A stretch of 64,000 nucleotides of DNA, taken from Peribolospora baueri. Lineage: Eukaryota > Basidiomycota > Peribolosporomycetes > Peribolosporales > Peribolosporaceae. This document shows, in pieces, positions 1 to 64,000 of the stretch. The stretch is from assembly GCA_029717555.1 (NCBI GenBank), contig JAMDHS010000010.1:124001-188000 (forward strand). The letters are read 5' to 3'. The notes under the pieces were generated by a model. The model was not told where the DNA came from. It saw only the letters and a program-made list of their open reading frames with translations, and made no database searches. Position 1 is the first letter of the stretch; every line of letters begins with the position of its first letter. Both the position numbers and the translations under genes were made by a program.

Positions 1-157
1 CGGACGGCGCGAGCTGGTGGACGTTGTTGGTCACGGGCGAGAGGGGCGCGTCCTCGGGGTCCGGCTCGCCGTCTCTCGGGACGCCGGAGCTCGAGCTGAG
101 GAAGCCGGTGAGGCCCTTCTGGGACGGGGCAAGGCCGCGGCGGTGGATGGTGGACAT
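1..157 (-). CDS. N-terminus of an unknown protein, cut by the window edge
   Basis: Reading the reverse strand from the ATG at 157-155 gives an open frame of 52 codons that runs off the left edge. It begins MSTIHRRGLAPSQKGLTGFL, followed by a Ser-rich stretch and the segment LSPVTNNVHQLAPS. The composition is protein-like and differs from the repeat-rich DNA on its 5' side. No domain is visible in so short a piece and I do not recognise the family. A good donor (GTAAGTA) lies far upstream on the same strand near 1260, so a long 5' UTR intron is possible. The start codon choice rests only on this being the first ATG of the open frame. Confidence 0.5.
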   Translation of the reverse strand, partial: MSTIHRRGLAPSQKGLTGFLSSSSGVPRDGEPDPEDAPLSPVTNNVHQLAPS

Positions 158-2896
158 GGAGGGGGCGGGCGACGAGCGAGGGGGAGAAGGAGGGGGAGGG
201 GGAGGGGGGATTTACGGCCTCGTCTTCTTCTTCGCTGTCGTCGTCGTTGTCGTCGCCGTCGTCGTAGAGTGGTGTTGTCGTCTCGTCTCCCTCGTCGTCA
301 GGAGGAGGCGGTGGGTGGTGAGCGTGGGCAGACGACGGCTAGCCTGGACAGAGACGCGGAAGGAAGGACGAACGGCGGTCGGTGGAGGGAGAGGGAGAGG
401 GAGACGAGGACGACGACGACGACGACGGAGGGCGCCTGCGGTCGTCGGTCGGTCGGGTCGGGGTCGGGTCAACTAACCTGGCCTGGCGCGTCCAGTCGAG
501 ACAGAGAAGGGGGAAAGAGTCCGCGATGACGATGACGGGGACCTGCGCGTGCGATGGGATGAGCCGCCGGCGAGGGCGAAGGCGGGGCGGGGAGGGGGAG
601 ATAGAAGAAGAAGGGATTGGGGAATGGAAGGAGGAAGGAAGGGAAGAGGGATGGCGAGCAGACAACGACGTGGCGAGACGGCGGCGCTGGCTCGCTGGCT
701 CGCTGGCTGACGAGGCGAGGCGTTAAGTCGGTAATCACAGTCGGTGAGCGAAAGGGGCGGCTGGCTGGCTGATGGGTGGAAGGAAGGAAGACGGGTGCTT
801 AGCCCGCGCGTCGCTCGCTTCCTTCTTTCTTTCTTGGTCTGGCCGGCGTTTCCGTTGTTATCGATGGCGCGAAGGAGGGCGCGGCGACGGGGACGGGGTG
901 AGAGGGCTTGATGAGCGTCGTGGACAGGAGAGGGAATGTCGAGGAGGGGCAAGAAGGAAGAAGAAGAAGAAGTCGTCTGTCTCTCGCTCTCTCTCTCTCT
1001 CTTTGCCAGTCTGTCACTGTCGGTCTGTCGGTCAGTCGGTAGGTCGGTCGGTCGGTCGGCGCCGGACGGCGGCTGGCGGATGGATGGCGTTTGGGCGGAG
1101 GCGAGCTGGCGCGCTGCAAGTCGGTCGACGTGCGCTGCGAGCCAAAGCCGGAGGGCAGCGACGAGGCGGGGGCGAGGAAGAAAAGAAGCAAAAGAAAGCA
1201 AAAGAAAAAGAAAAAGAAAAGAAAACAGGGGACCAAGCCTGTTTCGTAGCCCGTACTTACCCGTGCCCGTAAGAAGCCGCACTGGTCTCGAGTGGGGTGC
1301 GCGGAACGAGCGGACGGGGAGGTACATACAAACGACAAAATACAAATGCAGATTACATACATACAATCACGAACACAAATAACAAACACCACCGACGCCA
1401 CCGTCACGCTACTACTGCGCCGCCCACTTACTGTACATCTCTATCTCTATCTTTATCTCGCCGCCGAGCCAACTAGAAAATCAACCGACCGACGTTTATT
1501 AGCTGCTGGCTCCAGTCATCCATCCGCCCGCCGTCACGGTCACGGTCACGGTCACGCTCGCGGTTTCAATTCAATATCATGGTCACGCTACACACGGGCC
1601 CACCTTCTATATGTACGTACACCACCACACCCCGCGCACGCCATCTGCATGCGAGCCATTAGAATCCATCCCGCCGAATCGACACGTCGAGACGTGTGAT
1701 GTGCGAATGGAAAGAGAAAAAGGAAAGCTGTCGCCGCTCTAGATACATTGGCAAATAGACACATAGACAGACCATCCCACCGTACGGTATCGCATAGCAT
1801 CGCATTGCACGAGGCCAAGCCAAGCCAAGCCAAAGCCAAAGCCAAAGCCAAAGCCAAGCCAAGGCTAATTAAGTAGCCGATTCCACCCGCTTAACCTTAC
1901 ATAAGTCGATCGTTTTTACGTTTTTCTTCTGCGCCGTCTGCCTATACCCTCCCTTCCTTCTTCGATCCCCCCCTTCTAGCTTCCACGCCATCAGCCTGCA
2001 TTGCGTTTCCCGCCAGCCGTCGATCGGGATCATCCCCATCCCCGTCCCCTTTTCGCGCGTCCCTTTTCTTCTTCTTCTTCAAGTTCGAAATCGCGGTCAG
2101 TCCACTCATCATTATGCGACCCAAGAGCCGACGGAAGAGGCCGACGGACGGACGAAATGGACGAAGACGGATGGCGCGCACACAACTCGCGCTCGCCTTG
2201 CGCCCCGTGCCCCGTGCCTGCCTGTCCCGCCCTGGCGCTCTCTCGCCTCGACCTACACGTAAGTATCTAAGTATCTAGTATCTAGTATCTAGTTAGGTTA
2301 CCGTAGCGTAGCGTAGGTCCATCGCGCCCCATGTAGACCCTTCCTGCGCATAACTGCTACTTGACGACGAGTGGAAGGACGGACGGACGGACGGACGGAC
2401 GGTTCCTACACCACTAAAGCACACGTCCCGTTCCCCCTCAGTCTTGCCGTTCCTAACCGCCGTCGATCTGCGCACGCGCGCACGGAAAAAGAAAAAGAAA
2501 AGAAAAAAACGAAAACGAAAACGACCGCCTCCCGTCGGCAGGGGAGAGAGAGGCAAGGCAGGGCAGTGGCTAAGAAGAGACGTGCACCGACGTCGGTTCG
2601 CTGGACGCGGCGAGGCGAGCCGAGGCGAGGTGGGTGGATGGGATGGATGGATGGCTGGGGGGGCGATCGATCCTTCTTGCAAGCTAGCGTACCCGTACGT
2701 ACATACTACATACATGTACAGCATAGCACCAAGGGCAAACGACAGACAAACAGACAGACAGAAGCGAAGAGGGGAGGGGAGAGAGATCGTCCATCAAGAG
2801 ATTTAAAAGACGACATCATGCAAGTGTTCAACGCCCGTCGCAGTTTCCTCATAGCTGCCCACCCATCGCGCTACCACCGACACCGACACTCAGCGC
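158..2896. other. Gene-free, simple-repeat-rich intergenic DNA
   Basis: No convincing coding frame. The stretch holds GTC/GAC and GAG/CTC triplet runs (230-310, 405-430), a CT run near 980-1005, a GGTC run near 1033-1058, A-rich AAAAG repeats (1185-1222) and GGAC repeats at 2376-2402. It separates the 5' end of the edge gene from the 3' end of the Zn2Cys6 gene, so the edge gene's promoter should lie in the left part. Confidence 0.6.
1814..1863. repeat. GCCAA/GCCAAA short tandem repeat
   Basis: About nine tandem copies of GCCAA or GCCAAA, changing unit length along the array. It lies in non-coding DNA; no gene reads through it. Confidence 0.85.
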
Positions 2897-5800
2897 TCAT
2901 CCGTGACCATGTGGACCGTAAGCGGAGGAGAAATTCGGATGCCCGGTCGTCATCTGCAACACCTGCTGATGCTGATGCTGCTGCTGATCATGGTGATGAA
3001 ACGCTAAACTGGCGTGTCCTCGCCCAGCCTCGTCTTCCAAAACAGCGTGGTGCTGATCCGGGTGCGTCATCGTCATCGATGGCGGCGCGACAAAGTCTGA
3101 TGACGATGGAGGAACATGTCCATAGCCAGCCGCCGCCTGTCCATGCGAGCCCGGCTCGACCTGCAAATCCGGACGCCTGCCCGCGAACATGGACGGCGGC
3201 AAGACGACGTCGCTGATGCGTGGCAGCTGCTGCTGCCACGGGTGGCCGTAGGGAGCGCCATAGCTAGGAGCGCTGCTATAGCTCGCACCGCCTCCAGGCA
3301 TCCCCGAGCCACTCGCCGGATGATAATAAGAAACGCCAGAAGCTGACCAGCCCGCCGAGCTTGACGGGAACGGATCGTTGTTCATGGCCGACTGAGCAAG
3401 CGGCTGGGAAGCAGGCCAATGCATCCCCACGTCCGCGTTCGTCGGTCCGGCCGGTGCTGCTTCGGCGCCTGGGGGAATAAAGTCACATTGAGTAGGTAGG
3501 GCTATGTTGGGATGGTAATCACAGGGTAATGTGCTTAAAGGATGCAAGGGCGTAGATATGGCGGGATAGGTGCGCGAGCGATCCCTCGTACCATACCCTC
3601 CCAGCAGACCCGGATGGGAGTGCCAGGGTGTCGGGTCAGACGGCACGACGGGCGTTTTGCCCACCTGGGCGTCCAACGCGGCCTGCCCTTGAGGTGCGTT
3701 CATGTACGATGACGACCCGGCCCCGGTGGGCACGTGGACTAACCTCTCCTCGGTTTCCGGACTCGTGCCCAGACCCGACCCGTCCCACCACTCCGGCGCG
3801 GTGTACTTCATTTGCTGACGAATGGTGGCCATGTCCTCTTTGACCCGATCCCACGTCCAACCGAGTTGACCCAACGCCTCGAGGCACCACCCCACTTCAG
3901 CCAGCTTGGTATCCCAAGTCCAGCCCTCCACCGCTTCGCCTCCGCCGGCGACGAAACGAGTGTCCGGGCACGCGCTTTTGTAACCGTGATGCAACCAGTC
4001 GTGCAACTTGGGTGGTGGCGAACCAGCCGAGGCTGGATCAGCTTTCAGGGCGTGAGAGTCAATCGTTGGAGCGACAGACAAGAAGTTGCCTGCGAGACAA
4101 ATGTGTTTGATGTTCTCGCCCCCGAACTTGATGACGCCCTGAAGGGAAGAGCACGGGGAGACGAGTCGTCGAGGTCAACGTGCGAGCGGCGCTGGCGGAC
4201 GCCCCGTACGCTGGTCAAAGGCACCACTCCGGAACAGAGCGCTTGGGACAAAGGGGCGCCAGAAGAGCATGGTGGTGCTTCTCCAGGTCGGCGACACCGT
4301 TCCCATCCGCCTCTCACAGTGCAAACTCACCGTCGGCAGCAGGGTTCGGAAATACTGAGCGATTCGCCGGCAGAACAACAGAACCATCCTGCTCGACTCG
4401 TCGTAGAGGTCCCGCAGGCGGTCCACGCGCACCCGGGCAGCTTCCAGATCCTGTCCGTTCTTCGCTGACGATGGGAACCAGTGATCGGATACCTGTCTGG
4501 GCTTCTCGCGAGCAACGCGCTGGGCAGACTGATAGAGGTCCTGCACGGCATAAATGGGAGAGGCACGTTCAAAAGACAGCCCGTCCGAGGGCGAAACCAA
4601 AAAATAAAATAAAATAAAATAAAACTCACGTGGATGGCCCAGTGAGAGTATATGACCAAATCCATCAGTCCGATCTTCACCGACGCTGCCACGCACGGCG
4701 AGACGTGGGAAGAGGGGGGGAGGGGAAGATGGATGATCCGACGGATGAGCAAGACAGCACTTGAACGAGAGAAGACGAGATGGAAAGGTGGACTGTACGA
4801 CAGTGGCTCACCGATCCAAATGAGCGGAGAGAAACCTTGATACGTCTCCCACGCTTTCTCGCCCTTGCTGACACACGCCTCGAACGCAGTCCACATGTCC
4901 AGAGCCCGACGCCAGCTCTCCCTACACCTGCCGTCGTACTCATCCAGATCTGTGCAACCGCCTGCGTAGACGAAATGTCCGTCATCGGATGTCGCGGCAG
5001 CTACGTTGGGGTCGACCCAGGATGGGTCGAGAGATGGCCATGGCACGCCGGCGATGATCTTGGCGCTGACGTGTCGGGCAAGGACGCCGAGCTGGACGTA
5101 AGCGAGGACAAGAAAGGAAACGCTCTGCTGAGGGGAGAAGCTGGTCAAAGGATAGGGGAGGAGGGAGAGCGGGGCGCCGCTTTGTTCGCCACAGTGAGCG
5201 AGAGAGAACGTGTTTGGCAGGTCATCGTCCAGAGAGACGATGCGGTCCTCCTCGCTGGTCCGATGAGAGTCAGCAGAGCAACGCGTTGCAAAGACGGTCG
5301 AACCCGACGTAAGCGACTCTCTCGGTGTATATGTCACCCAGAGGAACAGAAAGAGGGCTTACAAGGTGGGACGAGTCCGCATGGCGACCGAGCTCATCGC
5401 GTCGGTGATCCAACCGACCCAGAACACCCTCGTCGGCGTCGCGCCAGTGCGGTAGACCGAGTTCAGAGCGGACTCATCGCTGCTCGTATTGTAGGTGACG
5501 AGGTGGGTAAGCTGGAGGAGGCGGATCTGTTCAAAGGCGACGGTCATGATCAGTCGGCCTTGTCGATAACGTCGCGAACAGTCTTGTCGAGAGTAAGAAG
5601 AAGACGCGTCCGCGCCCCTGTCAGCAGACATTTCTAACCGGGAGAATTTGTCAACGGGGAGCAAGGACGCACAATTAACGAGACGACCCAGAAGGAGAAG
5701 AGCCTGGACGCCTTCGATGGACGGGTCCCTCATCAGGCCCCGTTCATCCATCATTTTAAGCGCTCGATCGAGAAGCTGCTGACAGAACGCCTCCCGAGCA

Positions 5801-7173
5801 GCGCCAAACGAGCTGAGGTCCCCTTCAGAGTCGGCGTCAGCCGCATTGACGAAGGTGACAGAGGTGGCCTGCACCGCCCTGGCGCCGATGTGAATGGCTT
5901 CGTTCTTACCCGCCGCTCCGTCCCCCCTATTCCTCTTCCCGTAGCGCGAATCTGTACCGCCCCCATTTGAGCTGTCGTCCGAGCCGTCGCCAAGGACAAT
6001 GGCCAAGGTGCTGGTGCGCGCGCCCCAGGCCTGCATGGCGGCGCAGATGACCTCCTCCGCCGGGCCCATCATGCTCGGGTCGTTGTCGCATTCATGTAGC
6101 CGGGAGACGAAAGCGGGTTCGTTGATGATGAAAAGGTGTTGATTAGAGGCGGAGAAGAAGGAAGAGATGAGGTGGGAAGACACGCCTTCGGACAGGACAG
6201 CGTTTGCTAGCCGTGTCCGAACCGGGGTCGTCGGATGGAGAGTAGGGAGCGCTCGCGCTTCATAATTGGGGCAGTGGGATGTGGAATACCGTGGTGTGAA
6301 GGAGACCGGCAGACGGTGGTCGACGGCAAAGGTATTGTTATGAGGTGTAGCCGAGAGCGGATAGGCCGTAGCAGGAGACGGGTGCACCCGGGATGATATG
6401 AACGAGTGGAACGAGTCCGTAGAGCGGATGACGGGCGTCCGCTCGTCCACCAAAGCCGACTCGATGAGTGAGTCATCGCTAGTGCGAGTGCCGTGTAGTT
6501 CCCTGGATTGCGAAGCGCACGCGTAAGCGACGGACAGCAAGTATCGCAAACAACACCGCAATGAGCCCATGGCGAACTCACTTTGCTTTCTCGATCCGCT
6601 TTCCTGACCTTCGCTTGGACCTCTTGCTCTGGATAAACTTGTCGGTGCCTGAAAACCAAAGAAGAAAGGGTGGCGAGACGTTGCCGTTGAGTGGTGATGA
6701 TGGCCCATGGACGTGGACGGAGTGTGGACCTAACTCACACACGACCCCTTGTCTCTGGCAGCGAGAGCACCCTGTACCTTCGTGGCGCTCTATCGGAAGG
6801 AAAGACAAAAAAAGGCGTGAGGTCAGCATCAGATCACGCTAGGGGGATTTTCGGCCTCACTGTGACAAGCCAACCACCGACCTGTGATATCGCAGCGGAC
6901 CCTGCGATTGCGACACAAATCACAAGCCTGAGTGAGGAAGGGAAGGGGAAATTGCGTCCGGGACGCCCGTCGTCAGGGTACGAGTGAGCCACTGAGACAG
7001 AGGTCTTGTTCAACACCCACCACGCCCGGTTTTCTGCGTGGTTTCCAACCCGAGTTGGGAATAGTGGTACGAATGGTTTTGCCGACGGAAGAATCCTTGT
7101 CGAGAGGGGAGACCCTAGTGGAGGAGGAGGAGGACGGCCCAGCAGCCGTTTTGGAAGCGTCGCCGTCGATCAT
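2897..7173 (-). CDS. Zn2Cys6 fungal transcription factor, nine exons
   Basis: Exons (5' to 3'): 7173-7021, 6927-6882, 6789-6739, 6648-6582, 6502-5363, 5254-4812, 4685-4630, 4540-4331, 4138-2897; phases agree and give 1135 residues. A complete binuclear zinc cluster is visible: C53-x2-C56-x6-C63, then C74-x2-C77-x6-C84, spelled ACDLCRNRRVRC and GCSRCQRQGVVC, followed by a basic linker. The middle exons carry a fungal-specific transcription factor region (INEPAFVSRL, FEEDRIVSLDDDLPN, IYSHWAIH). The last exon ends in a Gln/His/Pro-rich tail. Such proteins bind DNA at CGG-type half sites in the nucleus and control metabolic genes; the target here is unknown. A possible extra in-frame intron lies near 3472-3585 in the last exon. 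The start is the first ATG of the exon holding the basic N-terminus. Confidence 0.87.
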
Positions 7174-9902
7174 ATTGGCCGTACAGCGGGGTCCTTCGCT
7201 GGCTACGCACGGGCCTCGAAGGTCGACCTGCCGCCGGCGGTAAGGTACGAACGGTTGACGGAGGCAGGCGGAAACGGTTGGGGCGATGAAGATATGGAGA
7301 CGCCTTGTGACGTTGGCAGCGAGGAAGGAGCCGGAGATTGTTGAGGATTAGCGAGAACAGGGCGCGTCGAGCGTGGCAAAGAAAGGGCAAGGAGCCGAAG
7401 AAAGCGGCCGACCACGGTCAAGCAGCGACCAATCAATCGCCTAGAGTCAAGCTCGGGACAGTCGGAAGCGAAGAAGGGAGTAGCGAGCCGAGATAGGCGA
7501 CGTGGGGGAGAGGAAGGCCGAGTGAAATCGTCCGGTGGCTTCCGTACCCCGGTGTCGTGCGTCGTCTGAGCGAGAGGACGCGCTGGGTATCGAGATCTGC
7601 GAGCGGGCAAGTGCCTAGCCACGAGAGCGACGGCGAAGGCGCGATGGATGAGCGGGTGAGTATGATATAGAGGCGTGATGAGCACGCCGGCGCCGGTGTG
7701 TGCTGTAGCGTCGTGGGCGTCTGATTAAGACGGAAGGGAAGGAACCAGGTCGGGTCCCACCCAAGGGAGGACGAGGGCGGTTTAGAAACGACGGGGAGAG
7801 AGAAGGCGAGGAGTGGTGGCACGTGGTAGGAGGGCGGGGAACGAGGACGGTGAGAAGGAGAGAAAAAGACAGTCGAAGAAAAGAGAAGGAAGGAGGGGAA
7901 AGGCAAGGCAAGGCGAGCTGGAGATAGGGCGAGCTGGCCCACTCGTGTCGTCGTCGTCGTTGCTGTTGCTGTTGCTGTTCAGAACGCCTTGGGGGACGCT
8001 GAGGAGACGACGCAGGGAGCTTGGGTCTGCTGCACGGCCGAGCGCTGAGACGGCTCTGCCTCTCTCGCTCTCCTCAGTCGACCGGGGGCTCGCTCGCCTT
8101 GGTACGAGTGAGAACGCCACCCACGACCGTCTATGTCGTCCGGACCGAGACACTGATGATGACCAGCTTTCGCCACCGCAGACGTCTCCCACTCTCGGCC
8201 TCTCTTACCCGGGCCAAGTATTTACGAGACGACGTTCGAACCAAGTCTCCGGTCATTTCCGCTCCACCCGCTCCATCCCACGTGTCACGCGCAGTCCAGA
8301 CTATGGTGCCCCAGGTGCAGTGCTAGGGCCCAGCTACCTAACGAGCCGAACCGCACTCGGTCTGATCGTCATTGACGTCGTTTCCTTCGTTTCGCTGTCG
8401 GCGCAGAAAAAAACCGCCTCGAGCTTTCGATGGGCGAGAGGAGGGAGAGAGAGCCAGGACGTTCCGAGACCACGGCTTGCATGGAGAGATAGATAGGGCC
8501 GATCAGGAACCACAGCGGGGCAAGACAGCGGCCGGCTTAAAAGCGCTCCATCCCATCCGGTGGGGCTTGCTCAGCACATTTGCCAGCCGATGTCGGTATC
8601 TCAACCACTTGTGGTTCTCTCAGCGCTGCCGCTCTCCATCGTCGATGGCAACGCCAACGCCCATCTCCTCTCCGCCTCCGCCTCCTATGTCTCCGAGGAC
8701 CGCGAGGAGGCGGCCAGCAAGATCACCGAAGGCTCTCGGCTTCTTCTACCTACGTCTGCCAACGAAAGGGTGGGAGGGAGAATGCGGAGGAGGGTCCGGA
8801 CAGGACACGCGGCGGATGTTGTGTCTCATGATCAAGAGCTCGGACATGGCTCGGCGTGAGTGGGGCGCTTGTCAACCCGACGGCTGCCCACGAGCATATA
8901 CGTCCGCCTTGGGGTCCCGTAGCCACTCGCAACCTGTCGTCCTACGCAGCGTTACCGGAGACTTTATTTCGTCCCAGACCAAGTAATATTGGCAACGACG
9001 GAGATCGCGCCCGCCATGGCCATCAGAGCATTGGCAAGAGCACTGCATCGACAAATCGTCCCATAGCCTTCTTCCACACGCGGCCGCCTGTTCGATGATC
9101 CAAAATGGACATGGAAAAGAAAAAAAGGGCTCACCTTGAGCTGAAGGCAGCCAAGCCGGTGGGTAGTGCAGAGGACGCACGCACGCGATGTCCCCCTGCA
9201 GGCCCAAGACGGACGCATATGGGCATGCTTCGCCAGCGTCGACAGAATATGCAAAGAGACCATGATCTAGAGATGGAAATGGATACAGCATACGGGTTCA
9301 GAGAGCAACGGCATGGACGGATGGAGGCCTTTGGCAAATCTCTGACGTGGCATCGGGCGGCGGATGCCAGTCGACATGCGCAGGACTTGCTCTTGCTGGG
9401 AGGGGAGGGTAGAGCGACCTCGCCTCAAAGTGTGGGTGGCAAATTAAAGATGTATAGCTGAGGAGTGGAGCCGTGAATGCCTGCTTCGTGAACTGTGATT
9501 GAGAAAAACGGTGACAAGCTGGCCCGACGTCGACGCCGGCCACGCCCTTAATCGTGAAACCTCTACGCAACGGGGTCGAGGAACGTCCAGTTCAGACGAG
9601 AAAGGCCATCTGGCAAGCCAGTCACACCTCAGTTGCGGTGCGCAGATTTGGGGACGGAGGAGCCCTGTGTAAAGAGCGGTCCCGCACACATCGAGACGCG
9701 CATTCCAAGTTTTGACGGTCAGTCTCGTAAGTCTACCGATGACCGACCCGTTCCTCGTTCGTTCGGGAGGCGCCGATCAATTTGGTCGTTGGCCGGCCGC
9801 AGCACGGAATTAAGCGGCGAATGCTCATACGGCGAAAAAAAATATTTACATCGCTGTAGCGTCGTTCTTCTCCGTCTTTCTGCATTATCATCTACCACAG
9901 TC
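7174..9902. other. Long intergenic region without a firm gene
   Basis: This separates the 5' ends of two divergent genes (Zn2Cys6 factor, reverse; PCD-like protein, forward). Open frames of 80-230 codons exist on both strands but are low-complexity or lack family features. Short stretches at 8590-8770 forward and 8965-9300 reverse look somewhat protein-like, but I could not assemble a consistent spliced gene. It presumably holds both promoters and 5' UTRs. Confidence 0.45.
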
Positions 9903-10568
9903 ATGCTAAGGTCGGTCGGCTCCTCTTTTGGCGCGTTGCGCGCTGCTTCGCGTAGCGTTCGGGCTCCCATCGTCTCTGCCCCTCTCAAGTCGGCACTTCC
10001 GGCCCTGGTGCGCCTGCAGACGACCGCGGCTGGTGAGGGCGATCTCGCACACGAAGCCTCCTCGGGCACTTCCTCCGATGCTCAACCTTCCCCAACGCGG
10101 ACGCCGGTACGCGATGGCAACACGCAGGCCATCTATGTTGTATCGCTTCCTAAGGAGGAGGCCGAAAACAAGGGTTACCCGTCGCAATTGCGGCCGGATG
10201 ATCCCTCGCTTAAGCCCTTGCTCGAGGAGGCCAAGTGGACGACGGCCAGACGGTGGCGGGCTCAGAACCGCCCGGTCCCGTGGAGATACCTCTCCCGACG
10301 GCAGTTATTCGCCAACTACCAGGATGCCTTCGCGTTCGCCGCTCAGGTCGCCGAGCATGCAAAGGCGGTGAACCACGATCCGCGCCTGGAGTTGGACCGC
10401 CGGATTTTGACGATCGACCTCGTGACGCACCAGGCCATCCTGACAGGCAAAAGCAAGGAGGACGGGATGGTCAACATGGGTTGCGGCATCACGATGAAGG
10501 ACATCGAGTTTGCGCGCTGGGTCGACGAGAAGTTGGCGTCTATGGACCTTGGTCAGGAGCAGAAGTAA
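9903..10568 (+). CDS. Pterin-4a-carbinolamine dehydratase-like protein, probably mitochondrial
   Basis: Single exon, 221 residues. The last ~115 residues match the PCD family: NHDP replaces the usual HHP/HNP active-site segment, then ITIDLVTH-type strand residues (LTIDLVTHQAILTG), then the closing GITMKDIEFARWVDEKL helix typical of the family. PCD removes water from 4a-hydroxy-tetrahydropterin and helps recycle tetrahydrobiopterin; fungal homologues without an obvious biopterin pathway exist, so the substrate is uncertain. The N-terminus (MLRSVGSSFGALRAASRSVR) is rich in Arg, Ser and Ala with no acidic residues, which suggests a mitochondrial presequence. The frame is open upstream to about 9633; I chose the ATG at 9903 because the presequence starts there. 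The gene converges on the small reverse-strand gene at 10993. Confidence 0.8.
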   Translation: MLRSVGSSFGALRAASRSVRAPIVSAPLKSALPALVRLQTTAAGEGDLAHEASSGTSSDAQPSPTRTPVRDGNTQAIYVVSLPKEEAENKGYPSQLRPDDPSLKPLLEEAKWTTARRWRAQNRPVPWRYLSRRQLFANYQDAFAFAAQVAEHAKAVNHDPRLELDRRILTIDLVTHQAILTGKSKEDGMVNMGCGITMKDIEFARWVDEKLASMDLGQEQK

Positions 10569-10992
10569 GCTCCGGTGATGTTATAGTCGCCGGTATAGGT
10601 CTCCTGTTCCGAAGCGGGTGAGTTGGAGGGGTACAGACTGCTTTCGACTACGTTGGTGACGACTGGCTTTGCCGTGGTTCTCATTTAACTCATTTTCTCT
10701 GTTCTTTGCCTCTTTTCTTTTGATGGGCTCGACAATCCTGACGGTGCAACTTTGATCCGCGCACACCCCCATCTCAGTGTGTTCATAGACATGCGCGATT
10801 ATCCTCGACGACACGACAATGTGTACCGCCCGGACAGATTTGGAAACGTTGTCGGAGCGTGACCGTACAGCCACTGCAATGACAAGGGAATACATTCACT
10901 TATACACACTAGGGATTGAGAATCAGTTGAAGACAAACAGAGCAAGTGAAGTTGGACCAGGAGCGTGAATGCGCGCTACCGGGAGCAAAGCA

Positions 10993-11725
10993 TCAGATCT
11001 CGCCCCGGAGCTTCTTCTCGCCAAGCTCCTTCTCGTGCTCCTGTAGGGCGCGGCGGCAGAAAAAGACATTTACACATTGTCAGATGCCACACAACCTGCA
11101 CAGATAAGGTGACTGGCGCCTGCTCCGGGACTCGCCTTGTTAAAGACAGTGCCGGCAATCTTCTTGGCATGACCTTTGACCTGCTCCTTGAATGGCACCT
11201 CTGAAGCGCGAGAGCGGTGGGTGGGAGGAGTCATGAGAGACACAAGTCAGTACATCAAGAAACGTCAACGCATTCGGTCTGGTGCGGTCTGATACGGGCG
11301 GGATGCGCACTCGCAGTGCTACCGGCCGGCCTAGCTGGCATCCCGATTGGCGATGCCAACGGTCCATCGAAAGCCGCTCGCTGACGATCTCAGTTTGCTA
11401 TCCCGCGGTTTCCCAACACGAAAGAAAATTCATAGGGAGACCAGAATCAGGTGGGTTCGCTCACCGCCCTCGCCAACAGGCTGCTGTGCCGCCGGGTTTC
11501 GGAAGTCTTGACGGCCAGCCGTCTCGGTGGTCTGCTGTGCCTGCGCGGCCAGGTTGGACGACTGCTGCACGCCGGCAGTCTGGGTGAACGCGAGAAAGTC
11601 GGTGTGAGGTCAGCGATGGTAGCTTGCCCATCCTTCTCCTCTCCCCCGTCCCCGCACCTGAGCTCAACGGTACGTACGCGGAAGCCACTCACGTTCTCGT
11701 AGTTTTTCCCGGGTTGCATCGACAT
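10993..11725 (-). CDS. Short conserved fungal protein (86 residues), four exons
   Basis: Exons 11725-11693, 11579-11465, 11200-11136 and 11040-10993 keep phase and give 86 residues. The N-terminal half is Gln/Ala-rich (TAGVQQSSNLAAQAQQTTET); the C-terminal half is a charged block with EVPFKEQVKGHAKKIAG and EHEKELGEKKLRGEI. I recognise the PFKEQVxGxAK...GEKxLxGE pattern from short uncharacterised fungal proteins that resemble CsbD-type stress proteins; no enzyme function is implied. Intron 3 appears to use a GC donor (GCGAGT) rather than GT. Two CRE palindromes lie about 220-250 bases upstream of the start, which fits stress control. The name 'mismatched base pair and cruciform DNA recognition protein' is sometimes given to similar proteins, but I cannot confirm it here. 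Confidence 0.72.
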
Positions 11726-11943
11726 GATGGATCGTGTGTCGTTCGTTTCGAATTGGCTGGGTCCTGCGTAAGATACCAAGAGCGCCGTCGGTCAACTATT
11801 GAAAAGGAGGCGAAGAGAGCTTGTCGTGGGTAAGACGAGGACATCCTTGAAATTGCGACTCGCCACAAGGCGTCTTAACGCGAGGCCGATGTCTGGCCCA
11901 AGCCGCGAACAAACCGCACCGGGATGCGCGAGAGCATCGGCAG

Positions 11944-11975
11944 TGACGTCACAAAGTCACATGCGACTGACGTCA
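11944..11975. promoter_or_regulatory. Pair of CRE palindromes (TGACGTCA)
   Basis: Two perfect TGACGTCA sites at 11944-11951 and 11968-11975, 24 bases apart start to start. TGACGTCA is the established ATF/CREB-type bZIP site (Atf1, Sko1 in fungi). They lie about 220-250 bases upstream of the small gene starting at 11725 on the reverse strand, the nearest start codon. Confidence 0.55.
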
Positions 11976-12394
11976 AAGCGCTGAGCAGCCTGAATGTGTC
12001 TTTCGACGCGTAAAGGAGATGTAGAAGAGGCGTCGTCTAACACCGCCCTGTCGGGTACACGAGACGCTGTCAGCGCAATCGCTGCACGATCGAATCGGTG
12101 AACATTCCTGTGACGAACGATTGGGACTGCCCTCTCCTTCGTCCGATCTCCATCGGCTCAACCAGCATGAACCCTACCCTGGCGCCGGCCTCACTGACAA
12201 ATCTCAGGCATACAGACCGCTCATCTGTCCCAAAAGCGTCGCTCGCCCATTCCTGTCAGCTCCCACGCAACTACCTACCGGAGCGCTCCGCGGACTGCAA
12301 TGGCTGCACAGCACCATCCAGCTCACCCTTGCTCCCTCACCTTTGCTAATAGAGCTCAAACGTTCATCCTTCCCTTCCCAAGAGGCAGATCAAC

Positions 12395-13480
12395 ATGCCG
12401 TCCTCCCCACCAGAGCAGCTCAGGGGCATCCTCGTGAGCCGGAGCCGTCCCAATCATCGTCGCGTCTTTCCAACAAACGTTGACCGCCCCGTCGTCGTTC
12501 ATCGACCCTGCAGGGCAAAAGGGTCAAGTACTTCTACGACATAGACGGCGAAGTGTCTTCCTTGATCTTTTGGGGGCTGTTTGATGGGAATCTTCCGACG
12601 CTGGGTCAAAATGAACCGTCGTTCTCTTTGGATGATTTTGTCCATTGTTCCTACAGCCCATGTACTCGTACAACTCACAAGTCCCTACCGCGCGACGCCT
12701 AAGGTTGTAGGGGATCTGCGACCACATCCAAGCTAGGAACTAAAAACACAGGCATCTCATCCCTGACCTCGTCCAGCTTTTCCTCCGGCCCTCCTGGGCC
12801 GTCTTCCACCTGCGCAATGACGGCCGAAGCAGTCATGAACACCCTCTCGCTGGGAGCGTTGGTGCCGACAAACGCGAGCTTGCGCTATCGCTCCAGGTTC
12901 GACGGATTGCGCTTGTCGCCGTGCGCTTCAGTGGCGTGCTCCTGTAGGCCGGACGCGACAGGTTTGGGAGGAGGAGGTACGATGGTTTGCTGCTGTGTCG
13001 CCCTTCGATTCCACACCCTGGCAAACGGCTCGGATTGGGGGCTCACCCAATGGCCGCAGCTGAAGGCGAGCATACTGTGCACTTACTTCTCTTCGAGGTC
13101 CACGACGGTCGCGACCATCGTACCTGTCTCTGCAACGATGCAGGCGTGAGAAGGCAAGGTAAAGACGGTTAGATGCCCTCGCGGATGCGCTGGTACTCCG
13201 CCTTCTGATAATTGTGCTTTCTCGGGAGGGAGAGAGGGGAAGAAGGTTAAATGGATGGGCGGCTCTTTCGGTCAGCCGGACTCGTTGACGGCGAACGCTT
13301 GCAGGATGCTTATTCACCCGTCCGTGCATGGGTCCGCCTCGGATACTGTAAACGATGCGATGGTCATCCTGGTAGTACGCATTGTACTCTCTGATGGTCA
13401 CCGCTCAGGCCGAGTCAAATAAATACCCCGACGTCGACCGAAGCCCATCTGCGAATTCCATGACGGACGAGGGCATCGAA
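12395..13480. other. Unresolved short exon-like segments on both strands
   Basis: Forward: ATG at 12395 opens MPSSPPEQLRGIL, then a good donor at 12434 and acceptor before 12514, then GKRVKYFYDIDGE, which recalls the start of class I histone deacetylases but goes no further. Reverse, in order: EYNAYYQDDHRIVYSIRGG (about 13390-13318), HNYQKAEYQRIREGI and stop (to 13169), an exon at 13129-13087 (ETGTMVATVVDLEEK), an exon from 12941 (EHATEAHGDKRNPSNLER), then RKLAFVGTNAPSERVFMTAS in the same frame after an in-frame TAG at 12887-12885. The pieces have splice signals but I could not join them into one gene. They may be one or two small genes, or decayed ones. Confidence 0.3.
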
Positions 13481-14627
13481 AGTGAATGTAGAGGAGATCG
13501 ACAGAGTTGGCTACGATAAGGTCGGCTAAGTCGCGCGGGTTTGGCACGTGCATCGAGGTACGTCCCGTCTGACGCCGCTAAAGACCGAAGAAGAAAGGGC
13601 AGGAAAGACGAGAGGAAGGCGAACGCCTTCTTCCCGCATCCACATCTTCTATCACGCCTCACGTCAAAGCCAGCACGGCAGAGTCTTTCTCAGGTGAGTC
13701 GCAGTGTCGCTCCGAACTTTTTTTTGTATGTTCGGTGGTCGAGCAGGGGGGAAGCGATGTCATTTTTTTCCTTCTTTAACATGTTAGACCAAGGATGGAC
13801 GAAAGCGCCCGCTCCTACCGCTCCGCCGTCAAGGAAGGGCGGTAGAGAGGGTGCCGTTAGTCATGTCTTGAACTTTCCGGTCTGATCCCCCTTGTCCCTC
13901 GTACTTCCCCTTCTTCGCGAAGTGGGGTTCTTGTCACCCGCTGCTATGGTCGACGCGGAGGAGGGACGCTCTCATGTCGTTTCGACGAGAGATACTGATT
14001 TCGGTTTTTTTTCTTCACTCGTCCTCCGTGCCTGTCTCCCTACCGCATTTGCCTACCCGCATATCACGTCGCAACGACAGAGGCCCCATCGCACGAGTAT
14101 GTTTCCCATGTCATGTCATGCGTGTAGCTAGCTACCCTTCTTTCCGTCTCTTGGTGATCATGATAAGGATTCATTTACGTCCGATGGCGCCCGTGCAGTC
14201 AGTCGGGTCTCTTCGTGTTAGCCTTTCAACGTCTCGGACTTGGCTTTCACCAACCTTGTGGTCCATCCCTTCTTATTAGAACGCCGCCACACAACGTCCA
14301 TTCTTCACAGACACAGGCTAGATTGCAGGAGCGTCCGCAGTTCTCACGCAGAGTCGTGAAGACCGAGACTACGCGAGCGCACGGAAAGCGTCGATGCTCC
14401 AGGGATGGAGATGGGTTGCTTACATACGCAACGCAGACGCGGGCGAAAGGCGGGCATCGAGGACGCTGACAACCCGAGGACGCTCGCCGCGAGACCAGTG
14501 CGCCCCGGCATCGTCTCACATCCAGCGGACACGGACATAATAGCAATGTTCCCTAGGCCGAGCTGACCGAAGAAAACAAACCAGACCGGTCGGCGCTTTG
14601 TTCTGATTCAGCGCAATCGCGGCCAGC

Positions 14628-15564
14628 TCAACTCCATTTGTCCACGCTCTTGATCCCCTCACTGACGGCTTGACTGCATAGCTCGCGGGGAAGGATGAGG
14701 CGCGTGGCGGTCTTTCTCCCGTCCAATCGGTTGCAGAAACGGAAGACGGCGACGAGGTGACACCCCATCGCGACCGGATGCGTGAAATATTTGGCTCGGC
14801 CTCGATTCGGGAGACGCTTCGACGATGCACCAGAATGTCGCGGGTGGTGAGCATCTTCTTTTTGGTGTACTTGACGAGCTTAGCGGTCTCGTCGATGATC
14901 TGCTCTAACATGTCGATGTCTTACCAGCTCGAAAGGCACGGCGACGATCGAGATGGTCGAACCGTCACAGCGAGAGGCGGGACGGCAAAGCAGGACTAAT
15001 TGACGATTGACAAGGCCTGAGAAGAGGTGCGGGAGGCGGTCGACGAGGTGAGAGCACAGGGACGGGGTAAGCGGTTCGCGGGGGTGGGGCGACTAGCAAT
15101 GTTCGAACAACGGGTTGCGGTGCATTACTCGCCATGGCATTGATGCTGTGGTCGGCGTGCACTTGTTTGAGGAGCCTGCGGATATACATACTGCTTGAAG
15201 CGGCGACATCGCAGCTATGAGGGAACAGAAGGGGAAGCGTGAGCTCGAGTCTGGAGGCGCCTTCTCCTTACACGAGCTACGATCTGCTCCGGTTACCGAC
15301 TGACAAGTGAAGTGACTTGCGTCACTTCATGCGCCACTTAGTCGTCGACGACGATGGGGGCGCGACGGACGATTTGGCGAACCGGACGAGGCCCTTGCCG
15401 GCATGGGGGCGTGACTGCGAGGAGGGATGGCCGGAGCTCTTGCGGTTGACGGCACTTTTTTTTTTGCCATGGTTTTGATGCGGCTGAAAGCGAGATTTGG
15501 CGTGATTCGCTGGCTTGGAGGTGAGGAGGTCTTGAGTAGAGGCGGGTGCAAGTAATCGCCGCAT
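14628..15564 (-). CDS. Divergent histone H2B-like protein (165 residues), four exons
   Basis: Exons 15564-15326, 15214-15129, 14919-14831 and 14711-14628 keep phase throughout. The C-terminal ~80 residues follow the H2B fold: SMYIRRLLKQVHADHSI (helix 1; canonical H2B has YIYKVLKQ.HPDTGIS), NIDMLEQIIDETAKLVKYTK and KKMLTTRDI (helix 2 and loop 2), then TATRLILPRELCSQAVSEG and IKSVDKWS (canonical TAVRLILPGELAKHAVSEG). About seven residues are missing between helix 1 and helix 2. The N-terminal ~80 residues are Lys/Arg/Ser-rich but unlike a normal H2B tail. Exon 2 could instead begin at 15193. The start is the first in-frame ATG; a frame-shifted ATG at 15472 (MAKKK) also exists. Histone H2B pairs with H2A in nucleosomes. 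The gene lies about 760 bases downstream of CENP-A on the same strand. Core exons are confident; exon 1 is less so. Confidence 0.75.
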
Positions 15565-16326
15565 TTCTCTTCTCCTTGTATTTTATGTCATTTGCGTCCC
15601 TTTGCTACGGCTCCCAGCTCCGCAACCTGCCTGCGTCCGTCCTTCCATCCTCCCTCGGCGAGTTCCCAACGATGACGCTGGGCGACGCCGTCGACGGGTC
15701 TACCTCGCGTCCACCCATCGCTCCGAGCAGTTGTCGACGTGCGCACAAGTGATGTAGAGTTTCCAGTGGTCCGACGCCGGCCGCACACGGAATGCTTTCT
15801 TCCCTCTTTTCTTCTTCTCTTGTCGAGTGGCAAGGTCCCCCGCGGTCCGTGCGTCGGTTCTACGTCTAAGTCGGTCCGAAGCGGTGATTCCCGTTTGTCG
15901 AGCCTGAGCTAGGTTTCAGCTTCGGCGATGAACAGCGTTTCCTCGCTGGAGGCAAGCTGAGTCTACTTCTAGCGTAGCCTTTACGACAACGGCACGCCGG
16001 CGACGTTCGTTGTGCTCGACTCGAAAGAAGGAGGCCGCTCTATGGCAAGCAAGAAAGAGAAGACACAGGACGATGGTCCTCGGCACCTGCTTCGACGCGG
16101 AAAGCGAGGGCGAGCACCAAAGCTGGCTGACCGATGTTCCCTGTCCGAAGTCGTTCTGGACACATAGTGTTGGATTATGAGCCGAGATTCGTGACGAGAA
16201 CAACCCGCTGCCCTGTTGTATGCGTACATGTAACGGTCCTTCTGGGCAGAAAAGCGATAGAAATGAGAGGAAGCAAGAGGAAAATGAAACAAGGAAGGAA
16301 GAAAGCCCGATTCTCCCTCTGGAGTG
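15565..16326. other. Intergenic, 3' of CENP-A and 5' of the H2B-like gene
   Basis: No coding frame that I can support. It must hold the CENP-A transcript end and the H2B-like promoter. No obvious motif seen. Confidence 0.5.
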
Positions 16327-17464
<1,138 letters not shown>

Positions 17465-18317
17465 GAATGTCGGAGTGGGTTGTCGATGACGAAGGACAAT
17501 GACGAGCTGAGGTGCGAGAAAAATCCTCTGAGCACTCGGAGATTTAAGAGCGCGCCTGGAAGGTAGGCAATGATCGAACGCGTAGTCGCATCCTTCTCAT
17601 TACCACGGCGCGTCAGCACTCAATAACCCTACTTAACAGTTCTATGCACAAATGTCCACCCATGAAAAGACCGGGCAGAGGTCGAAGTCGATGGCGCTGT
17701 GGCATGCCGACTGCCCTGGCACGAATCAGACAAAGTGAGCGCTGACTCGATGTATCACCCGAGCACGGCAACTGGCGTGCACATCTAGGGGATGAAAGAG
17801 AAAGCGGATTGTCCGACGGCCCGCCTTGCATGACAAGCCCACACGGCGTCTTCGGTTCTTTATTTCTTCCTTGCCACATTTACGAAGAGGTTGGAACCAT
17901 GCTCCCGCAACCACCGGAGACGGCGCACTTTGGTGGACCTCGCGCAAACGGAGCGCGATCGACAGCAGTGGCAGGACTTAGGCCGAACGCTTTCGGTCAG
18001 TCGCACCCGCAGGTGTCGTTTGGACTGGCGACCCACTGCAAGTGAGCTCAAATGTTTAAAAAGCGGGCCGGGCCTCGGGTCCACGTCCATCACCATCTTG
18101 GAAAACAAAGAAAAGCGGGCGGCTGATAGACATAGTAAGCCCTAGCCCGGTCTTTGGCCGCTCGCCCACCAACTCCCGACCCAGTTATGTGGCACGTGAT
18201 GACACGTGCCGACCTAGCTTCCCCGCGCTCGACCTGTATCTGGAGCAGGTCGAGATAAGCGTGATCTTGAATATAAACGTTTACTCCTAACAAGTACCGA
18301 AGCGCTCCTTCACAGGC
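17465..18317. other. Divergent promoter region, CENP-A / cytidine deaminase
   Basis: Between the start codons of two divergent genes, with no supported coding frame. It holds the E-box palindrome at 18191-18210. Both core promoters should lie here. Confidence 0.6.
18191..18210. promoter_or_regulatory. Inverted repeat with two CACGTG E-boxes
   Basis: GGCACGTG and its exact complement CACGTGCC are separated by the four bases ATGA. Each arm holds a CACGTG E-box, the established site of fungal bHLH factors such as Cbf1 and Pho4. The element lies about 110 bases before the cytidine deaminase start and about 730 bases from the CENP-A start. Confidence 0.55.
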
Positions 18318-19533
<1,216 letters not shown>

Positions 19534-19980
19534 AGAGTTGAAGATCTGCAAAGGGAAGAGTTGCATGCCGTAATTTACGGCGTACATGTCAGAATACCTC
19601 CTTCTGCGGTTGTGTTTGTATTTCCGGCAATCTGGAACGGATACGGTCACATGTTCTCGACGGCGAGCGGAACCTGGCACTCGTGATGAAGAGATCCATT
19701 CATGCTAGTTTCCTGTCGGTACCTGTACTCTTGCAGTTCTCTCAAAGGAGTCGGCCTTGTTTCCTGGTGGACCCGGAGGGGCGCGTGGTTGAGCAAGCTG
19801 GGCTGCGGCTCCCGATCAACTTCCCATTTATCCCTACGCCGCATTATTAATGCCAAAGAACCCCCTCACGAGGTACTGATCACATTCGAGCTCTTGCCTC
19901 CTCCTCGCCTTCTGGTGTCCTCGGTCGCTCTGGTCTTGTGCCGATCTTTCTTCCTGTCGCCTTGAAGGCAAGCACCTGCC
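19534..19980. other. Intergenic, cytidine deaminase to farnesyltransferase
   Basis: Short tandem-gene spacer; nothing coding seen. It holds the deaminase 3' end and the next gene's promoter. Confidence 0.6.
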
Positions 19981-22904
19981 ATGCCAGTTCTCGGTCAAGC
20001 CCCGCTGCCTACTCAGCTGGACGGCGTCGAGACGGAAACTTCGAGAACGCAGGTGAGTCGAGCCAACATGCCGTTGAGCGCCGGCTTGTAGAGCAGAGAG
20101 AGTGGTCGAACAGGAAGACGGGCCACATTATGACCCGCGGAGGAGGCGGAGGCCATGACCATTGCTTCTTATCGGGGTCCAATCCTGCTCAACGAACACC
20201 GAGTGCTGATCGCCGCCCCGCCACAAATCTCCTCCAACGCTGCCCAGGTGGACACCGAGAGAGTCATTTCAGCGCTCTTCTCTCAATACCGCAATCCGAA
20301 TTCTAGGTCCTCCTCCCCATCCCTATGGGCCACCTCGTCGACGCCAGGCCCACCCTCTTCAAGTCCGCGCAAACCTCTACCAGTGCTCAACCGCGCATCG
20401 CACTTAAACTTCCTCGGAAGGTCCTTGGAGGGAATTCCTACCGGATATGTTGTATTAGACGCCAGCAGGCCTTGGCTTCTTTATTGGATTTTGCACGGGC
20501 ATGATCTTTTGGGTGCCGGCCTCGATAACAGGATGAGGAGACGGTGAGCAGCGATGGCTCTTGACTGATTTGCTGCGATGAGGATGTGGTCGCTTGACGG
20601 ACGCATCCATCGTTCTCCATGCGCTATCTCGGCTTGCCTTTCCGACCTTGCGCTTGTCTACAGAGCCATCTCCACCCTCCTGCGCTTCCAGAACTCCACC
20701 GGTGGTTTTGGCGGAGGACCCGGGCAGATCTCCCACTTGATGCCCACCTACGCCTGCGTGAACGCGCTCGCCATCGTTGGCGGACCTGGCGGCATGCCGT
20801 ACACGGACGACCTTGAAGACGACGTGATCGCGGGTGAGACTGATGGACGTGGCGGGGGAGGATGGGACTGCATCGATCGGTAAGTCTTACGAGAGGTTGA
20901 CGGCGGACGACAACTTCTCTTATCACACTCATGTGGCTCGTCATTGACGCTTCGCCTCTCCAGGAAAGCGATGTATGACTTTTTCATGCGACTCAAGCAA
21001 GCAGACGGCTCGTTCGTTGTACACGAAGGAGGCGAGGTGGACGTCAGGTGGGGATCGCTACTTGCTTTACTTGGGCTCCACATGGACGGCGACGGCAACC
21101 CATCCTTATTCACCTACGGTTCCCTCCGTCCCTTTTATCTTTTCCGCATATCTCGGGAACATGTAGAGGGGTTTACTGCGTCATATCCGTTGCCTCCCTT
21201 CTCGGTATTCTGACACCAGAGCTGGTCCGCGGCACTGCGCGATTCATAGCTTCATGCCAGACCTACGAGGGCGGTCTCGCAGCAGCATCCCACCCTCTCT
21301 ACCACCCATCCTCCCTTTCCCCAATGGGTCCGCCGACCATGGCCTTTGATCCTCGCAGGCACACTCCGCCGTTGGGCGAGGCGCACGGCGGTTACGCCTT
21401 CTGCGCCCTCGCCAGCTGGTTCGCTTTATCTACCCTACCAGACGTCAAGCCCGTCGCTTTCCCGCCAAGTGGCCCCGCCGCGAAAGAAGGCGGAACGGAG
21501 TCGACGAGCAGGCGCACCACTGAGCTGGACAGTGCGGGGGAGAGTGGGAAGAAGCAAGATGGACCACAGCCGCGGCCCATCCTACAGTCCAAGCTCGACC
21601 TTGGCTCTCTGTTACGCTGGGCGGTCCACTTGCAAGGCCTGGCCGTGGAAGGGGGCGGCTTTCGAGGTCGGACGAACAAACTCGTCGACGGCTGTTACGG
21701 GTGGTTTGTCGGCGGGGGCATGTTCGGCGTTCTGGATGCGGCGTTGAAAAGGGAGGAGAGGGAGAGGGAGGAGAGGCGCAAAGAGGATAAAACGGCGAAC
21801 GTTGAGAAGCAGAAGGGGAAGGAAAGGTGGACTGGACCTGATGCTGAGACGACGGCGAGGTCCCAGACGGAGAGGTCTGGACAAGCTGAGGAAAAGGAAA
21901 CCGAGGCGACGCCGGAAAGCAAGCCCGAAGCGGAGGCCAAGATGAAGACGGAGGACGAAGGGGCCAACGACGCAGAAGGTCCGGAGCAGGCTACTGAGAA
22001 AGTAGCTCTTGGCGGAGACGAGGAGGAAGATTGGACGAGCGACGACGAAGGTGAGGGCTCCGGTACCTGGCTAGGCTGATGCAACGCTAGGTCAGCAGAG
22101 CCTGACGCGGCCAGAAGGTGTGAGATGGATGGTTGACGACATTTCTCTCATCTTGACACTATCTGCCATCTGCAGAGGATATGGGGCTGTACGACCGAAG
22201 TGAGTGTGCATCCGTGCTCGCAGCCGTCACCGTCCCCCCCTCGCCTAGCCGTCGTCCTCACCCTTCCCTGGGCTTCCTTTTTCCACTTTCGTGTCTTCCA
22301 GTTGCGCTCCAGGAGTACATCCTCGTAGTAGCCCAATCCAAGGGCGGAGGCTTGCGCGACAAGCCGGGAAAGTCACCGGACGTCTACCACACGACATACA
22401 ACCTCTCCGGGCTCTCGTTATCTCAACATCGTATGATCCACTCGCCCTATCGCGTCAAGCAGCTCCGTGAGCGATGGGTGGGTGAGGAGGAGGAGTCCGA
22501 CGACGAAGTCATGGCAGTCCTCGGCAGCGAAGGAGGGATGACGGAGGAAGAGCTCAAGCTGTGGAGAAGAGAGACGTACGTGCAGTCTTTGGCGTGGACC
22601 GAGGACCCTTTCGCTAAGAAAGTGTTAGGTAGCGAGGAGAACATGGTGGTGAGCCGAGCCGAGTCTCTTTTTCTTGTCGGTTACTCTTCGTCTCTCGAAC
22701 CCCATCGCTGATCGCCCATCGATTTCGTTTTGCGCACTGATCGCTCTCTCTCTCTAGCTGCCGACCCACCCCGTGTTCAACATCACCCTCCATAGAGCAA
22801 AGAAGATGATGGAACACTTCTACCTCCAGCCCAGTCGACCCGAAAGCCGGAACATCAGCGTCGGACTGGATGGCGGCGGAGGCGCTTTCCTGGGCGAGCT
22901 ATAG
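19981..22904 (+). CDS. RAM1: Protein farnesyltransferase beta subunit, eight exons
   Basis: Exons 19981-20052, 20248-20543, 20664-20879, 20964-21047, 21167-22050, 22176-22199 (24 bases), 22302-22648 and 22758-22904 keep phase and give 689 residues. Family blocks: NTGGFGGGPGQ-type repeat (TGGFGGGPGQISHLMPTYAC), SIDRK-like CIDRKAMYDFFMRLKQADGSF, RGVYCVISVASLLGILTPEL, CQTYEGGL, EAHGGYAFCALA, and LVDGCYGWFVGG. Zinc ligands expected by homology are D397, C399 and H555 (YHTTYNLSGLS). With the alpha subunit it attaches farnesyl to CaaX cysteines of Ras-like proteins, fungal pheromones and lamins. The protein is longer than the usual 430-520 residues because of a Glu/Lys-rich insertion at about residues 415-517 and an acidic stretch near the C-terminus. 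Exon 6 is a micro-exon. Confidence 0.93.
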
Positions 22905-22976
22905 GTTTGTAGAAAGACCAATCCGTGGGCGCGGGGAGCGCACGAGGCACTTTTGCTCTGTGCCGTTGCCGTTGGC

Positions 22977-23055
22977 CGTCATCGTCATCGTCATCGTCAT
23001 CGTCATTGTCGTCGTCATCATCATCGTTGTCGTCATCATCATCGTCGTATCGTCG
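22977..23055. repeat. Imperfect ATC/GTC trinucleotide repeat
   Basis: About 26 consecutive triplets, nearly all ATC, GTC or close variants. It follows the farnesyltransferase stop codon at 22904 and is most likely in the 3' flank. Confidence 0.9.
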
Positions 23056-23341
23056 ACTCTTCGCGCGCAGGTCACGAGGATGGATGACAGCGCTGTGGGC
23101 AGGTCTTGGCCGTGGTGTCGGCGCACGAGCTCCGAGCCATTGTACTATATTTGCAAGTTCATTCTACGTAGTGCAACGCTATCCCTACGACGCAAGAGGA
23201 GCCGAGCCGAGCCGAGACGAGCCAAGCCTAGGGAGAAAGGGGGGAATTCAATCCGTCCGCGAAACATTTGCGATGCGGAGTGGTGGGCGCAAACGAGACG
23301 GAAACCGGGCTCGAGGGTTGAACCCGTTTCTCGCCTTGCCT

Positions 23342-23369
23342 TTGTCTTGTCTTGTCTTGTCTTGTCTTG
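23342..23369. repeat. TTGTC pentanucleotide repeat
   Basis: Five and a half perfect tandem copies of a five-base unit in non-coding DNA. Confidence 0.9.
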
Positions 23370-24043
23370 CCGCGGCTTACCTTTAGCGTTCGCCTCGAGA
23401 ACCGTCTGTTCAAAGCTAAAGCTAAGCCATCGATCGATCAAGCTCGACGGCTTCTCTTCTCGTCTTGCGGAGAAGCTTCGGCCGAGCCGAGCGTGATGCC
23501 AACGCAACGCAACGCAAGCCGTGAACGACGGACGGACGGATGGGACGATTCGGGAATGGTTCGGTCTGAACATGTGCGTGCGGGGCGAACGGCGACGACG
23601 ACGTGTGGTATTGCATCCGAAGGGGAGCGCGGGGGAATGACGGGACGAAATCGATGTCTTGTTTCGGACTACCCCACGGGGAAGGTGTCTCTTTGTGACG
23701 TAAGAGCGGACCGGAAAGGCGAGGCTAACCTAAGTGCCCCCGTGCTCGACCTCGAGCTCACAAGAGGACTTATTCTTTCACGAGGACTGAATGGTGAAGA
23801 GGGTTTTTTTCCTTCATTTTTGCTCACTACTCGAGGATGGTCACATCGGTCGGTGATTGGGTATCCCTGGAAGGCAGGAACGGAAACAGGGGTGAGGACG
23901 AGAGGGAAGGGAAGGGAAGGGAAAAACGCAAGGCCACAAGAACGACGATAGGTGCCATCGCGACCGAGTGGGGTTTCATCTGCTTCTCCTTCCCTTCCCT
24001 TCCGTGTCCGCCGCCCTTTACCTTGGCTCGCCGCTCGTCAGTT

Positions 24044-26058
24044 TCAAAGCACGAATCTTTCCAAAGCCTCCTTGGCGAAGAGGTCCTCCACGTTGCACCT
24101 TTTTTTCGCCAGCCCTTGCTCGTAGGAGTAGTCCAAGAAGGCCTCCAGCGTCTTCCGGCTTCCTTCCGTCAGGCCGTTCTCCCAGTACCGCGTTGAGCCC
24201 ATGAGAGATTGCGTCTCGGTTACGTGATCCTGTGCGCACACGAGCGAAGCGTGCGTGATGCGGAGCGGATGTAGGTTGGGTTAGGTGACGTGAGCCAAGA
24301 GATACATACCAGTCAAGCGCGTCCCGTGCGGCTCCTGAGGAAGGGGGAAAAACGAAAGCGACGACCTACCTGCAGCCAGGGCAACATGTACCTCAGCGCT
24401 CCTCGCTCGAAGAGGGCGTCGTAGGCGAGGTCGAGAGCTTGGTCAAAGGCTTTCATGAGCGACTGGGCGATCCAGGGGTGCTTGTCGTGGAGGGAACGGC
24501 GGAGAACGATGACGTGCATGACTGCTCGAAAGGCGCGTCGACGAGGGGTTCACACAAGAGGTGGAAACGGTTGGAGAATCCCGAAGACGGGAAGGGAGGA
24601 GGAGCAAACGTCAGGACCAAACGGCGCGAGATCACTCTTCCGACTTGCCCGGACGGGACGAGGCAACTGACTCGGGAAAATGCCCGTCTTGCGAAAGTAC
24701 TCCGCCTCCACCTGCTTAAAGTTGGGAAACAGGTGGCCAACCTTGTCCGGGTCCGAGTTGAGGCTCGCGGGTTGCGTGCTGATCGACGACGAGCGACGAC
24801 GACATCGCCGTCGTCGGTGAAGGTGGGTTGAGCGCAAGGACGGCGGAGACGAAGGAAGGAGGAGACGGACGGAGGAGGAAAGGCTCACGCGCTCAGCAAC
24901 GCATCGATCTTTCCGTCTCTGAGCATCTCGCTCAGGCACTCGCCCCTCTCGATCGGCACCACCTTGACGTCGTCCGGGAGGTCCAGCTTGACCTTTTCGG
25001 GCCTCTGCACGGTCGAGGGTTCGACGTTACCGGTGAAGTAGGTCTGGGTATCGAATGGGACGCCGTATTCGGACTGGAGGATGCCACGCTGCCACACTGG
25101 CGCGGTCATCTGGAACTCGGGCACGCCGACCTTTTTGCCTCTCAAGTCGGAAGGAGAGGCGATGCCGCTCTGCTTGTTGATGTAGATGGACTGGTGACGG
25201 AACATGCGGGAGGGAAAGACGGGAAGGGCGATGAAGGGCGGGTTGGGACGGTTGAGGGTGAGAACGTAGGACGAAAGAGAGAGTTCCGAGACGTCAAACT
25301 CTTCATGACGAAGTTGGCGGAAGACTGTATACGGGGGCAAAGGGAGAGGAAGGGAGTCAGCCCGCCACGATTGGTTCAGAGTTGCACGCGAGAGACGTGC
25401 GCGGCGCGGCGGCGCGCCTTTGTCGCTTGTCGGTCGGTGAGAACGAAAAGGACGCACAGCTGTAAGGGGTGTACGGGGTAGAGAAGGAATCGCGCACGAG
25501 GCGGGAGAGACAGAAGCAGAGACCGTTGGAACGTTCCTGGCCTCGCGGACGGCACGGCGGCCAGGAAGGGGAAGAAGAACGCTCACGTCTCTTCCACCCT
25601 CAGGTTTAGGAACTCGAGCTCCACGCCTTCCGGACGGACACGACCTGGCAGGGAAAAGATAAGGGCATGGTCCAAGCAAGAACACGGCAAGTTGAGCGAG
25701 AGAGAGAGCATCCATTGGATCTGCAGGCGCGTCCCAAGATGGTATATACGATGCGCACCGTCTTGCAGGGCTTTCATGCCTGGAGAAGACAGACAGGGCG
25801 GGACGGCAGGAGGGACGAGGAGGGATCAGGGATGGGCACGTGTCTTCGTCGAGGGCATCCGGGACCGTACCGTTGCGTGCTCACGATCATAGTCCCTGTG
25901 GGAAGGCGGACGGGAGGAAGGGGGTGAGGATGGTAAGACAGATAGATTGATCGATCCGATCTCAGGTCGTCCTATCTATCCTGCCCGCTCGGACGTCGAA
26001 TGGGAAGGAGAACGAGAGTGGCTGCCCACCAGCACGCGAAGGAAAGCTTGAGGGGCAT
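24044..26058 (-). CDS. 4,5-dihydroxyphthalate decarboxylase-family protein, with micro-exons
   Basis: Exons 26058-26030, 25895-25885 (11 bases), 25779-25759 (21), 25644-25587, 25459-25458 (2, tentative), 25324-24889, 24778-24672, 24521-24370 and 24229-24044 give 333 residues. The product reads like the bacterial and fungal family: MPLKLSFACWDYDRMKALQD, GRVRPEGVELEFLNLRVEET, EEFDVSELSLSSYVLTL, FPSRMFRHQSIYIN, DLRGKKVGVPEFQMTAPVW, RGILQSEYGVP, YFRKTGIFPIMHVIVLRRSL, KHPWIAQSLMKAF. These proteins have a periplasmic-binding-protein fold; the named reaction is decarboxylation of 4,5-dihydroxyphthalate to protocatechuate, but the substrate in this fungus is unknown. No signal peptide is seen. Without the 2-base exon, exons 4 and 6 do not join in frame; with it the junction reads VEETFFRQL, as I recall for the family. 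Confidence 0.85.
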
Positions 26059-27897
26059 GTCAGAAGGCTCGAAGGGATGTAGAACAGAGGAGATGGACGA
26101 GGAGAGCGACGTGGAGGAAGCGAGAAAAGGAGGAGAAAGAGGATGAGGATGACCTGGGCACCGTCGGTCGTCGGTCGTCGGTCGTCGGTCTCCGCTCCTG
26201 GTGTCCTCCTCTCCCCGCGTCGGCAAAAAGGCTTTGCCCGCCGTGGCGAGTTGGTCACGTCAGTGCGTGAAGAATGCCCGATATCGAGCGTCATCTGGCT
26301 GTCATGAGGTTCATTTAGCGGGGGAAACTGCGGCGTGAAAGTGAAACCGGCCATCTGTATCTGTCCGTCACATCCGCACGTTCGTCTCCGACCGACCGAC
26401 CGACGTCGCTCGTGCTCTGGCCAGTCCGTCGCAGTTTGTGTCGGGCGCCGTCTCATCTCCCTCACACGCACGCTTTCCATAGCGGGGAAAGCATAGCGGT
26501 CACGTGCGGCGCCCACGTGGTGCATCGACAAGCGCCCGGAGCCGTGGGCACCCACGTTCGTTGGACTGGACGGAGCTCGGTTGGACTTGCTTCGAGCGCA
26601 TCGCTGAAAAGGGCCGACGGAGACATGGGCACAGGAGGGACAGATCGGAAGCCGGAGGGGGCGAGGCGAGAGGGGAGGAGGAGGGAGGTGCAGGCGAAAG
26701 AAGGATAGATAGATGATATGATATACGGACAGACGGGCTGGGTGGACGGATGGATGGACGGCAGGTACGCGCGCTGGACGATGGTGGCTCGATGTATGCG
26801 AGCCAGTCGCCAGACAGCCGGGTGCCTTTGGGTTCCTCGTCCTCGTCGCGCCCGTTGTCTCGCATCTGCGCTTCATCATGGGCAAGGGCGACGGCGGACG
26901 GCGATGACGTCCGTGCGTCTGTCTCTGTTCGCTCGCTCGCTGCGTCTCCATCCGTTGCAACCCCGCCCGCCCGCCTGGTCGCCTAGTCGGCCTAGGTTGG
27001 TTATCTAGCCGACGACGCACTTGGTTCCACTTTCACTCCGCCTGGGCCCGCCGTCGGCTTGAGCTACCATTTGTGGTCCGCCGCCGTCCATGGTCGTGTC
27101 CACCTGGTACACGGTACACGAGTCCCGCCGGGAGAGGCGTGTGTTGTGACGACAGTGCCGAGCCTAAGTCACGGTCCTTCCTGGTTGTCGCCACGCCATC
27201 TCGGCAGAAGGAGGGAGAAAGGCCCCGGCTTGCTTGCATTCTTCCATGACGAATACGTTGCGGGTCCTTCTTCCGCTTGTTGTGCTGGTCTGTGTGTGAG
27301 CTCAGCGGTGGAGGTGAACGTGATGCGCCTGAGGCGGGCAGGCCGTCGCTGTCTGTCTGTCCGTCCGTCCGTCCGTCCGTCCGTCCTGGCTAGTCGCTAG
27401 TCGGTGCATGTGTGGTCTCGCTCGCACGGATCCTGGTGCGACGGTGGGAAGCGGTCGCTTGTCGTCTATGTGTCTCCCTGGCCTGGCCTGGCCACTCCGT
27501 TGGCCAGAAATTCATTCATTTCGATTATTCCTCGCGGATGATGCGTGTCTGTATGCGCGGCGTCGGAGCGAGGCGAGTGCGAGTGCGAGTGCGAGCACGG
27601 TCGTTGGTGTCGGTGGTGGCGTCGAGGAACGCATGCCCGGGCCATTTATCCCTATCCCTCCCTTCCCTCCCTCCATCCGCGCTTGACCCCTTCGCCGCTG
27701 CGGGCTGCGCTGGGCTTGGCTCGCCTGGCCGGGTCGGTTGGCGGGCGTGCCGGCTTGGCTTGGCCTTGCTTGCTGGAGCGGGCTGGCGGGCTGGCAGGCT
27801 GGTGAATGGCCCCTTTCTGGGTGGGCAGCTTGGCGGTCGTCGTCGCCTTCCTTTTCTTCTTCCTCGTCGCCATCACTCCCGTTTTCTCTTCTTTCCT

Positions 27898-27929
<32 letters not shown>

Positions 27930-28443
27930 ACTCTTCCTCCTTCCTGTTCATCTTCCTCTTCCTCCTTCACCCTTTCCTTCTTCCTCTTCTCTTCTCTTCT
28001 CCTCTTCTCCTCTTCTCTTCTCTCCTTGCTCTTCTCTCCTCTCTTCCTCTCGTCTCTCGCTCCGTTTCTTGTTCATCATCCTCCTAACATTGTCTCCGCC
28101 CGTGTCTCACTCCTCATCCACCACACGGGTCCCCGAGACACCGCTCCTCGCGCTCCGCCGCCCTAGACGCTCACCATATCCTAAACAGGTAACGCCGCCT
28201 CCTTCCTCTCTCCCTCCCGCGCAATCGCTCCGCCAGGCCGACTGCGACTGACCGACCACCAACCCCCACGCCCTTATCACAGCCCCTTTCCCATCCGCTC
28301 GCATCTGCACACGCCTTCGACGACCACTGCTTTCGTCCTCCCTCTCGCCGTGCAACCATAGACCACCACAACGACAACGCCGCCGTGAGCGGTCTCTTAT
28401 CACCTCCGCCTTCCGCCGCCCACTCTCTCCTCTCCGGGTCGCC
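26059..28443. other. Intergenic promoter region, 5' of two divergent genes
   Basis: No supported coding frame. Contains short repeats (GTCC run at 27357-27386, GAGTGC run near 27575-27597) and a long pyrimidine tract next to the Rab start. Both the decarboxylase-family gene and the Rab gene start from this region. Confidence 0.6.
27879..28072 (+). repeat. Long polypyrimidine tract
   Basis: Almost 200 bases of C and T on the forward strand with few interruptions, including ten or so CTC triplets at 27901-27925 and TCTTC-type units at 27975-28030. It lies 370-560 bases upstream of the Rab start codon, probably in its promoter or 5' UTR. Confidence 0.8.
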
Positions 28444-30710
28444 ATGGCCTACCCTCTCCCCAGCGGCGACCTCACGCAGACTTACTCCCAGCCCTTCCTC
28501 AAGTCCTCCTCCCGCCTCTCTCATGACTTTGACGACCACTCCGGTCCTGGCTTGGGCTTCCGCGGCGATGGCTACGCTGACTCGGCGTATGCGTACCCCG
28601 GCACACGCTCCAAGCGCTCTTCTTATGTCTCTCCAACCGGCCTAGCCCGACCGACAGGCGTTGCCGACTACGACATGGCTGTCACCGGCGGTGGAGGCAG
28701 CATCAAGTCGACCTACTCGCGCCGATCCCGCCACGGCCTCTCAGACATGCACCCCGGCCTTCCGGAGGTCTCCTTCGCTCCCACCGCCACCCTCTCCATC
28801 CCTCCTGTCGCCGCGCCGCTCCAGCCGGCGCCTCCACCGTTCGACGGCCCGCTCGTAGGACCTCAGCTCGGTCTTCCAGGACCGAGCGCAGGCGGCGCCA
28901 TCTCCAACGTCTCCGGCCTCCCTCCTTCCTCCTCCTCTCTGTCCACCGTTACGCGCCTCGGCACATCCCCTCCTCCGGCCGGGCCCGCCTCGGACGCCAG
29001 TGGCGGGTCCGGCAGCGGCAGCTCCGGCACCGGTCGTCCCGGCCTCGGTAGGGCAGCGCTCGGCGTCGGTGCTGGCTCGGCCGCGTTGGGCGCCTCGCAC
29101 CACCACCGGCACGTCGGTCACGCCAGCAAGCAGCTCGAGGCCAAGGTCGTCATTCTCGGGTCCCAGGGTGAGTGATCGCCTGATCAGCTGTGTCGCTCAC
29201 AAGGCTTTCCTTCTTCCGTGCGGCGAAGGACAGGCATGCGTTTGCGTGCGGACGACCAAGCCCCCCCGTTGTCTCTGATCGCGCGACTGATCGCTAAAAC
29301 GCCATGTCCTCCTCTCCACGGTCACGTTCCCACCAGGTGTGGGAAAGACCTCGCTGGTGCACCGATACACTTCAGGACAGTTCAACGCCTCTTCCACGCC
29401 ATCCACCATCGGCGCATCCTTCCTCACCAAGAAGCTCGTCGTGGATGGCGTCAAGGTCCGGCTTCAGCTCTGGGATACGGCTGGGCAGGAAAGGTTCAGG
29501 AGCATGGTGAGCATCGTCGCGCCATTTCCGTACAGCCAACCCTCTTTCCTTCGCTCACCACGGTCCTCCGTCCCCCATCCTCGTCTACCTCGTTGGACGT
29601 GTAATAGGCGCCCATGTACTACAGGGGAAGCCACGCGGCGGTGATTGTGTATGACATCACCAACAGCGAGAGTTTCGATGACGTGAAGGGCTGGCTCGAT
29701 GGTGCGTATCCGTCATGCGTCCTTTATGCAAACGGCTCGTTCACGGATGATCCTGATCTCTCTCTCCATGCGCGCCTCCTTCTCCATCTCAGAGCTGCGC
29801 CGAACCATGGGATCGGACCTAGTGATCCACATCGTCGGTTCCAAGCTTGACTTGGCACCTGGGGGTCGAGCCGTCAAGTGAGTCATTCTTTCGTTGGATG
29901 CCCGTGGGCTGTGATGGCGTGACAATGGACCTCTCATCCTTTCTCGGATTCTCGAACGACAGCTTCGATATGGCGAGAGACACCATCCACAGCTGGCTTT
30001 CACCTACCCCGACCGATAAGCGCGCTGTGACATCCGCTTCCAACCCGTTCGTGCTCACCCGGGCAGCGACCGTGCCCGCCGCACCGGTCTCGCACGTCTC
30101 ACCGCCATACGCCGGCGAGCCCGCTTCGCGCACCTCGTCCGACCTGCCGAGCTCGAAGAGCAGCCCGAGCGCACCACCGGCTCGCTCTCGTGGGATGACC
30201 GTCTCCGGCGGCCTGGGCATGGCTCGCACCGACAGCACCGGTTCTGGCGACGTTCTCGGCTCGAGCGATGACGATCGTTCCGGTGGCAGCCGACGCTCTC
30301 GTCGCTCCTTCGACGCTCTAGCCCGCGGCGGCCCGTCGGGCGCCACGGCCACCTCCCCTCCTCCTTTGGCCGGTCGTGTCGGCTGGCGATCCTCCAACGA
30401 GCTCTCTCGAGGAGGCACTTGCGCCAGCCCGACGAGGCTCGAAGACGAGCGTGGCGCTGATGGAGAGGAGGATGAGATGTGGAGCCTGCACGGGGTCGAG
30501 TTGAGCGAGGTGTCGGCCAAGGATGACAACTTGATCAGTGGAATCGAGGAGGTGTTCCTGAGTGTCACCAAGCGGCTTGTTGAGCGGCGAGAGCGGATCG
30601 AGATGGAGAGGAGGAGGAGGGAGAGGGAGAGCATCATGCTCAACGAGGAGACCTCTGCTTCCGCCGCCGCTCACGCCCCGCCCAAAGGGCCCTGGTGCTG
30701 CTCTGGCTGA
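28444..30710 (+). CDS. Large Rab-family GTPase with long N-terminal extension and insert
   Basis: Exons 28444-29167, 29337-29506, 29608-29701, 29793-29877 and 29963-30710 keep phase and give 606 residues. Residues 1-230 are Ser/Pro/Gly-rich and look disordered. The G domain begins EAKVVILGSQ, with P-loop G239-x4-GKTS (245-247 region), switch I STPSTIGASFLT, LQLWDTAGQERFRSM, then APMYYRGSHAAVIVYDITNS. The G4 motif is SKLD rather than NKxD. G5 is EVSAK at about 540-544, followed by SGIEEVFLSVTKRLVERRE. Between G4 and G5 lies an extra ~150-residue Ser/Arg/Pro-rich insertion (about 373-525). The end is KGPWCCSG, a two-cysteine prenylation site as in Rab5-type proteins. Rab proteins direct vesicle traffic; the core most resembles the Rab5/Rab22 group. 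Confidence 0.9.
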
Positions 30711-32329
30711 GGAGCATACGTGACGACGCTTTGGGGTCCGGATGTGACCCCGCTCCACTTGCTCTCTCCCCGTTCTTCGCCCTCAGTTGACCTGGACTTT
30801 CACACTATGACGGAGCGCAGCGCACCATCGCCTCGGGCCGGGTCTTCTTTCCATAAACAAACAACACCGCAGGCGCTGCCCGCCGGCCAGTCCCCGGAAC
30901 CAGCTGGCCAAGTTAAGCCGCACGCGCGTGTCAGCTGGACTAGACGTCGCGATCTGATCCGTCTCCCAAGACGAGGAGATGGCCGCCACCACCATCCCCT
31001 TTCTTCCAATCCCCAGCCGCCTCGACCGTGCCGTGCTGCACCTTGCCATCGCCGTCGTCATCACTTCGTCATCACTGGTTCGACGACTCTCTTCCAGCTC
31101 TCGATCGGTCTGTCGGCCGCCTCCGTCTCACTAGAGTCCGAGGCGATTTCGTGCTCGTTCGCTCTGCTGCCGCTCGGTCTTCTTGCGCAAGTGGTTAGCT
31201 GCGAGTCTTGTCAGAAGGTGCTCTCCGACGAGGGTGGTCGTGCGTAATGCACACGCGCATCCACCGAACGAGGAACGGGGCGTGCACCATGTCCGTGAGG
31301 GGGACGACGGGCGACCGCGTTCACGCGCTCCCTTTCGTTTTCCTTGCCAGTTCTCCCGTTTCGCCCGTGCGTTCTCCAGACCGTTCGTTCCTGTCCATCG
31401 CTCATCCCATCCCGTTCCGTGTTCCTCGCACGACTCTCACATCGTTCCAATCGCCGCCGCCGCCGCCTTCGCCGCCGTCTCACCGTTCGTCGTCCGTTCG
31501 TTCCATCACTACATCTCTAGTTTCCGGCTCTCCCCACGATCAGGCCGTCCTCGTGTACATTATACGTCACCCGCACAGCCTCACCTCTTCTTCTTTTCTT
31601 GTCTTTACCCCCCTTCCCACCCCGCTCCTCCCCTCTGCCGTTTTTACGCTTCGGCTCGCTCGTCCATCCCCCGATCCTCTTCCAGCGTTCGTACTCGGCT
31701 TTTTCGGCCCCATCCTGATTCGCTTCCCTTCTCTCTCCCTTCGTCTCCTCTTCTCGGCCGTTTATCGAGCCTCCTCCCTTCGCCTCTCGCCTGCTTTTTA
31801 TTTTTTTTATTTTTTTTCTTTCTGGGACGCGGAAGAATGGAGGATGATGGCAGGGGCGAGCGGTACGGTACGTCCGACCGACCGAGTGCCGCTGGTCGCC
31901 ATCGGTCCGTCGCACATGCACTGTGCTAGCATCGCTTCTGTTTCTCTTTCTGTCTTCCTATACCTTTCTTCTCGTCCTCGCTCGTTCGCTTTCGAATGCA
32001 GTTCCTTATCTCTCGTGCGTGTTCGCCCTTCGCTCAAGGACAAGTAGAGCGGAAACTGCTGCGGCGCCGCCTTTCCAAAGCGTCAGTGACCATTGGCTGC
32101 TTTGCGAACCGCCGCAGCGCTTGCCTTTGCCGTAGAGGCGCAAGTACATTAGAATTTGTTTGTTATCTCCACTTTCCCCTCACGGCCCAAAAATCCATCC
32201 ATCCATCGATGATCACACGGCGTCTCACGGCGCGTCTCATTCTTTCTCCCGTCATCGCCAACGAGACTCGCCTCCTACCGCAACCGGCTCTGAGCGGGTC
32301 GCGTTATCATTTGCCATGGGCTTCCGACC
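30711..32329. other. Intergenic, no supported gene
   Basis: The frames present are pyrimidine-rich and low in complexity (31300-31990), with a T run at 31797-31820. I see no family or splice pattern. Confidence 0.55.
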
Positions 32330-32753
32330 ATGGACGTCATCTACCTACCAGGCGTACACGGTTTGATCGCTGACAAGAACAGACAAGCGGGCGAGGCAAG
32401 CTCTACCAGGATCGAGGTCGTCGACGACGACGAGCCGACAACGACACGGACGTTCAAGCCATCATCATCCATGGACGAATCACGATCTGCGTTTTCAGAT
32501 CCGACGACGCCCGCCCTCCTGTTCCCTCTCCGTCGCCACCGCTCCTCCCTTCAGCAGGCTCCCAAGGCCTGCGTATCGCCGCCCTGCGTCACCGCCTGCC
32601 CGCCCAGGAAGGACGACGCGACGGTCAGCGGCGTCTTCGACCGGACCGAGTCCGACGAAGACGGCCGTTCGGGTCCCCTACTGGACGGACTCCCCGAGGA
32701 GGCGAGGCCCCGGTTGTTGCGAGTCCGACACGGCAGCGACGTCTCGCCCAGCT

Positions 32754-32797
<44 letters not shown>

Positions 32798-33772
32798 CAG
32801 GTGCCAGCTCGGCCGATGCGGAGACGGCCGTCTGCGCAGGACCTCCTCACCGCCATACAAGTACAAGGCCGTCATAATTGTCCTCGTCGATCTAGCTTTG
32901 ACGACTGCCCGCTTTATCCCCCCGCCGCCTGCGGTGGACTGACGACGGTCGGGAGCGCGGCGGCGAACCGAAAGACGCGACCGGTCTCCTTTGCCTCTGC
33001 GCTCGCGCTCTTCGAATGCCCGCGCGAAGAGGATCTACCTCCTTCGTCTACCACTTCCTCCTCCTCGCCTCTCTCTTCCTGTTCCTCTACGCCCTCCTCC
33101 AACACCGTCCCTGCTGGCTTCGCCGCCGCCGCCGACCTTCCCCGCAGAAGTCGGCCACGATCTCGATCACCCTCTTCCGCGCTTCCCTTGCCGCCCTCTT
33201 CGCTCTTCGCCATGTCCATCAGCGGGACGGCCGCGCATGCTCTGCGCAGGGCCGGGAACGATGACGACGACGCCGGGACGGGAGCGAGGGGAGACGTCTT
33301 CGAGGTCAAGAGGAGGCGCAGGAGGCAAACCATGTCCGATGTTCGGTCTACCCGACCGAACAGCAAAGCGCGCCACGGCGGCGACGACGACAGCGACAAC
33401 GAGGACGACGACAAGGGCGACGGTAGTCGACAACCGTCATCGGTGCCCGCTCCCGCCGTCGTCCTCCGTTCTCCCTCGCAATCCTCCTCGTCTCCTTCGC
33501 CGACACGGCGGGACTGGGCAGCAGCTGCCTCCTCGCTCCCCTCTTCTCCCCCATCCTCGTCCTCCTCTGCCTCCTCTTCTGTTTCCCACAGCCCTCGTTC
33601 GTCTCCGTCCTCTCACCATCCCCCCTGCCATAGCTTCCGTCCAATTGGGAACGCCAACCTCGCAGCAGCAGCCTCGCACTTCTCTGCCGCCGCGTTGCCT
33701 CTGCCCCCATCTGCGCTGTTCTCTCTCTCATTGAGCTGTCTCTGGGCCCCCCCTAACGGCGCGAATTGGTAG
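32330..33772 (+). CDS. Ser-rich, disordered protein of unknown function
   Basis: Single open frame of 480 codons; I do not recognise the family. It is rich in Ser, Pro, Ala and Arg, with a Ser-Ala repeat coded by a TCTGCG hexanucleotide run (about 32754-32800), a basic patch FEVKRRRRRQTMS that could be a nuclear localisation signal, and an acidic run (DDDSDNEDDDKGD). Short segments such as RPMRRRPSAQDLLTAIQVQG and TRPVSFASALALFECP look conserved in style. The ATG at 32330 is taken as the start; ATG 32471 (MDESRSAFSDP) is an alternative. GC-rich DNA can keep long open frames by chance, so the gene call is moderate. Confidence 0.5.
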
Positions 33773-34993
33773 TGTCATTGATGATGGAGACGATCAAGAG
33801 AGCCATCAGCGCGCGACGGCGGAGGTGGATGTGGAGGGAGATGGGAGTGAGGGCAACCGCGGGCTTACTCGGCCGGATACCTGGAGGCACGAGCGAGAAG
33901 CAGGACGGGGGTTCGTGAGGACATCGAGCAACTCCGCAAGAGTGGAGCGCAGTCGCGGTTTTCAAGGTGGGCGTGGCGTTGTTTTCGGTTCGATCGCTGG
34001 CGGGGCTCCGTCCAGGACCCTTCAAACTGCAGGCCCGTGGATGGGGGCGATGCGATCCCTGTCGTTGGGTTTGAGCGTGGTATTGTTGTAACGGAGGCGA
34101 GTTCCCGCTCGCATCCCTTCCGCATGGTCTCCATGAGATCCTTTCTTCCTCCCGGAGCGACTGTCATTGGGTTCTTGGAAAGTCTTCATCGGTTCGTGCT
34201 TCGCCTCGTATCTTGTTTCCCTCTTGTGTTTCTCTGTTTTCTATCTATTTCCCTTCTCCTTCCCCCCCCCCCCCCCCACGGCGCCCACCAGTGATCGCTG
34301 CTGGCAGTCCGGCGCCGTGTACGATAGTCCCCGTGTTCCTCTGCCTTCCCTTTACTTTTCATCTTTGTATCTCGCTGTCGGCCGGTGGTCGTCCTTCCTT
34401 TCCCATAGCGCCCGCTCGTACCAGGCGATGATCGTTCTCCCGTAACCCTGCCGTACAAAGGTCTGTGTATAACCCTTGTTTCTAATACGATTACTAGTCC
34501 TTGCCGTCTTCCGTCCGCTTGCCCACGAAGAAGGGTCGGAATGAATGCCGCAGCGCTTCTTCTCGCCGTAAAAGTAGGGTTACCAACCCACCTTCCCTGT
34601 GGGACGGACGACATCCCATTCGCCTTCGCGGTTCCGTCGTCACTTCCACCCTCCGCTTCTTCGACGTTCCGGTCTCGTTCTTCAGTCGCAGTTGACAGCG
34701 AAAGGAAGGGGAAGAAAAGACATCCGAACCAAAAAAAAATGGTGAGTTTTGAGCGTGACCGATTTCGACGGAACGTGTGGAAAGAAACGCCCAATCCATG
34801 TATGTGTATGCGGTCGTGCGCGCTATGAGCGTTTGCCGGCGAGCTTGCAAGCTTTTTCAGCCTCGCCGCGGGCCTGCATGTCATCGAGGTGTCGTCGTGG
34901 ATTCTGAGGGCTGAGCAGAAGGGACGCTTACTTTTTGCTTCTTTTTATTTTTATCTTTCTCTTTTACTCCGGACCCAGTCTCGGACACCTTCC
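33773..34993. other. Intergenic with a poly-C run
   Basis: No supported gene. A run of about 16 C lies at 34262-34277. A short reverse-strand exon-like segment at 34903-34823 is discussed among rejected items. The right end should hold the bL12m promoter. Confidence 0.5.
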
Positions 34994-35961
34994 ATGCTTC
35001 TCAACGTCGTCGCGCGGTCATGCCGCTGCGGTGCCGGTGTCGGCCCTTCTTCGTGAGTTTGCGAGGTGTAGCGGCTCCCGTTGTGGCCGTGTAGTGTGCG
35101 GGCTTTTGGAAAAGACCGTCGATCTGACCCATGCACATCGCTGCATCCGTTTGTCTCGGTCGTGTCTGCGCACCAGTGCGCGCTCTGTCCTTCCCCTCGT
35201 CCGCCGTCATCCTCTTCTTTCCACGCGCTCCCTCGCGACCGAAGCTTCTCCTGCCTCTTCTTCCGACGCCTCTTCCCCGCCGCCGACGAACGCGAGCCCC
35301 AAGATCTCAGGCATCGTAGACGAGATCGAGAAACTGACTCTGCTCGAGGCTGCTGATCTGGTGTCTTTGTTGAAGGTGAGAAAGCGATAACGTTCAACGC
35401 GTGCCGAGTTGTCGGATTTACATTGTTCCTTTAGAAGACGCGCGCGGCGTCAGATAAGATTTTGCCCCGCGTGCTCAAGGTTTGCTGACCCCATCTCTAC
35501 ATTTGACTCTCGCTCCTTGTGCTGTCCGTCGAGCAGAGTCGGCTCAACATCCAGGACATTGCCATGCCAGCGGCATCCGCCCCGGCTCCCCCCGCGGCAG
35601 CCGCAGGGGAGGCCGCCGCTCCGGCCGAGGAGGTGCGTCCATCCTCTGATATCTGACCACTTCGTGGATCCGCTCCTTCATAGCATCAGCTAATCTACTC
35701 CATAATCTCCTCCTGGAATTTTAGGCAAAGCCAAAGGAGAAGACCATTTTCACCCTCAAGCTGGCCTCGCTCAAGGATGCCTCGGCGAAGGCAAAGGTGA
35801 TCAAGGAGGTCAAGGCGGTCAACTCGACCATGAACCTGGTCGAGGCCAAGAAGTTTGTCGAGTCGTTGCCTCAGACGCTGAAGGAGGGTGTCACGAAGGA
35901 GGAAGCGGAGAAGCTCAAGAAGGCTTTCGACACCGCTGGCGCAGTTGTCGAGATGGAATGA
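34994..35961 (+). CDS. MRPL12: Mitochondrial large-subunit ribosomal protein bL12m (L7/L12)
   Basis: Exons 34994-35052, 35177-35375, 35537-35632 and 35725-35961 keep phase and give 196 residues. The first ~50 residues (MLLNVVARSCRCGAGVGPSS then SARSVLPLVRRHPLLSTRS) are basic and lack acids, as in a mitochondrial presequence. KISGIVDEIEKLTLLEAADL is the N-terminal dimerisation helix pair, followed by an Ala/Pro hinge. The C-terminal domain shows the L7/L12 core: EKTIFTLKLASLKDASAKAK, VIKEVKAVNSTMNLVEAKKF, VESLPQTLKEGVTKEEAEKL. It forms the ribosomal stalk that recruits translation factors in mitochondria. Nothing unusual apart from the Ala-rich hinge. Confidence 0.95.
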
Positions 35962-36327
35962 TCGTCGTTGGGGTTGTTGCCTTGATGGCTCGTTGGCTCT
36001 TCGCTCGATTTTGGATCCGTCTTGCGTAGCTGGTGTCTTTGCCTTGGCCATGTCATCCCTCTCGCGACGGCGATTGCCCCTGTAGCTATGCTTAGAAGTG
36101 ACCAGTCTGTTAGCTGCAAAGTCACTCTTGTTATCGTGAAGGACTCGGATCGGGATTCCATCGCGGTTTCCCGTCCTTCCTACCGCAGTCGTTCCGCAGC
36201 ACCGAGCGAACCTTCCACTCTAGGATGGACCTGCTACAGCTCAAACGACATACGAGAGGAAGACGAAAACGACAAGCGAGGGAGACGGGCATTATTCCTC
36301 GTTCCCCTCATGTATGGCGCACGATAG

Positions 36328-38739
36328 ATGAGCCTTCCTTTCAAGAGCGTCGCAAGCGCCCTCGCCCTTCTTCGTCTGCCTTGCGACTCGCTCACTCTCG
36401 CCCTCACACCTGCGCTCGCACGTTGTCGTTCTGGAGGCGTTCGACATGCGAGCAGTATCAGCGATGGCACCATCACCATCACCTCTACTGGGGCCACCAC
36501 CTCCGCCGTTAGCCGCGCTCTCGGTTATCGTCCTCCGTCAGGAAAGGCTGAGGAGGGGGATGGGCAGGACGCCGGGGAAGAAGGGAGCGCGTCGAAGAAG
36601 AGGCGATCAGGCTGCTATCGGCTCGGGAAGGATGATGAGCAGCAGAAGGGCAGGCGAGCGTTCGGACGAGCTTCGTTGTCGGCACCCGGGTCGTTGGCCC
36701 ATCGCCATCGCCAGCGTCTCGAGTCTCCTTCTTGCTTCGGACGTCGCTCTGGATCTCCTAACCCTCGTCCATCGGGCGTACGGCTGCGGAAGCCGTCGAG
36801 CGAATCGGTAGAACGACCGTCGGCACGGCCTCCGTCGACGTCCGCGTCCCAGCCGACGACGTCCATTTCTACCGCCGCCGTCGATCCCCGCCTTCGCGCC
36901 TCTCTCGAATCGTCTCTCCAAGCCGCCCTGGACTCGGCTTCCCCCGCCGCGCTCTTCTCCACCTACCTCCACGTCTGCGGCGCGACGCCGCTGGGCCCTC
37001 TCTTCCTCTCCGTCGCTCGCACCCGAGCCGTGCTCCATCGACTGGTGGAAGAGAGGCCTAGGACGCGTGGTGGACTGCAGAGGGTGCTGAGGGTGGTGGA
37101 GAACTTGAGGGCGAGGGGGGCCACGGTGGGGGATCGGGAGTACAGGGCGGTCATCGGCTTTGTCGGCAGGTGTTTTCGCAAGGCCGGGCGCGGGGAATTG
37201 AGAGAGGTGATGGCTATTTTTGCACAGATGGTCAGACGACGCGAAGGAGGAGAAGGGGAAGAAGAAGGGGCCAGTTCGAGGGCGGTGATCGACCGCAAGA
37301 CGTACAACGTCGTGCTCGACGTCGTCTCTCGCGCTTGGGCGCCCGATCTCTTCGACCGTCTCTTCCACCGCATGGTCGTCCTCGACGGCATCTCTCCCGA
37401 CCGTTTCACCTACATGGCTCGATTGCGTCGGTACGCCGTGGCAGGAGATCTGGCGGGCGTCCGACGGACCGTCCAGGATATGGCCCGAGCCTCTCCTTCC
37501 TTGCGCCGGGTGGAGATGGACGAGGTGAACGCGGGGCTGTGGGCTCACGCGCGCTACGGCGGCGGCGGCCGTCTGTCGGACGTCATGGGCGTCTATCGTG
37601 GCTTGAGAAGGAACGCGATGGCAAGGAGACGGCGCTGGCTGAGCGCGGACGAGCGAACGGCGGAAATGTTGAGCGAGCTGAGGGGGGAAGGCCCGCCGGC
37701 GAGGGATGGGGAGAGCGAGGAGGCGGTGAACAGGGTGCTTGGTGTGGGCAGGTTGAGTGGGACGGACATTCCGTTTCACGACGGTCTGGTGCCGAACGGA
37801 AGGACGTTTGGGATGGTCGTTCAGACGCTCGCTTACAGGGGTTCTCTCGCCGAGGCGCTCGACGTTATGGAGGACATGGTGAACACGCCGGTGCTCGGCT
37901 ACGACGACAACAAGTCATCATCCACGCCGTCGTTCTCCTCCTCCTCCAGACGCGCGCGGCGTGACTACCTCCGGCCTACGCTGGCTATGTACATGGCCCT
38001 CTTCGTCGGCTTCGCTCGGCATGCCGAGCGTCCACTGGCTTCGTCGTCGGCCTCTCCCTCGTCCGCTCCTCCGCCGTCGCCGTCGCCGTCGCCGTGGACG
38101 AGAGAGGCGCTGGACAGACTGTTGGAGTCATTTTTGACCATCAAGCCTTCCGAAGCTTCACTGGCGGGACAAGAAGCGTCGGCACGGCTCAAGCGGGCCG
38201 TCGACGGACTTCCGACGCTGCTCGACGACGACGACGACGACGACGAAGTGGGAGCGGCGGGCGTGGGAGTGGGAGGAAGAAAGAAGAAGAGAAAACGCCG
38301 AGGGGAAGATCTACCAATCATATGGAACCCTCGTTCCATCATCAGTCCACCCACCCACCGCGCTCCCACCCGACGAGAGCTTTTCTTTTTGATCACCGCT
38401 CTGAGACGCGTTTCAGGGGATGATGCGGAGTGGGTGTTGTCGAGGTGGGCGATGGTGATGGATAAGTTTGGGCCTGAGATTGAGGTGGAACGGTCGGGGA
38501 GGGAGCGGACGGACGGAGACGGAGGCGGAGATGGCGACGATGGGTATCAAAGAGAAGAAGATGACGGCGTGGTGCGGAGGAGGACAAGCGCGAACCGGGA
38601 AGGCTGGACGGGATTGCGGATCGGCAAGCGGTTGCGACGCGTGCTGTCGTCGCTCGAGGAAATGGTCGAGCCTCGAGAGGGCTCGGGTGGGGACGAAGAA
38701 AATCAAAGTGGGACAAGCGATATGGAACGCGCAGGCTAG
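36328..38739 (+). CDS. Pentatricopeptide-repeat-type mitochondrial protein, 803 residues
   Basis: One uninterrupted frame. The N-terminus (MSLPFKSVASALALLRLPCD, then ALARCRSGGVRHASS) fits a mitochondrial presequence. Residues ~90-190 are basic and disordered. PPR-like helical pairs are visible at about 320-420 (RKTYNVVLDVVSRAWAPDLF, SPDRFTYMARLRRYAVAGDL), 486-520 (VPNGRTFGMVVQTLAYRGSL, AEALDVMEDM) and near 548 (LRPTLAMYMALFVGFARHAE), so repeats are few and degenerate. An Asp run near 632 and a basic run KKKRKRR follow. PPR proteins bind organelle RNA and act in its processing or translation; the RNA target is unknown. It lies 366 bases after bL12m on the same strand. Start chosen as first ATG with a presequence. 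Confidence 0.78.
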   Translation: MSLPFKSVASALALLRLPCDSLTLALTPALARCRSGGVRHASSISDGTITITSTGATTSAVSRALGYRPPSGKAEEGDGQDAGEEGSASKKRRSGCYRLGKDDEQQKGRRAFGRASLSAPGSLAHRHRQRLESPSCFGRRSGSPNPRPSGVRLRKPSSESVERPSARPPSTSASQPTTSISTAAVDPRLRASLESSLQAALDSASPAALFSTYLHVCGATPLGPLFLSVARTRAVLHRLVEERPRTRGGLQRVLRVVENLRARGATVGDREYRAVIGFVGRCFRKAGRGELREVMAIFAQMVRRREGGEGEEEGASSRAVIDRKTYNVVLDVVSRAWAPDLFDRLFHRMVVLDGISPDRFTYMARLRRYAVAGDLAGVRRTVQDMARASPSLRRVEMDEVNAGLWAHARYGGGGRLSDVMGVYRGLRRNAMARRRRWLSADERTAEMLSELRGEGPPARDGESEEAVNRVLGVGRLSGTDIPFHDGLVPNGRTFGMVVQTLAYRGSLAEALDVMEDMVNTPVLGYDDNKSSSTPSFSSSSRRARRDYLRPTLAMYMALFVGFARHAERPLASSSASPSSAPPPSPSPSPWTREALDRLLESFLTIKPSEASLAGQEASARLKRAVDGLPTLLDDDDDDDEVGAAGVGVGGRKKKRKRRGEDLPIIWNPRSIISPPTHRAPTRRELFFLITALRRVSGDDAEWVLSRWAMVMDKFGPEIEVERSGRERTDGDGGGDGDDGYQREEDDGVVRRRTSANREGWTGLRIGKRLRRVLSSLEEMVEPREGSGGDEENQSGTSDMERAG

Positions 38740-38974
38740 ACGGTAAAGGCCCCTCGGGTGGTTCTTGCTGCATTCCTAATCTTTCATTCCTCCTTTTGTC
38801 ATTGGAGATATGCAATTACAAATGGCCAACGTCGTCGTCAACGTGACGGTGAGCGTGACCTCTCGTGGTCGGGGGTCGTCGGGGTATTCGTCGTTTCGGT
38901 ATAAACTCTCAGATGCGGAGAAGTGGGGGGAAGGGGGCGATAGGAGCGGACGGAGTAGCGGTGTCGTCTCGGCT
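38740..38974. other. Short convergent spacer
   Basis: Lies between the 3' ends of the PPR gene and the one-pass membrane protein gene; nothing coding seen. Confidence 0.6.
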
Positions 38975-39590
38975 TCAATAATGGTACGGTGGGCTCCTGT
39001 ACGCCGCCGGCGGCGGGTAAGGGTTGCCCCAAGGCGGTGGTGGTGGCGGCCTGGCGTAGGGGCCGGGCCAACGGGCATATCGGTAAGGGACGTGGAGTGC
39101 GGGAGGCCAGCCAGACTTTTTCTCGTCCTCCTCCTTCTTCTTTTTCTCCTCGTCCTCCTTCTTCTTCTTCTCCTCGTCCTCCGTCTTCTTCTTCGTCTGG
39201 CTGTGCTGGTAGGTGCCGATGATGATGAGGAGGAGGAGGACGAACGCGAGGATGCCGCCTATGACACCGCCGACGATGGCGCTGGATGAGGGCGAAAGGG
39301 GGAAAGAAAGGGGGTGAGACGGGAGCGGGGAAACGGAGCGGATGAGAGGGTAGACTGGCTCACGCTGTGTTACTTCCTCCTCCTCCTCCTCCGCCGGTGC
39401 TGTCGGCCATGGCCTTGGATGGTTTGTGGGAGGCGACAGGGGGAGAGAGAGGAAGGCGAGGCGGGCGAGGGTAGGGAGGATGGGCGGAGGGAGGGAGTGG
39501 AGGTGGTGGAAGAAGGGAGAGTGGCGAGCGAGGAGGATGGCGAGGAGAAAGGGAAGGGGCGACGCTTTTGAGGCGGCCGCGACGAGCCAT
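38975..39590 (-). CDS. One-pass membrane protein with K/E-rich juxtamembrane segment
   Basis: Exons 39590-39364 and 39281-38975 keep phase and give 177 residues. The first exon is Pro/Ser-rich and ends in a Gly run (about residues 66-72). Exon 2 begins at a single hydrophobic helix, AIVGGVIGGILAFVLLLLII, followed directly by a highly charged segment of repeated DEEKKKKE units (likely coiled coil or single helix), then a Pro/Tyr-rich tail with many PPP and YPPP motifs. It looks like a membrane-anchored protein with the charged tail in the cytosol; no cleavable signal peptide is clear. I do not recognise the family. The long antisense-like frame starting at 39697 is in another phase over exon 1 and is not used. 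Confidence 0.65.
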
Positions 39591-41079
39591 GTGGGCGTCA
39601 GCGGCGTCGACTGCATGCCCCTTCTGTCAGCAGCAGCAGCACCGGTCCGGCGTCTGCATCGCGCTCGGGCGTCCGGGGGTGCCGAAGGGGAGAACAAAGG
39701 GACCCACTGACTGGGACTGGTGCTGACTCGCGCATGTCAAGGGACCGAGACCGAGGGCGAGACCGAGGGCGATATAGACAGACAGCGACGGAGCCATCTG
39801 AAAAGGCGCATAATCAGGGACGGCACGCTAGGACGAGGACGAGGTAGAGGCCGAAGCGAGGGACCGAGACGCAAGTGGCAGACGCAGAGAGGAGAGCGAG
39901 GCAAAGCGAAACGAAGCGACGACGGAACGGGCTGACGTTGACGTTAACTGGACTGACTCGGTCGGCGCAAGGAGCGACGGACTGAATGAATGAATGCATG
40001 TCCGTCTTGTCGTCCCGCGACCGACTCGACTCGACTCGACTCCGGAAAGGGAGGGAGGTTGTTTATAGCGACGGGCGGCGGCAAAACGCATTACACGAGT
40101 GTTCGAAAAAAAATACACAAGCAGCGCGCTGTTTCGGCACGCACATCCAGTCAGCCCGCTGTGGTCCATGCACACACACGTGTATCCACACGCGTGCCCC
40201 GTCTTAGCGTAGTCTCCACGGACCTGCGGCAGCAAACAGCGTTGTGTGGACGCTTTCAATCAGAGTCCGAGTCCGAGTCGAGTCGAGAAGCGCGCATCAA
40301 CCCTCGAGTATGCTTACATAACCCCCCACATCTCCCTCCCCTTTCCGGTCCCCCGCTTCTCCTGCTTCTCCCGCTCTCCTGGTCGCAGGGGCCGCGCGCC
40401 GCAGTCCAAGCGTCCATCGAACCCGCGTCCGTCGGATCAATTAAGGCAGGTCGGTCGGGCTTAGGACGTGGGTTGGGTGAGAGCGGTCAGGGTAAACGCT
40501 GGGAGACAGAGTCATGACCCTGACTCGCGATCCACAAACCAAAAACTGCTCGGTGGAAAGCGACGACGCCCCACTCCACTGACCTAGCCTAGCTCGCACC
40601 GGCTCAACTGAACTGAAACGCAACAAGAAAGACCTTCCTCGCGCCGGCGAAACGGGCCCAAACCTGGCATGTTGTGGAGGGGAAAGCGAAAGCGAATGGA
40701 CGGGCGACGGGAGTGAAACCGAAGGACAAGGTGTACGAAAGGACAAAGGCTACTGGTGAAAGGGCGCGAATGGAGAGACGCGAATGGAGAGGGTGAGGTC
40801 TCGTCTGATGTAAAACAGAAGAAAAAAATTGAAACTCAAGGATGGTGGTAGTAATACAGCGCTAGGTCGAAGAAAAGCAAAAGCGGGAGAATGTCCTCCT
40901 TCCGGACACTCAGAAGCGTTCGCTAGGCGACAACAGAGTAGTGAAGATAACTTGAAAACGGTTCGTCATGCAAACACGGAGAGGAGAGGAGATCTGGAAA
41001 TGATGGAGACCGAGAGGCCAGCAAGATGATGGGTAGAGACGACAAGTAAGTGTCAGGAGCGGCCCTGTCTCGCGCCTCG
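39591..41079. other. Intergenic, no supported gene
   Basis: The reverse-strand membrane-protein gene starts at its left and AMMECR1 ends at its right. It holds small tandem repeats (GACTC run at 40021-40041, AGTCCG run near 40262-40285). No coding frame is convincing. Confidence 0.55.
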
Positions 41080-42381
41080 TCAGTCGTCGTCGTCGTCCTC
41101 CTCCTCGTCCTCCTCCTCGTCCTCGTCCTCCTCCTCGTCCTCCTCCTCGTCCTCCTCCTCGTCTTCCTCCGTCTCGACACCATCCATCCCCGCCGAACCC
41201 TCCTTGTCAACCGTCCCTCCAGCCATGGCCGCGGCTCCCTTTGCAAGCCAGCCGCGATACTCTTCCCAATTCATGCAAACCTTCTGCGCCCTGTACCTCG
41301 TCAGCCTCAGGCTCCTCCGGATGTCTTCGGTGATCCGCCCGTCAAAGCCCGCCTTGCGGATGCACGAGTCGATCGCCTCGCGCTTCGTCCAGCCTTGTGC
41401 GGGAGCCACGTCCGGCAGGTAAGTGGCCGTGAGCGCCTTGGGGTAATGCGGCGCATAATAGGGCGATTTCAGCGACGTCGGACCGGCTTTGGCAGCCGCG
41501 GGGGGTGAGGCAGGCACGGGCGAGCCTGTGCCGCCGCCGAGAGTGGATAGCAGTCGAGACGCTGCGGACCGTCTCGGCGCCGCCGTCGCAGGTGGCGAGG
41601 CGAGAGAGGAAGAAGAAGCGGAGGCGGAGGAAGAGGAGGGCGTCGGGGTGGGCGACGGGGAGGGTCGGGCGAGGAGAGGGTTGGGAACGTGGATGTAGAT
41701 GCCGTGCTCTCCCAGCGTCCAGTCAAGGTAATCGTCCGCGTCTTCAAAGTCTGTCAGGAGGGAGACTCTGTGAGGAGACGAAAGAAGACAGGGGTGCATC
41801 TGATTGAGCAAGTGGGGAAGGCGGAACGACAAATCGGCGCCGGGACCTGTGGTCTCGATCGACGAGGCAAGCAAGGGCAGCGCGTCCGCTCACCCGCACT
41901 CGAGTCGAGGCAGCTCCTTCTCCGAGATGGGGTTGAACCTGCGGTCTTTGAAGGCGCTGAGGGGGATAGGACGGCAGGGGTAGACATGCCTCAGCTTGAA
42001 CGACGCCAGACTACGCCTAATCCCGCATGGCACAAATGGAAAGCTCGCTCACCTGGTCAGAGCATATTCTCTCAGGCCATCCCACAACCCCTGAGGCTCA
42101 AAGTTGCCGATACAGCCCCTGAGCCTTGGCGAGCCTGTCAACCTGGTGGAAGAGAAGAGGTTCCAAGTGACGAACAGGGGGCTGCGGTTCAGACGGGCGG
42201 CGGGTGTCGTCAGCGAAGCCAATTCGGCCCGATCACGACGAGCGAGAGGGGGGGGGTGGGGCGCTCACTAGTCTTCATCCTCAAAGGTCGGACGGAACGG
42301 CTGGCGGTTCTCAAAGTGGGCGACGAGGGAGTCGAAGCAGTAGTAGCAATGCTCGGGGAGCACTGCGCTCTGCGGCGCCAT
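41080..42381 (-). CDS. AMMECR1: AMMECR1-family protein, four exons
   Basis: Exons 42381-42269, 42181-42053, 41956-41894 and 41767-41080 keep phase and give 330 residues. The AMMECR1 fold is clear: EHCYYCFDSLVAHFENRQ, YPLFVTWNLF, the hallmark LRGCIGNFEPQ, GLREYALTSAFKDRRFNPIS, KELPRLECGVSLLTDFEDA, DYLDWTLGEHGIYIHV, TATYLPDVAPAQGWTKREAI and SLRLTRYRAQKVCMNWEEY. The family is found in all domains of life and its molecular role is not settled. Two additions are specific: a Ser/Pro/Ala-rich insertion of about 55 residues inside the domain (about 130-185) and a C-terminal tail of some 30 Glu/Asp residues (codon repeat at 41083-41165). Confidence 0.94.
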
Positions 42382-43331
42382 TCGAAGCGGGCGTGGGGGG
42401 TAGGGGAGAGGGGAAGGGAGAGAAAGGGAGGGTGGAGGGGAGGGGGTTGGCTGGTGAGACAGATAGAGATAGATGGAGGTGAGGGAGGAAAGAGGGGCGC
42501 GAGGAAAGGAGGGCAAGGATGGGTAGCGAGTCGCCTCTCAGGAGCCGAGCGACGTTGTCCAAGTGGGGAGACGTGTGTTCGTGCTCGGTCTGTCCGGTCG
42601 GTCTGGCAGGACGAGGGCCGCGCAAGCGGCCTAGGGCGGCCCGGGCGAGGAGGGCGTGGAGAGGAAGGCGAGAGAGGGGCGGGAGGGGGAGGAGTGGGAG
42701 GTGGCGATGATGGGATGGTGGAGAAGAGGGAGGCGGAGGCGGAGGCGGAGGCGAAGGCGAAGGAGACGGAGACGGAGACGGAGACGGAGGTGGGTTTGTC
42801 AGGGGTGGACGTGGAACGTGCGAAGGTTGGGTTACGAACGCTGGCCTCGCCCCACCTCGTCGTCGTCGTCCGCCCCGACGCAGCGCGACCGCTCGCTCGA
42901 TCGTGCTCGGGCGGACACAGCACGTCATCTATCTATCCATGGTGACCCCTCTCGTCAACGGCAAACCTGAGACAGACAAACAGACATCGGATGGGCTTGG
43001 CTTGCGCTCTAGTCTAAACTACAAGGAACCCACATGGCCTACCCCAGTGGACTTGACACGCTGGGGAGCGAATCGTCCGAGGCGGAGCGCAGCGCGGACA
43101 GGACAGACAGACAGACGCAGCAATGCGGCAGGCACTTCAAAGGCACCGAGTTGGAGAAGAGGATAGAATACAACATCGAGCCCAAGCTTCGCTGATCGGT
43201 CCCGAGAGATGAAAGACGACGACGACGCGGACAGAGACCGCATTCAGATTTGACCACCGTTCGAAAAGGGAAGCAAGCGAGCGAGCGAGCAAACGAGCGA
43301 ACGAACTCGAGCGGTAGCAAAACGCGTTTGT
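42382..43331. other. Intergenic, GA-rich
   Basis: Lies between the 3' end of RTF1 and the 5' end of AMMECR1. It has GGAGGCG and GGAGAC repeats at 42728-42786 and a GAGC run at 43278-43305. The long frames here are low-complexity. Confidence 0.55.
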
Positions 43332-46096
43332 TCAAAAATCGCCGAGGTCGACTTCCACGTCGGCTCCGTACGCCATGAGCTCCAAGAACCTCGCCGTCGG
43401 CCTCCCCTCGCCCTCTTTCGGCGGCGACAAGGACGAGAACGACAGGGCGCTCTGCGTCGCCCCGTTCGCGTTCGCGCCGTTCATCCCGTTGCGCTTGGGC
43501 ACCGGAGCGCCAGGGGCGGCGGGAGAGGCCATGCCGCTCTTACTGGCCGACGAGTGCCGGCTCCTGAGGCGCCTCTTCTCCTCGAGCCTCCTCGCTTCTG
43601 CGCGCTTCATCGCCTCCCAGTTGGCCTTCCTGTTCCGCTCGTTCATCTCGGCCATCAATTTGCCCTCATCGATCACCTTCATCTGTCCGCCGCCGGCCCC
43701 CGGTCCGCCCGTCCCAGCTTGCACCGTCGCGGGCAAGCCCGCACTCACCGCCTGCTTCTCCGCTTCGATCATGGCCATATCTTGCAGCTCGCCATCGATC
43801 CGCTCCACCTCCGCCACATTGTTCTCCAGCGCCGCCGCAGTGCGTGCCGCCAGCAGCCTAGCGCGTTCCATAGGGATGTTGACGGTCGGCTTGGTGATCT
43901 GTCGACGACGTTCGAGCATCTTTTGGATGTCGGCCTTGGGACGCGACGGATCGGGTGAAGAGGAAGGATGGACGGATGAGTCGAAAAACTCGATCGGCGG
44001 GCCAGCCGTGGACAAAGGAAGGGCGCGCGGTCGGGCTCGCTTACCTCCGTACGAACGTAGTCCCGAGCATCGAGCAACAACTCGCGGCGCGCCTTGAGAG
44101 CCTTGCGCAGAGGCATGATCTGCCCCTCCTCGCGCATCACTGCCAGCCATCGTCGAAACTCGTCCTGTATACCGGTCGGTCGCATGAAGGGCTCGAACTT
44201 AGACTCTGGATCGGCTCTCGCCCGCGCCTACGGTCCTAGACACGATGCTCTCACCTCGGTGAACGGCGAATTGCTGACATACTCCATCGTGAACACCTTC
44301 TCCGCCTTGCCGTGCTTGAGCAGCAGTCCAGCGTTGGCACGGCCGTCGCCGAACTTGTATGAACGATCTTTGACCGTCACGTCCTTGACCTCGCAGACGC
44401 GGTACGTCGGCCTGCCGGACCTGTCATTGCCGATCATGTAACGGACAAAGGCGCCTGCGAAGGACGAGAGGGAAGAGAAAAGCGACGATCGGTCGGTTCG
44501 TCAATCCTCCAGCATAAGCGCTACATACTCGGACGCCCGAGGAGAGGGAGGAAGGAATTATCACCACTAACCTTTGACCCATTCGCTAAACTTGGGCCAT
44601 AGATGCCGTTCCTCCATGAAAGAGCGACCGACTCTGGCGCCCTCGATGTCAGCGAGAACAGGAAGCTCGGACCTGAGGCGGGCCTCTTCTTCAAAGTCCT
44701 TGCGCTGGAACTTGTCATATTCCCCTTCCTCTTCGTCCGAGTATTCCGACCCCGATGACGAGCTCGAACGCCGTCGCCCGGTCGGCGAGTCGCGCCTCTT
44801 GCCTCCCGCCTTGGCCTGGCGTCTCTTCTTCAAAGTCTCGAGCGTGTCTTTCTTCTTCTGCGAAGCGCCCACCTGCGTCTTCCTCCCTGTGAGCGAGTGA
44901 AGAAGAACACCAGGCCGAACGAGAGCCGTTCCATCCGGTCAGGTTAGACGTTGCCTACCGTCAAGCCCCGGAAGCGTAGCGTGGCCAGCCTTTGCGACCG
45001 TTTAACTCACTCGACTTAGCGGTGCTCGCGACAGTCTCCCCGCGTTGCGCCTTGGCGAGCCTCGCGAGTTCGATGCGCTGGCTGCGCTTCGTCATCTCCT
45101 CGTCACGCTCCGCCAGGATCTCTTCGCGTTCGATTTCGTTCATCGACAGCAACCTGAAGATGCGTCATGACGTGAGGCGATGAGCACATTGGATCGTTGG
45201 GCGGAGTGAGAGGTCTCAGATAACGCACCTCTCGCGATCCTCCTCGTCCTTGTACTTGCTCTCAAGAGGGTACGGGTTCGGAATCTCTTCATCGCTATCC
45301 TCCGCGCCGCTCGCTCGCTCGCCTTCGTCGGACGTACTGTGCGGGCCAGGAGAAGGCCAGCCAGAGGTGGTTGGGAACATTAGTGGAAAAAATGCGAAGA
45401 CGGACGGCGCGAAAGAAAGGCCAGCTAGCCAAGGCCCGGTCGACCTTCGACGAGCGATCGATCCGGTTGAAGGAAAATCCGGTCCACTCACTCGTCCCTC
45501 CTCCTCTTCCTCCCAAAGCCACTGCCCCTCGCGAGCCTTAACCTTCCGCTCTTGCCAACCCCCATCGCCCCACCGGGACTGTCCGCCCGGTCTCCCGAGC
45601 GGGCGCGACGCTTAGCCACAGATGGACCCCATCCGTCATCATGATCATCATCATGATCATCATCGTCGTCGTCGTCGTCGCGCGTGCCGCGAACAGCACT
45701 CGAACCGGCGCCAGCGCCGGTGCCAGGAGCGGCAGCAGCAACAGACGCTCTGCCGGGGAAGGATGCGCTGGGCTCTTCGTCGGACGAGACGTCCATGTCC
45801 TCCCCCGAGCCCGAGTCGTAGCCCGCCGTCGCGGTAGGGCCGCCTCCAGCACCGCCCGTACCACCACCACCACCGCCACCACTACCGCCACCGCCACCGT
45901 CACTGCCGCCGCCGCCACCGCCGCCGCCACCACCGCCGCCGCTGCCACTCCCTTCTGGTCCGGGACTCGAACCATACCCGTGTCCATGGCCATGGCCAAG
46001 ACCGTGCGAGTGGGAGTGAGAACGCCTGCCTCCACCGTCCTCCTCGCCCGGATCGACGAGGGCGAGGAGCTCGTCATCCACGTCTTGACGTGCCAT
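43332..46096 (-). CDS. RTF1: RTF1, Paf1-complex subunit with Plus3 domain
   Basis: Exons 46096-45492, 45336-45229, 45153-45011, 44886-44572, 44454-44255, 44197-44045 and 43934-43332 keep phase and give 708 residues. Start MARQDVDDELLALV is typical of RTF1. A His/Gly-rich low-complexity region follows (about 25-90), then acidic runs, then PNPYPLESKYKDEEDRERLL and SMNEIEREEILAERDEEM, the usual RTF1 block. The Plus3 domain spans FMEERHLWPKFSEWVKGAFV, RYMIGNDRSGRPTYRVCEVK, LLLKHGKAEKVFTMEYVSNS. The C-terminal exon has MLERRRQITKPTVNIPMERA and the segment ENNVAEVERIDGELQDM. RTF1 links the Paf1 complex to elongating RNA polymerase II (through Spt5) and promotes H2B ubiquitination. The Gly/His tract is unusual. 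Confidence 0.94.
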
Positions 46097-46835
46097 CTCG
46101 ACTCGACTCGGATTTTCCCTATTGAGATATTGCGATATTTAGATTGAGATTGCGATGGCGCGAGAAGGCGCCGCGCCGGGATGGGTTGGGTTGGGCAGAC
46201 GAGAAAGAGGGAAAGGAACGAAGGGACGGACGGAAGGGCGGACGGACGGACGACAGGCGCCGCGAAGGGTGGTGGTAGGAGGGGCCGAGTGGGTCGGGCG
46301 AACGAGTGAGATTCAGAGGGCGGGAAGGAGATGTAGGAGGGAGGAGACGAGGTCGAGTTGGTCGCTTGGTGCGCCGGATTCCTGTACCATCATCGGTGGT
46401 GGCCGACGAGACGGACGAGACACCTTCGACACATGCGTGCCGCAGCAAATCGCTTCCGTTGTTAAGTACTTACGCGTTAGGTCCGTTGAAAGGGTCGTCT
46501 TCAAACCGAGGTTTGGTTGTCCGACAAACGCGTGTGGCAAAAGGACCAGACAGAGTTGGATGATTGTTCATGAGTATTCAGATACAAGGGACCAAGCAGG
46601 AGAATGCGTGTGACTCAACGTCGTGTTGGATCAGACGCGAGCGCCGACAGACGACAGGGGGCGAGGGCTGCATATATACATACGGCGCAACAGAGAGCGT
46701 AGAGAAAACGGAGCAAAGGGTTGAGTTCACAACCCAAAGGAGAGCGTAGGGGAAATAAGGGGGAGGGCAGGGAGGGCCAGGAAAAAGGGCTACAGACATG
46801 CGTTAACAACGCGAATCTCGTCCGCTTTCCCCTTT
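46097..46835. other. RTF1 upstream region
   Basis: No supported gene. Just upstream of RTF1 is an imperfect ATTGAGATATTGCG repeat (46120-46153). The right end holds the 3' flank of the GPI-type protein gene. Confidence 0.5.
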
Positions 46836-48007
46836 TCACGCGAGAATGGCCAAACCGCCGGCGATGGCGGCGGCGACGACTCCAGTAGAGACCCCCGCGG
46901 ATAGCAAAGAGCCGACCGACGAGGCGGCGTTGCCTTTCGCCGAGCTCGAGGCTTTGTCGCCCGACTGGACCGTGGAGGGGACTTTGCCGTCTGTATGTAG
47001 TCGGGTTCGAAGGGGCGAATAAGGAGTGAGCGAGGGAGAGGGACGGTGAACAGGGAAGAGAGACGAGGCGAGAAAGGCATGGAGGATGGGATGGGACGGG
47101 GACTCACCGGTGAAGCTGTTACCGCACTTGCCGGCCACCGCCGAGCTGATACTGGGGCTGTTGCCGGAAGCGCTGGTGGCGTTGGTGGCGTTGAGAAGAG
47201 GGGACCAGGTGGCCCAAATGGCATGGTTGCAGTCGGTGCAGGTGATGTTGGCGGGCAAGTTTTCCAGCTGAGTCAAGGTGGTTGTGTTGGCGGAGGTGAT
47301 GGTGTTGGTGGTGATGGGCTGACCGGTGAAGTTCTGGATGTTGTACAGCGTCTCGATGGCGCAGTTCTCCTTGTTCTTGCTGTCCTGCATACAGAGGCCC
47401 TTGCGCACGGTCGTGTAGTTGGTCACGATGACGTCCAGCAGCGTCACAACTGGTTGGCCGCTGGAAAGCTCGGACGAGCAGCCACTATGAATGGTGTTCT
47501 GAGTGCTTTCAATCGTGGCGTTTGTGCACGGCGTCGTGGACGTGCACAGCTGGGTCACCCACGAGTCGAGCGGCGGCACGATCGAGCCGCTGACGGGCAG
47601 GAAGAAGCGAAGCGTGACGGGTGAGCGTTCCGGACGCGATCGAACGATCGACTCGACGCATGACGGGCTAAGATGGACGACGACGACTGTCTTGCTCACC
47701 TAGCAGAGAGGACGCTGACAAGGCCTCCTACGTTCGAGCAGGTGGAGAAATCACCGTTCATCAAGCCGGCGAGGGTGGTTTGGCAGCCCGAGGAGACGCT
47801 GCCAGACGGGATGTGTCGCGAAGGGTGAATGGGAGGCGGCGAGGACAGAGCAAGTCAGTGCTGTCCGCACATGCCTTCTGATATGCTACCGTCCTTCACT
47901 CACCCATTCAGAAGTCCACCACCCAACTGGGCCTCGACACCGCTGGCAGCGTAGAGGCCAGCGGAAGCGACGAGCAAAGACGAGACGAGGGCGAGTCGGG
48001 GCGCCAT
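46836..48007 (-). CDS. Secreted, probably GPI-anchored Cys-rich glycoprotein
   Basis: Exons 48007-47904, 47798-47700, 47589-47108 and 46990-46836 keep phase and give 279 residues. The N-terminus MAPRLALVSSLLLVASAGLY is a clear signal peptide, likely cut near VEA-QLG. The mature part has about ten Cys residues and at least seven N-glycosylation sequons (such as TNATIE, TNYTTV, NFTGQP, ANTTTL, NITCTD). The C-terminus has a Ser/Ala-rich stalk followed by the hydrophobic end GVVAAAIAGGLAILA, as expected for GPI attachment. This layout matches cell-wall or surface proteins of basidiomycetes; no enzyme motif is seen and I do not name a family. Function unknown. Confidence 0.78.
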
Positions 48008-49819
48008 GTTGTGCGATGTGGCGGTGATGCGACGAGAAGAAGGATGTGGGGGAACGAGGAGGCGGTGGAGGCAAGCGAAGTGGATCGGAAGAGCTCTCGG
48101 AAAAGCTTGTCTGTTGTATGCGGTTGCGGACGGAGGTGCGCTGACGGTGGCGACTGCGTAAGGTGGTGGTGGTGGAGAAGGAAGACAGGCGGAAGGAGGC
48201 TCGAGGAGGAAGGGCTGTAAGTAGTGTAGAGGCGAGTGCAGGGCGGATACCGGGAGAAGGGGGGGATGTCCGTTATAGAAACGATCGGTGGTCGGCTGCC
48301 GTGTTCGTGTTCGTCTCGGCGAGAGGCAATCAATCCCAAATCAAAGTGGAGGGAGTAGTTGATCTAGTCCAGTTCGATAACTAAGAGGGGGCCAGAGGGA
48401 CTGCGCGCGTTGCGTTGCGTTGCCGGACTACGGAGCGGCGGCGGGCGGAAGGGAAAGAGCGGGGAGGGACGAATGGCTGTGCGAGAGCGAGAGCGATGGC
48501 GACGGTCGGAAGGACGAGCAGATCAGGGCCGGCCGTCCAGCCGGCGACGCCGACGCCCTCGTTCGTTCGTTCGTTCGTTCGTTCGTTCATGGCCCTGGAC
48601 CGGTGACGACGACGACGGCGGTTGCCGGCTCGACGAGGGGCATCTGTTTCAGGCAGGCGATCGATCGGACGGGGACGAGTGGGAAGCGACTGTTAACCCG
48701 GCGGCGGATTCGCTTTTGCGTAATTGCTTTTCTCGTCCATCTCATGTCGCAGCCAGGCCAAGCAAGAGCGCGGCGAGCAGGCACACCGGCTGGGCTGGGC
48801 TGGGTTCGCTCACGACGGTCTCGGCTTTGGTCGTCGTCAAGACGCTCGTTCGCTCGCCCACCTACGCAACTAGATAGATGACTCAGCCATGCAACCCAAT
48901 CCATCGCCACGACGAGAAGGGAAGCGGGGGAAGCAAGGCAGCGCTGCTTACATAACACAGGACCCCGACCCCCCAAATCACCCTCCGTCCCCATCTGGCT
49001 CAAATGGGCGGGACCTAGTGTGTCTTCCAGTCGCTCCGACGGCCCGCCTTGCCGAACAGAGCGGACCGAGTCGTATGCGAACAAGCAAAGAAGCAAGCAA
49101 GCAACGCACGCACGCGCCGAGCACCTCTCGAGAGTGCTGTCTTCCATGGGCTCCATGCACATGCACATATTGTAACACGCTGGACGGAAACTCGCGCACC
49201 GGACTGTCGAATTTCCTTCTCTCTCTCAGTTGGCTTGGCCCGCTCGACTCCTCCGCTCGGCCCGACCCGACCGACGGCGACGGCGAGCCCCTTCCGACGA
49301 TCTGACCGACGAACTCCGGTTCACTTTGTTTGCTCCCAACCGATCGATCTCCGTCCGCACCCTTTTGATGCGCGGTTTCATCCCAGAGCAGACATCCTGT
49401 ATCCAATTCTACACAAGACAGTACGGACCAACCCTCCTCCTCGCCATAAGTAGACACATATGAAATGACGGCAAGAGATGGAGCGAGAGGGAGTGAATTA
49501 GACGGATGGGTGGGTGGAGACAGGAAGGATGGTTCCCGTACGGTCGTGACCAGATCACCCTGGAATAGAAAGGAGACGAAACGAAATCACCGAGGACGTG
49601 CCGTGCCGACCAAAATGAGACCTCCATAATGCAAGAAGAGCGCCAGAGAAGGAGAACAGCCAAGTTGCAACCCCCTCCATATGTCCCACGTAATCAAGAG
49701 AACCGTCCGGCGCGCACCCAGTAATGAAGGAAGAACCCAAGCCGATTTCAAAACGCGGGAGACGAGCGAAAGCAACGCCCTTAACAGCTATCCCGTTGTG
49801 GACGATAGGCACGACCCTT
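48008..49819. other. Intergenic, no supported gene
   Basis: No convincing frame or splice pattern. It holds the 5' flank of the GPI-type gene and the 3' flank of the large membrane-protein gene, plus a GTTC repeat. Confidence 0.55.
48561..48588. repeat. GTTC tetranucleotide repeat
   Basis: Seven perfect tandem GTTC units in non-coding DNA. Confidence 0.9.
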
Positions 49820-52810
49820 TTACACCCTGCCAGGACCGCTGACCACATGGCCTTCGTATTCAGGCGCTTCCACATCCACCTCGACCTCGTCCGCTGGCGG
49901 CGCAGATGCATAAGCCGGCAGGAGAGGCACGGCCATGCAGGCGTGCGACGGCGGCGCGGCGTCCAGTTCATGCGGCGAGGAAGCAATGAGGCGGAGCGCC
50001 GCCAGACGTTCCGCTTCGTATTCGCGATCCTTCTCCGACCTCGCCGCCTGCCGAGCTGCTGCTTCCTCTCCTGTCCAAGATGTGACCACCCCCTCCTCCT
50101 TGCACCAAGGCGGCGGTGGGAATGAGGAAGGAGGCCGACTGGACGACGACGTAGAATACCTAGATCCCGCCGTCTTGCCCGTCGCAGAGTCGAAGGATGA
50201 GGACAGAGGAGGGAAGGAGCTAGAGTAGGAGCCAGTCGACGTCGTCGTCGCCGAGCTCTCGTCATCTTCTCCAGGCATAGGCGGCGCACTCGGTATAGAA
50301 TCGGTCGAACGCGAATGAGCCGCCCCATGTCGAGTGGCGCCAGAGCTAGACGGAGAAGCTGAGGAAAATAGTGACGAGGTAGGGCTGCTTCTCGGGCGAT
50401 AAGGCTGGTCAAATGGCGAGAAGGTGGGCGCGAGTGGCTCAGGCGGAGCAGGAAGGACTCCTTTGCCCTTGTCGACGCAACGTGCCACGGCCGGCGGAGA
50501 CGACGAAGAGGGAAAAACGACGCGAGAGGACGAGTTTGCGATCCCAGAGTTGCAGTGGCCGAACGAGATATCGTCCTCCACTGCACGTTCAAATCCGTCT
50601 TCGTCGACGAACAGAGGCGGCGCAGACGGCGCGCCGCTTCCATCGTGCCCACTCGCTGCATCGCCCTCCTCCTCCACCCCACAATGCCCCTGCCCTGAAG
50701 CCCACCTCTCCTGTGCGGGCCCCCGGGTAAAGGGCCTCTGTACAGGCGGCACGCTTCCGCCGGTCGAAATCTGTCTCAGCACGGCCTTCTCATCCGTGGC
50801 GATGTGAGCAGTTGTAGCGGTCGATGCTGCTGGCACGTCTGTCGATGAAGAAGTGGCGTAAGGGTCCGGCGGAGGAGAAGATGGGAGGGAAAGATCGTCC
50901 AGGACAGAAGGGTCTCCGGCGAGGAAAGCGTGGTCGAGGCCGGGGGCATCGAGCGAGTGCGTCCGACGAGTACCGCTAATCCCGTTCGAGGATATCCCAC
51001 CACCTGCCGCCACCGTCATCTCAGCACATCTCCTCTTGACATCCCCCGCTGCCGGCGCTCCGCTCTCGAGGAGCGGGTCACGGAAATCGCCCCTCTCTTC
51101 CCTACTGCTGACCCGCCCAAAGCCCATCGCCTCCGCCTCCCTCCTTCGCCGCACGATCGCTTCCGCATCCCCGTCCGAGTCCACCTGACCGAAAACCGAG
51201 CCGGGTCGAGAGAATGAGACGTAACCATGCTCGGCGCCATCGACGGCCCTCGCGGTCCGTCTACCTTGTGAACCTCGCTCCAATGCGGCAGCGTCGAGGC
51301 GTGTAGTGCTCTGCAACACGACCGCCGTGGGCCTGTAAGCAGGAGGAAACTGCGGAATCACATTGGGCGCGACGGCAATGGCGGCCGGCGCGTGAGTAGT
51401 GAAGGAAGCGAGGTTCGACATTCCTGACAAACCAGATGCGCCGCTTCGTCCGCCGCGGTCGACGCCGGCGGCCGCCGCCGTGGAAGAGACAGGCACGCCA
51501 GCGAGACGAAGGTCGACCATCGAGTCTCTAGAGGCGGGGTCCAAGAGGAATTCACCCACGTCGACGCCCCGTCGAGAGCGTCCGGAGTGGAAGGAGTAAA
51601 CGGACCCCGTGTCGAGAGGGTTATTGACAGTCGGTAGTGACAGCCCACCAGTGACGGTAGGACGCGGCGAACGGTTAGATTGGCGGTCGAACGATGGTCG
51701 GGTGACGGTGGTTCGAGTCGACGTGGATCGTCGCAAACTAGGGCTGTCTGTCTCGTCGTCCAGCGAGCCCAGTCGGCCGGAACCGTCATTCGCCCTACTG
51801 ACCCTAGAAACTCGGCGTCTCCGCGCCGCCGTCGCCTCTCCCTGCACCGTCCTGCCGTCCTGTTCGATGACCTCCTCCACGACAACGGTCGACCGCCTAG
51901 CCTTACGTCTCACTCGTCTTCTCAACGCACCCACGCTCCGAACCATGCGACCGCTCGACTTTTTTGCGCCGCTCCTCCTCCGGTCCTTCTCATCCTCCGT
52001 ATCTGACCCGGAGTCGCTGCGGTCGTGGTCGGCGCGTCGTCGCGATGACCGCCTCAACCGATCAAGACCATCCCTCCACCTGTTCCTGCCCTTGCTCTTC
52101 CCCCGCGCCTTGCCCGTCCCCGTCTCCAGCCCATCCCCGTCCGCGTCCTCGCCGTCTCGGCCGACATCGCCTAGTTTGTCCTTGTCCCGCGCCGATTTTT
52201 TCTTGATCGCCTTCTTCCTGCGCACGAGGACACTGGCGATGATGGTAGCAACGATGAACGAGGAGAGGACGACGGAGGTGATGATGATGCTTCTCGAGTC
52301 GTAGAACTTTGTCCGGTCGTTCGGCTGCCAGCCGGCGGGGATGGAGGTGGCATGGAGAGCGGCAGTGCTCACGCCGGAAAATTGAGAAATGACTTGGTGG
52401 GGCATCTCGGCCAAGTTGATGGAGGCGTCGAGCGACGGTGACTTAGTGGGCCGGGATATGAATGGGTAGGCGGGTGTGTACGAAGATGAAGGGGTCGGTA
52501 TATGCTCGTTGACAAGGCGGGGAAGAACTGTCGGGATGGGAGCCGATGGAGAGGACCAAAAGTTCGACTCGGCTGCGAGGACGGCTTCGTCATGCTTCCG
52601 CCTCTCCGATGCCGTAGAGTCCTGTGGCCGGCGATGCCAGGCGTTATCGACGACGTCCAAAGCCCTACGCTTCCCTTTGCTGTCCTCGACGTCCACTTGG
52701 GTAGGCGAAGTGGGAGCGGCGCGAACGTGGCCAAGCAAGGATGAATCGACGGCGAGTGCGAGGGTAGTAGCGAAGAACGTGAGAGGACTGAAAGGGTGGC
52801 GGCGTCGCAT
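49820..52810 (-). CDS. Large type I membrane protein with long disordered cytosolic tail
   Basis: One uninterrupted frame. It is open up to 53134, but I start at the ATG at 52810 because it opens a good signal peptide (MRRRHPFSPLTFFATTLALA, cleavage near HVRAAPTS), giving 996 residues. Residues ~34-172 are a short lumenal or extracellular part. One membrane helix follows at ~174-196 (SIIITSVVLSSFIVATIIAS), then a strongly basic stop-transfer run RRKKAIKKK. The remaining ~800 residues are Ser/Arg/Asp-rich and disordered, with small conserved-looking blocks: VYSFHSGRSRRGVDVGEFLL, VIPQFPPAYRP, YVSFSRPGSVFGQ, PPPWCKEEG and EAPEYEGHV near the end. The PPAY and PEYEG motifs could recruit WW-domain ubiquitin ligases. 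I do not recognise the family. Confidence 0.7.
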   Translation of the reverse strand: MRRRHPFSPLTFFATTLALAVDSSLLGHVRAAPTSPTQVDVEDSKGKRRALDVVDNAWHRRPQDSTASERRKHDEAVLAAESNFWSSPSAPIPTVLPRLVNEHIPTPSSSYTPAYPFISRPTKSPSLDASINLAEMPHQVISQFSGVSTAALHATSIPAGWQPNDRTKFYDSRSIIITSVVLSSFIVATIIASVLVRRKKAIKKKSARDKDKLGDVGRDGEDADGDGLETGTGKARGKSKGRNRWRDGLDRLRRSSRRRADHDRSDSGSDTEDEKDRRRSGAKKSSGRMVRSVGALRRRVRRKARRSTVVVEEVIEQDGRTVQGEATAARRRRVSRVSRANDGSGRLGSLDDETDSPSLRRSTSTRTTVTRPSFDRQSNRSPRPTVTGGLSLPTVNNPLDTGSVYSFHSGRSRRGVDVGEFLLDPASRDSMVDLRLAGVPVSSTAAAAGVDRGGRSGASGLSGMSNLASFTTHAPAAIAVAPNVIPQFPPAYRPTAVVLQSTTRLDAAALERGSQGRRTARAVDGAEHGYVSFSRPGSVFGQVDSDGDAEAIVRRRREAEAMGFGRVSSREERGDFRDPLLESGAPAAGDVKRRCAEMTVAAGGGISSNGISGTRRTHSLDAPGLDHAFLAGDPSVLDDLSLPSSPPPDPYATSSSTDVPAASTATTAHIATDEKAVLRQISTGGSVPPVQRPFTRGPAQERWASGQGHCGVEEEGDAASGHDGSGAPSAPPLFVDEDGFERAVEDDISFGHCNSGIANSSSRVVFPSSSSPPAVARCVDKGKGVLPAPPEPLAPTFSPFDQPYRPRSSPTSSLFSSASPSSSGATRHGAAHSRSTDSIPSAPPMPGEDDESSATTTSTGSYSSSFPPLSSSFDSATGKTAGSRYSTSSSSRPPSSFPPPPWCKEEGVVTSWTGEEAAARQAARSEKDREYEAERLAALRLIASSPHELDAAPPSHACMAVPLLPAYASAPPADEVEVDVEAPEYEGHVVSGPGRV

Positions 52811-54016
52811 GGGAACAGACACAGACGAAGATGAGGACGCGTCGACGACGTCGGCCCGCGGCTGTTCCGTCGTTGTCGCCCTCCGAGATCGTTTATGAGC
52901 GGGCAAGTTCATGCGAGCGTCAGAGGGGGAGAAAGAAGGTGGTGGGAGAGAGCTTGAAGACGCGGCGAGAAAGCCTTGGGCGTTCTGGATGGCGTGTAGC
53001 GAGGGTGGAGCGGTCCGCGGTGGCGGGAGGCGGCAGGTCGTCTGCGGAGTAAACGCGAGCTGCGGGCCATGATCGTCGTCGTCGCCCATAGCCGGCGAGA
53101 GGCGAGGTGGTGGTGGAAGGCAGGGGCGTCGCAACGAACAGTGTTAGGTGTCGGTGCAACTGCCTTTCCTTGGTGTTGATGAGAAGGGGATGGAGGGAGT
53201 GAAGGAAGGGTTAGGTCGTCGTCGATGGCGAGGCGAACGACGGACGGACGATGGTTCCGGCTGACACCCCCGGCGTCTCCTCCCGGCACCAGCGTTGCTA
53301 AAAATGCCAACACCCGGCACGTGACTCGGCTGTTCCCCCGCACCGCCGCCGCCTCGGCGTGCTTCCGGCCAGGCCAGGCGAGAGATAACACCGCTCCTTC
53401 TAACAATAGTCCGGGATGACTACGTCTTCATCGCCGTCCTTCACTTCCTTCACTCCAGCTTGGACCGAGCCCAGACTGGGCAGGCGCGCGGTTTGTCGTA
53501 GTCGTCGTCGAGCGCCGAGCCCCGACAATGTGCAAATCTATCTTGATCCACCATTGTACGTCGCTGGTAATCAATCACAGCAACACCCGATCGCCCCGCC
53601 CCGGGCACTCCATCCTTTTGTTCACAGTCAGTGGCTTATATCTTCCATTACAGCGTGCATGTTCTTTTCTTTGAAGGTACAGACGATGACCGGGATGCAA
53701 AATGATGTGCACGTGCGAGTCTTGGGTGCACGCGTTGCCAACGCCGTGCAAGGCAAGCAGCGTTAGGAAAGGCAAGAGAAGACGAGATGAGGGACCGAGG
53801 GCGCAAAGACGGCGTGCGTGATCGCGCGCTGACGGCCGTGTCGAGAGCGTTCTCCCAACTGCTCACAGACAGAGTTGCCCCAGGCAAGCACGTCGGCAAG
53901 CAGGCGAACCATCGCTGACAGCGGCCGCAGAATCGAACTCAGAACGTTGCAGGCGCGTATCAGTTCCCCGAGATGGCCAAGCAGGTCCGCTCACGCCGTC
54001 GACGCGCTTTCAGAAG
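52811..54016. other. Region upstream of the membrane-protein gene
   Basis: The frame of the membrane protein stays open to 53134, so a longer N-terminus (next in-frame ATG at 53089) is possible. From 53135 to 54016 I see no supported gene; the FAD oxidoreductase ends at 54017. Confidence 0.5.
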
Positions 54017-56029
54017 TCAAAATGAGACGAAGCGCTTGGGATCCAGTTTGGAAATATCCGCACTGGTGCTCTTGCCGTCCAGTATGAGCTCGGCCAGCAC
54101 CTTGCCGGTTCCTGTGCGATGAGGCATGGGAAAGACAACGGGATGGCCGCCAAAACATGAGCAAATCACATAGACAGGCTGGCACTTGCAGTTATGGATG
54201 GTCGAAGTCCTGGGGAATGGTTCAACAGGACCTAGCTCGCCGAATCCTCACCCGGAGCTAGAGTGATACCCTGAATGTATTAATGACAGAAAAAGTAAAT
54301 TCTCAGATCCGGGCACCCAACATTGACCAAAGCTGTGGATACCTGGAAACATGTGCGGACAGGCAGAAAGGTGACTCTCCCAACTCACCCAAGGTCCGTG
54401 ACCGGTAGCAACATACAGGCCGTCGATCAAGCCTGGCACCTTCCCGACCACGGGCGCAGAGTCGACTGTGAATGGACGGTAACAGAGCTAGCGCGACCGA
54501 TTGGGTTGCGAAGGGAGTACAGAGTCAGGTAGCATGGAACGATAAGAGGAGAAGGAAGAGCCAGGGTCAGGTCGACACTGCGAAAGATTTGATGGGAAGC
54601 AAAACGAAGAAGGGAACAAACGGTTTTGGCGGTGTTGCCTTGTCTGCCCTTCTGTTCCTCTCACCTGCTTTTTTACCACCTCTCCCTTCCCCATCTCCAC
54701 ACTCAACAGCCTTGCCGCCCTTTCCAGCCTCTCACACCCCTCTTCATCCACACCCACCTCTTCCGCGTTGCGCGGCAAAGGCCCTGCTTCGTTGTCGCCG
54801 GCGACGTACACCTCTCCGTCCGGCCGGGAGAAGATCTCCGGGCTGGGCGTTAGCACGTGGCCTGCGTCATTGCCGTTCTTATACGAGCGAGGGGTGAGGA
54901 TGTCGGCAAAGACAGCATGGGCGGGTAGAGCTCGCGTGGGACGGATGAGGATGGAAGAGCCAGGGAGGTAGGTGCAGGCTTTCGAGAGTTGGGACAGGGC
55001 CCGGTGAGTGGTGGAAGAGGAAGAGATGGAGGTAGGAAAGAGCGAGCCTAGGACGCCGCCCGTCCAAGGTCCCGCGGTAACGAGAAGGTGGGTAGCAGGC
55101 AGGGTGTGATTTGCTTCTTCCCCGGTCCGTTGCTTCTCCACCACCACCACGCCCGTCAGCTTTCCCTTCTTCTCCTCTCCATTCCCGCCGCTCTCCTTCT
55201 CATCGAAAACGGCATACGCTGCCCTTCCTTTAATGAGCCTGACCCCGCTCGTTTCGGCCATCTCCCACAAAGACCTCGTGAACAGCTTGGGATGCACCTG
55301 TGCCGTGTCCTCGGGCCCTCCGATGTCGTTCACGCTGGACCGCCCACCAAGAAGGGAGCGCTCATCCAGCCAGTCTATTTCCCCTTCGCCTCGCCGGGAG
55401 GGCTTGGGTCGGAACTCGTACTCGGCCAGGACCGGGTTGGGTTTCCCCCCGTCTACTAGGTCTTCCTCGTCGCCTTGAGACAGAGAAGAAGAAGACGAGA
55501 AAGGATCGGAACGAGCGACTGCGCGGACGCTTACGCTGCGCACCTCTCGGAATCCCCATCGAGCCCGTCCGTCATGGTCAGCAGCGAGCTGAGTGTGTAG
55601 CGCGTACGAGAGCTGGCCGAGAGAGGCGGTTCGAGGGCCATGCCACGACTCGGCTAGGAAGCTGTGCGAACGAGAAGAGAGCGAGCAAAAAGACCAAAGG
55701 GGTTTGAGTGATCGGTGGTCAAGCACGATCGACGATTACCCCGGCGGCGGAGAGAGAGTAATACATGAGAAGTATTTGATAAGCGAAGCGACTCTCAGTT
55801 CCACTCATTCCACTCACCCAGCCGCCTTCCCACTCGCAGCAGCAGCTATCTCGCTCTCCTCCACCAGCGTCACCGTCAACCTCCCACCCTTCTTTGCCTC
55901 GTCGGCCGCGTCATAGGCGGAAGGGAACCGCTGGTGACGGGACAGATAATAGGCTGCACAGACACCTACGATGCCGCCGCCTATTATTACTATGTCAGTC
56001 GGTGTGTCGGGAGACGTGGCGGGGGACAT
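54017..56029 (-). CDS. FAD-dependent amino-acid-oxidase-type oxidoreductase, five exons
   Basis: Exons 56029-55818, 55661-54665, 54487-54389, 54270-54252 (19 bases) and 54111-54017 keep phase and give 473 residues. The N-terminal Rossmann motif for FAD is IVIIGGGIVGVCAAYYLSRH (GxGxxG), followed by VTLVEESEIAAAASGKAAGF. Later family blocks are HPKLFTRSLWEMAETSGVRL, HLLVTAGPWTGGVLGSLFP, ADILTPRSYKN, PEIFSRPDGEVYVAGDNEAG, and the C-terminal FAD-binding part PFTVDSAPVVGKVPG, GLYVATGHGPW, GITLAPGTGKVLAELILDGK. This is the DAO-type FAD-dependent oxidoreductase superfamily; it most resembles the yeast TDA3-like group rather than true D-amino-acid oxidase. Substrate unknown. No peroxisomal PTS1 end (it ends FVSF). 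Confidence 0.9.
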
Positions 56030-56947
56030 GGCTTATGGGTCGATGCGAGCTGGGGGAAGATGGAGCGGAAGTCAAAAATGCGGGGCCACCCTCCGTCTGC
56101 GCCCAAAGCCAGTCATATCCTCTACTTGCTCTAATAATGCAGGCACGGGAGCGCCTCAGGATGACGGATGAAGAGCCTGATGACATCGTCTGCGGATGGA
56201 CGAAGGTGCCCCCGTTCTCTTTCTTTGAAGGGGAAATGGACAACTTTGTCCTTCGAGGCCCGTCCAGCCATGCTAACATCGCCGGCCGAAGCTCTGGTAA
56301 AAGCTGGCGTCAGCCACTTGGGAGCCCATCCGCAGAAGCCACGGTTCGAATCGACATGATTGCTGTTCGACGAGCCTCTCTAATCATGCTTAGCGACAAC
56401 AAGGATGGCTGGTGGCCGTCTCCGGGGAGCGAATCAGTACTGCATGTACATCGCTGGACCATCTCTCCGACGAGAAGAAGGGTCGTGGCTTGTATGGGCT
56501 GGGGGAAATCGCGTTTTGCGGGTCTGGGTCATGTTTTCGGCCAGGTAGGCGGACGGGACGCCATCTGAGGGCCTTATTTTCCCGCTTTGGGTCGGGCGGC
56601 GACCTGGTCGAGGCAAATATTTCCAGCAGCACCCTCCGTCATGGTGCCCGGGACTACACTCTGAACGAGGCCTTTGGCCTGGGCCATTACGTTGAGGGGG
56701 AGGAGGTAAAGAGCTCAAACGAAGTCTATATTGCGAGAGGAGATACTGACTAGTAGCACTAGAAATACGTGGTAACAAGACAAGCCAAACAGCCCCATCA
56801 GCACCAACTTCACCATTATACGCATGCCTGCGTGGGTGGGTGTGTCCATTACCCTATCACGTCACTTCGCATCGCCGCTATTCCCCCCTCCCCCACGTCC
56901 GACCGAAAGCGAGAAGGATCGTCGGCTGACAGCTAAGAGATCACAGA
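56030..56947. other. Intergenic, no supported gene
   Basis: A forward frame of 224 codons at 55894-56568 overlaps the 5' exon of the FAD gene on the other strand and has no family signal. The rest shows nothing coding. Confidence 0.55.
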
Positions 56948-58991
56948 TCACAGCTTAGCGGTAAGCTTCGGCACGTCCTGCCCCTCATAAGCGATCCGGT
57001 ACACCGCATCGAAAAGCGGATAAGCGTCGACGCGTCCGCGAGCTTTGAGGAACTCGTGAATCTCCTTGGCCGTCTTGGTGCCCTGGAGCTTCTGACCGTT
57101 GAGAAGCTCCTGCTCCAGGACGTCAAAGGGCTGGTTGGATGGAGAAGGGAAAAAATTGTCAGGAAGGGAAGGAGGCGAAAGGCATGGACGAAACTACAAG
57201 CTCACTTTTCCGGTCTTGACAAACGCCTCGGCGCACCGTCGGTTACGCCCCCCGGAGCAGGTGGTGATAAGATCGGCAAGTCCGGCGCTCTCTTGGAAAA
57301 ACGTCTGGGGCTTGACACCGTCGAAGAACTCTTCACAGAAGCGACGCATCTCCACCAGGCCGATGCGCATGATGGCGGCTGAAAATGAGATGTGGCAAGG
57401 AGCGAGAAAGAAAGGAGTGAGGGCAGCCGACGGATGTCAGGCTTGTATGGACAGTTTTCGTTGACGGCCCGCGGAGGTCAGCTCACCTTTAGAATTGTCA
57501 CCCCATCTATAAAGACATACCCGTTGAAGCGCGGGATAACGATGAGTCGATCGAGCTCGTGCAAATCCCGCTGACCCTCGCTGCCCACATGTGGACAGGC
57601 GCACTCACCCCAATCCATCCACGAAACCGGCTGCTACGGCGACAATGTTCTTGAGCGCCCCACACAAGCTCACGCCCGCGACGTCTTCGATGAGCCCCAC
57701 GCGAAAGTTCGGCGTCTCGAACAGAAGCTTGAAAAGCTCGCCGGACACACTGTCGCCCTCGCGATAGCCGACTGTGGTCTCAGAGAACTTGTCTTCCGCG
57801 ACTGTGAGAGGGGAGGGCGACGAGCGCGCGAGGGAAATAGAGGTAGTGAGAGAGCAATCACGGTTGCGAATCGAGGGGAAAGAAATGGAAGCAAGAGTAA
57901 GCACTCACCTTCGTTGGCGATGTTGGCACCGGAAAGGGCGCAGCAGTTGATGCCGAGAATGCTCTGAATGACGTCTGCGAAGATGCGGATCTCGCCGGCC
58001 TTCACGTCCACACCCTGTCCAAAGATCACGAATAGGAAGGACGTGGGTATGCATGGTCTACGGAAAGCAAGCGAGAGAAGGGTGCGGAAGGCAAGCTAAC
58101 GAACTAGTGGCTCGTGCCTAAATACCACTCACCTTGGCGAGCGAGATAGCCCTTGCGCCCTTCGACAGCTTACCCTTGAGCTTCTTGCACGTGTCCGGAA
58201 GGAACTGAAAGGACACAGAGGTCACGACATGCCACGGTCAGTCTCCGTGAATAAAAGAAGTGAGCAAGAACAAATTTGCCCCGGCCATCCAAGCAGGCTC
58301 ACCTGATGCGGCAGCACGAACACGATCAGGGTCGCTCCCTCCACCGCCTTGAGCAAATCCGGCTCGGCTACCACGTTCTTGCCGAGTGACACTCCAGGCA
58401 AGTACTTCGGGTTCTCGTGCGTTTTATTGATGACAGCCGTCAACGGTCGGCCTTTGTACTGGTCGGAGGAAGTTGCGATTGAGCCATGGGGACGGAGTCA
58501 GGGCGATTTCGAACATGCCAAGGAAAGCAAAATGGGGATCTAAGATCTCGGGAATGGAGCCGGATAGAATACTCACATCTTCCTCAAAGACCCACATCGG
58601 TACGCGCTCTTCGAAGACGTCCTTGTGTCTTCGAGCATTGATGCCTGTCGAACCAGGGCGGGACAGCAGATAACGGATAAGTATAGGGATTCAAACGAGC
58701 GCATGAATGCGGTTCAAGACGGTGTAACGAATCCCATGACGAGAGGAGGGGGGGTAGAATGGCTCACCTGCGATGCGGGCAATAGTGCATCCCCTGTTTG
58801 GAAGGAGGTAACGAAGACTGAGGTCAGCAGACGCCCTCATGTTCCATCTCTTAACCGAGGAAAGCGACTCTGCAAAAGCTCCTTCGCTGAGGACGAGGTA
58901 CCTCAAGCAGCACTGGGCCGTCGTCCTCCAAGACCTTGCTTACTCACCAGTTTCCTGAGCCGACGATGGCGACCTTTTCCTTGCCGCCCAT
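56948..58991 (-). CDS. GPD1: NAD-dependent glycerol-3-phosphate dehydrogenase, ten exons
   Basis: Exons 58991-58948, 58793-58768 (26 bases), 58644-58577, 58458-58303, 58204-58133, 58014-57909, 57801-57609, 57506-57487 (20 bases), 57378-57206 and 57130-56948 keep phase and give 346 residues. The N-terminus [20 protein letters not shown] holds the NAD-binding GSGNWG. Further blocks: VNARRHKD-like [84 protein letters not shown], catalytic [20 protein letters not shown] and [34 protein letters not shown]. It reduces dihydroxyacetone phosphate to glycerol-3-phosphate, feeding glycerol (osmolyte) and lipid synthesis. Length is that of the short animal-like form, without a peroxisomal or mitochondrial N-terminal extension. 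Confidence 0.96.
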
Positions 58992-59558
58992 GGTCACGAA
59001 GCTCTTGCGGGGGGACGAGAGCGAGGGACGAGCGAGAGTGGCGGAGAGGCGTCGATCGAGAGGGGCGCAGCTGGGGTGAGACTGTGTGAGATGCTCTTGT
59101 TGGGGCGAAGGGCAAAAAGTTGGGCGGATGATCGGAAGATGATCGACGGCTCGACGTCGACAGCGGGCGATCGAGCGTGCGGAAGAGGGAAGAACAGAAA
59201 AGAGGGACGCGAGGCGGGGCGATGGTGACCGTGAAATAGGAAGAGGGAAGAGCATGGAGGAGGACGGGAGACGATAGAGGGAGAACGGGATGTATAAGTT
59301 CGGTATCGATGGGAGTTTATTCCACCACCACCATCATCATCATCATCATCTTCATCTTCATCACCACCATCGATCCGGATCTCGACGAGGCCGAGCGACA
59401 ATCGGCATTCCATTCACCGACTTCGTCCTTCTCACATTCGACCAACTTCCGGCTCGTCTCGCGCCGGCCACGTGGAGTGCTGCGGCTCACGCGTCGCTCC
59501 CTATGTCTCGCGCGGACTATCTTCAATACCACCACCCAAGCCCGTTCCCTTTGAGCCC
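58992..59558. promoter_or_regulatory. Divergent promoter, GPD1 / bZIP-like gene
   Basis: Non-coding spacer between two divergent start codons. It contains a CAT/ATC triplet run (59331-59370). No well-defined factor site was recognised. Confidence 0.45.
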
Positions 59559-62426
59559 ATGTCCGATGCTCGAGCAGATCAGCAACGCACGCTGAACGAC
59601 TCGCTTCGTCCGGAGCCTCACACTGGACTCCCCGTTGCCGGGAGCAACGGCCACGGCAGGCGACAGGGGCGCGATGCGTCCAGCGTCTCGATAGGAGAGA
59701 GCCCCGAGGACGAGTACGACGAGCTGGGCGAAGACGACGAGGACGAAGACGAGGACGAGGAGGAGGACGAAACGGAGAGCGAGGTGCTGGATGAGGAGCT
59801 TACCAGCGAATGGCTACACTCGTTGTCGGAGGGGGAAGGCGAGACGAGGTCGCCGAACGGCAAGCGAGGCCAGCGGTCCTCACCACCGACGTCCTCTCGC
59901 GACTCAGATGAGGACGAGGAGGATGAAGAGGACGAAGTGGACGGAAACGAGGAGCAGGATCAAGATCTCCTGTGGGACCTTGATCCTAAGATCCTGGAAC
60001 AGGCTCTAGCTGGCCAGGGCGCGTCTTCTCTCACCAACCTCGCCAACCTCGACCCTAACCTGGCGGGCGACCGTACCCTGCTCGACCATCTCGAAGCGCT
60101 CAGGGCTTACTTCGGCACAAGCACGGGGACGAGAACTGGTGTGGACGATGCAACAGCTCAGACAAAGGCAACGGGGGCGAACACTAAGTCGCATTCTACC
60201 TCAAGCATGTCCGCGTGCACCGGCAACAAGCTACAGCAGCAGCAGTCGTCCGCATCTTCTCCTCTCCTCTCTGCCCAAGACCGCCTTGTCTCCACTCCTC
60301 CGGCACCCGTATTTTCAAATTTGCCACGTGCCGCTACTTCGTACTCCTCTCCCCTTTCGAAGAGCTCCAATCGAGCTCCACCGTTAGCGATGGCGGCCTC
60401 GGCTTCCCAAAGCATTCCTAATCTTCAAAGCGTTCTGGATCTCCTCTCCTCCGCGGATCCTGAAGAAGTGGAAGTGGGTCGCTCTAGTTTCGTTTGTCGT
60501 TTCGCTTCGGTTCGGTCGTCATGAGGGTTTCGTTCTGACTCGTTCCCTCCGTTCACACGCACATAGACCACCCTCGACCAACTCATCTCACAGAACATTG
60601 ATCCCGTCCTCCACGCCCAAATCAGCTATATCCGCTCCTATTACGTTGATCAGCGGAGACGGCAGGCGCTGGAGAGTGCAGCGGCAGGGAAGGGCACAAG
60701 CGACTCGGTCGTAGGGGCGAATGGGGACTCGGTCAAGCCACCCAACGGACAGACGGCTGGTGGCGCTTTGTCTTTGGTTCCTTCCCTGTCCTCAGCAGCA
60801 CACGGCGTTGTACCGTTCGCCCACCTCCAATTCGACGACGATGACGACGACGACAGCGATCCCGACTGGATGCCGGAGGGGTGGGCGCAGGCAATGCGGG
60901 ATGTTTTGGGAGACACCAAGAAGACGAACACGGCCGGCCTGAAGCACGACGGGACAGGTTTTCCGACGTCAGGCGGCGCTTTGTCGTTTCCAACCATGGA
61001 TGAGACGGGCAACGCACGACCGGCATCGTCGCCCCCCGTGGCGCGATCAGCCAGCGGCGTCCCGAGGGGCGGCATGTATGGGGACAATGGCGCCGAGGCG
61101 GGTCCGAGCCGACCACTGACGAACTTGACCGTTTCAAGCGCAAGGACGACCGATTCGAACGTCGTGGGCGCGGATTTGAGTATGGAGATGGGCATGGATG
61201 TGGACATGGACGTGGACGTGGACGTGGGTGCGAACAGCGCGACACCAGAGCCAGTTGCGTCTTTCTCTTCGGTCGGCGGTGCCAATACTGGATCGGGCGC
61301 TGACGCAGGACAGCATCAACAGCAGCAGCAGCAGCAGCAAGCAGGACAACGCCTGGAGTTGTCGCCGGCCCGAAAACGGGGTCGGAAGAAAATCTTCACC
61401 CAAGAGGCGGCAGAGGCGCGTCGGAGGGAACGAAACAAGATCAACGCTCGGAACAGGAGAGCGAGGATCAAGCAGGAAAAGTTGCAGAGGCTGGCGACGG
61501 AGAAGGAGAGCGGCAAGGGCGGAGTGGGTGCGGGTGCCGACGGCAACGGCGACGGCACAGTCGCCGTCGGGATGAACGTGAGCGACGCGAGCACCAAGGG
61601 CAAGGAGCGACTGGGGGCGGGGCCGGCGGACGTGGCGATGGGAGAGTTAGAGGGAGGAGGAGGGCTACCGGGGGCGTCGGCGTCATATGACCGGCAGGAG
61701 CAAGAGCACTCGGATTATTCCATGTCGGCCTCGTCTTCTCATCCGGCTCCCCATCCTCGCCTCCATCTCCATCCTCCTCACTACCATCGGCTCAGCCGCT
61801 CCGCCTCGGCGATCCCGCGCCCCTCGTCGTCGTCGTCGCCGTATCCGATTGGCACGCACATGGCCGCGCCCGTCTCGGCGTCACTCGATCCGCTAGAGGA
61901 GGAACTGGAGGACGCATGGGCGGAGGTGGAGTGGTTGGAGAGGGAGAACGCGAGGCTGGCTAGGGAGAATCGGAGGTTGAGGAGGGAGAACGAGGCGATG
62001 AGGAGGATGATGTTTGATGATGAGGAAGAGGAGGAGGAGGCGGGGTGGGAGAGGAGGAGGGCGCGGTTCGACGGAGACGGCCAGGGCGAGGAGGAGCAGC
62101 GCGAGCGCGAGCGCGATCGCTTCCTCACCTCTCGCAGTCGGATGCTTGCCGGCGGGATGAGGCGAACGACGACGCGAGGGGGGCGAGGTAGTAGTAGTAG
62201 TGGTGGTGTTGGTGATGGCGGCGCGGCGTCCAGCGGCACTGGGTGGTCCTCCGACCGCGGGCGAAGGACATGGAGCTTGGAAGGTCGTGGCGAGCGGCTT
62301 CCGAGGGCCGCGGCCGCCAGCAGCAGCGGCGGAGGAGGTGGCGGTGGCGCGAGCGCTCTCACCGTCGGTCACCGCGGGGGCATGGAGAGCATGAAGGCTC
62401 TGGAGGGAGGCGGTATTCCGGCGTAG
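59559..62426 (+). CDS. bZIP-like nuclear protein, two exons, 924 residues
   Basis: Exons 59559-60473 and 60567-62426 keep phase. The N-terminal third is very acidic (runs of Asp/Glu near residues 50-75 and 110-130). Two short folded-looking blocks follow: DLLWDLDPKILEQALAGQG, and across the splice SIPNLQSVLDLLSSADPEEV plus TTLDQLISQNIDPVLHAQIS, then YIRSYYVDQRRRQALE. A Gln run (about 555-563) precedes a basic region at ~574-612 (GRKKIFTQEAAEARRRERNK, then INARNRRARIKQEKLQRL). A likely coiled coil with heptad spacing lies at ~748-795 (LEEELEDAWAEVEWLERENA). This is a bZIP-like layout, but basic region and coiled coil are about 135 residues apart. Start chosen at MSDARADQQ; the frame is open to 59472. 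Family not recognised; DNA-binding is inference. Confidence 0.72.
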
Positions 62427-64000
62427 TGTCTTGTCTGCATGCGCACGTGCGCTCATGTTTTTTTATCCATCTATCTTCATCGTCCATTCGGTGCACCGGT
62501 CTACGATTTTTCATGTCCGGACATGGTGTCCTGTCCGTCACACTGGTCATGTCGGTCCCTACTACTACCACTACTACCACTACTACCACTACTACCACCA
62601 GCGTCATTTCATTCATTCCCACCCTTTCCATCTGATGATGCGTAAGTCGGTCGTGTAATGTGACGGGGCGAGAGGGGGGATATGGCCCGTGCCCGTGCCC
62701 CAGCCGCCGACGGGCGACGATCGAATGAATCACAGACGGGCTCGCAATGACGTTGCTGAGCCGGAATGGGACGTGATGATGACGAGTCCGGCGAACAGGT
62801 GGAGCTATCCGTCTTTCTGTCTGTATTTATGTATGTATGTCGCTCGGCGGCCATGGTGCGCAAGGCGCGCGCTTCTGCATCGACTGGAATGCTCGAGGTG
62901 GTGGTGCATGTATGTCGCGCGGGAAGACGTGTGATGTGTCGATGTCCCTCGGAACACCCGCGTGCGCTCCGAGCGACGGGCGGTGGAGCCGGGCGAGGGT
63001 TCGGAAAGACGGAGGGCTAACGAAGGTTGCCACCACCCATCCGACCATCGCCGCCGTCCCATCTCCTTGCAGGAGGGAGCGAAGCTGGAACAGCCACGGG
63101 GCTCCTTTAGTTCGACACCGCCCGGCCCGGCCAGCTGGGGCGCACGGGGCACGTGACTGAAGTCGAACTGGGTCCGTGCTTGAGCTCCACCCTTCCCTGC
63201 CTCCCTTGGGGCCGGCCCGCAGCGAGGCTTTGGCTAGCTCGGGCACCAACTATAGCGGCAAAGGTCAAAAAGAAAATAGAAAAAGGGTAATGGCAAACGG
63301 AAGACGGAATGGGCAAACGGAAATGGGCGATGGCCAAGCGCAAAGGGCAAAGGTTGCCTCCGACCGCGCGCTGATCCCTTCCTCCTTCCTCTCTCCTTCC
63401 TCCTCCGCTTTGCGCCTTCCCACCCCATCCTTCTGGATCCATTTCCCTCTCGAGACCTTTTTTTTCTTCTCTTCCTTCGCTTCGCTTCTCTTCTCCCCGC
63501 GCAAATGCGATGCGATGCGATGCGGTCGATGCGTAGATCCTCGGATGCCGTTAGAAAGACGGTAAAGTATATCCTTGCTTCTTCGCCTGGCCTTGCTCCC
63601 ATTGCGCCACCCCAAACCTATCTCCCCCGCTCCGCGGCCGAGAAGGAGACCAGCGAAGGACGGCAAGCGCCGTGGTCCCCCTTCCCCGTCCAACGTAGCC
63701 GTGGCCAGTCTGGCTAGCGAGCTCGCTAGCTAGCTGGCTCGCCGACACGACGGCGACAGACCGGCCCAGTGCAAGTCGACTCGACTCGACTCGAGTCCAC
63801 TCCACTCCGCTCCGGCCAGCCCGCCTGTCCGTCTGGTCAGCCGATTTGCGGTGCGGTGCGGCGGAAAGGGCTCGGTAAGAGGACTGAGATGGATCGATCT
63901 ACATCCTCCTCCGCCTGCAGGCCATCGTAGCGTGGTCTCGTCGTGGTTGCTTCGCGCGCTGGTCCGTTTGCTCGTTCCCTCGCTCTCTGTGCTGTGCCTC
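62427..64000. other. Intergenic to the right edge
   Basis: No supported gene. It contains an ACT/ACC triplet repeat, a GCGAT run at 63505-63525 and GACTC units near 63777-63800. The right end may be the promoter of a gene outside the window. Confidence 0.5.
62559..62601. repeat. ACT/ACC trinucleotide repeat
   Basis: About fourteen tandem triplets, alternating ACT and ACC in a regular pattern, about 135 bases after the bZIP-like stop codon. Confidence 0.9.

Follow-up and report, generated by a model that had tools for sequence, protein, structure and literature searches.

A broken, divergent histone H2B paralogue, very probably a pseudogene, beside the CENP-A gene of Peribolospora baueri

Results and Discussion

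The minus-strand locus at 14628..15470 of the window (the whole stretch of 64,000 nucleotides analysed here, C11:124001-188000 within a 22.1 Mb draft assembly of 178 contigs) is very probably an unprocessed pseudogene, the remnant of an old and divergent histone H2B paralogue. It extends from an ATG in the H2B position to the terminal stop, and its ancestral frame is disabled at several points: the N-terminal tail has a TGA and a break in frame, and helix 2 has a TAG and a 72-nt insert with a TAA. As judged from its sequence, the locus probably makes no histone now.

H2B homology and the canonical H2B genes

The first-pass annotation had described a strongly divergent H2B encoded by four phase-consistent exons, and both the phase and the kinship were borne out. 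The proposed exons (15564-15326, 15193-15129, 14919-14831 and 14711-14628, minus strand) join in phase across GT-AG borders into a frame of 158 aa. A search of PDB sequences with this spliced protein gave 177 matches; an H2B-type name stands on 59 of the 60 best listed, and the remaining one of the 60 carries only an H4 name. The best match is to a tandem H2B (E 1.1e-29), and the best to a single-domain protein has an E of 2.6e-16. Membership of another histone-fold family, such as the transcription-complex subunits that the annotation had allowed for, is ruled out: the closest relatives are H2Bs, whose names dominate the listed PDB matches, and the matches to TAF and TFIID proteins are weak. 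By these comparisons the H2B homology of the minus-strand locus is real and beyond chance. The locus is absent from the matches of a whole-genome search with the Pfam histone profile, and yeast H2B searched against the whole genome matched only its last exon (E 0.012).

The annotation had also raised the possibility that this might be the only H2B in the genome. That is not so, since there are two canonical H2B genes elsewhere (C146:10793-11059 and C99:91075-91320, both on the minus strand), each adjoining an H2A gene, and because these ordinary genes exist the present locus is an extra, divergent paralogue. Both canonical genes are stop-free once introns are allowed, the TGA in the C99 match lying within a GTGAGT intron, and the two do not differ at any of the compared core residues. 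Identity of the locus to them is 40 of 70 core residues for one and 37 of 65 for the other, which confirms its strong divergence. The closest near-full-length relatives of the canonical protein, among the 120 matches listed, are from Jaminaea pallidilutea (85% identity) and Pseudozyma flocculosa (84%), a kinship that would fit a basidiomycete, perhaps one from the smut subphylum. A second intron, close to the C-terminal end, distinguishes the C99 gene from the C146 gene.

The canonical genes resemble the locus in their histone-fold core, in the place and phase of intron 1 and in a tail that can be aligned, but they differ from it in having no stops and no introns at its two later intron sites and in lying beside H2A genes. 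Since the intron 1 acceptor has the same place and phase in the locus and in both canonical H2Bs, the locus is not a retrocopy. Searches of the genome DNA, which skipped simple and common words, turned up neither an allele of the locus nor a second DNA copy. Of two orthologue searches, both of low sensitivity, one returned 44 candidates with none at E<=0.001, and the other returned none sharing three words; canonical H2B, used as the control query, gave at least 8000 candidates.

Helix 2 and the 72-nt insert

The first-pass annotation presented a working gene whose fold is shortened by about seven residues between helix 1 and helix 2. We find instead that the residues in question are encoded, at 15016-14989, and are broken by a TAG and the 72-nt insert. 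Reading along the minus strand, former exon 2 (15133..15193; helix 1 and loop 1, SMYIRRLLKQVHADHSINAM) starts at the place and phase (2) at which intron 1 ends in both canonical H2Bs, and it is followed by a putative former intron 2 of 116 nt (15017..15132; GCGAGT...TTCTCAG, phase 0), which requires a GC donor. The first part of helix 2 comes next (14989..15016; ALSIVN*SC, with the in-frame TAG at 14998-14996), then the insert (14917..14988), which carries a TAA at 14923-14921 that is in frame, and then the remainder of helix 2 with loop 2 (14831..14916; DMLEQIIDETAKLVKYTKKKMLTTRDIL). Intron 3 (14712..14830; 119 nt, GTGCAT...AAAG, phase 0) is absent from both canonical H2Bs; exon 4 (14628..14711) encodes the end of the fold and the C-terminal helix, TATRLILPRELCSQAVSEGIKSVDKWS, and the stop.

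ALSIVN*SC aligns to AMAILNSFV of the canonical helix 2, a likeness that we had noticed by eye before the following register test was made. At the zero offset that rejoins the two flanks of the insert, the 28 nt ahead of it agree with canonical helix 2 at 16/28 positions for one gene and 17/28 for the other; these values are equalled by 61 and 21, respectively, of the 127,944 28-mers of the window (both strands), and this register is the best of 123 local registers for both canonical genes. Helix 2 is, on this alignment, encoded but broken, by the in-frame TAG and by the insert's TAA in the H2B frame, and an uninterrupted histone fold with a full helix 2 is absent. The fold appears shortened because the proposed splicing steps round the TAG and the 72 nt that derive from another gene, and a reading that bypasses damage is the best explanation of the short histone.

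In spliced alignment with the sequence untouched, a mild stop penalty and GC donors permitted, the program finds ALSIVN*S and drops a stretch of 72 nt that is 3 bases out of step with the insert; this alignment scores 180, where GT donors alone give 164, and it also takes doubtful GC introns in the tail. When the insert is masked and GC donors are allowed, the core aligns gap-free with a score of 190, whereas with GT donors only the score is 166 and gaps remain before ALSIVN. These last gaps speak against the pseudogene reading, as do the GC donor that intron 2 would need, the gap-free, phase 0 fit of intron 3, and the 0 stops and 0 frameshifts in the compared core segments outside the break. 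So does the program's choice of a tiny exon (I-LLC-H) over ALSIVN when it was run at a high stop penalty with no donors other than GT. This exon and a 12-nt exon (S L V N H) were considered as small helix 2 exons and rejected, because the H2B match at zero offset competes with them.

The insert is identical at 70 of its 72 positions to C167:259191-259262, and among the 7 short matches obtained when the first 20 kb of the window were compared with the genome (E<=1e-6) it ranked first. A repeat or an intron-like element is ruled out, there being only one other match in the genome. To go by its frames, the source stretch looks, on its opposite strand, like an acceptor site and the start of an exon; relative to H2B the inserted piece is antisense. 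Among three translated pieces of the C167 stretch that were scanned, one matches WD40 repeats above the cut-off (E 2e-13), one has no match, and the third matches PFU weakly (E 0.0012; 19.4 bits, below the cut-off of 26.2). WD40 followed by PFU is the architecture of PLAA/Doa1, and we infer that the source of the insert is a piece of a WD40/PFU-type gene on the other contig. Templated (filler) insertions at double-strand breaks are short copies of distant loci, and the insert resembles them in being a short, nearly identical copy of a distant locus at a break point; it was probably copied in during the repair of a double-strand break.

Tail and splice sites

The N-terminal tail of about 80 residues had been called unlike known H2B tails. 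From the ATG at 15470, however, the locus resembles the genome's own H2B tails, with the qualification that the likeness changes frame and that a TGA (15324-15322) replaces the Ala codon of the canonical KKARQ. We accordingly place the tail in a former exon 1 at approximately 15305..15470, on the strength of likeness to the canonical tail in two frames (spliced alignment with frameshifts, and DNA alignment). The first-pass exon 1 (15326..15564) is the open frame MRRLLAPAS...TTKWRM with a GTGACG donor, and the first ~31 residues of its tail precede the ATG at 15470. The frame break lies near a run of ten A residues (around 15465), where an error is possible.

The proposed splice sites were compared with 3 CENP-A introns and with 18 introns of nine histone gene models; one of these 18 (GTCTGC) is probably an alignment artefact. 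The reference introns start with GTGAGT in 14 of 21 cases and all end in CAG or TAG, with AAG at none of the 21 ends. In contrast, the three introns of the first-pass model start with GTGACG, GTAATG and GTGCAT, and all three end in AAG; intron 1 could use a nearby CATAG as an alternative acceptor. The splice sites of the four-exon model are, by this comparison, poor.

These results bear directly on whether the locus could be a working H2B variant beside CENP-A. In such a gene the insert would lie within a 209-nt intron, with its acceptor AG inside the insert, and helix 2 would be about two turns shorter. We consider this quite unlikely. It has in its favour that the four exons are in phase, the splicing skipping the TAG and the TAA while keeping the frame, that past constraint is favoured by the codon model and the neutral simulation (below), and that the glutamates of LPxEL and AVSEG and the final Lys are retained, residues that we take to have acidic-patch and ubiquitylation roles. 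But in-phase skips come cheaply: the real locus allows 4 stop-free in-phase skips of the break, the first-pass model's among them, and at least one was possible in 715 of 1000 base shuffles, so in-phase splicing round the damage is no evidence of function. Besides its poor donors and AAG acceptors, the working variant would lose residues from the central helix of the fold while the TAG-bearing helix 2 sequence persists in the DNA, and on PF00125 the spliced protein reaches 21.7 bits, below the cut-off of 26.4, where canonical H2B scores 85.5. With the TAG and the insert in helix 2, the working gene with a shortened fold proposed at first pass did not hold up.

Past constraint on the paralogue

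If the locus is a pseudogene, it may have died early or late. On balance, we favour a long working life as a divergent H2B followed by death, which is less certain than that the locus is broken. Identity to one canonical gene is 50, 51 and 34 of 70 at codon positions 1, 2 and 3. A codon model of the locus branch (78 codons) gave a best omega on the grid of 0.15, omegas of 0.5 and 1 being worse by 2dlnL of 6.9 and 12.8; when the ALSIVN block was left out (69 codons), the corresponding values were 6.8 and 12.0. In this model the stop was dropped, kappa and the canonical omega were fixed, part of the branch is canonical history, and synonymous sites have reached saturation. The codon models thus favour long past constraint, with the saturation of synonymous sites and some contrary signs to be set beside them.

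The contrary signs are those expected of a canonical H2B duplicate that was dead from birth and changed by neutral drift. The changes fall alike in conserved and variable H2B columns, with no concentration in the variable ones (p=0.37 with 49 distinct blocks; Fisher p=0.58 with 50), and of 30 changed residues 27 are absent from other H2Bs at the same column and only 3 are present there. In addition, drift would fairly often leave the 70 chosen codons free of stops (P=0.27). Against a death at birth, an omega of 1 is disfavoured as above, and simulations of it reached or exceeded the observed statistic in 0, 1 and 9 of 60 runs for canonical stems of 0, 1.5 and 4, respectively, with a mean of about 40 of 69 changed residues, above that of the locus. 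In a neutral simulation, from which 672 of 6000 runs were retained, the joint probabilities came to 0.006 and 0.0015, values that are biased toward constraint because the segments were chosen for similarity. Moreover, the two putative later introns have no counterpart in the canonical genes. Taking both sides together, we regard death at birth as very unlikely, and the preferred reading of a divergent H2B paralogue that would have been functional for most of its history before it failed fits these data better.

Finally, the insert or the stops might be errors of sequencing or assembly, as the 178-contig draft status and the A10 run adjoining the tail frame break could suggest, but the insert differs from its source at two positions, its flanks rejoin in the H2B register and there are several separate lesions, which makes an artefact so improbable that we set it aside.

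Relation to known histone variants

Named H2B variants in excerpts from PMC3380720 include subH2B, H2B.W, H2B.Z and H2B.V, from mammals, apicomplexans and trypanosomes, and no fungal H2B variant is named there. The locus is like them in being a divergent H2B paralogue beside canonical H2B, and unlike them in being fungal and broken. Lilium gcH3 and leH3, described in the same excerpts as having histone-fold deletions and as probably non-functional, offer another parallel, in that histone-like sequence has its fold partly lost or broken; they are H3 proteins, however, whereas the locus is an H2B and its apparent deletion consists of a stop codon together with an insertion. In searches of open-access papers, among them PMC3380720 and PMC8015243, no listed title or abstract opening describes a functional fungal H2B variant.

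As a pseudogene, the locus serves mainly as a caution, in that an in-phase exon model can mimic a striking new histone by skipping over lesions. Of more positive interest is the possibility that a strongly divergent H2B persisted for long in this fungal lineage until it was lost.

The CENP-A neighbour and other features of the window

The first-pass annotation had correctly noted CENP-A on the same strand about 760 bases away. This gene (16327..17227, minus strand) lies upstream of the H2B-like locus and outside the relic, its stop end at 16327 being 763 bases from 15564; it has 3 introns with GTGAG donors and CAG acceptors, and its aligned part is stop-free. The tie between the H2B-like locus and CENP-A, or the centromere, is one of adjacency only, as far as the sequence goes. 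In CENP-A itself, the stretch from helix 1 to helix 2 has 8 residues more than H3 in the alignment. Scans of the window for tRNA genes and Rfam families gave no match at the H2B-like locus; a tRNA-Ser (aga) of 102 bases is predicted at 59943-60044 (minus strand). Near the start of the window, short stretches at 1004-1059, 220-265 and 385-431 have copies on other contigs that are 84-93% identical.
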